A DNA stretch of 62,802 bases from an uncultured Pelagibacteraceae bacterium. GTDB lineage: Bacteria; Pseudomonadota; Alphaproteobacteria; Pelagibacterales; Pelagibacteraceae. The notes below the pieces were generated by a model that worked only from the letters and a program-made list of their open reading frames with translations, was not told the origin of the DNA and did not search any database. Both the position numbers and the translations under genes were made by a program. The stretch spans positions 1-62,802 of the forward strand of contig CACFAF010000005.1 in the NCBI GenBank assembly GCA_902564245.1, in the 5' to 3' direction. Positions 1 through 62,802 of this stretch are shown here, in pieces; the stretch's first letter is position 1, and each line of letters begins with the position of its first letter.

Positions 1-392
1 AAAGCCTTGATCAAATATTTTTCATCTAATTTGCAATCTCTATATCCTTTTTTAACAACATTAAGATAACGTTCGGTAGGATACATAAATTTACTTTTAT
101 TAACCATTGTATAAGTCATTACTTTTTTTCCATAATAAAAAAAATAATATTTTTTATACAAGATTGGAAAATCCTCATATATATCCAATTTTTTTTCATC
201 ATTTTTAGATATTTCAAATAAACATCCAGGAACTAAACAATTTTTTTTTTTTTCGATATCTGCTGCTCTATACTTACTTCTAAATGTAAGTTTGAAATTT
301 TTTAAATTAATCTTTTTCAAAAATTCACTATCTTTACATCTTCTTTTCATTTGAAAGTGATTTAGATTACTTCCGTATGCAAAATAAAGCAT
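1..392 (-). CDS. gamma-glutamylcyclotransferase-like protein (partial, 3' end cut by window)
   Basis: The 130 visible residues run from an ATG at 392 to the window edge without a stop. The N-terminus reads YFAYGSNL (residues 3-10), the substrate-binding signature of the GGCT/AIG2-like family. A glutamate at residue 73, in an LDIYEDFP context, sits where the family's catalytic Glu is expected. Relatives make 5-oxoproline from gamma-glutamyl compounds or act on glutathione-derived peptides; the substrate here is unknown. The start lies one base after the stop of the CinA-like gene upstream, so the two are probably co-transcribed. Confidence 0.75.
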   Translation of the reverse strand, partial: MLYFAYGSNLNHFQMKRRCKDSEFLKKINLKNFKLTFRSKYRAADIEKKKNCLVPGCLFEISKNDEKKLDIYEDFPILYKKYYFFYYGKKVMTYTMVNKSKFMYPTERYLNVVKKGYRDCKLDEKYLIKA

Positions 393-393
393 A

Positions 394-1146
394 TTATGTT
401 CTTTCAACTATCTCTATATTCTTATGATTAACAAATTCTAGAATTTGTGAGTTGCATGTGTCTATTTTGGCTTGATCTTCAGATCTAATTACAATCGAAA
501 CACCGAGTTTTCCTGCTTGGAAAAATGGATAGCTACCTATATCGACATCTTTATTATTATTTTGAACTTCAGTTAATGAATTCGCGATTTCACTTTCAAC
601 AGTTCTTAAGCTAATCGTATAACTTATGATTGGTTTGCCTCCAGCTATTGCATTTTTTAACCCACCTAACATTGATTTTAAAATTGACGGAACCCCAGGT
701 AAACAAAATACATTTTCTACACTAAATCCTGGTGCCCCACTTGTTGGGTTTAAAATTAATTTTGCGTTACTTGGCATCCAAACCATTTTTTGTCTTCCTT
801 CATTAAATTCTCCTGGTTTATAGTAAGACTCTAATATTTTAAAAGCTTCTTTATGAATTTCATATTTTACTCCAAAAGCTTCAGAAATTGATTCTGCTGT
901 AATATCATCATGGGTTGGGCCTATACCGCCAGTTGTAAAAACATAATCATTTTTTTTTCTTAATAAATTTACTGAGTTAATTATATCTTCTTTAATATCT
1001 GGAACTATTCTTACTTCTTTTACATTCACTCCTACTGAATTAAGCCATAAAGCTATGGTGCTCGTATTTGTGTCTTTTGTTCTGCCTGATAATATTTCAT
1101 TTCCTATAATTAATATTGCGGCATTAACTTTTATGTTTTTAGTCAT
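394..1146 (-). CDS. CinA-like molybdopterin-binding domain protein
   Basis: A 250-residue protein of the MoaB/MogA-like molybdopterin-binding fold. GNEILSG with a following TKDTN (residues 15-27) and TTGGIGPTHDD (71-81) are the hallmark loops of the N-terminal domain of CinA/COG1058 proteins. The C-terminal nicotinamide-nucleotide amidase domain of full-length CinA (about 400 residues) is absent, so this is the short stand-alone form common in Alphaproteobacteria. Its physiological role is poorly defined in that family. It leads a short minus-strand unit with the GGCT-like gene and diverges from sfsA with only 21 bases between start codons. Confidence 0.85.
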   Translation of the reverse strand: MTKNIKVNAAILIIGNEILSGRTKDTNTSTIALWLNSVGVNVKEVRIVPDIKEDIINSVNLLRKKNDYVFTTGGIGPTHDDITAESISEAFGVKYEIHKEAFKILESYYKPGEFNEGRQKMVWMPSNAKLILNPTSGAPGFSVENVFCLPGVPSILKSMLGGLKNAIAGGKPIISYTISLRTVESEIANSLTEVQNNNKDVDIGSYPFFQAGKLGVSIVIRSEDQAKIDTCNSQILEFVNHKNIEIVERT

Positions 1147-1167
1147 TTTTAATTGTATAATTTAAAT

Positions 1168-1842
1168 ATGGAATTTACCAAGTCTTTAATAAAAGGCAAA
1201 CTTGTAAAAAGATATAAGAGGTTTTTTGCAGATATCAAACTAAAAAAAGAAATAATAACAGCACATTGTCCCAATACAGGATCTATGAAAGGTCTTCTTG
1301 ATAAAGGAAATGATGTATTTGTTTCAAAAAATGATGACCCTAAAAGAAAATTAAAATATACTTTAGAAATTATTAAAGCTAAAAAAAAATTAGTTGGAGT
1401 AAACACTCATTTAGCAAATAAAATAGTTAGTCATGCACTAGATAATAATCTTATTAAAGAATTATCAAAAATTACTAGTAAAAAAGCTGAAATTTTTTTT
1501 AATAAAGAAACAAGATTTGATTTTTTAATAGAAAGAAATAACCAAAAAAATTTTATAGAAGTTAAAAACGTTACTTTATTTAGAAACCCAATTACATCTA
1601 GAGGATCAAAACATCTAAAAACTCTTATTGATGCCATAAAAAAAGGCTATAAATCGTACTTAATTTTTTTAGTTCAAATTGAAAAAATGGATTATTTTAA
1701 AATAGCAAAAGATATTGATGAAGATTATTATAATAACTATATACTCGCCAAAAAAGCTGGTGTAAAATTTTTAGCTTATAGATGTAAAATAAATCCCAAA
1801 CAAATTAAGATAGAAAAAAAAATAGATATTATTGATGAATAA
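1168..1842 (+). CDS. sfsA: SfsA family DNA-binding/nuclease-fold protein
   Basis: A 224-residue SfsA protein. MEFTKSL at the N-terminus, HCPNTGSMKGL (residues 33-43) and a PDDEXK-like core with D118 and EVK (131-133) match the family, which pairs an OB-like N-terminal domain with a restriction-endonuclease-like domain. SfsA was named for stimulation of maltose genes in E. coli; its biochemical role is unsettled. The ATG at 1168 is preferred over an in-frame TTG at 1153 because E. coli SfsA also begins MEF. The 3' end overlaps map by 8 bases, so the two are translationally linked. Confidence 0.9.
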   Translation: MEFTKSLIKGKLVKRYKRFFADIKLKKEIITAHCPNTGSMKGLLDKGNDVFVSKNDDPKRKLKYTLEIIKAKKKLVGVNTHLANKIVSHALDNNLIKELSKITSKKAEIFFNKETRFDFLIERNNQKNFIEVKNVTLFRNPITSRGSKHLKTLIDAIKKGYKSYLIFLVQIEKMDYFKIAKDIDEDYYNNYILAKKAGVKFLAYRCKINPKQIKIEKKIDIIDE

Positions 1843-2605
1843 TTATTCTGAAAAATTTGAAAAAATGCGGATTGCTGGAAATTTAGCAGCAAGAACTTTA
1901 GATATGTTAACAGAAAATATTAAACCAGGCATTTCTACAGATTATATCGACAAATTATCATATGAATTTATAAGAGATAATGGTGGTTACTCAGCCCCAT
2001 TATTTTATAGGGGATTTAAAAAATCATTGTGCACTTCTTTAAATCATGTCGTATGCCATGGTGTACCTTCTGATCGGGTTTTAAATGAGGGAGATGCTTT
2101 AAATATAGATGTAACAGCAATTATCAATGATTACTATGGAGATACAAGTAGAATGTTCTGCGTTGGCAAAACACCAGTAAAACTAAATAATTTAATTAAT
2201 ACAACTTATGAAGCTATGATAAGAGCAATTAAAATTTTAAAACCAGGTATAAAATTAGGAGATATAGGTTTTGAAATTCAATCTTTTGTAGAAAAAAATG
2301 GTTTCTCAGTTGTTAGGGATTTTTGTGGTCATGGAATTAGCAATACTTTTCATGAGCTTCCAAATGTTTTACATTATGGTAAAAAAAATACTGGAATGGA
2401 GTTAAGACCAGGAATGACTTTTACAATAGAACCAATGATTAATGCTGGAAAATATGATGTTAAAGTTCTTGCCGATGGATGGACAGCAGTAACAAAAGAT
2501 AAATCCTTATCTGCACAATTTGAACATACAATAGGAATTACCGAAAATGGTTATGAAATCTTTACAGAATCTGTTAAAGGTTATTCTAAGCCTCCTTACT
2601 TATAA
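1835..2605 (+). CDS. map: methionine aminopeptidase, type I
   Basis: A 256-residue cytosolic metalloprotease that removes the initiator methionine from nascent proteins. All five expected metal ligands are visible in order: D92, D103, H166, E199 and E230, with the substrate-contacting H75 in the CHGVP motif. There is no N-terminal zinc-finger extension, so it is type Ia. ATG at 1835 is chosen; a TTG one codon upstream is also in frame. It overlaps the end of sfsA and is followed 3 bases later by purB. The sfsA-map pairing is common in Alphaproteobacteria. Confidence 0.95.
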   Translation: MNNYSEKFEKMRIAGNLAARTLDMLTENIKPGISTDYIDKLSYEFIRDNGGYSAPLFYRGFKKSLCTSLNHVVCHGVPSDRVLNEGDALNIDVTAIINDYYGDTSRMFCVGKTPVKLNNLINTTYEAMIRAIKILKPGIKLGDIGFEIQSFVEKNGFSVVRDFCGHGISNTFHELPNVLHYGKKNTGMELRPGMTFTIEPMINAGKYDVKVLADGWTAVTKDKSLSAQFEHTIGITENGYEIFTESVKGYSKPPYL

Positions 2606-2608
2606 TTA

Positions 2609-3901
2609 ATGATTAAAAGATACTCTAGAAAAGAACTGAATAATATTTGGTCAGAGGAAAATAAATATAAAATTTGGCTAGATGTTGAGATCGCTGCAGC
2701 GCAAGCAATGGAAAAACTTGGTCAAATCCCAAGAGGAGTTTCGTCTGCTGTAAGAAAAAAAGCTAGAATTAATGTAAAAAGAATTCATCAAATCGAAAGC
2801 CAAGTTAAACATGATGTCATTGCATTTTTAACTTCTGTAACAGAAAAAGCTGGGATAAAAGCTAGATACTTACATCAAGGAATGACTTCCTCGGATGTTC
2901 TAGATACAAGTTTCAATATTCAATTGGTTCAATCAGGAAAAATAATTCTTAAAGATTTAGACCAAATTTTAAAAGTGCTTAAAAAACAAGCAAGAAAATA
3001 TAAGTTCACTCCTTGTATGGGCAGAAGTCACGGTATACATGCGGAACCAATAACTTTTGGTTTAAAATTGGCATCCTTTTATGAAGAATTTAAAAGAAAT
3101 AGAAAAAGATTAGTGAATGCTATAGATGAAGTATCAACTTGTGCAATTTCAGGGGCAGTAGGAACTTTTGCAAATATTAATCCGAATGTTGAAAAATATG
3201 TTGCTAAAAAACTTGGTTTAAAAGTTGAGCCAATATCTACTCAAATCATACCAAGAGATCGTCATGCATTTTATTTTTCAGTACTAGCGATTATAGCTGG
3301 GTCCATAGAAAGAGTTGCTACTGAAATCAGGCATTTGCAAAGAACTGAAGTATATGAACTTCAAGAATACTTTTCAAAAAATCAAAAAGGTTCATCTGCA
3401 ATGCCTCATAAAAAAAATCCAATATTAAGTGAAAATTTAACAGGTCTTTCAAGGATGGTTAGAAGTGCGGTCATCCCTGCCCTTGAAAATATAGCCCTAT
3501 GGCATGAACGTGATATTTCACATTCAAGTGTTGAAAGAAATATTGGACCAGATGCAAATATCACAACAGATTTTGCGTTGGTAAGATTAACAAATATTCT
3601 AGATAATATGATTGTTTACCCCAAGAAGATGTTAGAAAATTTAAACATTACTAAGGGATTAATTTTCTCTCAAGAGTTGATGCTTGAACTTACAAAGACT
3701 GGTCTAAGTAGAGAAAAATCATACAAAATGGTTCAAAGTTACGCAAAAAAATGTTTTGCTGAAAACTTGGATTTATTTAAAGTCATACAGTCTGACAAAT
3801 ATATAATGAGCAAGATTTCACAAAAAAAATTAAAAGCTATTTTTAGTTATTCAAAGCATTTCAAAAATGTAAATTTGATCTTTAGAAGAGTTTTTAAATA
3901 A
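2609..3901 (+). CDS. purB: adenylosuccinate lyase
   Basis: A 430-residue member of the fumarase/aspartase superfamily. It catalyses two fumarate eliminations in purine synthesis: SAICAR to AICAR, and adenylosuccinate to AMP. The superfamily signature GSSAMPHKKNP is at residues 261-271 and the catalytic-base region SHGIHAEP at 140-147. Length matches the compact bacterial type. The stop codon shares its last base with the purC start (TAATG). It acts directly after PurC in the pathway, which fits the gene order. Confidence 0.96.
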   Translation: MIKRYSRKELNNIWSEENKYKIWLDVEIAAAQAMEKLGQIPRGVSSAVRKKARINVKRIHQIESQVKHDVIAFLTSVTEKAGIKARYLHQGMTSSDVLDTSFNIQLVQSGKIILKDLDQILKVLKKQARKYKFTPCMGRSHGIHAEPITFGLKLASFYEEFKRNRKRLVNAIDEVSTCAISGAVGTFANINPNVEKYVAKKLGLKVEPISTQIIPRDRHAFYFSVLAIIAGSIERVATEIRHLQRTEVYELQEYFSKNQKGSSAMPHKKNPILSENLTGLSRMVRSAVIPALENIALWHERDISHSSVERNIGPDANITTDFALVRLTNILDNMIVYPKKMLENLNITKGLIFSQELMLELTKTGLSREKSYKMVQSYAKKCFAENLDLFKVIQSDKYIMSKISQKKLKAIFSYSKHFKNVNLIFRRVFK

Positions 3902-4689
3902 TGAAAAAAGGTAAAAAACTTTACGAAGGTAAAGCAAAAATTATTTATGCTACATCGGATAAAAGTTTAGTCATACAGCATTTTAAAGATGATGCTACTG
4001 CTTTCAATAATTTAAAAAAAGCTAATATTGAAGGAAAAGGAGTTTTAAATAATAGAATATCTGAACATATATTAATTAATTTAGGCCAAGTTGGAATTAA
4101 AAATCATCTTGTAAAAAGGATCAATATGAGAGAACAACTTATTAAGTTTGTAGAAATTATTCCAATTGAATTTATAGTAAGAAATATAGCTACAGGGTCC
4201 TTGACCAAAAGATTAGGAATTGAAGATGGTACTGTATTGGATGAACCTTTGATTGAGTATTGTTTGAAAGATGACAAACTTGGAGACCCATTAATTTCAA
4301 AAGAACATATCTTAGCATTTAAATGGGCAGAAAAAAAAGAACTAGAAAAAATTGATAAACAACTTCACAGAATAAATGATTTTATGGTTGGAATGTTTAG
4401 AGGAGTTGGAATTAAATTAGTTGATTTTAAAGTTGAGTTCGGAAGATTCAAAGAAAATGGAAAGATAGAGGTTATTTTAGCAGATGAAATAAGTCCTGAT
4501 ACTTGCAGACTTTGGGACAATGTTACTGAAAAAAAATTGGATAAAGATAGATTTAGAAAAGATTTAGGTAATTTAATTGATGCTTATCAAGATGTGGCAA
4601 GAAGACTTGGAATACTTCACGAACAATCAAATATAAGACCAATTAAATTTTCAAAACCAACTGCTGTTAAAATAAAAAGAAATAAATGA
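3901..4689 (+). CDS. purC: phosphoribosylaminoimidazole-succinocarboxamide (SAICAR) synthase
   Basis: A 262-residue ATP-dependent ligase joining CAIR and aspartate. KLYEGKAKIIY (residues 6-16) is the N-terminal nucleotide-binding hallmark, and VRNIATGS (93-100) and a VDFKVEFG segment further on are the other conserved motifs. The C-terminus carries a basic tail ending KIKRNK, slightly longer than the shortest family members. The gene overlaps purB by one base and the following secreted-protein gene by four (ATGA), so it lies within a single operon. Confidence 0.96.
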   Translation: MKKGKKLYEGKAKIIYATSDKSLVIQHFKDDATAFNNLKKANIEGKGVLNNRISEHILINLGQVGIKNHLVKRINMREQLIKFVEIIPIEFIVRNIATGSLTKRLGIEDGTVLDEPLIEYCLKDDKLGDPLISKEHILAFKWAEKKELEKIDKQLHRINDFMVGMFRGVGIKLVDFKVEFGRFKENGKIEVILADEISPDTCRLWDNVTEKKLDKDRFRKDLGNLIDAYQDVARRLGILHEQSNIRPIKFSKPTAVKIKRNK

Positions 4690-5435
4690 AAAAGTTTTTA
4701 GCTATTTTATTTATAAATTTATTATTGCTAGTAAATGCCAATGCAGAAGATTGGAAAATTAAAAATAAATGGAAAGTTTCTTGTGGAATAGCTGATAAAG
4801 AGTCTTTGGTTGTGAATGGGAAACCTAAAAAAAATTATAATAAAAAAGAATTTAAATTAGAAAGCGTAGTATTTAAACTTGATAAAGGAGATGTTGGTAG
4901 CTGTCCTGCAGATAAAAAAGCAGGCACCCATGGTGGCTATCCTTATGCGGGACGACAAGAAATTACTCACAGATTACCAATAGGTCATACGATATTTGAA
5001 ACTGATATATTTATTGAAGGGGCGCCTCAACACAGATCTACAGTTTTTCAAATTCACGATGGTAGAAATAAAGGAGCACCACCAACCTGGATTGGAGTTG
5101 GTATGGACTGGAAAATAAAATATAAATTTCCAAAAGGAGAATGTTCTCCAGAAAACTGCAAAGAATTTAAAAAATCTTTTTTAAAGCCAGGTAAAAAATA
5201 TAGATTTAAAGCTGATATTAATTATCAAAAAAAAGCTAAAAATTTGTCAGTTAAATACTATTTAGATGAGGAGTTGATTGCTCAACATATAGAAGTGCCT
5301 TTGTCTAAAAAGAAAACGGATGGCCCTTATGGACCCAGCAAACCCTACATAAAAATTGGGATTTACAGAATTGGAGATACAGGCACTACAGCTTTTTCAT
5401 ATAGTAATTTAACAATTAAAAATAAAAAAAAATGA
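4686..5435 (+). CDS. secreted polysaccharide lyase-like (jelly-roll) protein
   Basis: A 249-residue protein with a clear Sec signal peptide: MKKF, a hydrophobic core, then cleavage probably after NANA near residue 20. The mature part looks like a beta-rich, heparin-lyase-type (polysaccharide lyase) jelly roll. Supporting segments are GRQEITHR, an STVFQIHDG strand, and a C-terminal YIKIGIYR. The assignment rests on motif resemblance only. Four mature cysteines could form disulfides. It is embedded between purC and purS with 4-base ATGA overlaps on both sides, so it is co-translated with cytosolic purine enzymes, which is odd for an exported protein. Confidence 0.55.
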   Translation: MKKFLAILFINLLLLVNANAEDWKIKNKWKVSCGIADKESLVVNGKPKKNYNKKEFKLESVVFKLDKGDVGSCPADKKAGTHGGYPYAGRQEITHRLPIGHTIFETDIFIEGAPQHRSTVFQIHDGRNKGAPPTWIGVGMDWKIKYKFPKGECSPENCKEFKKSFLKPGKKYRFKADINYQKKAKNLSVKYYLDEELIAQHIEVPLSKKKTDGPYGPSKPYIKIGIYRIGDTGTTAFSYSNLTIKNKKK

Positions 5436-5665
5436 AAGTAAAAGTAATCGTTACCTTAAAAGAAGGGGTACTTGACCCACAAGGAAAAGCTATACAACAA
5501 ACTTTAAATGGTATGAGCTTTTCAGATGTAAAAGAAGTTAGGCAAGGAAAATATTTTGATATTGAAGTTAATACTGAAGATGAAAAAAAAGCAAAAGCTA
5601 AAGTTGAAGAAATGTGTAAAAAACTTTTAGCTAACCTAGTAATTGAAAATTATAAGATTCTATAA
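5432..5665 (+). CDS. purS: phosphoribosylformylglycinamidine synthase, PurS subunit
   Basis: A 77-residue small subunit that bridges PurL and PurQ in the three-component FGAM synthase. The sequence has the family pattern KVIVTLKEGVLDPQGKAI near the N-terminus and EVRQGKYFDIEV mid-protein, and is of normal length. It overlaps the preceding lyase-like gene by four bases and precedes purQ by five. Together the three genes encode the split FGAM synthase typical of Alphaproteobacteria and Gram-positives rather than the single large gammaproteobacterial PurL. Confidence 0.95.
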   Translation: MKVKVIVTLKEGVLDPQGKAIQQTLNGMSFSDVKEVRQGKYFDIEVNTEDEKKAKAKVEEMCKKLLANLVIENYKIL

Positions 5666-5670
5666 AATTG

Positions 5671-6354
5671 ATGAAATCATCTGTAATAATTTTTCCTGGA
5701 TCTAATTGTGATAGAGACATGGATGTAGCATTAAAAAAATTTGGTTTTAAAAATGAAATGGTTTGGCATAATGATCCAAAAATTCCGAAATGTGATTTAA
5801 TTGTACTTCCTGGTGGTTTTTCCTACGGAGATTATTTAAGATGTGGCAGTATTGCTGCTAAGTCGAAAATAATCAAATCAGTAATTGAATTTGCAAATTC
5901 AGGAGGATTAGTTTTAGGTATATGCAATGGATTTCAAATACTAACTGAAACTGGTTTATTACCAGGTGTTCTTCTGCAGAATAAATATCAAAAATTCATA
6001 TGTAAAAATGTTCATGTAAAAATAAATGATAAAGAAAATAAATACTTTAAAAATATTAAAAAAGAAATTCTTGAATTACATATAGCTCATAATGAAGGAA
6101 ATTATTTTTGCTCAAAAGATGAGTTGAAATCATTAAATGACAATAATCAAATTGCAGTTACATATTGTAACAAAAATGGTAACGAAAATGAAAATGATAA
6201 CCCAAATGGAGCATTAGGAAATATAGCTGGAATATTTAATAAAAACAAAAATATCTTAGGAATGATGCCTCATCCCGAAAGAATGATTGATGAATATCTA
6301 TCAAGTAATGATGGGAGTTTTTTCTTTGAAAACTTAATTGAAAATTTAAAATAA
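5671..6354 (+). CDS. purQ: phosphoribosylformylglycinamidine synthase, glutaminase subunit
   Basis: A 227-residue class I glutamine amidotransferase that supplies ammonia to PurL. The nucleophile is C85 in LGICNGFQIL, and the His-Glu pair of the triad is in HPERM (H201, E203). FPGSNCDRD opens the protein as expected. ATG at 5671 is preferred over a TTG one codon upstream. The stop overlaps the purL start (TAATG), so expression of the two subunits is coupled. Confidence 0.96.
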   Translation: MKSSVIIFPGSNCDRDMDVALKKFGFKNEMVWHNDPKIPKCDLIVLPGGFSYGDYLRCGSIAAKSKIIKSVIEFANSGGLVLGICNGFQILTETGLLPGVLLQNKYQKFICKNVHVKINDKENKYFKNIKKEILELHIAHNEGNYFCSKDELKSLNDNNQIAVTYCNKNGNENENDNPNGALGNIAGIFNKNKNILGMMPHPERMIDEYLSSNDGSFFFENLIENLK

Positions 6355-8546
6355 TGGAAGTTAACGAACAAATTGCAATAGATCACGGTTTAAAAAAGGA
6401 AGAGTTTAATAAAATTTGTGATCTATTAAAAAGAGTGCCCAACATAACTGAACTTGGGATTTTTTCTGCTATGTGGAATGAGCATTGTTCATACAAATCG
6501 TCAAGATTTCATTTAAAAAAACTTAATACTAAAGGAAAAAAAGTAATTCAAGGCCCAGGTGAAAATGCTGGAGTTATTGATATAGAAGATGATGATGCAA
6601 TAGTTTTTAAAATTGAAAGTCATAATCACCCTTCATTTATAGAACCTTACCAAGGTGCAGCGACAGGTGTAGGTGGTATAATGAGAGATGTTTTCACAAT
6701 GGGCGCAAGACCTATTGCAAATTTAAATTCTATACATTTTGGGTCACCCCAACATCCTAAAACAAAAAATTTATTAAGAGGCGTGGTTAAAGGTATTGGC
6801 GGTTATGGTAATTGTATGGGAATTCCAACTATTGGTGGTCAAACATCTTTTGATGAGTCTTATAATGGAAACATTTTAGTTAATGCTATGACATTAGGTT
6901 TAGTTAATAAAAACAAAATTTTCTATTCAAAAGCTGCAGGCATAAATAAACCAGTTATATATGTTGGGTCAAAAACTGGTCGAGATGGCATTCATGGTGC
7001 AAGTATGGCTTCTGCAATTTTTGATGAAAAAATAGAAGAAAAAAAACCTACTGTTCAAGTTGGAGATCCTTTTACAGAAAAATTGTTGCTAGAGGCATGT
7101 TTAGAATTAATGGCAGGGAAATCAATTATATCTATTCAAGATATGGGTGCAGCAGGATTAACATCTTCCAGTATTGAAATGGCTTCAAAAGGAAATTTAG
7201 GTATTGAATTAAATTTAAACAAAGTTCCATGTCGTGAAGAAAAAATGACCCCTTATGAAATTATGCTCTCAGAAAGCCAAGAAAGAATGTTGATTATTTT
7301 AGAAAATGGAAAAGAAGCAGAAGCAAAAAAAATTTTTGATAAATGGAATTTAGATTTTGCAATTATTGGTAAAACTACAGAAACTAAAAAAATAGAATTA
7401 TTTTTTGATAATAGCAAAGTTGCTGAAATTCCAATTAATATATTGGCTGAAAATGCTCCTGTATATCAAAGAAAATGGAAGAAAACAAAACTTCCACAAA
7501 AAATAAAATTTAATAAAGATGATTTTAAAAAATTAAAGATTACTGAAGTTCTTAAAAAGATTTTAAGTTTACCTAACATTTCAAGCAAAGAATGGATCTG
7601 GCAACAATATGATCATACTGTAATGGGAGATACTATTCAAAAACCAGGATCTGATTCAGGAGTGGTAAGAGTTCATGGAACTAAGAAAGCTGTAGCAACT
7701 TCAGTAGATTCATCGGCTACCTATTGTTATGCTCATCCTCTGACAGGTGGAAAACAAGTTGTTTGTGAAAGTTGGAGAAATTTAATTTCCTGTGGATCCA
7801 AACCAATAGCAATAACTAATTGTCTCAACTTTGGAAATCCTGAAAAAGAAAAAAATATGGGAGAATTTGTTGAGTGTGTTGAAGGTATAAACGAAGCTAG
7901 TAAATTTTTAGATTATCCAGTGGTTTCAGGAAATGTATCTTTTTATAATGAAACAAAAGATAAGGGGATCAAACCTACTCCAGCTATTGGTGGTGTAGGT
8001 TTGATCAAGAATTATAAAAAAATTATTACAATGGGACTTAAGGAAGAAGGAAATATAATAATATTAATTGGAAAAACTGAAGGCCATTTAGATCAAAGTG
8101 TTTTTGCTAGAGAAATATTAAATGAAAAAAAAGGCCCTCCTCCTGAAATTAATCTATTTAATGAAAAAAATAATGGAGAAACAATTTTAAAACTTATATC
8201 AAATGAATACGTTTTATCCTGCCACGATGTTTCTTTAGGAGGAATAATCACAGCTTTATCAAAAATGTCTATAAAAGGAGGAAAAGGTTTTAAAATTAAA
8301 AAACCAAAATTTTTAATCAACCAATTTGAATACTTATTTGCTGAAGACCAAGGGCGTTATATTGTTGAAGTCAAAAAAGAAAATTTTGGTAAAGTTAAAG
8401 AAATACTAAATAAAAGCTCTGTACATTATGATGAACTAGGTGTTGTGACGGAAAATGATATAATTATTGATGAAAAGTCAAAAGTATCCATTGACGAATT
8501 AATGATATCAAATAAAAATTGGCTTAAAGACTATATGAATAAATAA
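6354..8546 (+). CDS. purL: phosphoribosylformylglycinamidine synthase, large subunit
   Basis: A 730-residue ATP-dependent FGAM synthase of the small PurL type, which needs PurS and PurQ. Conserved motifs include WNEHCSYKSS (41-50), the catalytic-region SHNHPS (89-94) and the glycine-rich ATGVGGIMRD stretch. The second half repeats the AIR-synthase-like fold (CYAHPLTGGK and VSGNVSFYN segments). It is full length and uninterrupted. It is followed one base later by the bolA-family gene, so the purine operon runs straight into iron-sulfur trafficking genes. Confidence 0.96.
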   Translation: MEVNEQIAIDHGLKKEEFNKICDLLKRVPNITELGIFSAMWNEHCSYKSSRFHLKKLNTKGKKVIQGPGENAGVIDIEDDDAIVFKIESHNHPSFIEPYQGAATGVGGIMRDVFTMGARPIANLNSIHFGSPQHPKTKNLLRGVVKGIGGYGNCMGIPTIGGQTSFDESYNGNILVNAMTLGLVNKNKIFYSKAAGINKPVIYVGSKTGRDGIHGASMASAIFDEKIEEKKPTVQVGDPFTEKLLLEACLELMAGKSIISIQDMGAAGLTSSSIEMASKGNLGIELNLNKVPCREEKMTPYEIMLSESQERMLIILENGKEAEAKKIFDKWNLDFAIIGKTTETKKIELFFDNSKVAEIPINILAENAPVYQRKWKKTKLPQKIKFNKDDFKKLKITEVLKKILSLPNISSKEWIWQQYDHTVMGDTIQKPGSDSGVVRVHGTKKAVATSVDSSATYCYAHPLTGGKQVVCESWRNLISCGSKPIAITNCLNFGNPEKEKNMGEFVECVEGINEASKFLDYPVVSGNVSFYNETKDKGIKPTPAIGGVGLIKNYKKIITMGLKEEGNIIILIGKTEGHLDQSVFAREILNEKKGPPPEINLFNEKNNGETILKLISNEYVLSCHDVSLGGIITALSKMSIKGGKGFKIKKPKFLINQFEYLFAEDQGRYIVEVKKENFGKVKEILNKSSVHYDELGVVTENDIIIDEKSKVSIDELMISNKNWLKDYMNK

Positions 8547-8547
8547 T

Positions 8548-8778
8548 ATGGCAATGGATTTAAAAGAAATAGAAAATTTCATAAAAGAAGCTATGCCTGA
8601 TGCAGTAGTTGAAATTCAAGATTTGGCTGGTGATGGAAATCATTATTCGGCAACTGTTACTTCATCTAAATTTTCAGGTAAAAGTAAAATTGAACAACAC
8701 AAAATGGTTTATAATTCTCTAAAAGGTAGAATGGGTAACGAACTACATGCTTTAGCTATTAAAACAAAAGAGGTATAA
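8548..8778 (+). CDS. BolA family protein (IbaG-like)
   Basis: A 76-residue BolA-fold protein. GDGNHYSATVTSSKFSGKS and KIEQHKMVY are the recognisable loop and helix regions; the conserved C-terminal histidine lies in ELHALAI. BolA proteins pair with CGFS monothiol glutaredoxins to bind and transfer [2Fe-2S] clusters. The next gene is exactly such a glutaredoxin, supporting that role. Two in-frame ATGs lie at 8548 and 8554; the first is used because it sits one base after the purL stop. Confidence 0.88.
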   Translation: MAMDLKEIENFIKEAMPDAVVEIQDLAGDGNHYSATVTSSKFSGKSKIEQHKMVYNSLKGRMGNELHALAIKTKEV

Positions 8779-8786
8779 TTATAATT

Positions 8787-8792
8787 AAGGAG
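8787..8792 (+). promoter_or_regulatory. strong Shine-Dalgarno for grxD
   Basis: AAGGAG lies ten bases before the ATG at 8803. Most genes in this window have no recognisable SD and are coupled by overlap, so this full SD suggests that grxD is initiated independently and well translated. Confidence 0.75.
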
Positions 8793-8802
8793 AAAAGTAA
8801 AA

Positions 8803-9135
8803 ATGGATACAAATATAAAACAAATTATTGAAAATGAAATTAATAGCAATGAAGTTTGTTTATTCATGAAAGGTACACCAGATGCGCCTCAATGTGGATT
8901 TTCTATGGCAGTATCAAATATGCTAAAGATCTTAGAAGTTAATTTTAAAGGTGTAAATGTTTTAGAAAACCAAGAAATAAGACAAGGAATAAAAGAATTT
9001 AGTGAATGGCCTACTATACCTCAACTTTATATAAAGAAAGAATTTGTTGGTGGTTGTGATATAGTTAAAGAAATGTATGAAAGTGGAGAGCTTAAAAAAA
9101 TTTTAGAAAATAAAGGAATTAATTTTAAAAAATAA
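8803..9135 (+). CDS. grxD: monothiol glutaredoxin, Grx4/GrxD type
   Basis: A 110-residue CGFS glutaredoxin. The single-cysteine active site C31-G-F-S34 is preceded by KGTPDAPQ, and the glutathione-binding cis-proline motif WPTIPQLYI is at 69-77, followed by GGCDI (83-87). Such proteins act as [2Fe-2S] carriers with glutathione and BolA partners in the cytosol. It closes the purine/bolA run; the convergent rpsD gene ends only 7 bases away with no evident terminator between them. Confidence 0.95.
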   Translation: MDTNIKQIIENEINSNEVCLFMKGTPDAPQCGFSMAVSNMLKILEVNFKGVNVLENQEIRQGIKEFSEWPTIPQLYIKKEFVGGCDIVKEMYESGELKKILENKGINFKK

Positions 9136-9142
9136 ATTAATT

Positions 9143-9760
9143 TTATCTTGAGTAGTATTCAATCACAAGATTAGGTTCCATAACAACTGGGTAAGGAACT
9201 TCTTCAAATTTAGGAGTTCTAACAAATTTTACTTTTTTATTTTTTTCATCAAGCTGAATATATTCAGGTGTTTCTCTCTCTTTATTTGCTAAAGCAATAT
9301 CAATAAAAGCTAATTGTTTTGATTTATCTCTTATTTCAATAGTATCCTCTTCTTTAAGGACATAGCTAGCAATATTAACTTTTTTTCCATTAACTTTTAC
9401 ATGGCCGTGGTTAATCAATTGTCGTGCAGAAAATATTGTTGATGAAAATTTTGCTCTATAAACAACTGCATCTAATCTTTTCTCTAAAAGTCCAATTAAA
9501 TTTTCACCAGTATCACCTTTTAACATTACAGCTTTTTTATAAATATTTCGAAACTGTCTCTCATTAATATTTCCATAATAAGCTTTTAATTTTTGTTTTG
9601 CTTGTAATTGAATGCCGTAGTCAGAAGGTTTTGCGGATTTAGTTTGGCCATGTTGTCCTGGAGGATATGCTCTAGAATTAAATGGGCTCTTCGGTCTACC
9701 CCATAGATTGACTTTTAATCTTCTGTCTACTTTATGTTTAGAATTAAGTCTTTTTGTCAT
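9143..9760 (-). CDS. rpsD: 30S ribosomal protein S4
   Basis: A 205-residue primary 16S rRNA-binding protein of the small subunit. The N-terminal KHKVDRRLK and [10 protein letters not shown] segments and an S4 RNA-binding domain in the central part ([10 protein letters not shown] through [10 protein letters not shown]) are typical. It carries no zinc-binding cysteine cluster at the N-terminus, so it is the C-minus form. It stands apart from other ribosomal genes. About 40 bases separate it from trmJ upstream on the same strand, and the gap is AT-rich with no obvious terminator. Confidence 0.96.
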
Positions 9761-9800
9761 TTAATAAAAGGCTTTATAAACTTACTCATCATTTTGTCAA

Positions 9801-10514
9801 TCAACCTTTTTTTGCTAGATTGGCAAATACACTTGATAATATGCGAGTTTCTTTTTCTGATAACTCCATTCGATAAAAAATACTTCTTAAATTTTCTAAC
9901 ATTATTGGTTTCTTTTCACTCGGTACAAAAAAATTTTGTTGTTCGAGATTTTTTATGCATAGATTGATCATTGATTGAATATCTTTTTTCTTAGCTATTT
10001 TTACCTTATTAGATTTAGAGTATTTTAATGATTTCATTTTAATTAAACTTGATACAAATTGAGCTATTATAATTACACTATGTGAAAGATTTAATGATTT
10101 AAAACTTGGATTTGTTGGAATTTGTAAAGTATAGTTTGCATAACTTATTTCTTTATTAGATAAACCCGAGGCTTCTGATCCAAATAAAAAGGAAACTTTT
10201 TTTTTAAAATCGATTTTTTTCAAATCACTCAACTTTATATGCTTTATATTCTTGTTTCTAAATCTTGCTGTTGTGGCTATTAGGTAATCAGTTTTACTGA
10301 TAGCCTCCTCAAAACTATTAAAGACTTTTGTATTACTGATTATATCTTTTGCTCCCACAGATGTAGCAATAATTTTATCATTTGGAAAAATAGGTTTAGA
10401 ATTTACGACAACTAAATTCTTAAAATTAAAATTTTTAATAGCTCTTGCACATGATCCAATATTTTCAGATAATTGAGGTTTATTTAAAATAAATGAAATA
10501 TTATTGAATGACAT
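9801..10514 (-). CDS. trmJ: tRNA (cytidine/uridine-2'-O-)-methyltransferase, TrmJ-like SPOUT enzyme
   Basis: A 237-residue SpoU-family methyltransferase. The three family motifs are present: PQLSENIGSCARA (13-25), FGSEASGLSN (111-120) and IPTNPSFKSLNLSHSV (132-147). TrmJ methylates the ribose of tRNA position 32; that assignment comes from overall similarity and the C-terminal helical extension, so another RNA target is possible. Its start overlaps the stop of the citramalate synthase gene by one base. Confidence 0.85.
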   Translation of the reverse strand: MSFNNISFILNKPQLSENIGSCARAIKNFNFKNLVVVNSKPIFPNDKIIATSVGAKDIISNTKVFNSFEEAISKTDYLIATTARFRNKNIKHIKLSDLKKIDFKKKVSFLFGSEASGLSNKEISYANYTLQIPTNPSFKSLNLSHSVIIIAQFVSSLIKMKSLKYSKSNKVKIAKKKDIQSMINLCIKNLEQQNFFVPSEKKPIMLENLRSIFYRMELSEKETRILSSVFANLAKKG

Positions 10515-12115
10515 TAAATGCTAGCCGGAGCATTATCTTTGAATAATTTATAATCTAAACTATCTACTAAAGCCTTAAAAGAAGCTTCAATAATATTTGT
10601 TGAAACACCTATTGTGAACCAATTTTTTCCTTTTGAGTCAGTGCTTTCTATTGAAACTCTTGTTATCGCTTCAGTTCCAGTGTTTAAAATTCTTACTTTA
10701 TAATCAACTAACTTTAAATCTTTTAAATATTTAGAATACTTTGCTAGTCTATCAACATTGTTTCTAATAGCATTATCAAGAGCATTAACAGGACCATTTC
10801 CTTCACCCTCACATATAATTTTTTCACCATCTACTTCTAAATGAGCTTTTGCTGATGAGATTATTTTTCCTGAAGAATTTTTTTTAACAGTTACATCATA
10901 TTCTTTAATTAAAATATACCTTGGTATTTCACTCATAATTCTTCTAGCCAATAATTCAAAAGAAGCATCAGCACCATCATAACTATAGCCAATAAACTCC
11001 CTATCCTTCACTTCATCTAAAAGTTTTTTAACTTTTGGGTCGTTTTCTTTTATGTCAATTCCAATAGTTTTTAATCTGGATAAAATGTTTGATTTTCCAG
11101 CCTGATCTGAGACAACAATATTTCTTACATTACCAACTTCTTCTGGGTCTATATGTTCGTAAGTTTTTGGATCTTTTTGTACTGCCGAAACATGTAAACC
11201 GCCTTTGTGAGAAAAAGCAGCAGCTCCTACATATGGTAAATGTTTATTTGGTTTTCTATTTAAAATTTCATCTAAAAGCCTTGAACATTGAGTTAAATTT
11301 TTAATATCATTTTTTTTGATATTAATTTGATATTTTTCTGAAAAATCTTTTTTAAGGTAAAAAGTTGGTATTAAAGACATTAAATTTGCGTTACCACATC
11401 TTTCACCTAATCCATTAATAGTTCCTTGAACTTGTCTAACTCCAGCTAATACGGCTGCTAAAGAATTTGATACTGCATTGCCTGTATCGTTGTGTGCATG
11501 AATTCCTAAGTTTTTTCCTGGAACTACTTTAATAACTTCATTTACAATTTTTGTTATTTCGTGAGGTAATGTCCCTCCATTTGTATCACATAATACTATC
11601 CACCTTGCACCACTATCATAGGCAGCTTTAAGACAAGATAATGCATATTTAGAATTTGCTTTATAACCATCAAAAAAATGTTCTGCATCAAACATAAATT
11701 CTTTTTTTTCTTTGACGAATAATTTTGTACTCTCACATATATTTTCTAAGTTTTCTGCGTTAGAAATACCTAGTGCAACATCGACATGAAAATCCCAAGA
11801 TTTACCAACAATGCAGACTGCTTTAGTATTGCTATTTATTAAAGCAGATAATCCAGGATCATTATTTGCACTTCTTCCAGTTTTTTTTGTCATGCCAAAT
11901 GCAGTTAATATTGAATTTTTACATTTTATTTTTTTTTGAAAAAATTCTGTATCTGTTGGGTTAGCACCTGGCCAACCACCTTCAATATAATCGACACCCA
12001 AATTATCTAACGCTTCGGCTATCTTTATCTTATCATCTATAGAAAAATCTACTCCTTGGGTTTGAGCACCATCTCTTAATGTTGTATCAAATATGTATAA
12101 TTTTTCTTTATTCAT
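10514..12115 (-). CDS. cimA: citramalate synthase (LeuA/CimA family)
   Basis: A 533-residue HMGL-like aldol-condensing enzyme with a C-terminal LeuA allosteric domain. DTTLRDGAQTQGV opens the TIM barrel; HAHNDTGNAVSNS provides the metal-binding histidines; NGLGERCGNANL follows. The opening pattern and length match the CimA-type subgroup better than true 2-isopropylmalate synthase. The likely reaction is pyruvate plus acetyl-CoA to citramalate, feeding isoleucine synthesis without threonine deaminase. A homocitrate- or isopropylmalate-type specificity cannot be excluded by eye. It overlaps cysS upstream by four bases. Confidence 0.82.
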   Translation of the reverse strand: MNKEKLYIFDTTLRDGAQTQGVDFSIDDKIKIAEALDNLGVDYIEGGWPGANPTDTEFFQKKIKCKNSILTAFGMTKKTGRSANNDPGLSALINSNTKAVCIVGKSWDFHVDVALGISNAENLENICESTKLFVKEKKEFMFDAEHFFDGYKANSKYALSCLKAAYDSGARWIVLCDTNGGTLPHEITKIVNEVIKVVPGKNLGIHAHNDTGNAVSNSLAAVLAGVRQVQGTINGLGERCGNANLMSLIPTFYLKKDFSEKYQINIKKNDIKNLTQCSRLLDEILNRKPNKHLPYVGAAAFSHKGGLHVSAVQKDPKTYEHIDPEEVGNVRNIVVSDQAGKSNILSRLKTIGIDIKENDPKVKKLLDEVKDREFIGYSYDGADASFELLARRIMSEIPRYILIKEYDVTVKKNSSGKIISSAKAHLEVDGEKIICEGEGNGPVNALDNAIRNNVDRLAKYSKYLKDLKLVDYKVRILNTGTEAITRVSIESTDSKGKNWFTIGVSTNIIEASFKALVDSLDYKLFKDNAPASI

Positions 12116-13473
12116 TTAAATTTCCAAGAAGTTTTACCATCTTTATCTTCTATTAAAACACCTTTGTTTAATAATTCATGTCTAATTTTATCTGAGAGTT
12201 TATAATCTTTATTTTTTCTTGCTTCATCTCTTTCTGTAATTTTTTTTAATATTTCTTCTTCAGATATATCTAATTTTTCTTTTTTAAAATTTAACCACTC
12301 TTCCTTTGTATCAGTAAGTAATCCAATAAAATTACATGCAGTAGTAAAAATTTCTTTATCTTCAATTTTACCATTATTAGCCTTGTCATATAATTTATGA
12401 ATATTCGCAATATATCCTGGCGTATTTAAATCATCATAAAGAGGAACAAGAACCTCTTCAGGAATTAAAACTTTTTTTTTTACATGAACAAAACACTCAT
12501 ACCACTTGTTTAGAATTTTTTGACATTCATCAATTAGTTTTTCATTCCAATCTAAAGGTTGTTTATAATGGGAACTCATCAAAGCTAGTCTTAAAATCTG
12601 ACCATTAATATTATTTTTAAAATCACTTATTTTTAAAATGTTCCCTTGAGATTTTGCCATTTTTTCATTTGACATTGTGATAAAGCCGTTATGTACCCAG
12701 TAGTTTGCAAAGACATCAGAATCATTTGCACATCTCGATTGTGCAATTTCATTTTCATGATGAGGAAATATTAAATCTCTTCCTCCTCCATGGATATCAA
12801 ACTTTTCTCCTAGGTATTTTTTTGACATTACAGAACATTCTAGATGCCACCCTGGCCTACCTTTGCCCCATGGAGAGTCCCAAGATGGTTCATTTTCTTT
12901 AGAAGGCTTCCATAAAACAAAGTCTTCAGGATTTTTTTTATTATCAGATATTTCTACTCTAGAACCAGCGATTAACTCATCTAAATTTTTATTTGAAAGT
13001 TTTCCATAATCTTTAAATTTTTTTACCTCAAAATAAACATGATCACTATTAACATAAGCATATTTTTTTTGAATTAAGTCATCAATCATTTTAACCATAA
13101 GTGGAATATTTTCTGTGGCTTTTGGCTCCTCGTTTGGTTTTTCACATTTTAAATAATCACAATCACTATTGAAGTTTAAAATTATTTTTTTTGTTAAATC
13201 TTCGATAGAAATTTTTTTTTCAAGAGCAGATTGAATAATTTTATCATCAACATCAGTTATATTTCTTATATAAGAAACTGATTTTTTCCCATACTTACAT
13301 TTTAAAACTTTATATAAAATATCAAAAACAACTAAAGGTCTAGCATTACCAATATGTGGGTCGTCATAAACAGTAGGACCACAAACATACATACCTACTT
13401 TATTCTCATTAATGGGAACAAATTTTTCTTTTTTGTTTCCAAGACTATTTGTTAAAAAAATATCTTTATTCAT
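12112..13473 (-). CDS. cysS: cysteinyl-tRNA synthetase
   Basis: A 453-residue class I synthetase. The HIGH-equivalent HIGN is at 40-43, within CGPTVYDDPHIGNARP, and KMSKS-equivalent KMAKS at 271-275. The zinc ligands expected for cysteine discrimination are present: C31, C213, H238 and E242. The C-terminal DALR-like helical region is short, and the KDGKTSWKFK ending is typical. It overlaps cimA downstream, so a translation enzyme and an isoleucine-pathway enzyme are co-transcribed. Confidence 0.97.
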   Translation of the reverse strand: MNKDIFLTNSLGNKKEKFVPINENKVGMYVCGPTVYDDPHIGNARPLVVFDILYKVLKCKYGKKSVSYIRNITDVDDKIIQSALEKKISIEDLTKKIILNFNSDCDYLKCEKPNEEPKATENIPLMVKMIDDLIQKKYAYVNSDHVYFEVKKFKDYGKLSNKNLDELIAGSRVEISDNKKNPEDFVLWKPSKENEPSWDSPWGKGRPGWHLECSVMSKKYLGEKFDIHGGGRDLIFPHHENEIAQSRCANDSDVFANYWVHNGFITMSNEKMAKSQGNILKISDFKNNINGQILRLALMSSHYKQPLDWNEKLIDECQKILNKWYECFVHVKKKVLIPEEVLVPLYDDLNTPGYIANIHKLYDKANNGKIEDKEIFTTACNFIGLLTDTKEEWLNFKKEKLDISEEEILKKITERDEARKNKDYKLSDKIRHELLNKGVLIEDKDGKTSWKFK

Positions 13474-13518
13474 TTTTATAGAAATATACTTTAATTTTAG
13501 ATTTGTTAATCTAATTGA

Positions 13519-14256
13519 TTAGTTGGGAATCTTACAAACTGGAATTGATTCCATTTTATGTAAGTTTAATTTTCTTATTTTTTCGTATTTTTCTCTATTT
13601 TTAGAACTAGGATTCATCATGGCTTCTTCTAATTCATTATATTTTAAACCTAGTTGACCTGTGTCGGTTCTACCATCATCCCATAATCCATCCGTTGGTT
13701 CTGCATTTATTATTTCATCTAAAATTTTCAATTCTTTGCCTAACTCCCAAACTTCAGTTTTATTACAATCTGCAATAGGTGATATATCTACTCCACCATC
13801 TCCATATTTAGTATAAAAACCAACCCCAAAATCTTCAACTTTGTTTCCGGTTCCAACAACAATGCCTTTATTAAATGCTGCCACTTGATAAAGAGTGGTC
13901 ATTCTTAATCTTGCTCTTGAATTAGCCATTCCATGCTCATTATTAAAATTTGATAAGGTAGATTTAAAGCTATTAAACAAATTGTCTAAGTTAATTGTAT
14001 GAGCTTGGACATTTTTAAAATTTTTAAGCAGCCATTCTTGATGCTTTAGGCTTAAATCGTGTTGAGACTTTATTTGGTTAATAGGCATTGATAAAACAAC
14101 AGTTTTTAATCCTGTCATAGCACTTAAGGTGCTTGATACTGATGAATCAATACCTCCAGAGATTCCAATAACTAAAGACTCTGCTTTATTAGGCATATTA
14201 TTGACATAGTCTTTTATCCAGTTGCTTATAAAATTTACTTTTTTAGATGGATCCAT
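13519..14256 (-). CDS. nadE: NAD+ synthase, ammonia-dependent type
   Basis: A 245-residue adenylate-forming enzyme making NAD+ from deamido-NAD+. The PP-loop SGGIDSS is at 33-39, and GTGNKVEDFGVGF with KYGDGGVDISP are the conserved mid-protein motifs. No N-terminal nitrilase/glutaminase domain is present, so it should use free ammonia or an unlinked donor. ATG at 14256 is chosen over an upstream in-frame TTG at 14274, since MDPSKK gives a normal N-terminus. Confidence 0.94.
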   Translation of the reverse strand: MDPSKKVNFISNWIKDYVNNMPNKAESLVIGISGGIDSSVSSTLSAMTGLKTVVLSMPINQIKSQHDLSLKHQEWLLKNFKNVQAHTINLDNLFNSFKSTLSNFNNEHGMANSRARLRMTTLYQVAAFNKGIVVGTGNKVEDFGVGFYTKYGDGGVDISPIADCNKTEVWELGKELKILDEIINAEPTDGLWDDGRTDTGQLGLKYNELEEAMMNPSSKNREKYEKIRKLNLHKMESIPVCKIPN

Positions 14257-14295
14257 AATGAATAAATTAAACAAAATTGTATTTAATACAATTGT

Positions 14296-15675
14296 TTAAG
14301 ATGCCGCTTTAATATTGTTTTTTGAGTAAAGACTGTTCTTTTTAATCTCATCAGAAATCAAAAATGCCATTTCTAATGCTTGATTAGCATTTAGTCTTGG
14401 ATCACAGTGCGTATGATATCTATGAGATAAATCTCTATCAGAAATCTTCTGAGCACCTCCTGTACACTCTGTTACATTTTGACCAGTCATCTCAATGTGT
14501 AAACCTCCAGCATAACTACCTTCACTTTGATGACACGCAAAAACATTCTTAACTTCTTTAACCACATTGTTAAACGGACGGGTCTTATATCCAGTTGTAG
14601 ATTTAATTGTGTTACCATGCATTGGATCACACGACCAGATTACATTTAATCCTTCTTTTTTAATTGCTCTAATTAGTTTTGGTAAAAATTTGCTCACATT
14701 TTCATGTCCAAATCTAGAAATTAAAGTAATTTTACCTTTTTCATTTTCTGGATTGATCTTATTACATAAATTAATTAAATCATCAGCTTTCAATGTTGGT
14801 CCACACTTAATTCCAATTGGATTTTTTATTCCTCTACAAAATTCTACATGACCGCCATCCAACTGTCTTGTTCTATCTCCAATCCATACAAAGTGAGCTG
14901 AAGTATCATGATATTCACCAGTTGTAGAGTCAACTCTAGTCATAGCTTGTTCAAAAGGTAAAAGTAAAGCTTCATGAGAAGTCCAAAAATTTACAGTTTT
15001 TAATCTTCTATTGAAGTCAGAATTAATTCCACATGCGTCCATAAATGCCAAAGCATCTGCTATCTTGTCTTCTAATTCTTTAAATTTTTTTGCTTCTGGA
15101 CTTTTTTTAATAAAACCTAAATTCCATGTATGGACCATTTTTAAATCAGCAAATCCTCCATGAGAAAATGCTCTAATAAGATTTAAAGTAGAAGCTGACT
15201 GAGAATAAGCTTTAAATAATCTTTTTGGATCAGGAACTCTTGCCTTTTCATTAAACTCTATACCATTAATATTATCTCCTAAATAACTAGGGAGCTCTAC
15301 TCCATCCTTTGTTTCAGTTGGTGAACTTCTTGGTTTGGAAAATTGTCCGGCTATTCTTCCAAGTTTTACAACTGGTAATGAAGCTGAATATGTTAACACT
15401 AATGACATTTGCAAAATCAATTTAAATGTATCTCTAATGTTGTCTGGATTAAATTCTGCAAAACTTTCAGCACAATCTCCACCTTGCAGTAAAAATGCTT
15501 TTCCATCTACCACTTCAGCTAATTGGTTCTTTAAGTGTCTAGTTTCACCAGCAAATACTAAAGGTGGAAAATTTTTAATCTTGCCTAGAACCATATCCAG
15601 ATCCTTTTTATTAGGATATTCTGGAATATGTTTAACAGGATAATTTTTCCAACTATTTATTTTCCAATTTTTCAT
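14296..15675 (-). CDS. aroG: 3-deoxy-D-arabino-heptulosonate-7-phosphate synthase, class II
   Basis: A 459-residue plant/mycobacterial-type (class II) DAHP synthase, the entry enzyme of the shikimate pathway. LLQGGDCAESF contains the metal-ligand cysteine C68. RIAGQFSKPRS, FWTSHEALLLP, WIGDRTRQLDGGHVEF and the SHRYHTHCDPRLN tail are characteristic. ATG at 15675 gives MKNWKINSWK; a TTG two codons upstream is also in frame. It is full length. Neighbours are nadE and glmS on the same strand but separated by 39-63 bases, so a separate transcript is possible. Confidence 0.95.
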   Translation of the reverse strand: MKNWKINSWKNYPVKHIPEYPNKKDLDMVLGKIKNFPPLVFAGETRHLKNQLAEVVDGKAFLLQGGDCAESFAEFNPDNIRDTFKLILQMSLVLTYSASLPVVKLGRIAGQFSKPRSSPTETKDGVELPSYLGDNINGIEFNEKARVPDPKRLFKAYSQSASTLNLIRAFSHGGFADLKMVHTWNLGFIKKSPEAKKFKELEDKIADALAFMDACGINSDFNRRLKTVNFWTSHEALLLPFEQAMTRVDSTTGEYHDTSAHFVWIGDRTRQLDGGHVEFCRGIKNPIGIKCGPTLKADDLINLCNKINPENEKGKITLISRFGHENVSKFLPKLIRAIKKEGLNVIWSCDPMHGNTIKSTTGYKTRPFNNVVKEVKNVFACHQSEGSYAGGLHIEMTGQNVTECTGGAQKISDRDLSHRYHTHCDPRLNANQALEMAFLISDEIKKNSLYSKNNIKAAS

Positions 15676-15738
15676 TTTCAACTCAAGGATGTAATATATC
15701 TGAAATCCTAAAAAGTAAAATTATTTTTAAATTATAAT

Positions 15739-17559
15739 TTATTCTACTGTAACAGATTTGGCTAGATTTCTTGGTTTATCAATATCATAGCCTTTTTTTA
15801 GTGCAGAATAATAAGCTAATTTTTGTAAAGGAATAGTTAATAGGAAAGGAAGCAAATCAACATTTGTGTCTTCGACTTCTATAGTTTCCCATATATTTTC
15901 TGAAACTACATCGTCTTTATTCTTATTTGTAATTAATAAAACTTTTGCACCTCTTGCAATAACTTCTTGCATGTTTGATGTTATTTTTGAGTAATAACTA
16001 TCTCTTGGAGCTAGAACTACAACTGGCATACCATTTTCTATTAAAGCTAAAGGACCATGTTTCATTTCTCCAGCAGGATATCCTTCTGCATGGGTGTAAG
16101 AAAGTTCTTTCAATTTTAGTGCACCCTCTAATGCAATTGGATAAGATAATCCTCTTCCTAAAAACATAGAACCTTTAGCTTCAGCAAAAGTGTTAGCTAC
16201 TAATTGAATCTTATTTTGACTCATTATAGTTTTTTCAACTAGATCAGGTAATTGTTTTAAGGATTTAATTTTTTGTATATAATTATCTTTTTTTAGTTCT
16301 TCTCTTAAAAAAGATAATTTTAGAACCAATATATAAAGAACAAGCATTTGTCCAAGAAAAGCTTTTGTAGAAGCAACTCCTATTTCAGGTCCACAATGAA
16401 TTGGCAAAACAAAATTTGAGTCTCTAGCTATAGAGCTTTCAATTACGTTAACAATACTAGCTGTTTTCATCTTATTTTTGTTACATAAATCCAAAGCAGC
16501 ATAAGTGTCAGCCGTCTCTCCAGATTGAGATACAAAAATATATAAATTATCTTTCTTAAATTTATTTTTTCTATATCTAAACTCAGATGCTACATCCACA
16601 TTAACATCTAAATTAGTCATTTCATCAAACCAATATTTGGCTGTAAGACATGAGTTATATGCAGTTCCACAACCTATTAATGTTAAAGAGTTTATTTCTT
16701 CTTTTTTCCATGGGAAATTATAAATATTAATGTCGTTATTTATATTGTCTATATATTCTTTTACACAGTTCTTAATTGTTAATGGTTGTTCTTCAATCTC
16801 TTTTGCCATAAAATGCTTATAATCACCTTTATCATAATTTTTTTCATCAGATGATAATTCTAAAACTTTTTTATTAATTTTTTTTCCTTTTTCATCAAAA
16901 AACTCAACTTGATTTTTTTTTATAATACAAAATTCACCATCATTCAGATAAGATATTTTATTTGTCATTGATTTAAGAGCATAAGAGTCTGATCCTAAAT
17001 AGTTTTCATTTGGTCCATAACCAACTGCTAAAGGAGATCCCCTTCTTGCTCCAATTATTAAATCTGGTTGATCTTTAAAAATAATCCCAAGTGCAAAACT
17101 TCCTTGAAGTTTTCCTAACATTTTTAAAATAGATTTTTTTAAATCATTTTCTTTTAAATATTCTGTAATTAGATGAACTATAACTTCGGTATCTGTCTGA
17201 GATTTAAATATATGGCCTCTTGAAATTAAATATTCTTTTAATTTTGTAGAGTTTTCAATAATACCATTATGTACAACTGAAACTGTTTCTGAAGAATGTG
17301 GATGGGCATTTATTGTACTGGGTATTCCATGTGTTGCCCATCTAACATGGCCTATTCCTATATTGCCTTCAATTTTTTTGTTAATTAAATTTTTTTCTAA
17401 ATTATCAACTCTACCTTCTGACTTTATCTCATTTATAAAACCATTTGATAAGGTTGCTATACCAGCAGAATCATATCCTCTATATTCGAGCTTCTTAAGT
17501 GAATTAATAATCGCTGAAGAAACTGGTTTATTGCTTGTAATACCTATTATACCACACAT
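15739..17559 (-). CDS. glmS: glutamine-fructose-6-phosphate aminotransferase (isomerizing)
   Basis: A 606-residue two-domain enzyme that makes glucosamine-6-phosphate for peptidoglycan and LPS. The N-terminal nucleophile is C2 (MCGIIGI). The glutaminase domain includes GHVRWATHG; two SIS domains follow, with SQSGETADT and ASTKAFLGQ. The C-terminus ends KPRNLAKSVTVE as in all GlmS. It lies 6 bases from a GlmU-like acetyltransferase gene that acts two steps later in UDP-GlcNAc synthesis, so the two probably form an operon. No glmS ribozyme-like leader fits in the 6-base gap. Confidence 0.97.
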   Translation of the reverse strand: MCGIIGITSNKPVSSAIINSLKKLEYRGYDSAGIATLSNGFINEIKSEGRVDNLEKNLINKKIEGNIGIGHVRWATHGIPSTINAHPHSSETVSVVHNGIIENSTKLKEYLISRGHIFKSQTDTEVIVHLITEYLKENDLKKSILKMLGKLQGSFALGIIFKDQPDLIIGARRGSPLAVGYGPNENYLGSDSYALKSMTNKISYLNDGEFCIIKKNQVEFFDEKGKKINKKVLELSSDEKNYDKGDYKHFMAKEIEEQPLTIKNCVKEYIDNINNDINIYNFPWKKEEINSLTLIGCGTAYNSCLTAKYWFDEMTNLDVNVDVASEFRYRKNKFKKDNLYIFVSQSGETADTYAALDLCNKNKMKTASIVNVIESSIARDSNFVLPIHCGPEIGVASTKAFLGQMLVLYILVLKLSFLREELKKDNYIQKIKSLKQLPDLVEKTIMSQNKIQLVANTFAEAKGSMFLGRGLSYPIALEGALKLKELSYTHAEGYPAGEMKHGPLALIENGMPVVVLAPRDSYYSKITSNMQEVIARGAKVLLITNKNKDDVVSENIWETIEVEDTNVDLLPFLLTIPLQKLAYYSALKKGYDIDKPRNLAKSVTVE

Positions 17560-17565
17560 AAATTA

Positions 17566-18186
17566 TTATTTTTTTCTTTTGTAATGATTGATATTTATTT
17601 GTTCTGATCTGGTTAATGCTAATGATTTTTTCTTAACATTTTTTGTAATCACAGAACCAGCTCCGACATAACTATTTTCATTTATAGTAATAGGAGCAAC
17701 TAAAGATGAATTTGATCCAATAAAAACATTATTTTTAATTTTAGTTTTATTTTTCTTAATGCCATCATAATTACAAGTAATTGTTCCGGCTCCAATATTA
17801 ACTGAGCTACCTAATAAACTATCGCCTATATATGATAAGTGATTAATTTTTGATTTTTCTCCTACTACACTTTTTTTAACTTCTACAAAATTACCAACTC
17901 TTGAACCTTTCTTTAAAATAGTGCCTGGTCTAATTCTAGCATAAGGTCCTATTGTAACTTCATTTTCTATTTTGCAGTTTTCTAAATATGAAAATGAGTT
18001 TATTTTTACATTATTCCCTATCCTAACCTTAGGACCAAAAACTACATAAGGTTCTATAATTACATTTTTTCCAATTCTAGTATCTTTTGAAAAAAAAATA
18101 GTTTCTGGGCCCAGCATTTTTACTCCATTCTTAATAAATTTATTTCTAAATTTCTCTTGAATTTTTTGTGAATTTATTTGTTTCAT
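17566..18186 (-). CDS. stand-alone GlmU-type glucosamine-1-phosphate N-acetyltransferase domain
   Basis: A 206-residue left-handed beta-helix protein matching only the C-terminal half of GlmU. Hexapeptide repeats run through IGKNVIIEPYVVFGP onward. Then come RIRPGTIL, HLSYIGDSLLG and NIGAGTITCNYDGIKK, the acetyl-CoA/GlcN-1-P site, ending in an SEQININHYKRKK tail like that of GlmU. The N-terminal pyrophosphorylase domain (about 230 residues) is missing. The upstream DNA goes directly into a divergent gene, so this is not a recent truncation within view. Next to glmS it should supply GlcNAc-1-P; the uridylyltransferase must be encoded elsewhere. Confidence 0.82.
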   Translation of the reverse strand: MKQINSQKIQEKFRNKFIKNGVKMLGPETIFFSKDTRIGKNVIIEPYVVFGPKVRIGNNVKINSFSYLENCKIENEVTIGPYARIRPGTILKKGSRVGNFVEVKKSVVGEKSKINHLSYIGDSLLGSSVNIGAGTITCNYDGIKKNKTKIKNNVFIGSNSSLVAPITINENSYVGAGSVITKNVKKKSLALTRSEQININHYKRKK

Positions 18187-18256
18187 TTAGAAAAATCTTT
18201 ATAGTATGTATAACGTAACCTTAATTCACAAAATATTTCTTAAAAATACTTTAAAA

Positions 18257-18946
18257 ATGACTCAAAAATATACAATTTTATTTGATCTAGACGGTACTTT
18301 AGTTGATACAGCTCCAGATCTAATGAATGCTCATAATCATGTAATGAAAAAATTTGGTTACAAAACAAAATCAACAGATGACATTAGACAATTAGTTGGA
18401 AAAGGAGCAAAGTCTTTAATAGGTAGATCTGTTTGGGGTCAAGCAAAAAAAGAATTTTCTCAAATAAAAGATAAAAAAATAACTGATCAGATGGTGAAAG
18501 AATTTATCAATTTCTATGCACAAAATATTATCAAAGAAAGTACACTAAATAATGGTGTAAAAGATTTTCTTATCTGGTGTAAAAAAGAAAATATTTCTAT
18601 GGCTGTGTGTACAAATAAACAAGAACATCTAGCAATTGACCTTTTGAAAAAAATTGGAATTTATGATTATTTTGAGTACGTAGCAGGATCAAATACTTTT
18701 AATTTTTGTAAACCTGATCCGAGACATTTAACAAGTATAATTGAAATTTTAAATGGCGATATTAAAAAAACTTTAATGATAGGTGATAGTGAAACAGATG
18801 CCAAAGCTTCCAAAGATGCTGCTATACCAATGATATTAATTGAAAATGGATATACCGAAAAAAAAAGTAATGAAATTTATCACAGTCATTTAATAAAAGA
18901 TTTTATTGGATTAGAAAAAATAATTATTAAATATATAAATGATTGA
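18257..18946 (+). CDS. gph: phosphoglycolate phosphatase-like HAD hydrolase
   Basis: A 230-residue HAD-superfamily phosphatase. The nucleophile and acid/base aspartates D10 and D12 lie in FDLDGTLVDTAPDLM. Motif II is in VCTNKQ, and the metal-binding motif MIGDSETDAKAS is near the C-terminus. Length and the helical cap match Gph, which clears 2-phosphoglycolate; HADs are broad, so substrate is provisional. ATG at 18257 is preferred over an in-frame upstream start at 18206 that would add an unrelated 17-residue leader. It overlaps the LysE-type gene by 8 bases. Confidence 0.82.
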   Translation: MTQKYTILFDLDGTLVDTAPDLMNAHNHVMKKFGYKTKSTDDIRQLVGKGAKSLIGRSVWGQAKKEFSQIKDKKITDQMVKEFINFYAQNIIKESTLNNGVKDFLIWCKKENISMAVCTNKQEHLAIDLLKKIGIYDYFEYVAGSNTFNFCKPDPRHLTSIIEILNGDIKKTLMIGDSETDAKASKDAAIPMILIENGYTEKKSNEIYHSHLIKDFIGLEKIIIKYIND

Positions 18947-19541
18947 TCTAAATTTATTAATAGCTTTAATAAGTTTCTATTTTGTAATGTATGTTACCCC
19001 TGGTCCAAATAACGCAATGGTATTAACTTCTGGGATTAAGTTTGGATTTAGTAAAACTATTCCACACATGTCTGGCATTACTATTGGACATGTTTTACAA
19101 GTTATATTAGTTTGTCTTGGTCTAGGAAAAATTTTCCAAATATATCCTGAGTTACAAAAAATTCTTAAAATAATTTGTGCTATTTATTTATTATATTTAG
19201 GTTATAAAATTATTGGTTCTTTTAGCGCAATAAAAGAAGATAATTCAAGACCATTAAAATTTTACGAAGCAGCTTTATTTCAAATAGTTAACCCAAAAGC
19301 ATGGACGATATCTTCAATGGTTGCCTCTGGTTTTCTTCCAAAAGATGATAATTTAATTATTTCAATACTCTATATTGCAATTACTGCCTTAATAATTTGC
19401 CCTTTATCTATTTCTCCTTGGGCTGCATTTGGAGCGGGTATTAAAAATTTAATTAAAAATAATAAAAAAAAAGCAATAGTAGAGTATTTTTTAGCAATAT
19501 TACTTTTAATAACTGCGATTATGATTGTAATAGAAAAATAA
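18939..19541 (+). CDS. LysE/RhtB family amino-acid exporter
   Basis: A 200-residue inner-membrane protein with about six hydrophobic segments. [17 protein letters not shown] after the first segment is the LysE/RhtB signature. The family exports amino acids or related small molecules; the substrate cannot be read from the sequence. It overlaps the upstream phosphatase gene by 8 bases, so the two are co-translated. A 37-base gap with a good SD separates it from prpD. Confidence 0.85.
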
Positions 19542-19568
19542 CTTATTATTACTATATAAAAAAATCTT

Positions 19569-19573
19569 AGGAG
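19569..19573 (+). promoter_or_regulatory. Shine-Dalgarno supporting a TTG start for prpD
   Basis: AGGAG is five bases upstream of TTG at 19579. There is no in-frame ATG nearby that would give a normal MmgE/PrpD N-terminus, so this site fixes the start at a TTG codon. Confidence 0.65.
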
Positions 19574-19578
19574 AAATT

Positions 19579-21081
19579 TTGATTACACATAAGATAAAAG
19601 TTTACCCGTCAAAAATTCATTTACCAAAGAGTAAACAACTTGCATGGAAAATTGCTGAAATAGCAAGTGATAATGCAAAATTAAATAATCAGTCAATTGA
19701 AATGGTAATCAATAGAATTATTGATAACGCTTCTGTTGCAATAGCATCATTAAATAGAAAACCTGTAGTTTCTTCAAGAGAAATGGCGATTAGACATCCA
19801 AAAAAAAATGGTGCTACTTTATTTGGAATTAATTCAAAATTAAGGTTTGATTGTGAATGGGCTGCTTGGTCAAATGGTACTGCTGTCAGAGAGCTTGATT
19901 TTCATGATACATTTTTAGCAGCAGATTATAGTCACCCAGGTGATAACATTCCTCCACTTATTAGTGTTGCCCAACAAAATAAAAAAAGTGGTTTAGATCT
20001 TCTAAGAGGAATAATTACAGCTTATGAAGTGCAGGTTAATTTAGTTAAGGGTATTTGTTTACATAAACATAAAATAGATCATATTGCTCATTTAGGACCA
20101 AGTGTTGCGGCTGGCTTAGGAGCAATGTTAAAATTAAAAACTGAAACAATTTATCAAGCAATCCAACAAGCTTTGCATACTACAGTATCAACAAGACAAT
20201 CTAGAAAAGGTGAAATTTCAAGTTGGAAGGCCTACGCTCCAGCTCATGCAGGTAAGCTTGCCATTGAAGCGGTTGATAGAGCTATGAGAGGAGAAGGTGC
20301 ACCAAGTCCAATTTATGAAGGTGAAGATAGTGTTATAGCTAGAATTTTAGATGGGAAAAAAGCAATATATAATGTTCCTCTTCCTAAAAAAGGAGAGAGT
20401 AAAAAAGCAATACTAGAAACTTATACTAAAGAATACTCAGCTGAATATCAGTCACAAGCACTTATAGATATTGCAAAAAAACTTAATAAAAAAATTAGTA
20501 ATCTTGGTCAAATTAAAAAAATTGATATTTACACAAGTCATCATACTCATTTTGTAATTGGGACAGGAGCAAATGATCCACAAAAAATGGATCCTAAAGC
20601 AAGTAGAGAAACTTTGGATCATTCTATTATGTATATTTTTGCAGTTGCGCTAGAAGATGCTGATTGGCATCATGTTAAATCATATACTAAAAAAAGAGCT
20701 AATAAAAAAAGTACAATAAAAATTTGGAAATCTATTAAGACTTATGAAGATAAAAAATGGACAAAAAAATATCATGATCCTGATCCAAGAGATAAATCTT
20801 TTGGTGCCAAAGTAATTGTTACAATGAATAATGGAAAAAAAGTAATAGAACAACTCGAAAGAGCAGATGCACATCCCTATGGTGCTCGACCATTTAAAAG
20901 AAAAGATTACATTAAAAAATTTTTAACACTTACAGAAAATATTTTACAAAAAAAAGAAAGTTTAAGATTTTTAAAAACTGTTCAAAACTTAAAAAAATTA
21001 AAATCTGGTCAATTAAACAGACTAAATATTCAGGTTAAGAAAAATAAAATAAAGAAAAATAAAAAAAAAGGAATCTTTTAA
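19579..21081 (+). CDS. prpD: 2-methylcitrate dehydratase (MmgE/PrpD family)
   Basis: A 500-residue MmgE/PrpD protein that dehydrates 2-methylcitrate to 2-methyl-cis-aconitate in propionate oxidation. [23 protein letters not shown] is the recognisable central motif region, with GLGAMLKLK and [10 protein letters not shown] later. The extra 20-residue lysine-rich C-terminal tail is typical of AT-rich genomes. It starts with TTG behind an AGGAG. The stop overlaps prpB (TAATG). The prpD-prpB-prpC string gives three consecutive methylcitrate-cycle enzymes. Confidence 0.92.
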
Positions 21082-21977
21082 TGCATTTTGTTAAAAAAAA
21101 ACCAAATCAAAAAAGATTAGATTTTGTAAATAAACTTAAAACAAACAAAATTTTAAGAGTTCCTGGAGCCTATAATCCTTTAACTGCAAAACTAATTGAA
21201 GAAATTGGATATGATGCAGTTTATGTTTCAGGTGGAGTGATGGCTAATGATTTAGGTTACCCCGATATAGGTTTAACCACACTTAAAGATGTAAGTACTA
21301 GGTCTTATCTTATCTCAAGAGTCACAAACTTACCTACAATAGTTGATATAGATACTGGTTTTAAATCTTGTAAAAAAACAATCGAAACATTTGAAGAATT
21401 TGGAATTAGTGCAGTACATTTAGAAGATCAAGTTGAACGTAAAAGATGTGGGCACTTAGATAATAAAGAATTAATTTCAAAAAATGAAATGGTAAAAAAA
21501 ATTAAAGAATGTGTAGATTCAAAAAAAGATGAAAATTTTAAAATTATTGCGAGATCCGATGCAAAAAGTGTAGAAGGATTAGAAAAAATGATTGATAGAT
21601 GTAAGGCTTATATAGATGCTGGAGCAGAAATAATTTTTCCAGAGGCTCTGGAAAGTGAAAAAGATTTTGAAAAAGTTAGAAAAGAACTAAAATCTTATCT
21701 ATTAGCTAATATGACGGAATTTGGTAAATCTAAGCTTTTCAATTACAAAGAATTGGAAGATTTAGGTTACAATATTGTTATTTATCCTGTGACCACTCAA
21801 AGATTAGCAATGAAAAATGTGGAAGATGGATTACGAGACATTTATGCAAATGGACACCAAAATAATATCATAGATAAAATGCAAACTAGAAAAAGATTAT
21901 ATGAGCTCGTTGAATATGAAAAATATAATGAGTTAGACGAAAAAATTTATAATTTTAGTACTGATGGTCATGATTAA
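21081..21977 (+). CDS. prpB: 2-methylisocitrate lyase
   Basis: A 298-residue isocitrate-lyase superfamily enzyme splitting 2-methylisocitrate to pyruvate and succinate. The catalytic KRCGH loop is present (family KKCGH), as are DIDTGF and HLEDQV for metal binding. NPLTAKLIEEIGYDAVYVSGG is the expected N-terminal barrel strand region. The gene overlaps prpD and prpC by single bases, so expression is tightly coupled. An oxaloacetate- or phosphonopyruvate-type activity is less likely given the neighbours. Confidence 0.93.
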   Translation: MHFVKKKPNQKRLDFVNKLKTNKILRVPGAYNPLTAKLIEEIGYDAVYVSGGVMANDLGYPDIGLTTLKDVSTRSYLISRVTNLPTIVDIDTGFKSCKKTIETFEEFGISAVHLEDQVERKRCGHLDNKELISKNEMVKKIKECVDSKKDENFKIIARSDAKSVEGLEKMIDRCKAYIDAGAEIIFPEALESEKDFEKVRKELKSYLLANMTEFGKSKLFNYKELEDLGYNIVIYPVTTQRLAMKNVEDGLRDIYANGHQNNIIDKMQTRKRLYELVEYEKYNELDEKIYNFSTDGHD

Positions 21978-23101
21978 TGAGTGAAGATGTAAAAAAAGGA
22001 TTGCTAGGCATTGTTGTGGATGAAACTGAGGTTTCAAAAGTTATGCCGGAAATTAATTCTCTTACTTACAGAGGTTATGCCGCACAAGATTTATGTGCCA
22101 GATGTAATTTTGAGGAAGTTGCTTATTTAATTTTAAATGGTGATTTACCTAATAAGAAACAATTAAAAAAATTTGAAAAACAAGAAAAGAATGAAAGAAC
22201 TCTTTCAAAAAATTTAATTAGTATTCTTAAACAAATGCCAAAAAAAGCTCATCCTATGGATGTTGCGAGAACTGCAGTGAGTGTAATGGGGCTTGAAGAT
22301 AAACAAACTTCAGACAATTCTCAAAAAGCAAACTTAAATAAAACTATGAGAATTCTTGCGAAAATGCCAACTGCTTTAGCTTTATTTTATAGATTAAGAA
22401 ATGGTAAAAAAATGATTTCTCCCAAAAAAAAACTTTCATTTGCAGAAAATTTTTTTTACATGTGTTTTGGAAAAGTTCCAAACAAAGATATAGTTAAAGC
22501 TTTTGATGTGTCTTTAATACTTTACGCGGAACATAGTTTTAATGTTTCAACATTTACAGCAAGAACAATCACAAGTAGTCTTTCAGATATTCATGGAGCT
22601 ATAACTGGAGCAATTGCAAGCTTAAAAGGACCACTTCATGGTGGAGCTAATGAAGAGGTAATGCAAATGATGAAAAAAATAAAGAAACCTGAACGAGCAC
22701 TTAAGTGGATTAATAAAGCTTTAGACAATAAACAAGTAATCATGGGTTTTGGTCACCGTGTTTATAAAAATGGGGACTCTCGAGTGCCTACTATGAGAGA
22801 ATATTTTAAAAAAGTCTCCAAAATCAAAAAGGATAAAACTTTTGAAAAGATATATGACATAGTTGAAAAAGTAATGATTGAAAGAAAGAATATTCACCCA
22901 AATGTAGACTACCCTACTGGTCCGACTTATCATTTGATGGGATTTGATACAGATTTTTTTACTCCTATTTTTGTTTTATCAAGAATAACTGGTTGGTCTG
23001 CTCATATCATGGAGCAACATGCAGCTAATAAATTAATTAGACCATTAGCAAAATATAAGGGTAGCCAACATAGAAAAGTCCTTAGTTTAAACTACAGATA
23101 A
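21977..23101 (+). CDS. prpC: 2-methylcitrate synthase / citrate synthase
   Basis: A 374-residue type II citrate synthase-fold enzyme. The active-site His-containing HGGANEE loop, the GFGHRVYKNGDSR motif and the C-terminal RPLAKYKGSQHRK region are present. Position after prpD and prpB argues for propionyl-CoA as acceptor (methylcitrate synthase), though such enzymes usually retain citrate synthase activity. No prpE (propionyl-CoA synthetase) is in the window, so propionyl-CoA would arise from other routes such as odd-chain or methylated substrates. Confidence 0.92.
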   Translation: MSEDVKKGLLGIVVDETEVSKVMPEINSLTYRGYAAQDLCARCNFEEVAYLILNGDLPNKKQLKKFEKQEKNERTLSKNLISILKQMPKKAHPMDVARTAVSVMGLEDKQTSDNSQKANLNKTMRILAKMPTALALFYRLRNGKKMISPKKKLSFAENFFYMCFGKVPNKDIVKAFDVSLILYAEHSFNVSTFTARTITSSLSDIHGAITGAIASLKGPLHGGANEEVMQMMKKIKKPERALKWINKALDNKQVIMGFGHRVYKNGDSRVPTMREYFKKVSKIKKDKTFEKIYDIVEKVMIERKNIHPNVDYPTGPTYHLMGFDTDFFTPIFVLSRITGWSAHIMEQHAANKLIRPLAKYKGSQHRKVLSLNYR

Positions 23102-23103
23102 AA

Positions 23104-24129
23104 TTGATAAAAATATTTGAAACATTAAAGCTTATTTTAATAAACTCATTAATTTTTTTTGTTGTTTTAATAATAATTGAGATAATTTTTGGATCTTGGT
23201 TTAAAAATAATTTTAATCTTAGGTTATCTTCTGAAAGAAATATCAATAGAGTATATAATTTTGATTTCAAAAATCATAAAGGTCAGTCAAAATATATAAG
23301 AGATAACCTTGGATTTAGAGTAAAAGAAAAAAATATCAAACCTAATGAAGTTGATATAGTTTTTGCAGGAGGATCTACAATAAATCAAAAATTTTTAAAT
23401 TATGATGAAACAATAGTTGGTTTAATACAAAAAAGATTTGATAAAATAAATATTGTAAATAGTGGTGTAGATGGAATATCAATTGTTGGGCATATAAATA
23501 GCTTTGAACTTTGGTATAATAAAATTGATAATTTTAGGCCAAAATACTACATTTTTTTCATTGGATTAAACGATCGCTATATTCTTGATGACAATAAAAA
23601 AAGACCTGTAGACCAATTAATTGAATCCTCTTTTGAAGGTCGTATAAGAGAATATTTAGAATCTAACTCTTTTTTTTATAAACAATTTAGAAAAATAAAG
23701 TCAATTTTATATTTAAAATTTGGATTTAAAAAAGGTGCTAATCATGTAAATGAAAAATCATTCGTTTATGCAGAAAGAAATAATAATGATTTTGTTAAAT
23801 ACTCAGAAATATTAAATAAAAAAGATCAACTTAATTATAAAGGTATTTATAATAAATATTTAAAAGATCTTACTGATCGAGTTCTTGAAAATAATTCTAA
23901 AATTATATACATAACCCAAACATCTGGTTATGGTATGAGTGATAAACTATTCATTATAGCTAATACTATAATGGATCATTGTAAAAATAATAATCTAACA
24001 TGTTTCAATGCTGCTAAAGATATTAATTTTGAATATAGTGATTTTTATGATGGCGTTCATCTTAATAGAAAAGGAACTGAAAAAATTAGTATCTATCTTT
24101 ATAAAAATCTGTCTAAGATTTTAAATTAA
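23104..24129 (+). CDS. membrane-anchored SGNH-hydrolase-like protein
   Basis: A 341-residue protein with one N-terminal hydrophobic segment (about residues 10-30) and a large outer domain with SGNH blocks. AGGST gives candidate nucleophile S91; NSGVDGIS is block II, IGLNDR block III and DGVHLNRKG the Asp-His pair near the C-terminus. It probably deacylates or modifies an envelope glycan or lipid; no substrate can be named. The start is TTG at 23104, two bases after prpC, with no ATG close by. Its link to the methylcitrate genes may be read-through only. Confidence 0.7.
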   Translation: MIKIFETLKLILINSLIFFVVLIIIEIIFGSWFKNNFNLRLSSERNINRVYNFDFKNHKGQSKYIRDNLGFRVKEKNIKPNEVDIVFAGGSTINQKFLNYDETIVGLIQKRFDKINIVNSGVDGISIVGHINSFELWYNKIDNFRPKYYIFFIGLNDRYILDDNKKRPVDQLIESSFEGRIREYLESNSFFYKQFRKIKSILYLKFGFKKGANHVNEKSFVYAERNNNDFVKYSEILNKKDQLNYKGIYNKYLKDLTDRVLENNSKIIYITQTSGYGMSDKLFIIANTIMDHCKNNNLTCFNAAKDINFEYSDFYDGVHLNRKGTEKISIYLYKNLSKILN

Positions 24130-24134
24130 TAATT

Positions 24135-25142
24135 TTAAGAAAATGCCTCTGTCCAATTTCCTTGGGTTGATGCTTTAGAATACTCGGTAGCTCTTCCTTC
24201 GAAAAAATTCATATGTTCCACAGCATTCAACATTGTGTCTAGCCAAGTTAATGGGTTTTTATCAACTTTATAAATTGGCTCTAAACCTAATTGGACTAGT
24301 CTTCTATTGCCTATAAACCTAATATATTCCTTAACCTCTTGAGCTGTAAGACCTTCCATTGGACCCATTTCAAATGCTAAATCTATAAAAGCATCTTCAT
24401 GCTCAATTATAGTTCTACAAGCTTCGTATAGTTCTTTCTTTAGTTGTGGAGTCCATATTTGAGGATTTTCTTTTATAAATTCCTTAAACAATCTTATCAT
24501 TGAGTTACAATGCAAAGTTTCATCTCTTACTGACCAAGTTACAATTTGGCCCATACCTTTCATCTTATTATGTCTTGGAAAATTTAATAAAATTGCAAAA
24601 CTTGCGAATAATTGCAAACCTTCAGTAAAAGCACTAAATACAGCTACAGTTTTTGCAATATCTTCTTTTGAATTAACATTAAAATTTTGCATATAATCAT
24701 ATTTGTCTTTCATTTCTTTATACTTCATAAATGCAGAATATTCTGACTCAGGCATTCCTATTGTATCAAGCAAATGTGAATAGGCTGCTATATGAACTGT
24801 TTCCATTGCAGCAAAAGCAGTCATCATCATTAATACTTCTGTTGGTTTAAACACAGTTGTGTAATATCTTAGATAACAATTATTGACCTCAACATCTGCT
24901 TGAGTAAAAAATCTAAAAATTTGTGTTAATAGATTTTTTTCAGCTTGTGATAGGTTTTTTTGCCAATCCCTAACATCATCACCTAATGGAACTTCCTCAG
25001 GCAACCAATGGATTCTTTGTTGGGTTAACCAAGCATCATAACACCATGGATATCTGAATGGTTTGTAAACTGGGTTCTCTACTAGAAGACCCATTTTTTT
25101 TGGTTGTATAATTTCTGAATTGACTTTTTTTACTACTGACAT
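24135..25142 (-). CDS. nrdB: ribonucleotide reductase, class I beta subunit
   Basis: A 335-residue ferritin-like radical-generating subunit. The di-metal ligands are all visible: D83, E114, H117, E174, E208 and H211. The candidate radical tyrosine is Y121, four residues after H117 in ETVHIAAYSH. It is the short form with no ATP-cone. ATG at 25142 is preferred over a GTG three codons upstream; the coding region overlaps the end of nrdA by 10 bases, so the subunits are translationally coupled. It is convergent with the SGNH gene, 5 bases apart. Confidence 0.95.
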   Translation of the reverse strand: MSVVKKVNSEIIQPKKMGLLVENPVYKPFRYPWCYDAWLTQQRIHWLPEEVPLGDDVRDWQKNLSQAEKNLLTQIFRFFTQADVEVNNCYLRYYTTVFKPTEVLMMMTAFAAMETVHIAAYSHLLDTIGMPESEYSAFMKYKEMKDKYDYMQNFNVNSKEDIAKTVAVFSAFTEGLQLFASFAILLNFPRHNKMKGMGQIVTWSVRDETLHCNSMIRLFKEFIKENPQIWTPQLKKELYEACRTIIEHEDAFIDLAFEMGPMEGLTAQEVKEYIRFIGNRRLVQLGLEPIYKVDKNPLTWLDTMLNAVEHMNFFEGRATEYSKASTQGNWTEAFS

Positions 25143-27070
25143 GATAAACACTCCTCATATTCTGTTTGATTGTCTTGTTGTTTTTTTGATTTGTACACAT
25201 TTGCTGTAATGTCTGTAGAATTTGCATCATTAACATTTTCAGCACGTTGTATTGATTTTGATCTGCAATAATAAAGGCTTTTCAATCCTTTTTTCCATGC
25301 CTGGAAATGAATTTGATGTAAATCTCTCTTATGTACATCTGCTGGTAAAAATAAATTTATAGATTGAGCTTGAGATATATGTGGAGTTCTATCTGCACTT
25401 AAATCTACTAGCCATCTTTGGTCAAGCTCAAAAGCTGTTTTAAATACGTCTTTATCTTCCTGTGTCAAAAAATCAAGATGAGATACTGAGCCTTGATTAG
25501 TTGTAATACTAGACCAAGTCTCATCATCATCTTTATTATGTTTTGCTAATAATTCTTTTAAGTATTTATTTTTTACATTAAAAGAGCCAGATAAAGTTTT
25601 ATGAGTATAGCTATTAGCTGCAATAGGTTCTACGCCTGGTGAAGTCCCCCCACAAATAATTGAAATTGAAGCTGTTGGAGCTATTGCTGTTTTATTTGAA
25701 AATCTTTCTTTAAAACCGTATTCAGCTGCATCTGGACATGGTCCTCTCTCTTCTGCTAAATCTTTAGAAGCTTTATCTACATGAGTTTGAATATGTTCAA
25801 ATATTTTTTTATTCCAAGCTTTGCTCATCACTGATTCTAATGGTATCCTTTTCTTTTGAAAAAAAGAATGTAAACCCATTACACCTAAACCAACACTTCT
25901 TTCTTTTAAAGCAGAATAAGTAGCATCACTAAATTGATCAGGAGCATTTTCAATAAAATCTGTTAGAACATTATCTAAAAATCTCATTACATCTCCAATA
26001 AAATTTTCATCATTTTTCCACTCATCATATTTTTCCACATTTAAAGAAGACAAACAACATACGGCTGTTCTATCTCTTCCTTCTTTATCTATTCCAGTAG
26101 GTAAAGTAATTTCACTACATAAATTTGAAGTTTTAACTGTTAAGCCTGCAAGTTTATGGTGTTGTGGAATCATTCTATTAACAGTGTCAATAAATATAAT
26201 ATAAGGTTCACCTGTTTCAATTCTTGCAGTTAATAATCTAATCCATAAATTTCTTGCAGACACTGATGCTTGAACTGTTCCATTTTTTGGACTCTTTAGA
26301 GCCCATTGCTCATCTAATTCAACAGCTCTCATAAATGCATCTGAAACTAAAACACCATGATGAAGATTTAAAGATTTTCTATTAGGATCTCCTCCAGTTG
26401 GTCTTCTCATTTCAATAAATTCTTCAATTTCAGGATGATCAATTGGCAAATAACAAGCTGCTGAACCTCTTCTAAGTGAACCTTGACTAATGGCCATTGT
26501 AAGAGAGTCCATAACTTTAATAAAAGGAATGATTCCAGAAGTTTTACCAACTCTTCCAATCTTTTCTCCAATAGATCTAAGATTTCCCCAGTAACTTCCA
26601 ATACCACCACCTCTTGCAGCTAACCAAACATTTTCACTCCAAAGATCTAAAATTCCATTTAAACTGTCACTAGCTTCATTTAAAAAACAAGAGATAGGTA
26701 AACCTCTTTTTGTTCCACCATTTGATAAAACTGGTGTTGCTGGCATAAACCATAAATTACTAATATAGTTATAAAGTCTTTGAGCATGCAAATTATCATC
26801 TGCGTAATGACTAGCTACTCTTGCAAACAAATCTTGATAAGATTCATTTTCTCCTAAGTATCGATCACTTAAAGTTGCTTTTCCAAAATCTGTTAGATTA
26901 GAATCTCGTGCCCTATCTAATTTAACTGTAATACCTTTAGCATTTTGAAATAATTCTGTTTGATTGTTTAGTGAAAATAAATCAGGCCTTTTTTCTTTGT
27001 TAATTTCAATCTTTTCTAGGGTATATTCGGAGACAGCTTTCTTTAATGCCTGAGATAGAATTTTGTTCAT
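25133..27070 (-). CDS. nrdA: ribonucleotide reductase, class I alpha subunit
   Basis: A 645-residue catalytic subunit. Redox cysteine C128 is in GLPISCFLNEASDS. The N-C-E active-site set is N316, C318 and E320 in SNLCSEI. A CCLSSLN partner cysteine lies near 338-339, and the reductant-interacting CLSC pair is at the extreme C-terminus (641-644). LYYCRS holds the tyrosines for radical transfer. The protein starts close to the catalytic domain, so the N-terminal ATP-cone that mediates dATP inhibition in E. coli NrdA is absent. Upstream DNA contains an inverted repeat and a tandem repeat. Confidence 0.96.
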   Translation of the reverse strand: MNKILSQALKKAVSEYTLEKIEINKEKRPDLFSLNNQTELFQNAKGITVKLDRARDSNLTDFGKATLSDRYLGENESYQDLFARVASHYADDNLHAQRLYNYISNLWFMPATPVLSNGGTKRGLPISCFLNEASDSLNGILDLWSENVWLAARGGGIGSYWGNLRSIGEKIGRVGKTSGIIPFIKVMDSLTMAISQGSLRRGSAACYLPIDHPEIEEFIEMRRPTGGDPNRKSLNLHHGVLVSDAFMRAVELDEQWALKSPKNGTVQASVSARNLWIRLLTARIETGEPYIIFIDTVNRMIPQHHKLAGLTVKTSNLCSEITLPTGIDKEGRDRTAVCCLSSLNVEKYDEWKNDENFIGDVMRFLDNVLTDFIENAPDQFSDATYSALKERSVGLGVMGLHSFFQKKRIPLESVMSKAWNKKIFEHIQTHVDKASKDLAEERGPCPDAAEYGFKERFSNKTAIAPTASISIICGGTSPGVEPIAANSYTHKTLSGSFNVKNKYLKELLAKHNKDDDETWSSITTNQGSVSHLDFLTQEDKDVFKTAFELDQRWLVDLSADRTPHISQAQSINLFLPADVHKRDLHQIHFQAWKKGLKSLYYCRSKSIQRAENVNDANSTDITANVYKSKKQQDNQTEYEECLSCQ

Positions 27071-27105
27071 TTTTTTTTAAATTATTAAAGTTAGTATTTG
27101 CACAA

Positions 27106-27120
27106 ACAACTACATGTTGT
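27106..27120. promoter_or_regulatory. inverted repeat upstream of nrdA, candidate operator
   Basis: ACAAC-N5-GTTGT, a perfect 5-bp inverted repeat in the 160-base divergent region between nrdA (minus) and the phosphohexomutase gene (plus), about 36 bases from the nrdA start. NrdR-type repressors usually bind palindromic boxes in this position, but the match to a known NrdR box is not close, so the binding protein is a guess. Confidence 0.35.
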
Positions 27121-27158
27121 ATGTAAGATACGTTAATATACTATATAATCAGTAAATC

Positions 27159-27180
27159 AATAGAACATTAATAGAACATT
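27159..27180. repeat. perfect tandem duplication of an 11-bp unit
   Basis: AATAGAACATT occurs twice head to tail (27159-27169 and 27170-27180) in the nrdA/phosphohexomutase divergent region, about 50 bases before the plus-strand start. It could be a paired activator site, or a slippage product in AT-rich DNA. Confidence 0.85.
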
Positions 27181-27230
27181 TTAAAAAAAAATCAATAAAA
27201 AAATCAAAATAAATGTAAGAAACATAAGGA

Positions 27231-28685
27231 ATGACTTCAAATATAAAAATAGACCCTTATGGATTTAGAGAATATGACGCCCGATGGTTGTATAAAGAAA
27301 ACATAAACCTAATGGGAATTGAAATTCTTGGAAAAGGTTTAGGAACCCAAATAATAAATCATACAAAAAAAGATAATCCAAGGATAATTGTTGGTCACGA
27401 TTATAGATCTTACAGTGAAGAAATTAAGACAGCGCTAAAAAAAGGAATAATTTCAACGGGGTGTTTTATTGAAGACATTGGTTTATCTTTATCTCCAATG
27501 GTCTATTTTGCTCAATTTAAATTAAATGCAGATGCTGTTGCGATGGTAACAGCAAGCCATAATGAAAATGGTTGGACAGGTGTTAAAATGGGAATCAAAA
27601 AGGGATTAACACATGCTCCAGAAGAAATGAGTGAATTGAAACAAATTACTTTAAATCATAAATTCATTGAAGGAATTGGAAAAGAAAAAGAAATCAAAGA
27701 TTTCCAAAAAGTTTATAAAGATGATTTGATTAAAAATAACAAGATTAATAAAAAGATTAAAGCAGTAGTTGCTTGTGGTAACGGTACTGCAGGAGTATTT
27801 GCTCCAGATATATTGAGAGGAATTGGTTGTGAAGTTATTGAGCTTGACTGTAAACTAGATTGGACTTTTCCAAAATATAATCCAAATCCTGAAGATATGG
27901 AAATGTTAAAAGCAATTAGCAACGTAGTTAAAGAAAATAATGCTGATATAGGTTTTGGTTTTGATGGAGATGGTGATCGTTGTGGTGTTATAGATAATGA
28001 AGGCAATGAAATTTTTTCAGATAAAATAGGTTTAATAATTGCTAGAAATTTATCATCAAAACACAAAGGTTCTAAATTTGTTGTAGATGTTAAATCAACA
28101 GGATTATATAATACAGATGAAATTTTATTAAATAATAAGTGTAAAACAATATATTGGAAAACTGGTCATTCCCATATTAAAAGAAAAGTAAATATTGAAC
28201 AAGCTCTAGCTGGTTTTGAAAAAAGTGGTCATTTCTTTTTTAATAAGCCATTAGGATATGGTTATGATGATGGAATTAACTCAGCTATACAAGTTTGCCA
28301 CTTACTTGAAAGTCAAAATAAAAAAATCAGTGAAATTATAAAAGAATTACCTACTACATACCAATCTCCTACTATGGCACCGTATTGTAAAGATAATGAA
28401 AAATATGAAGTTGTAGATAGTTTGGTTAAACAAATACAAGAAATTAAAAAAAATAAAAATAAAATTGATGGACAAGAAATTAAAGAAGTTTTAACAGTAA
28501 ATGGTATAAGATTTTCATTTGAAGATGGCTCATGGGGATTAATAAGAGCTTCATCCAACAAACCTTCATTAGTTGTTGTTACTGAAAGCCCAACATCTGA
28601 GGAAAGAAAAAAAATGATTTTTAAGTTTATTGACGATTTACTTCAGAAAACTGGAAAAATTGGTCAATACGACCAAAAAATTTAA
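27231..28685 (+). CDS. phosphomannomutase/phosphoglucomutase
   Basis: A 484-residue alpha-D-phosphohexomutase. The phosphoserine is S109 in TASHNENGW; the metal loop is FGFDGDGDRCG; the sugar-binding GFEKSGHFF and a C-terminal phosphate-binding SSNKPSLVV segment complete the four domains. The opening GFREYDARWLY resembles the PMM/PGM (AlgC/ManB) branch. It would interconvert hexose-6- and hexose-1-phosphates, feeding the sugar-nucleotide and polysaccharide genes elsewhere in the window. It is followed after 36 bases by the DmdA-like gene. Confidence 0.9.
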   Translation: MTSNIKIDPYGFREYDARWLYKENINLMGIEILGKGLGTQIINHTKKDNPRIIVGHDYRSYSEEIKTALKKGIISTGCFIEDIGLSLSPMVYFAQFKLNADAVAMVTASHNENGWTGVKMGIKKGLTHAPEEMSELKQITLNHKFIEGIGKEKEIKDFQKVYKDDLIKNNKINKKIKAVVACGNGTAGVFAPDILRGIGCEVIELDCKLDWTFPKYNPNPEDMEMLKAISNVVKENNADIGFGFDGDGDRCGVIDNEGNEIFSDKIGLIIARNLSSKHKGSKFVVDVKSTGLYNTDEILLNNKCKTIYWKTGHSHIKRKVNIEQALAGFEKSGHFFFNKPLGYGYDDGINSAIQVCHLLESQNKKISEIIKELPTTYQSPTMAPYCKDNEKYEVVDSLVKQIQEIKKNKNKIDGQEIKEVLTVNGIRFSFEDGSWGLIRASSNKPSLVVVTESPTSEERKKMIFKFIDDLLQKTGKIGQYDQKI

Positions 28686-28721
28686 CCTTTAGAAACTATA
28701 TAAGTTTGATACAAACCTTTG

Positions 28722-29870
28722 ATGCAAGATAAAAAAAATTTTGGTTTTGGAACTCAAATACGTAAATCTCCTTTCTTTGATGCAACTGTTAGATGGGGTG
28801 CTACTGGTTTTTCGGTTTATAATCACATGTACATTCCTCGTGACTTTGGTAGTCCTGAACAAAATTTTCATAATCTAATTAATGAAGCTATTCTTTGTGA
28901 TGTAGCGGTTGAAAGACAAGTGGAAATAACTGGCCCAGATGCTTACAAATTTGTTCAATTACTAACTCCAAGAGATCTTAGAAAGCTTGCCATTGGCCAA
29001 TGTAAATATGTTCTAATAACGAATAAAGAAGGTGGAATTTTAAATGACCCAGTATTATTAAGATTAGGGGAAAATCATTTTTGGTTGTCACTAGGTGATA
29101 GTGATATCTTATTATGGGCCCAAGGGGTCGCTATTAATTCAAAACTAAATGTTAAAATTACTGAACCAGATGTATCGCCACTTCAATTACAAGGTCCTAA
29201 CTCTGGTAAAATTATGCAAAAATTATTTGGAGATTTAGTTTTAGATTTAAAATATTATTGGCTTAGAGAAACAGAATTAGATGGAATTCCTTTAGTAATC
29301 TCAAGAACAGGATGGTCTAGTGAATTAGGATACGAAATTTTTTTAAGAGATGGTTCTAAAGGTGATTCATTATGGGAAAAAATAATGGAAGCTGGAAAAA
29401 ATTTTGGATTGAAACCTGGTCATACTTCATCTATTAGGCGAATTGAAGGTGCAATGTTGTCTTATCATGCAGACGCAGATATAAATACAAACCCATACGA
29501 AGTTGGTCTAGACCGCCTAGTAAGTTTAGAAACAGATATTGATTTCATTGGAAAAGAGGCTTTAAAGAAAATTAAAGAGAATGGTATTAAAAGAAAACAA
29601 GTTGGATTGATGCTAGATTCTAAACCATTAAAAGGTCCCAATACTACTTTTTGGAAAATCACAAAAGATAGTAAAACAGTAGGCAAAGTAACTTCAGCTG
29701 TCTATTCTCCCAGGCTTAAAAAGAATATAGCTTTAGCAATGGTTTCAATTGAAGAGAGTAAAATTGGAAATGTTTTAGATGTCAAAACTTCTGATTCGAT
29801 TATAAAAGCAACGGTAGTTGAAAAACCTTTCTACGATCCTAAAAAAAAAATAGCATCAGGAAAAATTTAA
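28722..29870 (+). CDS. DmdA/GcvT-family tetrahydrofolate-dependent methyltransferase
   Basis: A 382-residue GcvT-fold protein (folate-binding plus C-terminal barrel domain). From memory of the family, several segments resemble DMSP demethylase DmdA more than glycine-cleavage GcvT: GFSVYNHM near the N-terminus, VERQVEI, LLTPRDL, GGILNDPV and SDILLWAQG. DmdA moves a methyl group from DMSP to THF, giving 3-methylmercaptopropionate. The match is partial, so this could be a paralogue for another methylated sulfonium or betaine. ATG at 28722 is used rather than the TTG before it. A two-hairpin structure follows the stop. Confidence 0.7.
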   Translation: MQDKKNFGFGTQIRKSPFFDATVRWGATGFSVYNHMYIPRDFGSPEQNFHNLINEAILCDVAVERQVEITGPDAYKFVQLLTPRDLRKLAIGQCKYVLITNKEGGILNDPVLLRLGENHFWLSLGDSDILLWAQGVAINSKLNVKITEPDVSPLQLQGPNSGKIMQKLFGDLVLDLKYYWLRETELDGIPLVISRTGWSSELGYEIFLRDGSKGDSLWEKIMEAGKNFGLKPGHTSSIRRIEGAMLSYHADADINTNPYEVGLDRLVSLETDIDFIGKEALKKIKENGIKRKQVGLMLDSKPLKGPNTTFWKITKDSKTVGKVTSAVYSPRLKKNIALAMVSIEESKIGNVLDVKTSDSIIKATVVEKPFYDPKKKIASGKI

Positions 29871-29893
29871 TATTTATATACAATTATAACGTG

Positions 29894-29932
29894 CTTAATT
29901 TATATGAGCGAATCGGATATAAATTGATTAAG
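29894..29932 (+). ncRNA. AT-rich stem-loop in the 3' region of the DmdA-like gene; candidate structured RNA element
   Basis: The 12-base arm 29894-29905 pairs with 29917-29932, with a four-base bulge (GATT), closing an 11-base GC-containing loop (GAGCGAATCGG). It abuts the next, GC-rich terminator stem directly, so the two stack as a pair. A weak TATAAC at 29885-29890 could be a -10 element but no convincing -35 is seen. It may be a 3' UTR element or a small RNA; nothing in the sequence names a known family. Confidence 0.4.
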
Positions 29933-29969
29933 GGGCGGTAGAGGGAGACTGAAACCGCCTCTTTTTTTT
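29932..29969 (+). terminator. intrinsic terminator of the DmdA-like gene
   Basis: GGGGCGGT (29932-29939) pairs with ACCGCCTC (29954-29961), with one G-U pair, followed by eight T residues. The 14-base loop is purine-rich. This is the clearest rho-independent terminator in the window. It stops plus-strand transcription just before the convergent TSUP gene. GC content is far above that of the surroundings. Confidence 0.85.
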
Positions 29970-30801
29970 ATAAATTCAAATATCTATAAATAAATACAGT
30001 TCCTACAACATATAAAAATATTCCAAATAGAGCTTGAACCTTTGATTTGTCAATTTTGTTAACAGTGTTTGCTCCTACCCTAGCCATCATAGTTGTAATT
30101 GGAATAAATATTAAAAAAGCTGGAATATTTATAAACCCAATACTTAAAGGTAAATTTGCTTTCAAAAATGAACCAGTAATTAAGAATCCAATAGCACCAA
30201 ACAACGCAATTATAAATCCAATTGCAGCAGCACTACCGATGGCCTTTTTAATTGGGTAACCAAAATATTTTAAAACTGGAACATTCATAACTGCCCCTCC
30301 TATGCCCATAGGAGCTGAAACAAAACCAGATATAAAACCAAAAATTATTCTAGGTAATATATTAAATTTTTTTTTTAATTCTTTAGGTTGATCAGTATTC
30401 AACAATAAATAAGTCCCTAAAAAATATACGACTAATGAGAAAAATAATACTAATGATTTTGTTTGCATTAATGCTGCAAAAATTGTTCCTATTAAAACAC
30501 CAATCACTACAAATATCCCATAAGTTTTGATAATATTTGAATCTACCAACTTATTTTTCCTATGAGTTAAGACAGATACGATAGATGTTGGAATTATTAT
30601 TGAAAAAGAAGTTCCTACAGCTAAATGCATTATATAAGTTTTATCAATATTTAATGTTTCAAATATAAAAAATAAAAAGGGAACGGTAATTAAACCTCCT
30701 CCAATTCCAAATAGACCAGCAAAAAAACCAACTGGGAATGCAGTTAATAACATTAAAATAATGAATAAAGAATATTCATTAGACAAAATAGAGCTAATCA
30801 A
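29968..30801 (-). CDS. TSUP family transporter (TauE/SafE)
   Basis: A 277-residue inner-membrane protein with about eight hydrophobic segments. GFFAGLFGIGGGLITVPFLF is the first family repeat, and GFVSAPMGIGGAVMNVPVL the second, in the internally duplicated TSUP fold. Members export or import sulfite, sulfoacetate or other organosulfonates; the substrate is not readable here. A sulfur role would fit the convergent DmdA-like gene, but that is only suggestive. Its start overlaps the end of dusA by 8 bases. Confidence 0.88.
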   Translation of the reverse strand: MISSILSNEYSLFIILMLLTAFPVGFFAGLFGIGGGLITVPFLFFIFETLNIDKTYIMHLAVGTSFSIIIPTSIVSVLTHRKNKLVDSNIIKTYGIFVVIGVLIGTIFAALMQTKSLVLFFSLVVYFLGTYLLLNTDQPKELKKKFNILPRIIFGFISGFVSAPMGIGGAVMNVPVLKYFGYPIKKAIGSAAAIGFIIALFGAIGFLITGSFLKANLPLSIGFINIPAFLIFIPITTMMARVGANTVNKIDKSKVQALFGIFLYVVGTVFIYRYLNL

Positions 30802-31786
30802 TTTGACCTACTGAACGTACTTGTGGAGATAATTTAACTTTATCCATTATATGATCAATTTTTTTTATATCAGCATCTCTTACACATAAATTTTCACTTA
30901 AATATCTTTTCCAAAAACTAGACCCGGTTTGTCCATGAAATAAACCTAGGGTATGTCTCATAATTTGATTTAATCTTGTTCCTTTTTTAATTTCTTCTTT
31001 TACATAGATTAATAGTTTTTCTATTACTTTTTCTCTACTTGGTGAATTTTCATTATTAAAGATTTCCTTTTCAATTTCAGCTAGTAAATATGGACTGTGA
31101 TATGCGGCTCTGCCTATCATAACACCATCAACTTTTTTAAGATGATTTTTTATTTCATTTACAGAACTTATTCCACCATTGATAATTATTTCTTTATCAG
31201 GAAAATCTTCTTTTAATCTATATACAAAATCATATTTTAAAGGGGGGATATTTAAATTTTGTTTTGGAGTAAATTTTCCAAGTACAGCTTTTCTAGCATG
31301 AATGATAAAAGTTTTAATACCTGTATTTTTTAATACTGTAATAAAATTATATAAATTTTCGTAGTCTTCTGTATTATCATAACCAATTCTAGTTTTAATA
31401 GTTATTGGTAAACTGCTAACTGATTGCATCTTACTAAGACAATCAGCTACTAGATTTGGCTCTTTCATCAAACAAGCACCAAATTTATTTTTTTCAACTT
31501 TTTTACTTGGGCAACCAAGATTTAAATTGATTTCATCATAACCAAACTCCTCACCCACTCTTGTTGCTTCGGCTAAAAGTTTTGGAGACGAGCCACCAAT
31601 TTGTAAAGCTACAGGCTTTTCATTTATGTTAAATGATAATAGTTTTTTTTTATCTCCCCTGCTAATAGCTTCAGATACTATCATTTCCGTGTAAAGAAGA
31701 ACATTTTTACTTATTAATCTCAAAAAATATCTTTCATGACGGTCAGTGCAGTCCATCATAGGTGCTATAGAAACTTTCCTATTCAT
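30794..31786 (-). CDS. dusA: tRNA-dihydrouridine synthase A
   Basis: A 330-residue FMN-dependent reductase of tRNA uridines (positions 20/20a in E. coli DusA). The N-terminal VSIAPMMDCTDRHERYFLR and LQIGGSSP are DusA-specific rather than DusB/C. The catalytic Cys is in GACLMKEP after NLNLGCPS, and FMN-phosphate binding is suggested by IINGGI and GVMIGRAAY. ATG at 31786 is preferred to an upstream TTG. It lies 23 bases downstream of rpoZ and overlaps the TSUP gene. Confidence 0.94.
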   Translation of the reverse strand: MNRKVSIAPMMDCTDRHERYFLRLISKNVLLYTEMIVSEAISRGDKKKLLSFNINEKPVALQIGGSSPKLLAEATRVGEEFGYDEINLNLGCPSKKVEKNKFGACLMKEPNLVADCLSKMQSVSSLPITIKTRIGYDNTEDYENLYNFITVLKNTGIKTFIIHARKAVLGKFTPKQNLNIPPLKYDFVYRLKEDFPDKEIIINGGISSVNEIKNHLKKVDGVMIGRAAYHSPYLLAEIEKEIFNNENSPSREKVIEKLLIYVKEEIKKGTRLNQIMRHTLGLFHGQTGSSFWKRYLSENLCVRDADIKKIDHIMDKVKLSPQVRSVGQID

Positions 31787-31809
31787 GATCAAAACTTTAT
31801 ATTATTTTT

Positions 31810-32337
31810 TTAGTTATTTGTAGAGTCTGAGTCTTCAGTGTTTTCACTGGTAGTTTGACCTTCTTCATCAGATAGCTCCTCTAATGAAACATCGGATTCT
31901 TCACCTTCTGCAGTTTCTACATTTAGATTTGGCTCACTTGAAGATTTCAATTCATCTAAATCCTCTTTAGAAACTTGAATTTTTTCTGGTATTTTTCTGG
32001 CTCTTTTAGATGGTAAAATTGGTGTTCCACTTTTTGAAATTTCACCTTTATATAAATTTTCAAAATCATCTCCAACATCCTCATCATCTTCTAAGTTATC
32101 ATCAATCTGTTCAACATGTTTTCTTAATTTATATATTGCACTATCGGTTAAATCAGAAACTTTAATATTCTCTGCAGCAATTTCTCTAAGAGATACAACT
32201 GTATTTTTGTCGTTATCTCTTTCAACAGTAGGCTCTATCCCTGAATTTAATTGAGTGGCTCTTTCCTTTGCTACCAAAACTAGCTCATAAGGACTATCAA
32301 CTTTATCAATACAATCTTCTACGGTTACTCTTGCCAT
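31810..32337 (-). CDS. rpoZ: RNA polymerase omega subunit with long acidic C-terminal tail
   Basis: A 175-residue protein. The first 70 or so residues are canonical omega: [13 protein letters not shown], a [17 protein letters not shown] helix and [13 protein letters not shown]. Omega helps assemble the beta-prime subunit of RNA polymerase. The remaining 100 residues are very acidic and of low complexity, with many Glu, Asp and Ser. Alphaproteobacterial omegas often carry an extension, but this one is long. No fused known domain is recognised in the tail. Confidence 0.9.
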
Positions 32338-32370
32338 GTGGGCCAGTTTATATTGCGCTCACAAAAAAAA

Positions 32371-33588
32371 TCAAGGTCTATTTATATAAGTGGGCTCCAT
32401 TGTTTTTCTAAAAAATAACAGCAACAATAGACTAAAACCAATATAAAACCCACTAACCAAAGCTATAAATTTAATTGAGTAACCTCCATCAATCAAAATA
32501 CCAAAAGTAGCTGCGCCAGTGGCAGTTGCAAATACCATCATCGCAGTGGTTATTGCCTTTATTCCTCCAATATATTTTACACCGTATATTTCGGCCCAAG
32601 TGGAAGAACCTAGGACGTTAGCAAAACCATTTGATATGCCTATTAATCCTAAAAGGATAAAAGATGAAATTGGACTATCAAAAAAAATCAAGACTATAAC
32701 AGCTAACAAAAGTGGTAAATTCATATATATTAAAAGTTTTCTGCTAGTAAATTTATCAATCAAAAAACCTGAAAAGGATAAAGTAAGTACCGACAAAATT
32801 GAATATACCATAAATGATTGAGCAAAAATAAAAGGTCCCCAATTTTTTGAAGCAACAATGAATGATTGGTAAACAAAAACACCAGTAGCTATTGAAGGCA
32901 TTCCTAGCATATTCATTGCAATGATATAAAATCTAAAATCTTTAATTACTTCTGATCTTTTCCATTGTTTAATATTATTAGTAGAAATTTTATTTACATC
33001 TGAGTTTTCTCTAGAATCAAGTTTTAAATTTTTGATAAGTAAAAATGAAACTAAAGGTAATGTAATTAAGACTAATAATGAAATGCCTACCCAAATTTCT
33101 CGCCAGCTCACAATTGTTAGTAAAAAAACCATTAAAACTGGTAATACAAATTCTGCAGCAGACAAACCTAGCCAAGTAATACTTAGTGCTTTACCTCTTG
33201 TTTTTTCAAAATACCTTGAAACAGTTGTTGTAGCGGTATGGGACATAAGACCTTGTCCACTTAATCGTAGCAAAAAAATTCCAATAAAAAGTAACGGTAC
33301 CCATTTAATTGTTGAAAGAAAATAACTAGCAAAAGATAGTAAAACTATTACAAAAATTGAGAATTTTAAAACATTCATATCATCAATTTTTTTTCCTACC
33401 CAAATTAAAAGAACGCTACTAAGCAAGGTTGCTGAAGCATAGATTGTGCCAAATTGTCCATGAGAAATCTGTAAGTCTTCTCTTATACTAGAATTAAATA
33501 TTCCAATAAAATAACTCTGTCCAAAACTTGAAAAAAATGTAAATATAAAACCGAAAATAATTACTTTTAAACTTAAATTTTTAAACAT
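32371..33588 (-). CDS. MFS transporter
   Basis: A 405-residue membrane protein with roughly twelve hydrophobic helices in two halves joined by a polar loop around residues 190-215. GQFGTIYASATLLSSVLLIWVGK and LLRLSGQGLMSHTATTTVSRYF resemble motifs of the oxalate/formate- and monocarboxylate-like MFS groups. The substrate is unknown. Its ATG at 33588 faces the ATG of the divergent dehydrogenase gene at 33597 with only 8 bases between, so the pair may share regulation and could act on the same compound. Confidence 0.85.
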   Translation of the reverse strand: MFKNLSLKVIIFGFIFTFFSSFGQSYFIGIFNSSIREDLQISHGQFGTIYASATLLSSVLLIWVGKKIDDMNVLKFSIFVIVLLSFASYFLSTIKWVPLLFIGIFLLRLSGQGLMSHTATTTVSRYFEKTRGKALSITWLGLSAAEFVLPVLMVFLLTIVSWREIWVGISLLVLITLPLVSFLLIKNLKLDSRENSDVNKISTNNIKQWKRSEVIKDFRFYIIAMNMLGMPSIATGVFVYQSFIVASKNWGPFIFAQSFMVYSILSVLTLSFSGFLIDKFTSRKLLIYMNLPLLLAVIVLIFFDSPISSFILLGLIGISNGFANVLGSSTWAEIYGVKYIGGIKAITTAMMVFATATGAATFGILIDGGYSIKFIALVSGFYIGFSLLLLLFFRKTMEPTYINRP

Positions 33589-33596
33589 ATTTAATT

Positions 33597-34466
33597 ATGA
33601 CTTGTAATGTGGCTTTTATAGGACTTGGTGTCATGGGTTATCCAATGGCTGGTTATATATCAAAAGCAGGACACAATGTAACTGTTTTTAATCGAACAAA
33701 ATCTAAAGCAGAAAAATGGATAAGTGAATATAAAGGTAAAATGGCAGAAACCCCTTCAGAAGCTGCAAAAGATGCTGAATATATTTTTACCTGTGTAGGA
33801 AATGACAATGATTTAAAAGAAGTTACTTTTGGAACTAACGGTATTTTTAAAACAATTAAAAAAGGATCTGTTTATATAGATAATACTACTGCCTCAGCAA
33901 CAATTGCGAGAGAGATTTATAATTATGCAAAAAAAAATGGATTTGGTTCTTTGGATGCACCTGTTTCGGGTGGCCAAGCTGGTGCGGAGAATGGTGCACT
34001 AACAGTTATGATTGGTGGAGACCAAGCAGACTTTAATAAAGCAAAAGATAAAATTGATTGTTATAGCAAAAAAATGAAATTACTTGGTAAAGCTGGAAGT
34101 GGACAACTAGCAAAAATGGTCAATCAAATTTGTATTGCAGGCTTAGTTCAAGGATTATCCGAAGGAATTAATTTTGGAATGAAAGCTGGATTAAATATGG
34201 AAGATGTAATCGAAGTTATTTCAAAAGGAGCTGCTCAGTCTTGGCAGATGGATAATAGATATAAAACAATGATTGATGATAAATTTGATTTTGGTTTTGC
34301 AGTTGATTGGATGCGAAAAGATTTAAAAATTGCAATGGATGAAGCAAAAAATAATGGATCTTTGCTTCCCATAACAGAAATAATTGATAAGTATTATGGT
34401 GAAGTTCAAAAACTTGGTGGAAAACGTTGGGATACATCTAGTTTAATCAAAAGATTTAGAAAATAA
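33597..34466 (+). CDS. beta-hydroxyacid dehydrogenase (3-hydroxyisobutyrate dehydrogenase / tartronate semialdehyde reductase family)
   Basis: A 289-residue NAD(P)-dependent dehydrogenase. The Rossmann motif GLGVMG (residues 9-14) and FNRT (31-34, hinting at NADP preference) open the protein. DAPVSGG (120-126) binds substrate, and catalytic K173 with N176 lie in LAKMVNQ. The exact substrate (3-hydroxyisobutyrate, tartronate semialdehyde, glyoxylate or another) cannot be settled from sequence. It diverges from the MFS gene and is followed 6 bases later by the FMN-binding protein gene. Confidence 0.9.
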   Translation: MTCNVAFIGLGVMGYPMAGYISKAGHNVTVFNRTKSKAEKWISEYKGKMAETPSEAAKDAEYIFTCVGNDNDLKEVTFGTNGIFKTIKKGSVYIDNTTASATIAREIYNYAKKNGFGSLDAPVSGGQAGAENGALTVMIGGDQADFNKAKDKIDCYSKKMKLLGKAGSGQLAKMVNQICIAGLVQGLSEGINFGMKAGLNMEDVIEVISKGAAQSWQMDNRYKTMIDDKFDFGFAVDWMRKDLKIAMDEAKNNGSLLPITEIIDKYYGEVQKLGGKRWDTSSLIKRFRK

Positions 34467-34472
34467 TAGAGT

Positions 34473-35072
34473 ATGCAACCAGCATACTATGAAAATCTGG
34501 AAGAAATCCAAAATAAGTATTGGACTATGCTAGATGATGCAGTGACCAATAGAGCTTCACCTTTTAGAATCCCTGTTTTTATTTGCGGATATCAAAATGA
34601 AATTGATGGACGAATTGTTGTTTTAAGAAAGTCAGATAGAGAAAATAACTTATTGCAATTTCACACTGATTTTAGATCTCCAAAAGTAGATATTCTTAAA
34701 AAAAATAGCAAAGCCTCATTACTTTTTTATGATAAAGAAGAAAAAATCCAACTGAGAGTGAAAGTTAAATGTGAAATTAATAATCAAAATTCTATAACCG
34801 AAGAATCTTGGAAAAAAACTCAGCATATTAGTAGACGTTGCTATTTAACTGATAGTCCTCCAGGAACCAGCTCGGACAATCCAACATCTGGAATGATATC
34901 CAAATTAGAAGATTTTGATTATACTATGGAGCAAAGTGAAGAAGGTTTTAAAAACTTTACTGTTATTAAATGTAAAATTAAATCTATTGAATGGCTATAT
35001 CTAGCAGCCAAAGGACATCGAAGAGCCAAATTTGATTTAGACAAAAAAAAAAGTGATTGGTTAGTTCCTTAA
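34473..35072 (+). CDS. pyridoxamine 5'-phosphate oxidase-like FMN-binding protein
   Basis: A 199-residue split-barrel flavoprotein of the PNPOx-like superfamily (Alr4036-like branch rather than classical PdxH). RIVVLRKSDRENNLLQFHTD and SPKVDILKKNSKASLLFYD form the FMN-binding strands. EWLYLAAKGHRRAKF is the conserved C-terminal segment. Function in this branch is largely uncharacterised; oxidation of pyridoxamine phosphate is possible but not shown. It ends in a 4-base overlap with the convergent carbonic anhydrase gene. Confidence 0.8.
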   Translation: MQPAYYENLEEIQNKYWTMLDDAVTNRASPFRIPVFICGYQNEIDGRIVVLRKSDRENNLLQFHTDFRSPKVDILKKNSKASLLFYDKEEKIQLRVKVKCEINNQNSITEESWKKTQHISRRCYLTDSPPGTSSDNPTSGMISKLEDFDYTMEQSEEGFKNFTVIKCKIKSIEWLYLAAKGHRRAKFDLDKKKSDWLVP

Positions 35073-35581
35073 AAGATTGATTTAGAGTATTTTTTCCAAT
35101 TATCTTGATAATGTTTAGTATTTTCTAATACTGCTTTTTTCTCATCTTCAGTAACTTCTCTTACAACCTTTCCAGGCGAACCTATCACTAATGAATTGTC
35201 TGGTATTTCTTTATTTTCTGTAATCAATGCTTTTGCGCCGATAATGCAATTTTTACCTATCTTTGCATTATTAAGAATTACTGCACCTATTCCAATCAGA
35301 CTATTATCACCAATAGTGCAACCATGAAGCATAACCATATGTCCAACAGTTACATTTTTTCCAATTTTAAGTGGATATCCGGGATCCGTATGTAGAACAC
35401 TCCCGTCTTGAACGTTTGAACCTTCTCCAACATAAATGTTTTCAATATCTCCTCTAAGAGTAGTGTTAAACCAAATACTTGTATTTTTTTCTAGAGTTAC
35501 ATCTCCAATTATTGTCGCATTTGGAGCTACCCAATTTTCGCCAGAATTTTTTGGTTTTTTATTTTCCAAATCATAAAACAT
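35069..35581 (-). CDS. gamma-type carbonic anhydrase family protein
   Basis: A 170-residue left-handed beta-helix protein. The three zinc/iron-binding histidines expected for the gamma-CA fold are present: H64, H81 and H86, in VLHTDP and GHMVMLHG. R43 in TTLRGD and Q58 nearby fit the core. Many bacterial members (PaaY/CaiE/YrdA-like) have weak or unknown activity, so the reaction is provisional. It diverges from the thioredoxin-like gene with 19 bases between starts. Confidence 0.88.
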   Translation of the reverse strand: MFYDLENKKPKNSGENWVAPNATIIGDVTLEKNTSIWFNTTLRGDIENIYVGEGSNVQDGSVLHTDPGYPLKIGKNVTVGHMVMLHGCTIGDNSLIGIGAVILNNAKIGKNCIIGAKALITENKEIPDNSLVIGSPGKVVREVTEDEKKAVLENTKHYQDNWKKYSKSIF

Positions 35582-35600
35582 ATCTTATATAATACTTAAC

Positions 35601-36158
35601 ATGTCGCTTACAAAAACTCCAATATGTGAATTTGGTAAAAAAGCACATAAATTTCAATTAAAATCCATTGATAATAAAATAATATCTTTAGATGATTTCA
35701 GGGGTGAAAATGGTACCTTAATAATGTTTATCTGTAATCATTGTCCGTACGTAAAAGCAATAATCAATGATATAGTTGAAGACTGCAAAAATTTAAAATC
35801 AATAGGAGTTAACTCATTAGCTATTTCGTCAAATGATGTAAAAAATTACCCTGAAGATTCATTTGAAAATATGGTTAAGTTTTCTCAAAAGTATAATTTT
35901 AATTTTCCATATCTTTTTGATGAAGATCAAAAAATAGCTGAATCATATGATGCTGTATGTACGCCTGATTTTTTTGGATATAATAAAAATTTAGAACTAC
36001 AATACAGAGGTAGAATCAGAGAATTAAAAGATTTAACACCAATAAGAAATGGTGATAGTGATTTATTTAAAGCTATGAAACAAATTGTAGAAACTAATAA
36101 AGGACCAAAAATTCAAGTCCCAAGTATGGGTTGTAGTATTAAATGGCAAAATAAATAA
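35601..36158 (+). CDS. thioredoxin-like / peroxiredoxin-like protein with CNHCPY active site
   Basis: A 185-residue thioredoxin-fold protein of the PRX-like group. The redox pair is C45 and C48 in ICNHCPYVKA. EFGKKAHKFQLKS at the N-terminus and DEDQKIAESYDAVCTPDFF mid-protein are typical of this family, which has no signal peptide and acts in the cytosol. A further conserved Cys is in AVCTPD. Whether it reduces disulfides or peroxides is unknown. The stop overlaps the following glycosyltransferase start by one base. Confidence 0.85.
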   Translation: MSLTKTPICEFGKKAHKFQLKSIDNKIISLDDFRGENGTLIMFICNHCPYVKAIINDIVEDCKNLKSIGVNSLAISSNDVKNYPEDSFENMVKFSQKYNFNFPYLFDEDQKIAESYDAVCTPDFFGYNKNLELQYRGRIRELKDLTPIRNGDSDLFKAMKQIVETNKGPKIQVPSMGCSIKWQNK

Positions 36159-37240
36159 TGTATTTAATTGTAACTAGAACTTTTCCTCCTGAAATTGGGG
36201 GTATGCAAAATTTGATGTGGGGTTTGACCACTGAACTTTCAAAACACTATATGATAAAAGTGTTCGCTGATTATCAAGATGATCACAAAGAATTTGATGA
36301 CCAAGTTTCTTTTTCAATTGAAAGGATAGGTGGAATAAAATTGCTTAGAAAATTTAGAAAAGCTCAATTAATAAATGAATTTATAAAAAATAATAAAATA
36401 AAAGGTGTTATTGCAGATCATTGGAAAAGTTTAGAATTAATAAAAACAAATAAGAAAAAATTTTGTTTAATTCACTCTAAAGAAATTAATCATTCTAAGG
36501 GAACAAGTCTAAATAAAAGAGTTTTAAAAGTATTAAATAATGTAGATCAAATTATTTCTAACTCTCAATTTACTAAAGAATTAGCAACTACTTGTGGAAT
36601 AAATCCAGATAAAATAACAGTTATAAATCCAGGTATTAACCCAACTAAAAAAATAAGTAAACAGAATTTAAAAAAAGCTGAAGAATTATTAGAAAAAAAA
36701 ACACCGAGATTAATCACTGTTTCAAGATACGATAAAAGAAAAAATCATGAAAAGGTAATTATGTGTTTAAGAAACTTAAAAGAAAAATACCCTAACATAA
36801 TTTATATAACTATTGGATATGGTGATGAAGAAGAAAATATAAAAAAATTAGTTAATGAACTTAATTTACAAAAAAATGTTATTTTTTTAAAAAATATTTC
36901 TAATGAATTTAAAGAAACGTTAGTTTCAAAATCTAATATTTTTATTATGCCTACAATATCATATGAAAAGTCAGTTGAAGGATTTGGAATTGCTTATATA
37001 GAAGCAGCACAACATGGCATCCCTTCGATAGGAGGTAAAGATGGAGGAGCCTCAGACGCAATTGAACATGAAAAAAGTGGATTAATCTGTGATGGAAATG
37101 ATTTAAATCAAATTTATTCTTCAATTGACTCAATGTTGGAAAATAAAAAATATTTAGATTACGGGAAGTACGCTAAAGAAAATTCAAATAAATTTCTTTG
37201 GAGCAAAATTATTGAAAAGTATAAAAAAATTTTAAACTAA
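36158..37240 (+). CDS. glycosyltransferase family 4 protein
   Basis: A 360-residue GT-B glycosyltransferase. FPPEIGGMQNLMWGL at the N-terminus is the acceptor-side glycine-rich motif. In the C-terminal domain, VSRYDKRKNHEKVI and EGFGIAYIEAAQHGIPSIGG contain the nucleotide-sugar-binding Lys and EX7E-type glutamates. Donor and acceptor are unknown; LPS core or surface glycan assembly is likely, given the adjacent GT9 gene. Its 3' end overlaps that convergent gene by 9 bases. Confidence 0.87.
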   Translation: MYLIVTRTFPPEIGGMQNLMWGLTTELSKHYMIKVFADYQDDHKEFDDQVSFSIERIGGIKLLRKFRKAQLINEFIKNNKIKGVIADHWKSLELIKTNKKKFCLIHSKEINHSKGTSLNKRVLKVLNNVDQIISNSQFTKELATTCGINPDKITVINPGINPTKKISKQNLKKAEELLEKKTPRLITVSRYDKRKNHEKVIMCLRNLKEKYPNIIYITIGYGDEEENIKKLVNELNLQKNVIFLKNISNEFKETLVSKSNIFIMPTISYEKSVEGFGIAYIEAAQHGIPSIGGKDGGASDAIEHEKSGLICDGNDLNQIYSSIDSMLENKKYLDYGKYAKENSNKFLWSKIIEKYKKILN

Positions 37241-38173
37241 AATATTCAATATTTTTTCAAAAACTTTTTGTTGACTTAATTTATTTAAATCCTCTACTTG
37301 AATTGGCTTAAAATTTTCCCTTTCAATACTGACTTTATAGGCTGTAGTATGTTTACCAAATAAACTTAAGCCCTTTACATTTAAATGAGCCGCCATATGC
37401 GCTGGTCCAGTATCATTGGCAATTACAAATGAACTTTCCTTGATCAAAGATGATAATTGAGAAATATCTAATATATTGCCATTATCTAAAATAGAAATAG
37501 CATTTATATTTCTTGCATCTTTTAATTCTGAAGGTCCAGGAGCGACAACTATTTTGTATTTATCTTGAAATTTTTTTTTAATAAGTTCTATTAGTTCATT
37601 GTAGTAGGGCCATTTTTTAATTGATAAGTGTTCAGAACAAAAAGGAAATAATAGAATATAATCTTTTAATTTATAATCATTCTTAATTTTATCTATGTTG
37701 GTACATGCCCAACTAAAATCAGGTTTAATTGTATATCTTACTTGAAGACCACATGATTTTAACTGATGAACAAATCTATCTAAAACAGGATTTTTATCAA
37801 ATTTTTCTTTTTCAATATTTTTTGGTAAAGTTGTTTCAGAACTTGACCAAATATTTAAATCAGCATTAGAAAATAGAATTTTCTTATAAAATCTTGTTCT
37901 TGATGAATTTTGAAGATCATAAACTTTTTTAAAATTTAGCTTTTTTATATTTTTCATTAAAGAATAGAGATAAATTAAATTAAATCTTGATAATCTTTTG
38001 TCTAAAATTACCTCGTGAATAAATGGGTTTTTTTTAAATAATTCAAAATATGGTTTAGTTGTTAATATATATAATTGATTATTTTTATGATTTTCAAATA
38101 TATCTTGAATTGCACCACTAGCTTGCGCTATATCTCCTAAAGAACCATGTTTTATAATTAATATATTAGACAT
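37232..38173 (-). CDS. glycosyltransferase family 9 (heptosyltransferase-like)
   Basis: A 313-residue GT9 protein. ILIIKHGSLGDIAQASGAIQ at the N-terminus and the C-terminal SFVIANDTGPAHMAAHLNVKGLSLFG are the ADP-heptose transferase hallmarks. The family builds the LPS inner core from ADP-L-glycero-D-manno-heptose, though some members move other sugars. It stands as a single minus-strand gene between two convergent or divergent plus-strand genes, overlapping the upstream GT4 gene at the 3' ends by 9 bases. Confidence 0.88.
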   Translation of the reverse strand: MSNILIIKHGSLGDIAQASGAIQDIFENHKNNQLYILTTKPYFELFKKNPFIHEVILDKRLSRFNLIYLYSLMKNIKKLNFKKVYDLQNSSRTRFYKKILFSNADLNIWSSSETTLPKNIEKEKFDKNPVLDRFVHQLKSCGLQVRYTIKPDFSWACTNIDKIKNDYKLKDYILLFPFCSEHLSIKKWPYYNELIELIKKKFQDKYKIVVAPGPSELKDARNINAISILDNGNILDISQLSSLIKESSFVIANDTGPAHMAAHLNVKGLSLFGKHTTAYKVSIERENFKPIQVEDLNKLSQQKVFEKILNILV

Positions 38174-38205
38174 ATTTTTAACAACTTAACACACTATAAA
38201 TTTTT

Positions 38206-38595
38206 ATGAATAAAATTCTAGTCGAAGTATCAGTTGGAGAACTTCTAGACAAAATTTCGATTTTAGAAATAAAAAAGGGAAAGATTAAAGATCCTGAAAA
38301 ACTTAAGTTTATATCAAATGAACATTCAATTCTAAAAGACCAATTAGAAAAAATTGTTAAATCTAATGATAAACTTGAAGAGTTATTTCAAAAATTAAAA
38401 GAGATTAATTCAAAGCTTTGGGTAATCGAAGATGACAAAAGAAATTGTGAAAAAAATAAAGATTTTGGTGATAAATTTATAAAATTATCTAGAGATGTTC
38501 ATTTTTTAAATGACGATCGTGCAAAAATTAAATTAGAAATCAACAATCTTTCTGGCTCAACTATAAAAGAGATTAAAGAATATACTAGTTATTAA
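38206..38595 (+). CDS. DUF6165-like coiled-coil protein
   Basis: A 129-residue, highly charged, helical protein with no signal peptide or membrane segment. The opening VEVSVGELLDKISILEIKKGKI resembles small uncharacterised proteins (DUF6165 as I recall it) often found near LPS and glycosyltransferase genes. Heptad-like leucine spacing suggests coiled coil for most of the length. It diverges from the GT9 gene with 32 bases between starts, and its end overlaps the convergent PhyH gene by 11 bases. No function is assigned. Confidence 0.65.
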   Translation: MNKILVEVSVGELLDKISILEIKKGKIKDPEKLKFISNEHSILKDQLEKIVKSNDKLEELFQKLKEINSKLWVIEDDKRNCEKNKDFGDKFIKLSRDVHFLNDDRAKIKLEINNLSGSTIKEIKEYTSY

Positions 38596-39376
38596 AAATC
38601 TTAGGGAACCAATCTTCTCTCATTAAGTCACCAGTTTTTAAATTAATTCCATCAAAAGGAGGAGATGTGGGTCCTCCTCTATCAATATATCTAACATCAT
38701 CACCTATAAATCTCATAGAAAATGCTCTTCGAGATTTAGAACTATTATTTCCAGTTGAGCCATGAACAGTTTTAAAATTGAATAGCACAGCATCACCTAA
38801 ATTCAACTCAGGTGTTAAAATATCTTTTTCAAATTTGCTTGATGAAGGTAAATCCATAAAAGAATTTTCATCTTTGTACCAAGGTTGATTATTAGACCAT
38901 TTTGTTGGTCTGATTAATTTTGGCCATTTATGTGAATTTAAAATTAATTTAAGATTATTTTCTTGATCAACATTATCTAACGGTATCCAAAAACTTCCTG
39001 TATCATTTCCATCTACGCAATAATATGGCATATCTTGATGCCAGGGAGTTTCTTTGTGTGTGCCAGGCTCTTTAATAAATATATGTTCATGAAAAATTTG
39101 AGTTGACTTGGAAGAAGTGGCTTCAGCAACTATCTTTGCACCTGGCGAATTAAAAATACAATCTCTAAATTCCTTAATTCTCTCCCAATTACAATAATCT
39201 TCAAAGAACCTACCTTTATTTTTTTCATTTACATTTTCTCTTCCATGTTTACTAGGATTATCTAAAACTTTTTGAAATCCTTTTCTTAAAGGTCCAATCC
39301 ATTCTTTAAAAACCTCTTTTATAATTATTGCTCCAAAGTTTTGGTAATCTTCGATTTGTTTTTTTGAAAGATACAT
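38585..39376 (-). CDS. phytanoyl-CoA dioxygenase (PhyH) family 2OG-Fe(II) oxygenase
   Basis: A 263-residue non-heme iron dioxygenase. The facial triad is H113-x-D115 (PWHQD) and H205 (VHGS), with 2-oxoglutarate-binding arginine probably R216 or R217 in SRRAFSMRF. Family members hydroxylate small molecules such as ectoine, phytanoyl-CoA or phosphonates; the substrate here is unknown. It is the last gene after a polar amino-acid ABC transporter on the same strand (8 bases from the permease gene), so the imported compound may be its substrate. Confidence 0.85.
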   Translation of the reverse strand: MYLSKKQIEDYQNFGAIIIKEVFKEWIGPLRKGFQKVLDNPSKHGRENVNEKNKGRFFEDYCNWERIKEFRDCIFNSPGAKIVAEATSSKSTQIFHEHIFIKEPGTHKETPWHQDMPYYCVDGNDTGSFWIPLDNVDQENNLKLILNSHKWPKLIRPTKWSNNQPWYKDENSFMDLPSSSKFEKDILTPELNLGDAVLFNFKTVHGSTGNNSSKSRRAFSMRFIGDDVRYIDRGGPTSPPFDGINLKTGDLMREDWFPKIFNN

Positions 39377-39384
39377 CTTTAAAA

Positions 39385-40059
39385 TTATTGAAAACTATAT
39401 TTTTTCTCTAAATACTTAATAAAATTATGAATTAAAAATGTCATAAATAAATAAATACCTCCAGCAACAATAAAAACTTCTATTGGTTTAAAGGTTGTTG
39501 AAATTATATATTTTGCAACTCCTGTTAAGTCCAATAAAGTTACTGTGCTAGCTAATGATGTTCCTTTCATCATTAAAATTATTTCATTACCATAAGCAGG
39601 AAGTGATTGTCTGATAGCAATAGGAATTTGAATTTTATAAAAGATAATTCTATTAGATATACCTAAGCTTTTTCCTGCCTCAATAATACCTGGTTTAATT
39701 GTTTGAAAAGCTGATCTTAGTATTTCTGATGTATAGGCACCCGTATTTAAAGTGAATGCTATTATTGCACACCAATAGGGTTCTTTTAAAATTACCCATA
39801 AGAATGTAGTTCTTAAATACTCAATTTGTCCTAAACCAAAATAAATTATAAAAATTTGAACTAATAATGGTGTTCCTCTAAAAACATAAGAATAACCATA
39901 AGCAAATTTATTTATAAAAATATTTTTATTTATTCTTAAAATTGCAAATAAAAGTCCAACAAATAATCCAAAAAATAAAGATGCAGATAAAAGTTTTAAC
40001 GTAATTACAGTTGCACTTAAAAGTTTAGGAAAACTATTGATCATTAAATCAAAATCCAT
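39385..40059 (-). CDS. ABC transporter permease, polar amino acid type (HisM-like)
   Basis: A 224-residue inner-membrane permease with about five helices. The EAA loop that contacts the ATPase reads EAGKSLGISNRIIFYKIQIP. FRGTPLLVQIFIIYFGLG is the conserved N-terminal segment of the HisMQ/GlnP family. ATG at 40059 is preferred; an upstream TTG is also in frame. It overlaps the other permease gene by one base, so both subunits form a heterodimer made from one message. No ATP-binding subunit gene is found next to it. Confidence 0.92.
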   Translation of the reverse strand: MDFDLMINSFPKLLSATVITLKLLSASLFFGLFVGLLFAILRINKNIFINKFAYGYSYVFRGTPLLVQIFIIYFGLGQIEYLRTTFLWVILKEPYWCAIIAFTLNTGAYTSEILRSAFQTIKPGIIEAGKSLGISNRIIFYKIQIPIAIRQSLPAYGNEIILMMKGTSLASTVTLLDLTGVAKYIISTTFKPIEVFIVAGGIYLFMTFLIHNFIKYLEKKYSFQ

Positions 40060-40751
40060 CAATACCCCCTGCTATATTTAACTTCTAATTTGTTAATCAA
40101 CTTCATACTTAAATATGTAAGTAATAAGTATAAAACTGCTGCAAAAGAATAAAAAAATAATGGATCTCTTGTGGATCCTGCAGCTATATAAGACTGTCTC
40201 ATAATTTCAACTAAACCTGTAACTGAAATAAGTGAAGTATCCTTAAGAGTAATTTGCCAAACATTACTTAGATTTGGAATAGCTAGTCTTAGCATTTGAG
40301 GTAAAATTATTTTATAAAATTGTACAAATTTACTAACCCCTAAAACTTTTGCAGCCTCAAACTGTCCTTTATCGATTGATTGGATTGCACCCCTAAAAAC
40401 TTCAGTTGAATAAGCGCCTGAAATAATTCCAATCGCCATTGATCCTGTTATAAATGCATTTATTTCAATGTATTCAAAATAACCAAAAATAGAAGCAACA
40501 TACATAACTGCACCACTCCCTCCAAAAAAGAAAAGATAAATTACTAGAAGTTCAGGCACACCACGAATGACTGTGGTATAAAAATTTCCTATAAGATTAA
40601 GTGATTTATATTTAGATAATTTTAATGGTGTAAATATTAATGCAAAGAAAAAACCAACTAACATGGCTGTAATTGATACAGCTATTGTCATTAAGGTTGC
40701 GTAAAATAACTCATCACCCCAACCAGTTTTACCAAATGCAAGAAGTTCCAT
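40059..40751 (-). CDS. ABC transporter permease, polar amino acid type (HisQ-like)
   Basis: A 230-residue permease with about five membrane helices. The EAA loop is EAAKVLGVSKFVQFYKIILP, and TTVIRGVPELLVIYLFFFGG is the family N-terminal motif. It pairs with the downstream permease. A perfect 12-bp hairpin lies in the 44-base gap to the upstream binding-protein gene, a layout usually giving more binding protein than permease. Best guesses for substrate are basic amino acids or opine-like compounds, by family. Confidence 0.92.
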   Translation of the reverse strand: MELLAFGKTGWGDELFYATLMTIAVSITAMLVGFFFALIFTPLKLSKYKSLNLIGNFYTTVIRGVPELLVIYLFFFGGSGAVMYVASIFGYFEYIEINAFITGSMAIGIISGAYSTEVFRGAIQSIDKGQFEAAKVLGVSKFVQFYKIILPQMLRLAIPNLSNVWQITLKDTSLISVTGLVEIMRQSYIAAGSTRDPLFFYSFAAVLYLLLTYLSMKLINKLEVKYSRGY

Positions 40752-40754
40752 ATA

Positions 40755-40786
40755 GATTGGCGACTATATATTATAGTCGCCAAATC
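40755..40786 (-). promoter_or_regulatory. intercistronic hairpin between binding-protein and permease genes
   Basis: TTGGCGACTATA (40757-40768) and its exact complement (40772-40783) flank a 3-base loop; a further GAT/ATC can pair around a one-base bulge. It sits 10 bases after the binding-protein stop. There is no T-run after it, so it is more likely an mRNA-stabilising or attenuating element than a full terminator. Confidence 0.7.
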
Positions 40787-40795
40787 TGAAATTAA

Positions 40796-41647
40796 TTACA
40801 TAGAAGCGTCAAAACCAAAGTGTTTAATAGCAAGTTTGCTAATAATTCCTTTTTTTCTTGCAGTATTAATAGCTCTATTAAAATCTTTTAAAAGTTTGGC
40901 ATCTCTTTTACCAATTGTATCAGTGCCACCTTTTCTAATTCCAACACCAACACCATTACCAAAAGCTCCGCCTGAAAAAGTAGGTCCCACTAAAACTACA
41001 GGTTTACCAGATTTTTCAGCATAATCAGTAAAAGCAACTGCAGCTGCTAATGCTGCATCACATCTACCTGCTGCTAAATCTAGATTTACTTCGTCTTGTG
41101 TTTTGTATGTTCTAACATCAATTTTACCAACATCACCGGATTCTAAAAAGTTTTGGTGTATAGTTGCAGTCTGAACACAAACTGTTTTTCCTGCAAGAGC
41201 TCCAGTTAAAGTTTTAAGAGCTTTCTTAACATCTCCTCCACCAATAGATAAATTTATTCCTTCTGGTGTGTCTAAACTTTCTAAACCAGATCCTTTCATT
41301 ACAGCTAGAGAAGCAACTTCATCAGCGTAACCTTGAGAAAAATTAATTGTTTTTAATCTTTCGTCAGTAATTGACATTCCAGCCATTATCGCATCGAACT
41401 TTCTCATAAGTAAAGCAGGGATCATTCCATCCCAATCTTGTTCAACTATAGTGCATTCATGTTTCATGATAGTGCATAGTTCTTTAGCTAGTTCAACCTC
41501 AAAACCAATAAGATTACCTGAGGCATCTTTTGAATTCCAAGGAGGATAGGCACCTTCAGTTCCTATCTTTATTTTATCAGCATTTGCATTTCCGATTAAT
41601 AATAAAGAAGTAAAAACTGTTAAAATTGTTTTTTTGAATATATTCAT
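40796..41647 (-). CDS. ABC transporter substrate-binding protein, polar amino acid type
   Basis: A 283-residue periplasmic binding protein with a signal peptide (KKTILTVFTSLLLIGNANA, cleavage near residue 20). IGTEGAYPPWNSKDASGNLIGFE, MSITDERLKTINFS and the DAALAAAVAF region are typical of the lysine/arginine/ornithine/octopine cluster. A disulfide is likely between the Cys pair in ELCTIMKHEC. The start is ATG 41647, five bases after GGAGG; the in-frame ATG at 41659 lies inside that SD. It leads the binding protein-permease-permease-PhyH unit. Confidence 0.92.
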   Translation of the reverse strand: MNIFKKTILTVFTSLLLIGNANADKIKIGTEGAYPPWNSKDASGNLIGFEVELAKELCTIMKHECTIVEQDWDGMIPALLMRKFDAIMAGMSITDERLKTINFSQGYADEVASLAVMKGSGLESLDTPEGINLSIGGGDVKKALKTLTGALAGKTVCVQTATIHQNFLESGDVGKIDVRTYKTQDEVNLDLAAGRCDAALAAAVAFTDYAEKSGKPVVLVGPTFSGGAFGNGVGVGIRKGGTDTIGKRDAKLLKDFNRAINTARKKGIISKLAIKHFGFDASM

Positions 41648-41652
41648 TATTA

Positions 41653-41657
41653 CCTCC
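41653..41657 (-). promoter_or_regulatory. strong Shine-Dalgarno of the binding-protein gene
   Basis: GGAGG, five bases before ATG 41647. It rules out the upstream in-frame ATG at 41659, which overlaps it, and predicts high expression, as expected for a periplasmic binding protein. Confidence 0.8.
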
Positions 41658-41718
41658 ATAAATAAAATATAATTATTTCATAGATTTAATAATTTAAAAA
41701 GTAATTTTTACTATTAAT

Positions 41719-42759
41719 TTAGTGATTTATCGAAGAAGAAAAATTCCAAGAACAATCAAAACTTGGTATATAAACTCTATCTAAGGTAGTATTTCCAAAA
41801 TTTTTGTTAAAAACATCCATCCATTTCTTAACTTGTTGGGGTTTTTTATCTTCACTTCCTACTTGGGCTGTTATTACTCCATTAGGTTTTAATATTCTTA
41901 CTAATGAATCCATATTTTTTGAGGCAAGGTCAATACAAAATTGATCATCGTTAAGATCTACAAATATCTTATCATATTTATCGTCTTCTACTGTTTTAAT
42001 GCTTTCAAATGCATCTCCCCAAATACATTTAACTGAATTTTTTTCAGTAGATTTTTTACTGATGTCTCCCAAATGTTTATTACAAACATTTACCACTTCT
42101 GGGTCCAGTTCGTACCAATCAATAAAGTTAAACCCTTTAGAAATACACTCTCTTGCAACTCCCCCGTCACCTCCTCCAATAATTGCAGCTTTTTCTTTAT
42201 CTTTATTAAGTTTTAAACCTGAGTTTACAAAAGTTGAGCTATACAAATGTTCGTCACTTGTCGCAACTTGTATTTCACCATCTATAAATAATGACTTTCC
42301 AAATTGTTCTAAATCTAAAATTTCAATATGTTGTCCCACTTTAGATTTAAAATCTTCTAACACATCATTTACTATGTAAGATTTTTGTAAACCAGGTGAA
42401 CTATAAATATCGTGGTATAAAGATTTTGTATCTCTATTAAATTCTTTTATAACTATTCTTTTATGCTTAAATTCGGCTTTTATAATATCTATGGCAACTG
42501 AAGGTCTGATCTTTCCACAAGTAAAAAAGTCAAAACTTATTATTCCTTTTTCGGGAAATGTGTGAAAACTAATATGACTTTCTGCTAATAGTGCCAAAAT
42601 AGTAAAACCTTGAGGTTCAAATTTATATTTTGATATATTTAAAATCGTTACATTAGCTACTTCTGCAACTTTGTGAATTACTTTTTCGTAAATAGATGAA
42701 TCATATTCCTTGGTAGTGCCAATTATATCTAAAGTGATGTGCTCCCCAACTTTGATCAT
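41719..42759 (-). CDS. fused S-adenosylmethionine decarboxylase - spermidine synthase (SpeD-SpeE)
   Basis: A 346-residue two-domain protein. Residues 1-115 or so are a prokaryotic AdoMet decarboxylase proenzyme. ESHISFHTFPE (60-70) contains the self-cleavage site, with S61 becoming the pyruvoyl group, H66 and catalytic C81. Residues 130-346 are an aminopropyltransferase: FIDGEIQVATSDE, GGGDGG (195-200), YELDPEVV (216-223) and VDLNDD with the catalytic aspartates. The usual Y-(H/Q)-E-M after the DE motif is replaced by YSST, so the amine acceptor may differ. It ends the operon that includes mtnA and mtnP, which handle its by-product MTA. Confidence 0.9.
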   Translation of the reverse strand: MIKVGEHITLDIIGTTKEYDSSIYEKVIHKVAEVANVTILNISKYKFEPQGFTILALLAESHISFHTFPEKGIISFDFFTCGKIRPSVAIDIIKAEFKHKRIVIKEFNRDTKSLYHDIYSSPGLQKSYIVNDVLEDFKSKVGQHIEILDLEQFGKSLFIDGEIQVATSDEHLYSSTFVNSGLKLNKDKEKAAIIGGGDGGVARECISKGFNFIDWYELDPEVVNVCNKHLGDISKKSTEKNSVKCIWGDAFESIKTVEDDKYDKIFVDLNDDQFCIDLASKNMDSLVRILKPNGVITAQVGSEDKKPQQVKKWMDVFNKNFGNTTLDRVYIPSFDCSWNFSSSINH

Positions 42760-42764
42760 AAAAA

Positions 42765-43430
42765 TTACCCACTTTTATAATTTTTAACCTTATCTAAAAT
42801 TTTTTGCATTTCTGCAAATGTTAGATTCGTAGGTTCCCCAAGTTTTAAAGCAATTATATACTGATGGCAAATATTTTCTAACTCTTGTGCAAGTTCAAAA
42901 GCTTTAGAAAGATTTTCTCCAAATGCAACTTGACCGTGGTTTGACATTAAACAAGCTTTTCTATTTTCTAATGCTTTAATAATATTCATAGATAATTCAT
43001 GAGTACCAAAAGTAGCGTATTTAGAACATTTTATGTCCTCTCCTCCTATAAGTGCCACCATATAATGAAAAGGAGGTATTGATTTACCATGAGTTGAAAC
43101 AGCAGTAGCATGTGGTGAATGTGCATGAACTATAGCTTTTGCTTCCCATTTGTTTCTATAAATATCTTGGTGGAATCTCCATTCAGACGATGGATTCTTA
43201 CCTGAATTAAACCATGAGAGAAAATCTTTTTCTTCTTTTAAAGACAAAAAAACAATATCTTCAGGTTGTAATGATTCGTATTTTTTACCTGAAGGTGTAA
43301 TAAAAAAACCCTCTATACCATTTTCTATTCCTCTTACTGATATATTTCCAGATCTTAAGGGAGATAAATTGGTACTATTTAATTTAATAGAATACTCAAT
43401 TACCTCTTTTCTTTCTTTCAAGTTTTCCAC
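42765..43430 (-). CDS. class II aldolase/adducin family protein, candidate methylthioribulose-1-phosphate aldolase or MtnB-type dehydratase
   Basis: A 221-residue zinc-dependent class II aldolase-fold protein. SGNISVR (27-33) binds phosphate, E83 is the likely acid/base, and H102 and H104 (VHAHSPH) with H165 (SNHGQ) are the metal ligands. MtnB dehydratases and fuculose-phosphate-type aldolases share this layout. The operon supplies methylthioribulose-1-phosphate (mtnP, mtnA) but contains no mtnC, mtnD or mtnE. Aldol cleavage to DHAP and 2-(methylthio)acetaldehyde is therefore at least as likely as dehydration. It lies 5 bases before the SpeD-SpeE gene. Confidence 0.8.
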   Translation of the reverse strand: MENLKERKEVIEYSIKLNSTNLSPLRSGNISVRGIENGIEGFFITPSGKKYESLQPEDIVFLSLKEEKDFLSWFNSGKNPSSEWRFHQDIYRNKWEAKAIVHAHSPHATAVSTHGKSIPPFHYMVALIGGEDIKCSKYATFGTHELSMNIIKALENRKACLMSNHGQVAFGENLSKAFELAQELENICHQYIIALKLGEPTNLTFAEMQKILDKVKNYKSG

Positions 43431-43435
43431 TTAAT

Positions 43436-43633
43436 TTAATTAGCTCTCTTTTTTCTAATTTGTTCTTCACAAAATTTTCTAGCTTCATCTAAATCTGTAA
43501 TCTTAGATTCTGATAATTTTTGACTACCAGCAATACAAGCATCTACGGCTCTTTTAAAATTATGGTCGCTAAAATTTAATATTACAATCATTCCTAAGAC
43601 TATAAATACAAATATTAATATATTTTTTACCAC
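43436..43633 (-). CDS. small single-span membrane protein
   Basis: A 65-residue protein with an N-terminal hydrophobic helix (about residues 4-20, ILIFVFIVLGMIVIL). A polar tail carries two cysteines (CIAGS and FCEEQ) about 19 residues apart and ends KKRAN. I do not recognise the family. It is supported as a gene by its one-base overlap with the upstream hydrolase gene (shared TAATG-type junction) and by lying 5 bases before the aldolase gene in the same operon. Confidence 0.6.
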   Translation of the reverse strand: MVKNILIFVFIVLGMIVILNFSDHNFKRAVDACIAGSQKLSESKITDLDEARKFCEEQIRKKRAN

Positions 43634-44769
43634 TATAATAAATTTTCTTTAAAGAAATTAATAAATTGAGGCATATATACATCCATATTTTTTCCACCAA
43701 TTGTAACACCTTTAGAGAGACATTTTTCTTTTTTCATAGCCTTAAAAATTTTTTTGAAAGTTTTTCTTGGTTCATTTTGAGCAGCTTCATACCAAGCTTT
43801 TTCGCTTGGATAAATTTTATATTTATCTATCAGCCATTCTTTCCATATTGGGTTAGTAACCCTACCGTCATTATCAACAAATACATCTGGGCAATCGTGA
43901 AGTGTCATTGCATTTTTTACTCTCCAAGGTTTTTTTCCATAATACCATCCATGGTGCCAACCTTCTTTTATATCAACTTTTACTTTACCTGGAGGTGCTT
44001 TTATTCTTTCAGCATGCTCCTTACAAAACTTGGCCAAAGTATAATCATCTGCACCACCGTGCACTACAAGCATTGTTGTGTTAGATGTTAATTCAGGTTC
44101 TGCAAAAAAACCAGCCATCCTACATTCTGCTGCTTCTGGAAGAATTGCATCAAAACCCTTTGTGCCTTCAAGGAATTTAGATGTGAGCTTAACATCAGCC
44201 AAGTAAAAAGAATTAGTTCCGCCTCTTGAGTGACCAGTGGTACCAAATTTCCCATTTGATCTTGGATGAGATTGTAAAAGTTTTAAAGCCATAAGAGCAT
44301 CAATTGCTCCATTGATTAGTGGCACCCTCGATTGATCTCTCCAAGTTTCTCTTGCACCTCTTGGACAAAAATTATCTATATACATTACACCAATGCCTGC
44401 TTTCAAAAGATTTTGTGTAGAATGATAAACAAAATCATCCCAAACATAATCCCCAGGTCCCCCACTGCTGTGAGTACGTATTACAATAGGAACTTTATCC
44501 GATCCTTCTGGCAATTGAAGGTATCCTGTTATTTCAATAGGATTATTTAAATGACCATCTATTAAAACTGTTCTTTGATCAAATCCTGTATAAGAGTTAA
44601 ATTTGATTATTTCGCCACCTTTATAATTTTTTAATTTTGAAATACCTTTTAACATCGAACGTTTTTTTGTACAGTTTGCCTTACTATCAAAATTAATATT
44701 TTTTGTAGAATGTGCATAAACATTTGTTGTAAAAATTAATGTGATAAGTAATAAAAATATTTTTTTCAT
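43633..44769 (-). CDS. secreted alpha/beta hydrolase (dienelactone hydrolase-like)
   Basis: A 378-residue protein with a signal peptide (MKKIFLLLITLIFTTNVYA, cleavage near residue 19). The nucleophile elbow GHSRGG gives S181. The other triad members are probably D241 or D242 (HGGADDYT) and H272 or H273 (GWHHGWY). IRTHSSGGPGD before the elbow may form the oxyanion region. It resembles dienelactone-hydrolase/prolyl-oligopeptidase-type esterases; the substrate is unknown. Several cysteines fit a periplasmic location. It overlaps mtnA by four bases, putting an exported hydrolase inside a cytosolic salvage operon. Confidence 0.78.
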   Translation of the reverse strand: MKKIFLLLITLIFTTNVYAHSTKNINFDSKANCTKKRSMLKGISKLKNYKGGEIIKFNSYTGFDQRTVLIDGHLNNPIEITGYLQLPEGSDKVPIVIRTHSSGGPGDYVWDDFVYHSTQNLLKAGIGVMYIDNFCPRGARETWRDQSRVPLINGAIDALMALKLLQSHPRSNGKFGTTGHSRGGTNSFYLADVKLTSKFLEGTKGFDAILPEAAECRMAGFFAEPELTSNTTMLVVHGGADDYTLAKFCKEHAERIKAPPGKVKVDIKEGWHHGWYYGKKPWRVKNAMTLHDCPDVFVDNDGRVTNPIWKEWLIDKYKIYPSEKAWYEAAQNEPRKTFKKIFKAMKKEKCLSKGVTIGGKNMDVYMPQFINFFKENLL

Positions 44770-45842
44770 TTAAATAATCCTTTCAATCCTTTTTCTGACG
44801 CTTCACAAACACCTTTTTCTGTAATTAAACTAGTTATATATTTAGCAGGTGTAATATCAAAAGCTAGGTTCATTACTTTACTTTTTTGTGGATAAATTAA
44901 TATCTTTTTTAATTTTTTATCTTTATCAAGACCTTCTAGGTGAGTTAATTCTTCTGAATTTCTTTCTTCAATAGGAATATCTTTAAAATCTTTTATATCC
45001 CAATCAATTGTTGAGCTTGGTAATGCCACATAAAAAGGTACATTATTATCATAAGCTGCTAGAGCTTTTAAGTACGTTCCAATTTTGTTGCAAACATCTC
45101 CAGTTGATAAAGTTCTATCTGTTCCAACAATACACATATCTACCTCTCCTTTTTGCATTAATATTCCACCAGTATTATCTGCAATAATTGTATTAGGAAC
45201 ATCTTCTTCATTTAATTCATATGAAGTTAAATTAGCTCCTTGATTTCTTGGTCTTGTTTCGTCAACCCAAACATGTACTGGAATACCTTTTTTATGTGCA
45301 TGATAAATTGGAGAAGTTGCTGTGCCCCAATTTATAGTTGCTAACCATCCAGCATTACAATGAGTTAAAATATTTACTGTCTCTTTTTTTTTGTTATAAA
45401 TTTTTTCAATTATTTTAAGACCATTTAATCCAATATTTTTACAAAACTTAACATCTTCTTCACAAATTGTTTTTGCTTCATCTAAAGCTACCTTTAATAA
45501 TTCATTATTATTAACATCTGATAATTTTTTCATCATTCGATCAACTGCCCACTTTAGATTAATTGCTGTTGGTCTAGATTTTATTAGATCTTCTGAACTT
45601 TTTTTAATAAAATTAACATCATTTTTTTCCATAATAGCTAGAACAATACCGTAAGCAGCTGTTCCTCCTATTAATGGAGCTCCCCTTACCTCCATAACTT
45701 TTATGGCATTTATTGCGTCTTTTACTGTTTTAAGATCTTTAATTATAAATTGATGAGGTAGTTTTGTTTGATCAATAATTTTCACAGCTTGGTTTTTTTC
45801 ATCAAACCAAATTGTTCTATATTCTTTTCCTTCTATTTTCAT
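44766..45842 (-). CDS. mtnA: S-methyl-5-thioribose-1-phosphate isomerase
   Basis: A 358-residue enzyme converting methylthioribose-1-phosphate to methylthioribulose-1-phosphate. RGAPLIGG (53-60), catalytic C162 in THCNAGWLAT and D242 in IVGTDR are the family signatures; VDETRPRNQGANLTSYEL distinguishes MtnA from eIF2B-like relatives. The full length is normal. It overlaps the hydrolase gene by four bases and follows the glycosidase gene by four. With mtnP in the same operon it forms the first two steps of MTA recycling. Confidence 0.95.
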   Translation of the reverse strand: MKIEGKEYRTIWFDEKNQAVKIIDQTKLPHQFIIKDLKTVKDAINAIKVMEVRGAPLIGGTAAYGIVLAIMEKNDVNFIKKSSEDLIKSRPTAINLKWAVDRMMKKLSDVNNNELLKVALDEAKTICEEDVKFCKNIGLNGLKIIEKIYNKKKETVNILTHCNAGWLATINWGTATSPIYHAHKKGIPVHVWVDETRPRNQGANLTSYELNEEDVPNTIIADNTGGILMQKGEVDMCIVGTDRTLSTGDVCNKIGTYLKALAAYDNNVPFYVALPSSTIDWDIKDFKDIPIEERNSEELTHLEGLDKDKKLKKILIYPQKSKVMNLAFDITPAKYITSLITEKGVCEASEKGLKGLFK

Positions 45843-45846
45843 TTAT

Positions 45847-46857
45847 TTAAAAATCAATTATCTTAGTAGAACCATCTTTCAAGATAAATTCTGCTTTTTT
45901 TTTTGAAATGAGCTTAACAGATTTAAATCTATCTACCTCTTGAATAAAATTGTTAAGTTTTTTTCTACTGCTTTTACTCATTTTCATACCTGGAGCATTA
46001 ACACCAACATCAATAATCACTTCCGCGCCACTTACAAATGCATTTATATATGATGGGATTACTTTACACTTACCTGTCATTGCTTCAGTTACCCAAATCG
46101 GTTTATTAATATTCAACGATTGCAATAATTCAGAAAATTCACCTACCCAGAAATCTTTATCACATTTACCATCAGGTGGTGTGATATGATGCATATTTGC
46201 TATATCAAAATTATCTTTAATTTTTGGAAGAGCAGATTTCCAAAACTTTTTACTTTCAGGAAACATTCCAGCTGCACCAGCCATAATAATAACTGCATCT
46301 TTTTGCTTCAATTTAATTAGTTCTGATGAAAAATTAAAAATTTCTACAAAATCATCCTCTGTTCCTTTAAAAAACATTTTAAATTCTGGTTCGTTCATTA
46401 TTTCCCAATAGATAATTGGTTTAGTTAAACCTGGCATATCATTAGATCCATCGCCATCATATCTATCAACTAAAGCAGATAAAAAAAGTTTATAGTTTTC
46501 CATAGAACAAGGTTTGCTTAAATATTTTGCAAAATGTTTACCAAAAGGACTTCTTCCCTTTTTTCTTTTACATGATTTTTGTTCCCAATTAGAATATGGC
46601 CATATTGTTGCGATTGTATTTTGATTATGGTTCTGAGCATAAGTTACATATTGATCAGCTTTATCCCAAGAAAAAACTCCTTTTTCTTTTTCAATATTAT
46701 TCCAAACGAAAGGTCCAGGATGCGGTCTCACCCATTGATTATCTTTACCTCTCATTCTATCATCTCTTAATTCAGTCAAATCACCAAAACGGGATCCAGC
46801 GTTTACATTAGAAAATAAGAAAAAAAAGATTAAAGATGTATAAAATATTTTTTTCAT
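45847..46857 (-). CDS. secreted clan GH-A glycoside hydrolase (cellulase-like)
   Basis: A 336-residue protein with a signal peptide (cleavage after VNA near residue 20) and a TIM-barrel glycosidase pattern. The acid/base is E156 in YWEIMNEPEF, and the nucleophile is probably E258 in KPIWVTEAM, the spacing of GH5/GH39-like enzymes. RPHPGPFVWNNIE and DKADQYVTYAQ are early barrel motifs. The glycan substrate is unknown. It overlaps mtnP by four bases and precedes mtnA by four, so it is part of the MTA-salvage operon despite being exported. Confidence 0.75.
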   Translation of the reverse strand: MKKIFYTSLIFFFLFSNVNAGSRFGDLTELRDDRMRGKDNQWVRPHPGPFVWNNIEKEKGVFSWDKADQYVTYAQNHNQNTIATIWPYSNWEQKSCKRKKGRSPFGKHFAKYLSKPCSMENYKLFLSALVDRYDGDGSNDMPGLTKPIIYWEIMNEPEFKMFFKGTEDDFVEIFNFSSELIKLKQKDAVIIMAGAAGMFPESKKFWKSALPKIKDNFDIANMHHITPPDGKCDKDFWVGEFSELLQSLNINKPIWVTEAMTGKCKVIPSYINAFVSGAEVIIDVGVNAPGMKMSKSSRKKLNNFIQEVDRFKSVKLISKKKAEFILKDGSTKIIDF

Positions 46858-47723
46858 TTATTAAGCACTCTACCAGCTACTGTATTAAGTTTTTGAATTG
46901 TTTTCTTTGTTCTTTTCTCGGGTGCTGTTATTATTGCTACATCTAAACAATTGTTCGTTGGATCTTTTGGATCAATATATTTTTCAAAATTATCTATAAG
47001 ATTTTTAATCATATTTTTTGCTTTGGCAGCATTTCCTAAAAGAACTTTTATAACTTGTTGAACATCAACATTTTCATGGTCAGGGTGCCAACAATCATAA
47101 TCTGTGACCATTGAAACTGAAGCATATCTGATTTCAGCTTCTCTTGACAATTTTGCTTCTGGCATATTTGTCATGCCAATTACATCAGCTTTCCATGATC
47201 TATATAAATTAGACTCTGCTAATGTTGAAAATTGTGGCCCTTCCATAACAACATAAGTACCTCCTCTTTGATATGGAATGCTTTCTTTTTTAATGGCTTC
47301 CTCACATGCATTCATTAACCCATTGGATGTTGGATGAGCCATAGAAACATGGGCAACTATTTCATCATCAAAAAATGTTTTATTTCTAGCAAAAGTTCTA
47401 TCTATAAATTGATCAACTATTACAAATTTTCCTGGTGGTAAATCTTCTTTTAAAGAACCGACTGCAGAAACAGATACAATATCTGTTACTCCAAGTTGCT
47501 TTAGGGCATCTATGTTAGCTTTAAAATTTATATTTGAAGGATTAATAAAATGACCTCTTCCATGTCTTGGTAAAAAATATACTTCTTTATCTTTGTAATT
47601 AGTTTTTAGTATTTTGTCAGAAGGTTTTCCCCAAGGCGTATTTAGATCTAATAATTCTCTTTCTTTGAATTCTTCAACATCATACAGGCCACTTCCTCCA
47701 ATAATAGCTAATTTATTTGTCAT
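46854..47723 (-). CDS. mtnP: S-methyl-5'-thioadenosine phosphorylase
   Basis: A 289-residue purine nucleoside phosphorylase-fold enzyme. It cleaves methylthioadenosine with phosphate to adenine and methylthioribose-1-phosphate. GGSGLYD opens the protein; PRHGRGH binds phosphate; VSVSAVGSL and MTNMPEAKLSREAEI form the purine and ribose pockets of the MTAP subgroup. It is the first gene of a seven-gene minus-strand operon ending with the SpeD-SpeE fusion. It diverges from apt, which would salvage the adenine released, with 36 bases between starts. Confidence 0.95.
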   Translation of the reverse strand: MTNKLAIIGGSGLYDVEEFKERELLDLNTPWGKPSDKILKTNYKDKEVYFLPRHGRGHFINPSNINFKANIDALKQLGVTDIVSVSAVGSLKEDLPPGKFVIVDQFIDRTFARNKTFFDDEIVAHVSMAHPTSNGLMNACEEAIKKESIPYQRGGTYVVMEGPQFSTLAESNLYRSWKADVIGMTNMPEAKLSREAEIRYASVSMVTDYDCWHPDHENVDVQQVIKVLLGNAAKAKNMIKNLIDNFEKYIDPKDPTNNCLDVAIITAPEKRTKKTIQKLNTVAGRVLNK

Positions 47724-47759
47724 ATTATTTAAAATGATTTATTTATAACTCAAAAATAA

Positions 47760-48287
47760 ATGGATTTAAAAGAATATATAAGATCAATTCCTGATTACCC
47801 TAAGAAGGGAATTCTTTTTAGGGATATTACAACCTTAATAAAAAATGAAAAAGCTTTTGCTTTTTGCATTGATCAAATAGTTGAAAAATCTAAGCTCTTT
47901 AAATTTAATAAAATTGCAGCTGTAGAGTCTAGAGGTTTTGTATTTGCTTCTGCAATTTCATATATTTTGAAAAAACCTTTTATATTGCTTAGAAAAAAAA
48001 ATAAATTACCTGCTGAAACTCATTCTGTTGATTTTCAACTAGAATATGGAACTGCAACAATTGAGGTTCACAAAGACTCATTTAGTAAAGGAGATGAAGT
48101 TTTAATAATTGACGACTTAATAGCTACAGGTGGAACTGCAGAAGCAGCTGCAAAGCTTATAGAAATATCTAATGGTAAGGTTGCTGGATTTATTTTTGTA
48201 ATAAATCTTTTTGATCTAGGGGGTGATGAAATTTTGAAAAAAAAAGGTTATTCATCTGAATCATTAATGAACTTCCCAGGTCACTGA
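47760..48287 (+). CDS. apt: adenine phosphoribosyltransferase
   Basis: A 175-residue type I PRTase making AMP from adenine and PRPP. The PRPP-binding signature is VLIIDDLIATGGTAEAA; IPDYPKKGILFRDITTLI and VESRGFVFASAI are Apt-specific. Its placement opposite mtnP makes sense: MtnP releases adenine that Apt recycles. The last 7 bases overlap the convergent GT2 glycosyltransferase gene, so transcription must end inside coding sequence or run through it. Confidence 0.95.
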   Translation: MDLKEYIRSIPDYPKKGILFRDITTLIKNEKAFAFCIDQIVEKSKLFKFNKIAAVESRGFVFASAISYILKKPFILLRKKNKLPAETHSVDFQLEYGTATIEVHKDSFSKGDEVLIIDDLIATGGTAEAAAKLIEISNGKVAGFIFVINLFDLGGDEILKKKGYSSESLMNFPGH

Positions 48288-49180
48288 AACAAAGAATTAA
48301 CTCTGTAACTTGATTTTTTTCCAAGCATTGAGCTTAACAATCCCAATAATCTACTCAAATAAACTGATTTTTGAAGTTTATTAAATGTGATTGTAAAAAA
48401 AATTACCTTAAAAAAAGATCTGATTATCTTGCCATAGGTTTTTCTGAAAGCAGAAAAATATCCATAATTTTTTTTATGAAAATAAAAAGTAGACCACATC
48501 CAGTGCCAATTACGTAATTTTTCAGTATCTATTCCTAAAACAGGATCTGCTTGAGAAGAACTTTTATTTCCTAAATGGTCAATTATAAGTTCTTTTGAAA
48601 CAAAAACATTTCCTCCTTGATCTTTAATTCTTTTACATAAGTCAAACTCTTCAAAATATAAGAAGAAATTTTCATCAAAAAGTTTTTTATTAGGAAATTT
48701 ATTTAAATCAATTATCATTGAACATCCAATTACCCAATCAACTTTTTGTAAACCATTTTGATCAACTGCATTTATTGGATTTATATTTTCTTCAAAATAA
48801 CCTGAAGATTGGAAGTTTTTTTGATTCTTATACGTAGCTCCTATAATTGAAAAATCAATATTTTTTTTAAAAAAAGTTTCGATATTAGGAAAAAAATTTT
48901 TTTCACAAATAGTATCAGGATTAAGTATTAAGACATAACGAGTATCAACAAACTTTAATCCAAAATTATTTCCACTACCCATGCCAAGATTTTTTCCTGT
49001 ACAATGAATTGAGATATTTGGATATTTTCTTTCAAATTTTTCTTTTAAATTAAATTCTGAAGAATTTTCAATTATCTTGATCTTGATATTGTTTTCAATG
49101 GAATTAATACAATCAGTTAATATTTTTTCATCTGTTCTATAAGTTACTATAATTATTGTCAAATCTGATAAACTACTCAT
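48281..49180 (-). CDS. glycosyltransferase family 2 protein (rhamnosyltransferase-like)
   Basis: A 299-residue GT-A enzyme. TIIIVTYRTDEKILTDCINSI opens the nucleotide-binding domain; the metal-binding DXD-type motif is in LILNPDTIC, and DWVIGCSMIIDL with FLYFEEFDLCKRI are the acceptor-side motifs common in dTDP-rhamnosyl and related transferases. The C-terminal basic, hydrophobic region may associate with the membrane. It diverges from rmlB with 57 bases between starts, suggesting a shared polysaccharide locus. Donor sugar is unproven. Confidence 0.85.
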   Translation of the reverse strand: MSSLSDLTIIIVTYRTDEKILTDCINSIENNIKIKIIENSSEFNLKEKFERKYPNISIHCTGKNLGMGSGNNFGLKFVDTRYVLILNPDTICEKNFFPNIETFFKKNIDFSIIGATYKNQKNFQSSGYFEENINPINAVDQNGLQKVDWVIGCSMIIDLNKFPNKKLFDENFFLYFEEFDLCKRIKDQGGNVFVSKELIIDHLGNKSSSQADPVLGIDTEKLRNWHWMWSTFYFHKKNYGYFSAFRKTYGKIIRSFFKVIFFTITFNKLQKSVYLSRLLGLLSSMLGKKSSYRVNSLFQ

Positions 49181-49237
49181 AATTTTATTTAAAAGTTAAA
49201 TATATACATTTTTTTTTATTAATGTAAAAAGTTTGTA

Positions 49238-50257
49238 ATGCAGAGAATTATTGTTACAGGTGGATTAGGTTTCATAGGAAGTAATCTTGTGCATTTACTT
49301 ATTAAAAAAAAATATCATCCAATTATTATCGATAAATTTTCATATGCTTCAAATCTTTATAATTTAAAAGGACTTAAAAAAAATAATTATACAGTACATA
49401 AATTTAGCATCGAAAATAAAAAAAAAATTTTAAATCTATTAAACAAATATAAGCCAAAAGCTATCTTTAATTTAGCTGCTGAAACTCATGTAGATAGATC
49501 TATTGAGAGCCCTGATATGTTTATTAAATCAAATATTCTCGGAGTTTTTAATATTTTAGAATGTATTAAAGAATATGTAAAAAAAAATAAAATAAAAATG
49601 GTTCATGTGTCTACGGATGAAGTTTATGGGGATATAAAAAAAAATAAAAAATCATTAGAAAATGACAGGTATTTTCCAAGTTCTCCTTATTCTGCATCTA
49701 AAGCAAGTGCAGATCATTTAATTACTTCATATGTTAGAACTTTCAATTTACCAATAGTAATTTCTAATTGTTGCAATAATTTTGGTCCAAGACAATTTCC
49801 AGAAAAACTAATTCCAAAAACTATATTTAATTTAGTTAACAATAAAGACATACCAATTTATGGAAAAGGTATTAATGAAAGAGAATGGATTTATGTAGAC
49901 GATCATTGTGAAGGTTTAATTAAGATACTTAAAAAAGGAAAAATTGGACAAAGTTATAATATTGGATCAGGCAATGTTGTTAAAAACTTAGATTTAATAA
50001 AGAAGATTATTAAGGTTTATAAGAATAATTTTTCAAAAAATAAACACATTTCAAAAATAAAATTTGTTTTAGACAGACCAGGGCATGATCTACGTTATGC
50101 TTTGAACTCAAATAAAATAAAAAGAAAACTTAAATGGAAACCAAAAAATAAATTAGATATGGGCATCAAAAAAACTATTGATTGGTATATTAAAAACCCA
50201 AATTTCTATAATAAAAAACAACAAAAAAAATTTGATAAAAGAATTGGATTAATTTAA
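49238..50257 (+). CDS. rmlB: dTDP-glucose 4,6-dehydratase
   Basis: A 339-residue extended SDR enzyme. GGLGFIGSNLV is the NAD-binding glycine motif, STDEVYGD contains the catalytic Thr-Asp-Glu, and YSASKAS the Tyr-Lys pair. It produces dTDP-4-keto-6-deoxyglucose, the branch point to rhamnose and other deoxy-sugars. It overlaps rmlA by one base. rmlC and rmlD are not in the window, so the final sugar may not be rhamnose or the genes lie elsewhere. Confidence 0.93.
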   Translation: MQRIIVTGGLGFIGSNLVHLLIKKKYHPIIIDKFSYASNLYNLKGLKKNNYTVHKFSIENKKKILNLLNKYKPKAIFNLAAETHVDRSIESPDMFIKSNILGVFNILECIKEYVKKNKIKMVHVSTDEVYGDIKKNKKSLENDRYFPSSPYSASKASADHLITSYVRTFNLPIVISNCCNNFGPRQFPEKLIPKTIFNLVNNKDIPIYGKGINEREWIYVDDHCEGLIKILKKGKIGQSYNIGSGNVVKNLDLIKKIIKVYKNNFSKNKHISKIKFVLDRPGHDLRYALNSNKIKRKLKWKPKNKLDMGIKKTIDWYIKNPNFYNKKQQKKFDKRIGLI

Positions 50258-51132
50258 TGATTAAAAAAGGTATAATTTTAGCAGGTGGATTAGGAACTAG
50301 GATGAGCCCACTTACTAAAGCGGTTAATAAACAATTGCTTCCAATTTACGACAAGCCACTCATATATTATCCGCTCTCAATTTTAATGTTGGCTAAAATT
50401 AAAGACATTTTAATAATTGTAAACAAAGGTCAACTTAATCAATTCAAAAAATTGATACCAAGCGGAAAAAATTTAGGGATAAAAATATCTTATGCAGAAC
50501 AAAAAAGCCCAAGAGGACTACCTGATGCTTTTTTAGTTGGTGAAAAATTTATAGGTAAAGACAATGTTGCATTAATTCTTGGTGATAATTTTTTTTATGG
50601 CCAAAATTTAACTAAAAAACTCCAAGAATGCTCAAAGCTATCAAGTGGAGCAAAGATTTTATTACACTCTGTATCTAAGCCAGAAGCTTATGGAGTCGCG
50701 AAATTAAACAATAAAAAGAAAATTATCAAAATCATTGAAAAGCCCAAAAAATTTATTTCTGATTATGCTGTAACAGGTCTGTATTTTTTTGATAATCAAG
50801 TAGTTAAAATTGCTAAAACTCTTAAACCTTCAAAAAGAGGAGAAATTGAAATAATTGATTTATTAAATAAATATAAAAAAAGGAATAAACTTTATGCAGA
50901 TTTTATTGGTCGTGGAGGTGCATGGTTAGATACTGGATCAATTGAAGATTTCTATAAAACTACTTCTTTTGTGGCTGCTATTGAGAGTAGACAAGGTTTA
51001 AAAATTGCCTGTATAGAAGAAATTGCTTATCAATATGGCTGGATAACTAAAAAACATTTAATTCAATCCACAAAATTTTATGGAAATTGTGATTATTCTA
51101 AATATTTAAAAAAACTAATTTTTAGAGATTAG
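50257..51132 (+). CDS. rmlA: glucose-1-phosphate thymidylyltransferase
   Basis: A 291-residue nucleotidyltransferase forming dTDP-glucose. GGLGTRMSPLTKAVNKQLLPIYDKP carries the nucleotide-binding signature, LILGDNFFYG the metal-binding Asp and YGVAKL the sugar contact; AWLDTGS is near the C-terminus. Length and the C-terminal extension match RmlA rather than GalU. It pairs with rmlB by a shared TAATG junction. The phosphohexomutase at 27231 could supply glucose-1-phosphate. Confidence 0.95.
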   Translation: MIKKGIILAGGLGTRMSPLTKAVNKQLLPIYDKPLIYYPLSILMLAKIKDILIIVNKGQLNQFKKLIPSGKNLGIKISYAEQKSPRGLPDAFLVGEKFIGKDNVALILGDNFFYGQNLTKKLQECSKLSSGAKILLHSVSKPEAYGVAKLNNKKKIIKIIEKPKKFISDYAVTGLYFFDNQVVKIAKTLKPSKRGEIEIIDLLNKYKKRNKLYADFIGRGGAWLDTGSIEDFYKTTSFVAAIESRQGLKIACIEEIAYQYGWITKKHLIQSTKFYGNCDYSKYLKKLIFRD

Positions 51133-51204
51133 ATAACTGAAAACTTATCCACAAGCAAATTATTGATTTGAAATTAATTTTTATAATAATAACTTACAAT
51201 TTAA

Positions 51205-52239
51205 ATGAGAATTGAAGAAGAAATAAAGCTTGATTATTCTGATGTGCTTTTTAGACCTAAGAGAAGCACATTATCAAGTCGTAAAGATGTAGACTTAAAA
51301 AGAACTTACAAATTCAAATACAGCAATAGTGAATGGTCAGGAATTCCGATCATGGCCGCAAATATGGATGGCGTAGGCGAATTAGGTGTCGCGGAAAAGA
51401 TGTCTGAATATGACATGATTACCTGTCTAACTAAACAACATGATCTTAAAAAATTGAATCAATACAAAAAGATTAAATCAATTTACAAAAATATTGCTTT
51501 AAGTGTTGGTATTAAAAAAGAAGATTTCGATATGCTTGATAAATTATTAAAAGAATTTAATTTCATCAAATTTATTTGTATTGATGTTGCAAATGGATAT
51601 TCAGAACGTTTTAGTAAATTTATAAAATCTGTTAGAGAAAAATATCCAACAAAAACAATAATAGCTGGAAACGTTGTTACTGCAGACATGACTCAAGAAC
51701 TGATATTAAGTGGAGCTGATATAGTAAAAGTTGGTATCGGACCTGGAAGCGTTTGTACAACAAGAATTCAAACTGGAGTTGGTTATCCACAGTTAAGTGC
51801 AGTTATAGAATGTGCTGATGCAGCTCATGGTTTAGGAGCACATATTATTGCTGATGGTGGTTGTACTTGTCCAGGAGATGTTGCAAAAGGTTTTGGTGCT
51901 GGCGCAGATTTTGTTATGCTTGGTGGAATGCTTGCGGGACATGATGAGGGTAAAGGTAAAGTAGTAAAGACTAATGGAAATAAATATATAGAATTTTATG
52001 GATCAAGTTCTCTTACAGCTAACAAAAAACATTATGGTGGCTTATCTGATTACAGAAGTAGTGAGGGAAGAATTGTCAGAGTTAAATATAGAGGAAAAAT
52101 AAAAGATACAATTTCAAATATTCTTGGAGGTATCAGAAGTAGTTGTACCTATGTTGGCGCGCCTTCTCTAAAGCAATTAAGTAAATGTACTACCTTTGTA
52201 AGAGTATCTAACCAATTTAATGATACTTTTGTAAAATAA
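51205..52239 (+). CDS. guaC: GMP reductase (IMPDH/GMPR family)
   Basis: A 344-residue TIM-barrel oxidoreductase with catalytic C184 in GPGSVCTTR. No CBS-domain insertion is present, which, with the length, points to GMP reductase (GMP to IMP) rather than IMP dehydrogenase. DVANGYSERF and GADFVMLGGMLAGHDE are typical GuaC segments. It lies downstream of rmlA but 72 bases away, so it probably has its own promoter. Its stop is directly adjacent to the 3' CCA of the convergent tRNA gene. Confidence 0.9.
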   Translation: MRIEEEIKLDYSDVLFRPKRSTLSSRKDVDLKRTYKFKYSNSEWSGIPIMAANMDGVGELGVAEKMSEYDMITCLTKQHDLKKLNQYKKIKSIYKNIALSVGIKKEDFDMLDKLLKEFNFIKFICIDVANGYSERFSKFIKSVREKYPTKTIIAGNVVTADMTQELILSGADIVKVGIGPGSVCTTRIQTGVGYPQLSAVIECADAAHGLGAHIIADGGCTCPGDVAKGFGAGADFVMLGGMLAGHDEGKGKVVKTNGNKYIEFYGSSSLTANKKHYGGLSDYRSSEGRIVRVKYRGKIKDTISNILGGIRSSCTYVGAPSLKQLSKCTTFVRVSNQFNDTFVK

Positions 52240-52316
52240 TGGTAGCGGGAAGTGGGATCGAACCACTGACCTCGGGCTTATGAGTCCCGCGCTCTAACCA
52301 ACTGAGCTACCCCGCC
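52240..52316 (-). tRNA. tRNA-Met (CAU), elongator type
   Basis: A 77-nt cloverleaf including an encoded 3' CCA. It comprises a 7-bp acceptor GGCGGGG, D-arm GCTC/GAGC, anticodon loop CTCATAA, 5-nt variable loop and T-arm AGTGG/CCACT with TTCGATC. G1-U72 and G7-U66 are wobble pairs and position 31-39 is an A-G mismatch. The D-arm and paired 1-72 exclude the initiator; a tRNA-Ile with modified CAU anticodon cannot be fully excluded by eye. The 3' end abuts the guaC stop codon. Confidence 0.93.
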
Positions 52317-52332
52317 ATTGAATTCACGATGA

Positions 52333-52360
52333 TATATACTACTTTTAATTTTTTTTGCAA
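52333..52360 (-). promoter_or_regulatory. candidate promoter of the tRNA gene
   Basis: On the minus strand TTGCAA (52360-52355), a 16-base spacer and TATATA (52338-52333) precede the tRNA 5' end by 16 bases. It is one of the few sigma70-like promoters visible in an intergenic gap here. Confidence 0.5.
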
Positions 52361-52376
52361 ACAACTATAATTATAA

Positions 52377-53345
52377 CTAATTAAGAATTTTATTCTTTGC
52401 TTTATTAAACTCTTCTTGAGTTAATACATTTTCATCTAAAAGTTTTTTTAATTTTCTTAGTTTTCTTATTTTATCATCAGTTATAATTTCACTGGAATTT
52501 GAATTATTGTTAGTTGTTGATATAATTTTTGTAAAAGCTGGTTTTAACATTTTATCAAATTTATTATTAAACTTTGAACAATTTACAAAACAAAAAGAAC
52601 CTACCAAAAAGGTTTTATTGTTTTTTTCTGTAAAAAAAAAGCTAAGTTTTACCTCTATTTTCATTGCTCCTAAGATGTATATTAGATCTCCATTAGTTTC
52701 TAAAAAAAGATTTTCATTTTGATTTCTGGCAATTTTGAATCTATTTAAAATTATTGTCATATCTTCGTTTATTAGGATACTTTTATTATCTCTACTTAAT
52801 GAAGTTAAAGTCTTTCTGATTTCTTTTGTTGATTTAATGAGTTCTGAATTATTCATATCTTTTAGACTCTTGGCAATTTGTAAAAATTCATCATCGGTAG
52901 AATCTAAATCATTTAAAATAGAATAAAGTCCTTTATCTATAATTAAAAGATCTGTAACAAAATCAATTTTTTCTCTTTTGAAGATTTTTTTCATCTCTGA
53001 GATGAGCCATTTGCTTTGATGAACCTCATCTTTAAATTTTTTTTTTTCCATTTTTACTATCACAGATTTTATATATTTATTTTCCATTGGATCTTGACCG
53101 TCTATAACTTCTTTTATGAAATCAATATATTTTGTTGGTGCTATACTAAACATATTTATTTTTTTTTCTTGAATATTTAGAGATATAAAAAAATCTTTAA
53201 AATCCTCATAACGTTGATAACTAGTATACGTATGATTCTCTGGAACATCTAAACTAATTAAGTTATCGATATTTATAATTTTAGATACTGCTAGATTGCA
53301 AAAAATAAGATTAAAATAGAAGATTAAAAAAAATCTAATTTTCAC
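52377..53345 (-). CDS. secreted protein with C-terminal SHOCT-like domain (A)
   Basis: A 322-residue protein with a signal peptide (MKIRFFLIFYFNLIFCNLAVS). The middle is helical and lysine-rich with no family I recognise. The last 32 residues (about 291-322) form a SHOCT-like short helical hairpin, IRKLRKLKKLLDENVLTQEEF then NKAKNKILN, following a Ser/Asn linker. SHOCT domains are short C-terminal modules of unclear, possibly oligomerising, role. It is the last of four tightly packed minus-strand genes, two others of which end in the same module. Confidence 0.7.
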   Translation of the reverse strand: MKIRFFLIFYFNLIFCNLAVSKIINIDNLISLDVPENHTYTSYQRYEDFKDFFISLNIQEKKINMFSIAPTKYIDFIKEVIDGQDPMENKYIKSVIVKMEKKKFKDEVHQSKWLISEMKKIFKREKIDFVTDLLIIDKGLYSILNDLDSTDDEFLQIAKSLKDMNNSELIKSTKEIRKTLTSLSRDNKSILINEDMTIILNRFKIARNQNENLFLETNGDLIYILGAMKIEVKLSFFFTEKNNKTFLVGSFCFVNCSKFNNKFDKMLKPAFTKIISTTNNNSNSSEIITDDKIRKLRKLKKLLDENVLTQEEFNKAKNKILN

Positions 53346-53349
53346 TAAA

Positions 53350-53928
53350 CTATTTTAATAATTTTTTTTTCGCGTTAGTAAATTCTTCTTCTGTCAAAAT
53401 TCCTTCATCTAAAAGTTTTTTTAATTCTTTTAATTTTTTTAAAGTGTCATCTGTTATCATGCTTGAATCTGAAGAAGATGATTCTGAAGAATTTGATTGA
53501 TTTGAAGTATTGTTTGAATATCCACCTATAAAACCAAGATCAGTTAATTTTGCAATAATTTCGTCATCAGTCCATTTGCCTTTAAATCTGGATTGTTTAC
53601 CCTTGCCTGGATTAATTCCATTTTTCCATTTAACATCTCTCATTCTTGCAAAAAGCTTACAAGGTTTATCAAAATCTTGCTCGCATGTTCTTGCTCCTTT
53701 ACCTACATTGTGAGTTTGACAGTTACCTGCTGGACAAATCCAATGATGTCCATCCATACCATCAGTTGTTACATAAAAGGCCATTGGAGTTGGTTTTATT
53801 CTTAAATAATAAATAAAATAATCAACCATTCCTGGAGATAAAGTTAATTCTCCAGAGCCATAAGATGATGATTTTGCTGGAGTAAAAAAAAATAAACCAA
53901 TAAATACAAACTTAAAAATATTTTTCAT
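53350..53928 (-). CDS. secreted Cys-containing protein with C-terminal SHOCT-like domain (B)
   Basis: A 192-residue protein with a signal peptide (cleavage after the hydrophobic core near residue 20). The mature part has a compact Cys/His-containing stretch, GHHWICPAGNCQTH, followed by a third and fourth Cys in TCEQDFDKPC; these suggest disulfides or a metal site. A Ser/Asn-rich linker leads to the SHOCT-like tail at about 161-192 (LKELKKLLDEGILTEEEF). Function is unknown. It lies 4 bases upstream of gene A and abuts the lipoprotein gene. Confidence 0.72.
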   Translation of the reverse strand: MKNIFKFVFIGLFFFTPAKSSSYGSGELTLSPGMVDYFIYYLRIKPTPMAFYVTTDGMDGHHWICPAGNCQTHNVGKGARTCEQDFDKPCKLFARMRDVKWKNGINPGKGKQSRFKGKWTDDEIIAKLTDLGFIGGYSNNTSNQSNSSESSSSDSSMITDDTLKKLKELKKLLDEGILTEEEFTNAKKKLLK

Positions 53929-54276
53929 CTATCCTCCATAAATTTCTAATTTCTTTATTATGTTACAAAAACCAGTTTTTTCAAATTTACTTACTCTTGT
54001 TATCTTGTTCCCTTTTTTAACATTATCAATTACATAATTAAACAAACCAATTATTCTATTTTTTCTATCATAAGCTGTGACTTCAACGTACAGTTCATCT
54101 GACTTAGAATTTATATTGGTAACAACAAGTTTTAATTCACAGACTTTTAAAGATTTTTGATTTACCGTTGCAGAAATATTGTAATCTTTAATATCTACAA
54201 CTTTAGGTGTAAATTCTTTATTTGTATAACTACAACTGTTTAACAAAATTAGTATAAATAAAAATAATCTTTTCAT
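53929..54276 (-). CDS. small lipoprotein
   Basis: A 115-residue protein with a lipoprotein signal: KRLFLFILILLNSC, lipobox LNSC with Cys at about residue 16. The mature part is predicted beta-rich (KVCELKLVVTNINSKSDELYVEV), like small periplasmic immunoglobulin-type or FxLYD-like domains, and ends with a second Cys in TGFCNIIKK. Its stop is immediately followed by the start of gene B, and it starts 2 bases after gene C ends, so it belongs to the SHOCT operon. No function assigned. Confidence 0.7.
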   Translation of the reverse strand: MKRLFLFILILLNSCSYTNKEFTPKVVDIKDYNISATVNQKSLKVCELKLVVTNINSKSDELYVEVTAYDRKNRIIGLFNYVIDNVKKGNKITRVSKFEKTGFCNIIKKLEIYGG

Positions 54277-54278
54277 TT

Positions 54279-55217
54279 CTATTTTAGCAATCTTTTTTTT
54301 GCTTTTGTGAATTCACTTTTTGTTAAAATACCCTCGTCTAAAAGTTTTTTTAATTCCCTTAATTTCTCTATAGTTCTATCATCAAGATTGCTTTCAGTAT
54401 TTGTTTTACTATAATTTATATCGATATATTCACTTAAATCATGCCTATGGTTTTCTCTGGCATTAAGCATAACTTCAAAATCAGATTGTCTTTTTGCAGA
54501 AATTTTAATCCATTTATCCATTATTTTTCTTTTATCAGGAAAATTATCAATGTTTTTTGGATGATATTCACTTTCCAATTCAGTATTAAATTTTGAGTCT
54601 GTTGCACCTAAAATTTTAGGATTAATAATATAGGTTAAGTCTAAAGCGTAATTTTTTACTACCGGAGCAAAATAAGTATGTGAACTTGCTAAGACCACTG
54701 GTGGAATTTTAATCTTATTTTCACTTATCCAGGTCACATATTTTACTCTTCGTATTTCGTCCTCTGGATCATCTGGAGTATATAGTTCCTTATTAAAGTC
54801 AAGGTGTCTAACTAAAAAACAATTACTTACCATTCCTTTGTAAAATAGTTTTGCAATTGTATATTCTGGTCTTTCTGTGCAATTATCATATTTTCCATAT
54901 TTGTATTCTCGGATCAAATACGCACCAAAATCTCCATTATATCTTCCTCCTGTATCAAGTTCACAAAATTCAAAAAAACCTTTAAATATTTTATTTTCTT
55001 CCTGAGCAAAACCTACACAAAGATACTTAACAGTTCTTGCAGACCATCTTTCTTTATACATAACTTTCCATTTACCTGCAGGCAAATCAAAAGTTTCTGA
55101 TCTTATATTTATTGTTCCTTCATAAGTATTGCCATACTTAAAATCCGTTGTAAGAGCAAATGAGATTTTATTTAATAAAAACAATTGAAATAAAATGATT
55201 AATACAATTTTTTTCAT
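54279..55217 (-). CDS. secreted protein with C-terminal SHOCT-like domain (C)
   Basis: A 312-residue protein with a signal peptide (KKIVLIILFQLFLLNKISFA). The body contains several cysteines (YLCVGFAQ, FEFCELDTG, DNCTERP, SNCFLVRH), suggesting a disulfide-stabilised periplasmic fold I do not recognise. The final 31 residues are the SHOCT-like module IEKLRELKKLLDEGILTKSEF plus TKAKKRLLK. It is the first gene of the four-gene unit and diverges from the AT3 acyltransferase gene with 75 bases between starts. Confidence 0.7.
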   Translation of the reverse strand: MKKIVLIILFQLFLLNKISFALTTDFKYGNTYEGTINIRSETFDLPAGKWKVMYKERWSARTVKYLCVGFAQEENKIFKGFFEFCELDTGGRYNGDFGAYLIREYKYGKYDNCTERPEYTIAKLFYKGMVSNCFLVRHLDFNKELYTPDDPEDEIRRVKYVTWISENKIKIPPVVLASSHTYFAPVVKNYALDLTYIINPKILGATDSKFNTELESEYHPKNIDNFPDKRKIMDKWIKISAKRQSDFEVMLNARENHRHDLSEYIDINYSKTNTESNLDDRTIEKLRELKKLLDEGILTKSEFTKAKKRLLK

Positions 55218-55253
55218 AACAATTTTTTTTAATTAAACTATAGTAATTTCTGA

Positions 55254-55265
55254 GCTATATATAGC
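55254..55265. promoter_or_regulatory. 12-bp perfect palindrome in a divergent promoter region
   Basis: GCTATATATAGC lies midway between the divergent starts at 55217 (minus) and 55293 (plus). It could be an operator or overlap a -10 element; AT-rich palindromes of this size can occur by chance, so support is weak. Confidence 0.35.
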
Positions 55266-55292
55266 AGATTTTAAGTAATTTAATAAATTATT

Positions 55293-57293
55293 GTGAATAT
55301 TAAAATTAATTATAGACCGGAAATAGATGGCCTTAGAGCACTAGCTGTAATTTCAGTAATTATATATCACGCTGAATTTTTCTTATTCAAGAATAATCTT
55401 TTAACAGGAGGTTATATTGGTGTAGATGTTTTTTTTGTAATTTCTGGTTATTTAATTTCCTCAATAATTTTTAAAGAGATTAATGAAAAAAAAACTTTCT
55501 CCTTTTCAAATTTTTATGAAAGAAGAGCACGAAGAATACTGCCAGCACTTATTTTTGTTTCATTAATTTCGTTTATATTTGCTTGGAAATATCTATTACC
55601 ATCAAGTTTAATTGAATATTCAAAATCAATACTTTTTTCAATTGCTTTTACTTCAAATTTTTATTTTTATTTTGAAGGATTAAATTATGGAACTGATGAA
55701 GCTTTATTAAAGCCTTTTTTACATACATGGTCATTATCTATTGAAGAACAGTTTTATATTTTTTTTCCTATAACTATATTTTTAGTAATAAGATATTTTA
55801 AGAAACTTCTACCCTTTTTTATTTTAATAATTATCTTAGCAAGCTTATTTTACTCAAATCATATTTCTAATCGAGATATTGATCTAAATTTTTATATGAT
55901 TCAATCTCGAATTTGGGAATTGATGGCTGGTGTAATTTTATCTTATTATGAAACTAAAAATTTAAGAAAAAATAATAAATTTATTCACAATCAATTTTTT
56001 ACTCTTTTAGGATTTATTTTAATAATTTTATCATTTATTTACTTTAACGAAGAAACTCGTCATCCTTCTTTTTATACATTAATACCTGTAATAGGTGTCT
56101 GTTTAATTATTTGGTTTGCCAAAAAAAATGAAATTATTACAAAGTTTCTATCTTCTAAAATTTTAGTAGGAACAGGACTAATATCTTACTCTTTGTATCT
56201 TTGGCACTATCCTATTTTTGCTTTTGGAAGAATAAAAGGTTTGGAACCATCCAATTTTGATAAAATTGAATGGCTAGTTTTAACCTTTTCATTATCAATT
56301 ATTTCATATTATTTAGTAGAAAGAAATTTTAGAAATAAAATATTTAACCGGAAAAACTTTTTAATAATAATAAGTTTTAGTTTAATATTCTTAATATTAA
56401 TTAATCTAAATCTATTAAATAAAATAAATAATATTTCTCAAAATAATTTTCCAAAAATACTTCAAGAGGATTTAAAATTTAAGCCATGGTTAAATTTAAA
56501 GGATAAAGAGGGGAAATTTTGTTATGGCTGGTATGACAAAAAAGACTTTTGTGAGTTTTCTTTACCAGAAAATTCAAAACAAATAATATTAGTTGGCGAC
56601 TCCACGATGGAACAATTAGCTAGATCAATCAAAAATAAATTTCTTCAAAACGGATATAATTTAATAACAATGAATAGTTCGGCTTGTTATTTTTTACCTA
56701 ATTATAATTTTGTATATAAATCAAATGCAAAAAAAAATTTCAAAGAAACTCCTTGTGATAATAACTTTCAAAAAAAAAGAATTGATAAAATATTTGAAAA
56801 CCCCAACTCCATAATAATTACTGGTGGAATGCTCGATACTTATATTGATAATAATGATCTAAATTTTAAGCATATAGAAAAAGATATTGGTATAGAAGAA
56901 GGATATCTTAAAAATATCAATAATCTTTTAAATAAAAATTTTAAGATTATACAGTTGGCACCGATGCCAACCTATAAAAAATCGGTTTCGCAAGAAATTT
57001 ATAATATGTTAGATAATCTAAAAAAATTTGATAGTGAAATTATTGATATAAGATTATCAATCCCCATAGAAGAATTTTTAAAAAAATCAGATCAATCAAT
57101 TAAAACTTTAAGTAAAATAAAAAATAAAAATTATAAAATTGTTTATCCTCATAAGATATTTTGTGATTTAGAAAATTGTTATTTTAACGATACTAACAAT
57201 ATTTTCTTTTACGATAAAAATCATTTATCAAAAAAGGGTTCTGAAATGGTTTCTAGCTTGATATTTGAAAATATTAAAAAATTAGGTTGGTAA
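55293..57293 (+). CDS. AT3-SGNH fused membrane O-acyltransferase (OafA-like)
   Basis: A 666-residue protein. The N-terminal half is an acyltransferase-3 membrane domain with about ten helices: YRPEIDGLRALAV, catalytic-region H26 in YHAEFF, FFVISGYLIS and SIEEQFY. The C-terminal part is a periplasmic SGNH domain with S437 in LVGDST, and an Asp-His pair in YDKNHLSKKG. Such fusions O-acetylate LPS O-antigen or other surface glycans. The start is GTG at 55293 with no closer ATG. It abuts the convergent SGNH gene with no gap. Confidence 0.9.
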   Translation: MNIKINYRPEIDGLRALAVISVIIYHAEFFLFKNNLLTGGYIGVDVFFVISGYLISSIIFKEINEKKTFSFSNFYERRARRILPALIFVSLISFIFAWKYLLPSSLIEYSKSILFSIAFTSNFYFYFEGLNYGTDEALLKPFLHTWSLSIEEQFYIFFPITIFLVIRYFKKLLPFFILIIILASLFYSNHISNRDIDLNFYMIQSRIWELMAGVILSYYETKNLRKNNKFIHNQFFTLLGFILIILSFIYFNEETRHPSFYTLIPVIGVCLIIWFAKKNEIITKFLSSKILVGTGLISYSLYLWHYPIFAFGRIKGLEPSNFDKIEWLVLTFSLSIISYYLVERNFRNKIFNRKNFLIIISFSLIFLILINLNLLNKINNISQNNFPKILQEDLKFKPWLNLKDKEGKFCYGWYDKKDFCEFSLPENSKQIILVGDSTMEQLARSIKNKFLQNGYNLITMNSSACYFLPNYNFVYKSNAKKNFKETPCDNNFQKKRIDKIFENPNSIIITGGMLDTYIDNNDLNFKHIEKDIGIEEGYLKNINNLLNKNFKIIQLAPMPTYKKSVSQEIYNMLDNLKKFDSEIIDIRLSIPIEEFLKKSDQSIKTLSKIKNKNYKIVYPHKIFCDLENCYFNDTNNIFFYDKNHLSKKGSEMVSSLIFENIKKLGW

Positions 57294-58421
57294 TTATTTA
57301 GAAAATACTTCTTTTAATATTTTTTGAGCAATTATATTATTACCAATCTTTGTAAGATGGACATCATACGGCAGATAGATCTGTTCCAGCCAATTTTCAT
57401 TATTTTTTTTTATTTCAGAATACTCAGGAAATACATTTATTAATTTTTTACATTTTGAAACTTTGCATAAATTGTTATTAAATTTTTCCCAATTAAAAAC
57501 TGTTTGACCAAAATTCAATGTATCAGGCCAAGGCATTGTAATTAAATAAAGTTCAAAATTATTTTTTTTTGATAAATTTCCTATCTCTATAATTTTATTT
57601 TCTATTTTAGACAGTCCTTGTTTTACTCCTCCGCATGTCCATGAACCTGGTTGTTTTTCTTCTGTATTACAACCTTCTAGTTCAGAAAAATTCGTATAAA
57701 TAAATGCACCTGAAGGACTCCCTTCTACTGGTTTATAAATTTTTTGTTTTTGATCTTTGGTTTTTTTTGATCTTATTTGCCTTGAAAATTTTCTAAGTTT
57801 GCTAGCAATCAAATACATCCCTTTAAAATTATCATGTTTAAATTGTCTAAACTTACTTTTTTGATATTTTTTATTAATGCCTGAAATTAAATATGGTTTT
57901 CCACTATCTTCTCTCCATCTGCTATTTTCATCTCTAACATCAGTTATATCAACTAATACAAAAACTTTCTCAATAGGTTTATTAGTTTTAAAAATGAAAT
58001 TTTCTAATCTATATTTATAAACAGTTGGACTATAAGATGGTACGCCAAGATTATATAAATTATAATCAGTTAGTTTTTTTTCCAGAATACCAACAAATGT
58101 ATCCTCCCAATTAGACCCTAATCCAAATGTTTGAGAATCGCCGACAAAAATAATATTCTTGTTTTTTTTGTACTCATTTTTCCCAGAATACCTATATCCA
58201 TTATTGTCTGTTTCTATTTTAAAATTTGGCAATGTTGAGACAATTCTCATATTCGCTAAACAGTTTTCTTTAAGCCCATAAAATTTTCCTTTATTGCTAT
58301 ATTCGTAGCATTTACTGTCAACATTCTGGGTAAATATAAAATTACTAAAAATTATATCTGAAAAAGCAAAAAATATAATAAAGATGATTATATTGACTAT
58401 ATAAAGTTTTAATTTAAGCAT
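57294..58421 (-). CDS. membrane-anchored SGNH-hydrolase-like protein
   Basis: A 375-residue protein with an N-terminal transmembrane helix (about residues 5-25) and an outer SGNH domain. Block I is FVGDSQTFG (S96), block II NLGVPSYS, and the C-terminal YDVHLTKIG carries the Asp-His pair. Two extra Cys pairs in the outer part fit a periplasmic site. Similar proteins act in acylation or deacylation of exported polysaccharides. It faces the AT3-SGNH gene tail to tail with zero intergenic bases. Confidence 0.75.
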   Translation of the reverse strand: MLKLKLYIVNIIIFIIFFAFSDIIFSNFIFTQNVDSKCYEYSNKGKFYGLKENCLANMRIVSTLPNFKIETDNNGYRYSGKNEYKKNKNIIFVGDSQTFGLGSNWEDTFVGILEKKLTDYNLYNLGVPSYSPTVYKYRLENFIFKTNKPIEKVFVLVDITDVRDENSRWREDSGKPYLISGINKKYQKSKFRQFKHDNFKGMYLIASKLRKFSRQIRSKKTKDQKQKIYKPVEGSPSGAFIYTNFSELEGCNTEEKQPGSWTCGGVKQGLSKIENKIIEIGNLSKKNNFELYLITMPWPDTLNFGQTVFNWEKFNNNLCKVSKCKKLINVFPEYSEIKKNNENWLEQIYLPYDVHLTKIGNNIIAQKILKEVFSK

Positions 58422-58522
58422 ATTTATTTAAATGATAAATAAATATAGTGCATAATTCGATTAATCTAGTGTTAAAAATAGTTATTGATTAAAATGAATT
58501 AAATTATAAATTAAAATTGCTA

Positions 58523-59587
58523 ATGACATATATTCCTACACATGTCCAAATTGAGACAGTTAATAGATTTTGTGATGCAAGATGCCCAATGTGTACAATA
58601 AAATTTGTACCAGATTTTGCTAAAGATGCACCTGATGAACTTTCAAATACTGGACAAGCCCGTCCAGCTGAAATAATGAGTTTTGAGACATTTAAATCTA
58701 TAACTATAAAATTTAAACCTTATGTAGATAAAATTCGATTCCTAAGCCTCCATGGATGTGGAGAACCTCTGTTGGACAAAAATCTCCCTGAAAAAGTTAA
58801 ATTTGCAAAACAAGAAGTAGGATTTAAAGAAGTTGGATTTACATCTAATTGTAGTGTTCTTACAGAAAAAATGACAATAAAACTATTAGAAGCAGGATTG
58901 AATTGTATAATTCCATCTATTGATGGACTGACTAAAGAAGTTTTAGAGGCAATTCGACCAAGAACAAATTTTGAAAGAACTTATAAAAATGTTCAATTTT
59001 TTATTGAGCAAAGAGATAAACTTAATGCTAACTGTAAAGTTTTGATCAGAATGATTAGACAACAATTAAATAATCATCAGTGGGAGGATTATAATAAATA
59101 CTGGCGAAAATTATTAAGTCCTGAAAAAGGTGACGATGTACTTGGACTTGATGTCCACAACACTGGGGGTAAAGTGGAAAATTTTGATAAAATGAAAGTT
59201 AATGATTACTCTTCTATGGAAGATGAGCATGAGGCTCATTTCACAAAAGAAATTAAAAAAGGAACTTTTGATAAATTAGTTACTCCAAAAAATGGTGATG
59301 GCAATGTGTATATTAAAGCTCATGAAGTTGAAGATATAGGTGGATGTCCAGATTTATTTAGCCGTTTTAGTATTTTTGCTTCGGGTGATGTAGCTCTTTG
59401 TAGTGCAGATCAGGCTGAATACTATAAACTGGGTAATGCAATCCATGAAGATCCAGTAAAAATATTTAATAATGAAGGTTTTAATAAATACAGAGACAAG
59501 TGGTTATCAAATGATTACAAAAATTTAGACTATTGTAGAGACTGTAAAATTTATTTATCTAGATTTCATAAAACTTACGTATCTTAG
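58523..59587 (+). CDS. radical SAM protein with C-terminal SPASM-like cysteine region
   Basis: A 354-residue radical SAM enzyme. The [4Fe-4S]-binding CX3CX2C motif is C17, C21 and C24 (CDARCPMC). SLHGCGEPLLDKN is the GGE-like SAM-binding segment. A C-terminal region with CPDLF, ALCSAD and YCRDC looks like an auxiliary-cluster (SPASM/twitch) domain. The reaction is not predictable; similar proteins occur in sugar and surface-glycan loci as well as peptide-modification loci. ATG at 58523 is preferred to a TTG at 58517. It is followed after 21 bases by a glycosyltransferase gene. Confidence 0.87.
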   Translation: MTYIPTHVQIETVNRFCDARCPMCTIKFVPDFAKDAPDELSNTGQARPAEIMSFETFKSITIKFKPYVDKIRFLSLHGCGEPLLDKNLPEKVKFAKQEVGFKEVGFTSNCSVLTEKMTIKLLEAGLNCIIPSIDGLTKEVLEAIRPRTNFERTYKNVQFFIEQRDKLNANCKVLIRMIRQQLNNHQWEDYNKYWRKLLSPEKGDDVLGLDVHNTGGKVENFDKMKVNDYSSMEDEHEAHFTKEIKKGTFDKLVTPKNGDGNVYIKAHEVEDIGGCPDLFSRFSIFASGDVALCSADQAEYYKLGNAIHEDPVKIFNNEGFNKYRDKWLSNDYKNLDYCRDCKIYLSRFHKTYVS

Positions 59588-59596
59588 ACATAATTT

Positions 59597-59601
59597 TGGA
59601 G
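59597..59601 (+). promoter_or_regulatory. Shine-Dalgarno supporting a GTG start
   Basis: TGGAG, seven bases before the GTG at 59609. It supports GTG as the start of the glycosyltransferase gene, giving the natural N-terminus MAKPLILHITPHLPGG. Confidence 0.6.
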
Positions 59602-59608
59602 TTTAAGA

Positions 59609-61075
59609 GTGGCTAAACCTTTAATTCTTCACATTACACCTCACCTGCCAGGTGGACTAGCTAGAATATTATTATCTACTTTAAAATATTTTAATAGAAA
59701 AGAATCTTTATTTAATCACGAAATAATCATTACTGATAAAAAACATTTAACTAATGAAGCAAAAAATATGTTTTCAAAATATCTAAGATTTCTTCATATT
59801 GGAAAAAAAGATGATTTTATAAAAAAAAAAATGATCGAAGCTGATATTGTTCAAATTGAATATTGGAATCATCCACAGGTTTATAGATTTCTAAGTAACT
59901 TTAAATTTCCAGCTATTCGTTTAATATTATGTTCTCATACAAATGGATTTTCAAGACCAAGTGTAATTACAAAAAATGCTATTGATTTTTCAGACATTTT
60001 TCTCAGTGCAACTAGAGCAACAAGGAAACACTACTTATTTAACCCAAAAAATAATTTTCATCGCTCTAAAAAATTAAAATTTGTAACATACCCTGTTGAT
60101 TTTGCGCGTTTTGGTAAAATTGAACCAAAAGCTCACAAAGGATTTAATGTTACTTACATTGGTACTTTAGATTACTCAAAATTACACAAAGATTTTCTTG
60201 AAATGTCAGATGCAATAAGGACACCTAATACAAAAATTCTTGTTTGTGGTGGCGGTTTTGATAAAGAAAAAATTAAACATCAAGCAAAAAAATACAATAA
60301 TAAAAGATTCAAATTTAAAGGTTTTGTAGAAAATATAAAAAAAATATTAGAAATTACAGATGTGTTGGGATATCCACTTAATAAAAAACATTATGGAAGT
60401 GGTGAACAAGCGATTATAGAAGCGATGTATTCAAAAATTCCTGTTGTAGCTTTTTCAAATCATGCAGAAAAAGAAATAATTAAAAATAAAAATACAGGTA
60501 TTTTAGTCAATAATAAAAATGATTATGTAAAAGCTATTAAAAAATTATATTCAGATCCTATAAAAAGAAGAAGAATTGGAAATAATGCAAATAAACACAT
60601 ATTAGAAAATCTTTCGCCTACAGTATGCTTCAAAGATTTAGAAAAAATTTATAAAGATTTGATGAGTCTTAAAAAAAAACATAGGAAGTATAAAAATTCT
60701 AAACTTAAGAAAACTAATATTAAAAACTATGGTGCTCAATTATTTATTGAATCTTTGGATGAAAGTGGTGAAGAATTTTTTAATAGTTTTAAAAATTTTG
60801 GTAAAAAAATTGATATAAAATCTAATGAAAAGATAAAGAATTCAGAAATCGAACTGAAAGTACCTACTAAAGGAAGCTTATTTCAATATTTATATTTTTA
60901 TCCTAAGGATCCATATTTAAATTTTTGGGCAGGATTAATGTCTTTAAAAGACAAAAATGTTCTAAAAAGAAAACACAAGTCTTTACCAAAAACAACTAAA
61001 GATTGCTTTAAGATTGCTTTAAATTATCAACCAAGAAATAAAGAATTTAAATATTATCTAGATAAAATAAAATAA
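59609..61075 (+). CDS. GT-B glycosyltransferase with C-terminal extension
   Basis: A 488-residue protein. Residues 1-350 or so form a GT4-like glycosyltransferase: HITPHLPGGLARILL at the N-terminus, VTYIGTLDYSKLHKDFLEM, and GSGEQAIIEAMYSKIPVVAFS with the donor-binding glutamates. The last 135 residues are lysine-rich and contain a TPR-like ending (LNFWAGLMSL and CFKIALNYQPRNKEF). Start is GTG at 59609 behind TGGAG. It sits between the radical SAM gene and two methyltransferase genes, suggesting assembly of a decorated glycan. Confidence 0.82.
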   Translation: MAKPLILHITPHLPGGLARILLSTLKYFNRKESLFNHEIIITDKKHLTNEAKNMFSKYLRFLHIGKKDDFIKKKMIEADIVQIEYWNHPQVYRFLSNFKFPAIRLILCSHTNGFSRPSVITKNAIDFSDIFLSATRATRKHYLFNPKNNFHRSKKLKFVTYPVDFARFGKIEPKAHKGFNVTYIGTLDYSKLHKDFLEMSDAIRTPNTKILVCGGGFDKEKIKHQAKKYNNKRFKFKGFVENIKKILEITDVLGYPLNKKHYGSGEQAIIEAMYSKIPVVAFSNHAEKEIIKNKNTGILVNNKNDYVKAIKKLYSDPIKRRRIGNNANKHILENLSPTVCFKDLEKIYKDLMSLKKKHRKYKNSKLKKTNIKNYGAQLFIESLDESGEEFFNSFKNFGKKIDIKSNEKIKNSEIELKVPTKGSLFQYLYFYPKDPYLNFWAGLMSLKDKNVLKRKHKSLPKTTKDCFKIALNYQPRNKEFKYYLDKIK

Positions 61076-61079
61076 ATTA

Positions 61080-61847
61080 ATGCGAGTTTTTCCAAAAATA
61101 AGAAATATTAAATTTCTATATTCCTTCAAGATAAAAATTCAAAAACAAAAGAGATTTATAAAAGATATTAAATTTTTTTTTAAAAATAAGATATCGTTAA
61201 AATTTATAATACTTTATTTTTATAGCCACTTTTTTAAATCAAAAAATAAATTAGATGTTTGGGAATATTATCTAAATTATAAGTTTATAGGAGAAGATTG
61301 GTTTGTTGAAAAAACTCCTATCTTAATAAGTTATTTTGAAAATAATATTAATGAAAAAAAAGGGATAATTGATATTTTAGAAATTGGCTCCTACGAAGGT
61401 AGAAGCTCAATTTTTTTTTTAAAATATTTTAATGAAAGTAGAATAACTTGTGTAGATACATGGGAAGGTTCGGATGAACACGATAAAAAAAATATGTCTA
61501 ATATAGAAAATAACTTTGATTTAAATATTAAAAATTTTGATAGCAGGTATAAAAAGATAAAAAATAATTCTGATAATTTTTTTGAAGATAACGATGAGTT
61601 TTTTGATCTAATCTATATTGATGGATCTCATGATTTTAATCAAGTAATCAAAGACTCTTCAAACGCTGATAGATATCTTAAAAAAGATGGATATCTTTTA
61701 TTTGATGATTTTAATTTTATTTCTCCTAATTATAAAAATAATGAAAATGTAGCTGCAGCAATTAACTTATTTTTGAATAAAAATAAGAATAAATATAAAA
61801 TTATATATTTATACAATCAAGTTCTCCTAAAAAAAGAAATGAATTAA
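61080..61847 (+). CDS. class I SAM-dependent methyltransferase
   Basis: A 255-residue protein with a basic, hydrophobic N-terminal 70 residues that may contact the membrane, followed by a methyltransferase domain. ILEIGSYEGRSSIFFLKYF is motif I, and DLIYIDGSHDFNQVIKD the acidic metal/SAM-proximal motif seen in O-methyltransferases of the Methyltransf_24 type. YLLFDDFNF follows. Probable sugar or surface-glycan O-methylation, by neighbourhood. It starts 4 bases after the glycosyltransferase stop. Confidence 0.82.
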   Translation: MRVFPKIRNIKFLYSFKIKIQKQKRFIKDIKFFFKNKISLKFIILYFYSHFFKSKNKLDVWEYYLNYKFIGEDWFVEKTPILISYFENNINEKKGIIDILEIGSYEGRSSIFFLKYFNESRITCVDTWEGSDEHDKKNMSNIENNFDLNIKNFDSRYKKIKNNSDNFFEDNDEFFDLIYIDGSHDFNQVIKDSSNADRYLKKDGYLLFDDFNFISPNYKNNENVAAAINLFLNKNKNKYKIIYLYNQVLLKKEMN

Positions 61848-61914
61848 TATTATTTTTAATAACGAATATTTTAACTTGTAATATAAAGTCATTTAAATAT
61901 GTTGATATTTATAT

Positions 61915-62718
61915 ATGTCTGAAACTGAAGATTTATTTAATAACAGTAAATATCAGTCTTATAAACTTAAAAAATACTTTAAAGTTTATGATGAAATATT
62001 TGCCCCTTACAAAAATAAAAAAATTACTTTTGTCGAAATTGGTGTTCTAAATGGAGGGAGTTTATTTATTTGGAAAAAATTTTTTGGCGAAAATGCAAGA
62101 ATAATTGGGATAGATATGAATCCAGATTGTAAAAAATTTGAAAAAGATGGTTTTGAAATTTTTATAGGAGATCAATCAGATCCTATTTTTTGGGAAAATT
62201 TTTTTAAGGAAGTTGGACAAATAGATTTAATACTTGATGATGGTGGACATACTAATAAACAACAAATTATTACAGTTGCTTGTTGCGTTCCAAATATAAA
62301 TGATGGGGGAATGGTTGTTGTTGAAGATACGCATACAAGTTATATGAAAGAATTTTCAAATCCACAAAAATATTCATTCATTAATTTTTCAAAGAAATTA
62401 ATAGATGATATGAACTATAATCTGTATTTAGGTTTGAACAAGTTTAAATATTCTTTAAATAAATATATTTACTCAATACAATTCTTTGAAGGATTTGCAT
62501 TATTTAAAATTAACAGAAATTTATGTGTGGAAAATGAACTGGTTGATAATAATGCTGAACGAGCTAATCACTGGGATTATAGATATGGAGAAGAGTCAAA
62601 AATAACTTATCTAAAAAAAATACACATAATTAGAAAGCTTATTACAAAAATTATTTATTATAAAAATGTATTACATAATAAAATTGAAACTTTTAAATCA
62701 AAGAAGTATTTTAAATAA
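61915..62718 (+). CDS. class I SAM-dependent methyltransferase (macrolide/sugar O-methyltransferase-like)
   Basis: A 267-residue methyltransferase. FVEIGVLNGGSLFIWKKFFG is motif I, RIIGIDMNPDCK binds SAM ribose, and LILDDGGHTNKQQI carries the metal-binding Asp and His typical of TylE/MycE-like sugar O-methyltransferases. VVVEDTHTSYMKEF is the next conserved loop. It is separated from the previous methyltransferase gene by 67 bases. The sugar acceptor is unknown; decoration of surface glycan is the likely role. Confidence 0.83.
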   Translation: MSETEDLFNNSKYQSYKLKKYFKVYDEIFAPYKNKKITFVEIGVLNGGSLFIWKKFFGENARIIGIDMNPDCKKFEKDGFEIFIGDQSDPIFWENFFKEVGQIDLILDDGGHTNKQQIITVACCVPNINDGGMVVVEDTHTSYMKEFSNPQKYSFINFSKKLIDDMNYNLYLGLNKFKYSLNKYIYSIQFFEGFALFKINRNLCVENELVDNNAERANHWDYRYGEESKITYLKKIHIIRKLITKIIYYKNVLHNKIETFKSKKYFK

Positions 62719-62719
62719 T

Positions 62720-62802
62720 TTAAGGTTTGTATCTTATTATTTCTTTTTTTAAACCAGATGAAATAAAAAAATTTTTAAAAAACCACATAATCCTATAAGA
62801 TA
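62720..62802 (-). CDS. possible 3' end of a minus-strand gene (partial)
   Basis: The frame ending at TAA (62722-62720) is open to the window edge for 27 codons, with an aromatic and basic ending (FFKNFFISSGLKKEIIRYKP). A second minus frame is also open for about 17 codons, so the call is weak. If real, the gene would be convergent with the methyltransferase gene, one base away. Confidence 0.3.
   Translation of the reverse strand, partial: SYRIMWFFKNFFISSGLKKEIIRYKP

Follow-up and report, generated by a model that had tools for sequence, protein, structure and literature searches.

The window analysed here, a 62,802-nucleotide stretch of a Candidatus Pelagibacter genome, carries a block of seven minus-strand ORFs between positions 41719 and 47723 (Table 1). 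In reading direction these are mtnP, a glycosidase-like gene, mtnA, a hydrolase gene, a small ORF, a class II aldolase gene and a SpeD-SpeE fusion gene (speDE), joined successively by an overlap of 4 bases, a gap of 4, overlaps of 4 and 1, and two gaps of 5. The start of apt lies 36 bases from mtnP, and this gene runs in the opposite direction. The coordinates bear out the physical layout given in the initial annotation, namely seven ORFs on one strand with overlaps or gaps of at most 5 bases, and apt diverging at the upstream end.

Table 1. Genes of the minus-strand run and the divergent apt gene, with positions in the window.
Feature	Position	Strand	Basis
apt, adenine phosphoribosyltransferase, divergent	47760..48287	+	NF002634
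mtnP, S-methyl-5'-thioadenosine phosphorylase, 289 aa, heads run	46854..47723	-	NF006492
Glycosidase-like protein, 336 aa, between mtnP and mtnA	45847..46857	-	Motifs by eye, weak matches
mtnA, methylthioribose-1-phosphate isomerase, 358 aa	44766..45842	-	TIGR00512
Alpha/beta-hydrolase-like protein, 378 aa, between mtnA and aldolase	43633..44769	-	Homologue profile
Small membrane-protein-like ORF, 65 aa	43436..43633	-	One hydrophobic stretch by eye
ald2-type class II aldolase, 221 aa, predicted 5-(methylthio)ribulose-1-phosphate aldolase	42765..43430	-	PF00596, FucA models
SpeD-SpeE fusion, 346 aa, AdoMet decarboxylase + aminopropyltransferase	41719..42759	-	PF02675 + PF01564
ABC substrate-binding protein, lysine/arginine/ornithine type	40796..41659	-	TIGR01096, under cut-off
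ABC permease, best model ArtQ, under cut-off	40059..40751	-	NF008337, 178 bits
ABC permease, best model ArtM, under cut-off	39385..40062	-	NF008336, 174 bits
PhyH-family dioxygenase, far end of same-strand run	38585..39376	-	PF05721, 79 bits

The candidate source of methylthioadenosine (MTA) is the SpeD-SpeE fusion. A single chain combines a SpeD domain with its processing serine (AdoMetDC TIGR03330, 99 bits against a cut-off of 75.65) and a SpeE domain (Pfam Spermine_synth, 76.6 bits against 22.9), the latter falling under the cut-offs of the NCBIfam spermidine-synthase models. The predicted pyruvoyl Ser61 and the acidic residues are invariant in 143 of 143 SpeD-SpeE rows (145 in all), a count that spans three sets of loci and hence includes redundant rows. 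The same architecture is found within the genus in the AdoMetDC-aminopropyltransferase fusions of HTCC1062 and HTCC7211, which, according to the available text of PMC11107197, were assayed and make spermidine as well as spermine and thermospermine; that text also describes spermidine formation by Pelagibacter fusions inside an E. coli speD mutant and does not discuss the neighbouring MTA genes. The present fusion is known from its sequence, which predicts the same kind of activity in the source organism. ‘Spermidine synthesis’, as the locus was first labelled, holds as far as a polyamine synthase is concerned, but is too narrow because the HTCC1062 and HTCC7211 fusions also yield spermine and thermospermine. 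The idea, taken from PMC10407285, that the SpeD domain is a neofunctionalised arginine/ornithine decarboxylase was ruled out by the spermidine that Pelagibacter fusions gave in the E. coli speD mutant. Counting against the operon reading given below, the fusion was not found at E 1e-40 in eight same-genus genomes (92-96% complete) and two genomes of genus g3 (96-99% complete) among the non-matching genomes listed.

The genes upstream make up a candidate MTA sink. MtnP (NF006492, 442.4 bits, cut-off 437), the sole PF01048 match of the source genome, occurs together with MtnA (TIGR00512, 412 bits, cut-off 279), which is present in 43 of 61 genus genomes, and both exceed curated cut-offs, as does Apt (NF002634, 212.8 bits, cut-off 170). 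The aldolase matches PF00596 (166.6 bits). It reaches none of the curated NCBIfam cut-offs shown, scoring 164-180 bits with models of fuculose-phosphate aldolase and no higher than 60 bits with those of mtnB, whose cut-offs start at 137. Its matches include E. coli FucA (6.6e-44) and 6btd (7.1e-36), which we take to be an enzyme of the DHAP shunt type serving 5-deoxy sugars and nucleosides. Residues E83, H102, H104 and H165 are invariant in 113 of 113 homologues of scorable length (120 in all, again redundant across the three sets). Compared with FucA and MtnB, rather than with an Ald2-specific model or an assayed Ald2, the protein is FucA-like, not MtnB-like, with the catalytic residues kept. 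Substrate specificity in the FucA family is unreadable from sequence. A second aldolase in the source genome is of the PRK07490 type (mtnB, 42 bits).

In classical methionine salvage the aldolase would be MtnB, and the sulfur of MTA would pass into methionine via MtnC, MtnD and MtnE. MtnP and MtnA are common to that pathway, and MtnB shares the fold family of the aldolase. Against this stand the mtnB scores and the count for the MtnD (aci-reductone dioxygenase) family, 0 of 61 genus genomes, from a search that picked the family up in 5 of the 14 control genomes, with 2 above cut-off; among the later salvage steps, the searches covered MtnD and, via PF00596 only, MtnB. We consider this universal methionine salvage pathway extremely unlikely here and reject it on the same MtnD count and on the window aldolase's 60 bits against 137 with mtnB. 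‘Methylthioadenosine salvage’, in the sense of methionine recovery, is not supported as a description of the locus. With MtnD found in none of the 61 genomes and an aldolase unlike MtnB, the route is predicted to end in DHAP and 2-(methylthio)acetaldehyde instead of methionine, Ald2 putatively cleaving methylthioribulose-1-phosphate. MtnP-MtnA-Ald2 reads as a DHAP shunt, whose chemistry is described in PMC10986504 and PMC5893883 as far as their available text goes, and the ‘self-contained polyamine/MTA cycle’ proposed earlier gives way to a one-way exit. Known systems of this kind include MtnP/MtnA/Ald2 in Rhodospirillum rubrum and Rhodopseudomonas palustris, MtnK-MtnA-Ald2 in E. coli ATCC 25922 and the 5-deoxyribose pathway in Bacillus thuringiensis. 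The SAR11 locus likewise unites MtnP, MtnA and a FucA-like class II aldolase, but its run includes an MTA-producing polyamine synthase, its host is a streamlined marine heterotroph, and its sink is interchangeable with a nucleosidase.

Three sets of loci were compared. Set A (80 loci named) follows a similarity ranking and shares loci with set B (L031 and L141 being the same contig); its counts were therefore not pooled, apart from the residue counts above. Set B was drawn evenly from the genus and includes the frame-broken G059 (L184) and the contig-split G048 (L185). Set C takes in every SpeD-SpeE match from other genera, leaving aside G302 and the partial G311, plus just six one-contig genomes of the genus itself. 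In L065 and L292 mtnP was detected by tblastn, and both were counted as phosphorylase-type. An MTA-consuming module is paired with the SpeD-SpeE gene in all 53 apt-bounded loci, from 53 genomes (34 of 34 in set B and 19 of 19 in set C), which upholds the adjacency of MTA source and sink in the initial annotation. The comparison with relatives that it called for also found the core order conserved: apt, diverging from mtnP-mtnA-ald2-speDE, is kept within the genus and also in further genera of its family. The ald2-speDE junction is empty in 35 of 35 set-B loci, and the mtnP-mtnA junction holds inserts in 11 of 36. Four-base overlaps and short gaps are repeated across genera, indicating that the packing of mtnP-mtnA-ald2-speDE is beyond chance. 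Among 61 genomes, speDE was found in 46, mtnA in 43, ald2 in 36 and an aldolase/dehydrogenase fusion in 7; no genome had both aldolases, and all 43 with either one had speDE. Two genomes had mtnA without detected speDE or aldolase and two had an aldolase without detected mtnA, all of them 60-79% complete.

The sink takes three forms: mtnP-mtnA-ald2; mtnP-mtnA with an opposite-strand aldolase/dehydrogenase fusion; and a lone MtnN-like nucleosidase. In 21 genomes picked by cassette type, not at random, the alternatives never occur together: 16 have MtnP and MtnA, and five have the MtnN-like gene only, with no MtnA, ald2 or fusion aldolase (two of these five are only 68-72% complete). All 21 carry a single PF01048 gene, which shares a contig with speDE in 20 of them; the exception, G023, is divided among contigs. 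On a tree of sets B and C, two nucleosidase-type set-A loci and the window (two rows under 300 aa dropped), sink type requires 12 changes. Judged by gene content, the route of MTA disposal differs among close SAR11 relatives, and the sink is swapped in place.

The MtnN-like protein has a Pfam PNP_UDP_1 domain (59.4 bits, cut-off 25.1) and matches MTA/SAH nucleosidases (MtnN/Pfs) in the PDB (best E 4.3e-15), but is about 174 aa long against their 230-260 aa, and stays under every NCBIfam cut-off shown. The Glu and Asp positions that we take to be the known catalytic sites of these nucleosidases are conserved in all 8 rows, although two rows come from one contig; its structure model was too poor for use (mean pLDDT 31.0). 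The chemistry of the MtnN family is irreversible hydrolysis, and MTA is the predicted substrate. The aldolase/dehydrogenase fusion (L055 copy: NF006192, 904 bits, cut-off 639) resembles the bifunctional aldolase/short-chain dehydrogenases (RhaD-like, PRK08324), but lies on the opposite strand and takes the place of ald2 beside MtnP and MtnA, where its substrate, and hence its equivalence to Ald2, is predicted. A literature search, with most subscription journals outside its coverage, found no paper on the swapped-sink locus; the available parts of two SAR11 papers, PMC5069961 and PMC2217521, searched for MTA and polyamine words, hold nothing about it.

Could mtnP-mtnA-ald2 act mainly on something other than MTA, for instance 5'-deoxyadenosine formed by radical SAM enzymes, or on further purine nucleosides, its adjacency to speDE being unrelated to MTA flux? 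The match to 6btd points that way. So do the DHAP shunt of B. thuringiensis and E. coli, which handles 5-deoxy sugars and nucleosides (PMC10986504, available text), and the Prochlorococcus MTA phosphorylase, proposed to recycle deoxynucleosides (PMC11698098, available text). The presence of speDE in 43 of 43 genomes with either aldolase, and of a sink beside speDE throughout the swaps, speaks against it, and we regard it as unlikely.

The glycosidase-like and hydrolase genes look like lineage-specific passengers in this comparison. Neither lies within the operon in any of 145 compared loci; in relatives both are elsewhere in the genome or absent, with homologues in 28 (glycosidase-like) and 31 (hydrolase, some of them weak matches) of 201 genus genomes, the genome of the window being included in both counts. 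Neither protein has a Pfam or NCBIfam match at 0.001, only weak ones. The glycosidase-like protein gave GH10 at E 0.015 and, in a profile search, one xylanase at E 0.067; by eye it has a signal-peptide-like start and NEP/TEA motifs, which we take to be clan GH-A-like, and its structure model was too poor for use (mean pLDDT 40.8). For the hydrolase, a profile of 16 homologues led to alpha/beta hydrolases (best E 1.5e-6), and a signal-peptide-like start and a GHSRGG motif are seen by eye. The small protein, with no Pfam or NCBIfam family match, has homologues in 15 loci listed, including at least two that represent the same contig taken twice; whether the locus is phosphorylase-type or nucleosidase-type, this ORF appears to be an optional accessory beside the sink. 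A single functional unit of all seven genes, in which the glycosidase-like protein and the hydrolase would free substrate or carbon for the pathway, is suggested by the tight overlaps in the window and by alpha/beta-hydrolase-like genes recurring at the mtnP-mtnA junction in other strains. That junction is empty in 25 of 36 set-B loci, however, and with both proteins outside the operon in every compared locus we give such a unit almost no chance; the seven-gene grouping first proposed is not supported by these counts or by the optional nature of the small protein.

Past a gap of 59 bases the same-strand run goes on, to position 38585, with an amino-acid ABC transporter (a binding protein and two permeases) and a PhyH dioxygenase. 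The binding protein scores 224 bits with TIGR01096, under the cut-off of 256. Its junction with speDE is empty in 42 of 42 genus loci having both; one genus locus (L177) lacks it, and of 14 loci from other genera, 13 do not have it after speDE. The transporter is a possible continuation of the operon, while membership of the dioxygenase is doubtful. In L032 and three set-B loci the mtnP-mtnA junction contains a PhyH homologue. A role of PhyH as a methylthio-splitting enzyme, considered for its place at either end of the run, was dropped: it follows the transporter in the nucleosidase-type L163 and is not seen beside many phosphorylase-type loci.

Promoter-like sites were uninformative because they were fewer than in shuffles (42 vs 54.8). 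Terminator-like sites exceeded those in shuffles (9 vs 2.7); the six on the minus strand all fall within 38659-41433, inside the transporter and PhyH genes, and none lies on that strand within 41719-47723. The gap between speDE and the transporter folds no better than shuffles (z -0.52), which argues neither for nor against a break there. A known riboswitch was ruled out: across the window, a single tRNA was all that reached an Rfam gathering score. Operon status rests on spacing and synteny, from which co-transcription is predicted.

We consider it probable that the core of the locus is a four-gene SAR11 operon, mtnP-mtnA-ald2-speD/E, which couples polyamine making to disposal of the released MTA, here via a sink of the DHAP shunt type. 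In the proposed scheme, SpeD would decarboxylate AdoMet, and SpeE would transfer the aminopropyl group to putrescine or spermidine with release of MTA. Phosphorolysis by MtnP would yield adenine, for reuse by Apt, and methylthioribose-1-phosphate, which MtnA would isomerise for cleavage by the Ald2-type aldolase into DHAP, destined for central carbon metabolism, and 2-(methylthio)acetaldehyde. The shunt would thus act as an outlet from which adenine and three carbons are regained, not as a methionine cycle, and 5'-deoxyadenosine may be a further substrate. A sink would be kept beside speDE while its type is interchangeable: the aldolase may be replaced by the aldolase/dehydrogenase fusion, and a single MtnN-like nucleosidase may stand in for all three sink genes. 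Two permissive junctions would have taken up the glycosidase-like and hydrolase genes as inserts.

SpeE in SAR11 might instead run largely in reverse and degrade imported spermidine, with MTA as co-substrate and the operon managing its supply. In its favour, HTCC7211 shows increased putrescine after spermidine and increased diaminopropane after norspermidine in the available text of PMC8437039; against it, HTCC1062 shows no such change there. A dedicated MTA drain beside speDE would also drive the reaction in the forward direction, and hydrolysis by the MtnN-like form would be irreversible by the chemistry of its family. We hold largely reversed operation to be very unlikely, and the four-gene operon for making polyamines and disposing of MTA remains the preferred reading.

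A wider reading, put forward tentatively and with considerable doubt, is that the SAR11 polyamine synthase is locked to a swappable MTA-disposal cassette whose type sets both the released product and the reversibility of polyamine synthesis. If so, the product released by phosphorylase-type cells, with reversible MtnP and a DHAP shunt, would be a methylthio-alcohol or methanethiol, and MTA could back up in them. Nucleosidase-type cells would hydrolyse MTA irreversibly and release methylthioribose, so that no such backing up could occur; the aldolase/dehydrogenase fusion would combine aldolase and aldehyde disposal in one protein. This would fit the signs of spermidine breakdown in HTCC7211 and not HTCC1062, if the former is phosphorylase-type and the latter nucleosidase-type. 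The locus bears on the open claim of a reversible SAR11 SpeE. With two of seven genes looking like passengers, it also cautions that tight packing in streamlined genomes is not functional unity. As a natural experiment in pathway replacement at a fixed site, the locus would predict from its genotype, strain by strain, whether the sulfur of MTA leaves as methylthioribose, methylthioethanol or methanethiol.

The seven minus-strand open reading frames (ORFs) between 41719 and 47723 lie exactly where the initial annotation had placed them. MtnP, MtnA, Apt and the AdoMet decarboxylase domain of the SpeD-SpeE fusion (gene speDE) passed NCBIfam cut-offs, and the aminopropyltransferase domain scored above the Pfam cut-off and below that of NCBIfam. 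The nearest named relatives of SpeD-SpeE are Pelagibacter or Pelagibacteraceae records. The genome (1.02 Mb, 38 contigs, 86.8% complete) also carries a second class II aldolase, of PRK07490 type (244 aa; contig C20, L257:513-1247), and class II aldolases of similar length are present in several other genomes. The same-strand run extends beyond the annotated boundary, continuing 59 bases past speDE with a substrate-binding protein, two permeases and a PhyH dioxygenase, and ending at 38585. No obvious ATPase gene for the binding protein and permeases (39385-41659) was seen among the ORFs listed from 38.2 to 51.1 kb. Surface-sugar genes (48281-51132) follow apt, and two other loci (L105, L303) have glycosyltransferase-like genes, recognized by eye, in the interval from apt to mtnP; a variable cell-surface region may adjoin the operon.

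The central idea of that annotation, that the source of methylthioadenosine (MTA) and its sink are kept together, proved right and well conserved. Gene order was compared in three sets of speDE loci: set A, 80 named loci ranked by similarity and overlapping set B; set B, 45 loci from evenly drawn genomes of the genus, 46 of 61 of which gave a SpeD-SpeE match (the window, which would be the 46th locus, was left out); and set C, 14 loci of other genera in the family and 6 of one-contig genomes of the genus. A sink was present in 53/53 apt-bounded loci of sets B and C, as mtnP-mtnA-ald2 (ald2 being the window's aldolase type; 27 and 16 loci, respectively), as mtnP-mtnA with an aldolase/dehydrogenase fusion (4 and 1) or as a lone MtnN-like nucleosidase (3 and 2); 11 set B loci and one set C locus that ran off the contig or fetched stretch, or had no detected apt, were excluded. 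The 66 apt-bounded loci of set A divide into 57, 6 and 3, and the counts for set C include one mtnP gene missed by ORF calling, set A being corrected likewise. Across the class (289 genomes, threshold 1e-30), SpeD-SpeE had four matches: its own genome, two others of the family, and one at 28% identity that carries two stops. Within the order (1e-40) it matched in 84 of 147 genomes; among those listed as lacking a match, 8 belong to the genus (92-96% complete), 2 to genus g3 and 10 to a second family. At G059:C9:12353-13391 the SpeD-SpeE frame is broken, its first piece containing 3 TGA and 3 TAA, which represents either a pseudogene or an assembly error.

Loci with an inserted gene at each junction of the putative operon and its possible transporter extension (loci with insert/loci scored)
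Junction	Set B	Set A	Set C
mtnP-mtnA	11/36	17/64	5/16
mtnA-aldolase	17/37	13/70	1/18
ald2-speDE	0/35	0/68	0/17
speDE-binding protein	0/42	0/78	0/7
binding protein-first permease	0/41	0/76	0/7
permease-permease	0/41	1/76	0/7

Every insert between mtnP and mtnA in the compared sets shares the strand of the operon. They comprise several alpha/beta-hydrolase-like types, with signal-peptide-like starts and weak or no Pfam matches, PhyH, proteins that we take to be GFA-like, and a few without assigned identity. Single genes thus recur as inserts at this junction (L035, L037, L040, L050, L057, L166), some with 4-base overlaps. The window's PhyH family (38585-39376; also L032, L167, L168, L175) occupies one of two positions, downstream of the transporter or in the mtnP-mtnA junction, and none of the loci listed has it in both.

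The proposed seven-gene unit was not supported by this comparison: across the 145 loci of sets A, B and C, the operon encodes neither the glycosidase-like (45847-46857) nor the hydrolase (43633-44769) protein. Counting their own genome, they were found in 28 and 31 of 201 genus genomes, respectively, some of the hydrolase matches being weak. Where both places were listed (9 genomes for the glycosidase-like gene, 7 for the hydrolase), the copy was on a contig other than that of speDE, except in G004, where the glycosidase-like gene lies ∼55 kb from speDE. Because they are absent from the operon elsewhere and located apart from it, the two genes probably do not belong to the pathway. The small membrane protein (43436-43633), one of a family of 63-72 aa with one hydrophobic stretch and no Pfam or NCBIfam name, may be relevant to the locus since it recurs beside the sink, between it and speDE, in both phosphorylase-type and nucleosidase-type loci (L031, L079, L172, L181).

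The identity of the aldolase bears on the pathway, which had been named MTA salvage. The protein scored 164-180 bits with fuculose-phosphate-aldolase models versus at most 60 with mtnB models, and its solved relatives include E. coli FucA (E 6.6e-44) and 6btd (E 7.1e-36), taken here as the 5-deoxyribulose-1-phosphate aldolase of Bacillus thuringiensis. Of 120 homologues, 113 were of sufficient length for scoring, and all of these retain the catalytic Glu and the three zinc His residues (roles taken from FucA). MtnD was found in 0/61 genus genomes; among 14 control genomes the same search gave a signal in five, two of them above cut-off. Given a FucA-like aldolase with invariant catalytic residues and no MtnD in the genomes searched, MtnP-MtnA with its putative Ald2 is best read, from sequence, as a DHAP shunt, and the salvage pathway named in the annotation was not supported. 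Such shunts are described from R. palustris, R. rubrum, B. thuringiensis and E. coli (PMC5893883, PMC10986504, PMC6302742); according to the first of these papers, no enzymes for the conversion of 2-(methylthio)ethanol are known.

The sinks appear interchangeable. In the 61-genome set, ald2 occurs in 36 genomes, the fusion aldolase in 7 and both in none; 41 of 43 mtnA genomes have one or the other, and the remaining two also lack a detected speDE. Among 21 genomes picked to cover the sink types, 16 have MtnP and MtnA (8 with ald2, 8 with the fusion aldolase), and five have only the MtnN-like gene, with neither MtnA nor either of these two aldolases matched. Of these five, one encodes another class II aldolase, of 251 aa, and completeness is only 68-72% in two. 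Every one of the 21 has one PF01048 gene (matched in four as two pieces of one frame), which shares a contig with speDE in 20. The MtnN-like protein is similar to MTA/SAH nucleosidases (90 bits with NF004168, under the cut-off of 129; PDB 4qez, E 4.3e-15). On a SpeD-SpeE tree (66 proteins, quick method), the three sink types require 12 changes, the minimum possible being 2, versus a mean of 14.4 when shuffled (as low as 12 in 6 of 200 shuffles); starred branches force at least 6 changes for the fusion type and at least 4 for the nucleosidase type. The sink types are thus only weakly clustered, and the tree indicates several swaps of the cassette, presumably through recombination between strains, during which its pairing with speDE persisted.

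In the proposed scheme, MTA would be drained by phosphorolysis and then aldol cleavage, adenine passing to Apt and DHAP to central metabolism; in other strains the MtnN-like nucleosidase would drain it. SpeD-SpeE of two assayed Pelagibacter strains makes spermidine, spermine and thermospermine (PMC11107197). In Pelagibacter the ODC homologue is described as an arginine decarboxylase whose gene clusters with that of an arginase/agmatinase homologue (PMC9992855), and putrescine is probably arginine-derived, which makes the arginine-type importer downstream of speDE suggestive. The importer is lacking, though, from 13 of the 14 loci in other genera. In other genera without the transporter (L289, L291, L294, L301), speDE is followed by a gene for a nitrilase-family amidase (∼265 aa, assigned by eye), which in L166 comes after the transporter.

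In a search mostly outside subscription journals, none of the papers listed linked SAR11 polyamine synthesis to mtn genes or to the DHAP shunt. Noell et al. (PMC8437039) propose reverse operation of SpeE in SAR11, for which HTCC7211 gave evidence and HTCC1062 no clear evidence; mtnA and mtnP are each counted once in this paper but do not occur in its main text, so a figure or supplement may mention them. Genome G213 (one contig, size 1,456,888) is phosphorylase-type and G211 (one contig, size 1,308,759) nucleosidase-type. If these are HTCC7211 and HTCC1062, respectively, the cassette difference would predict that MTA build-up is possible only in HTCC7211. The interchangeable sink is the part of the locus worth following.
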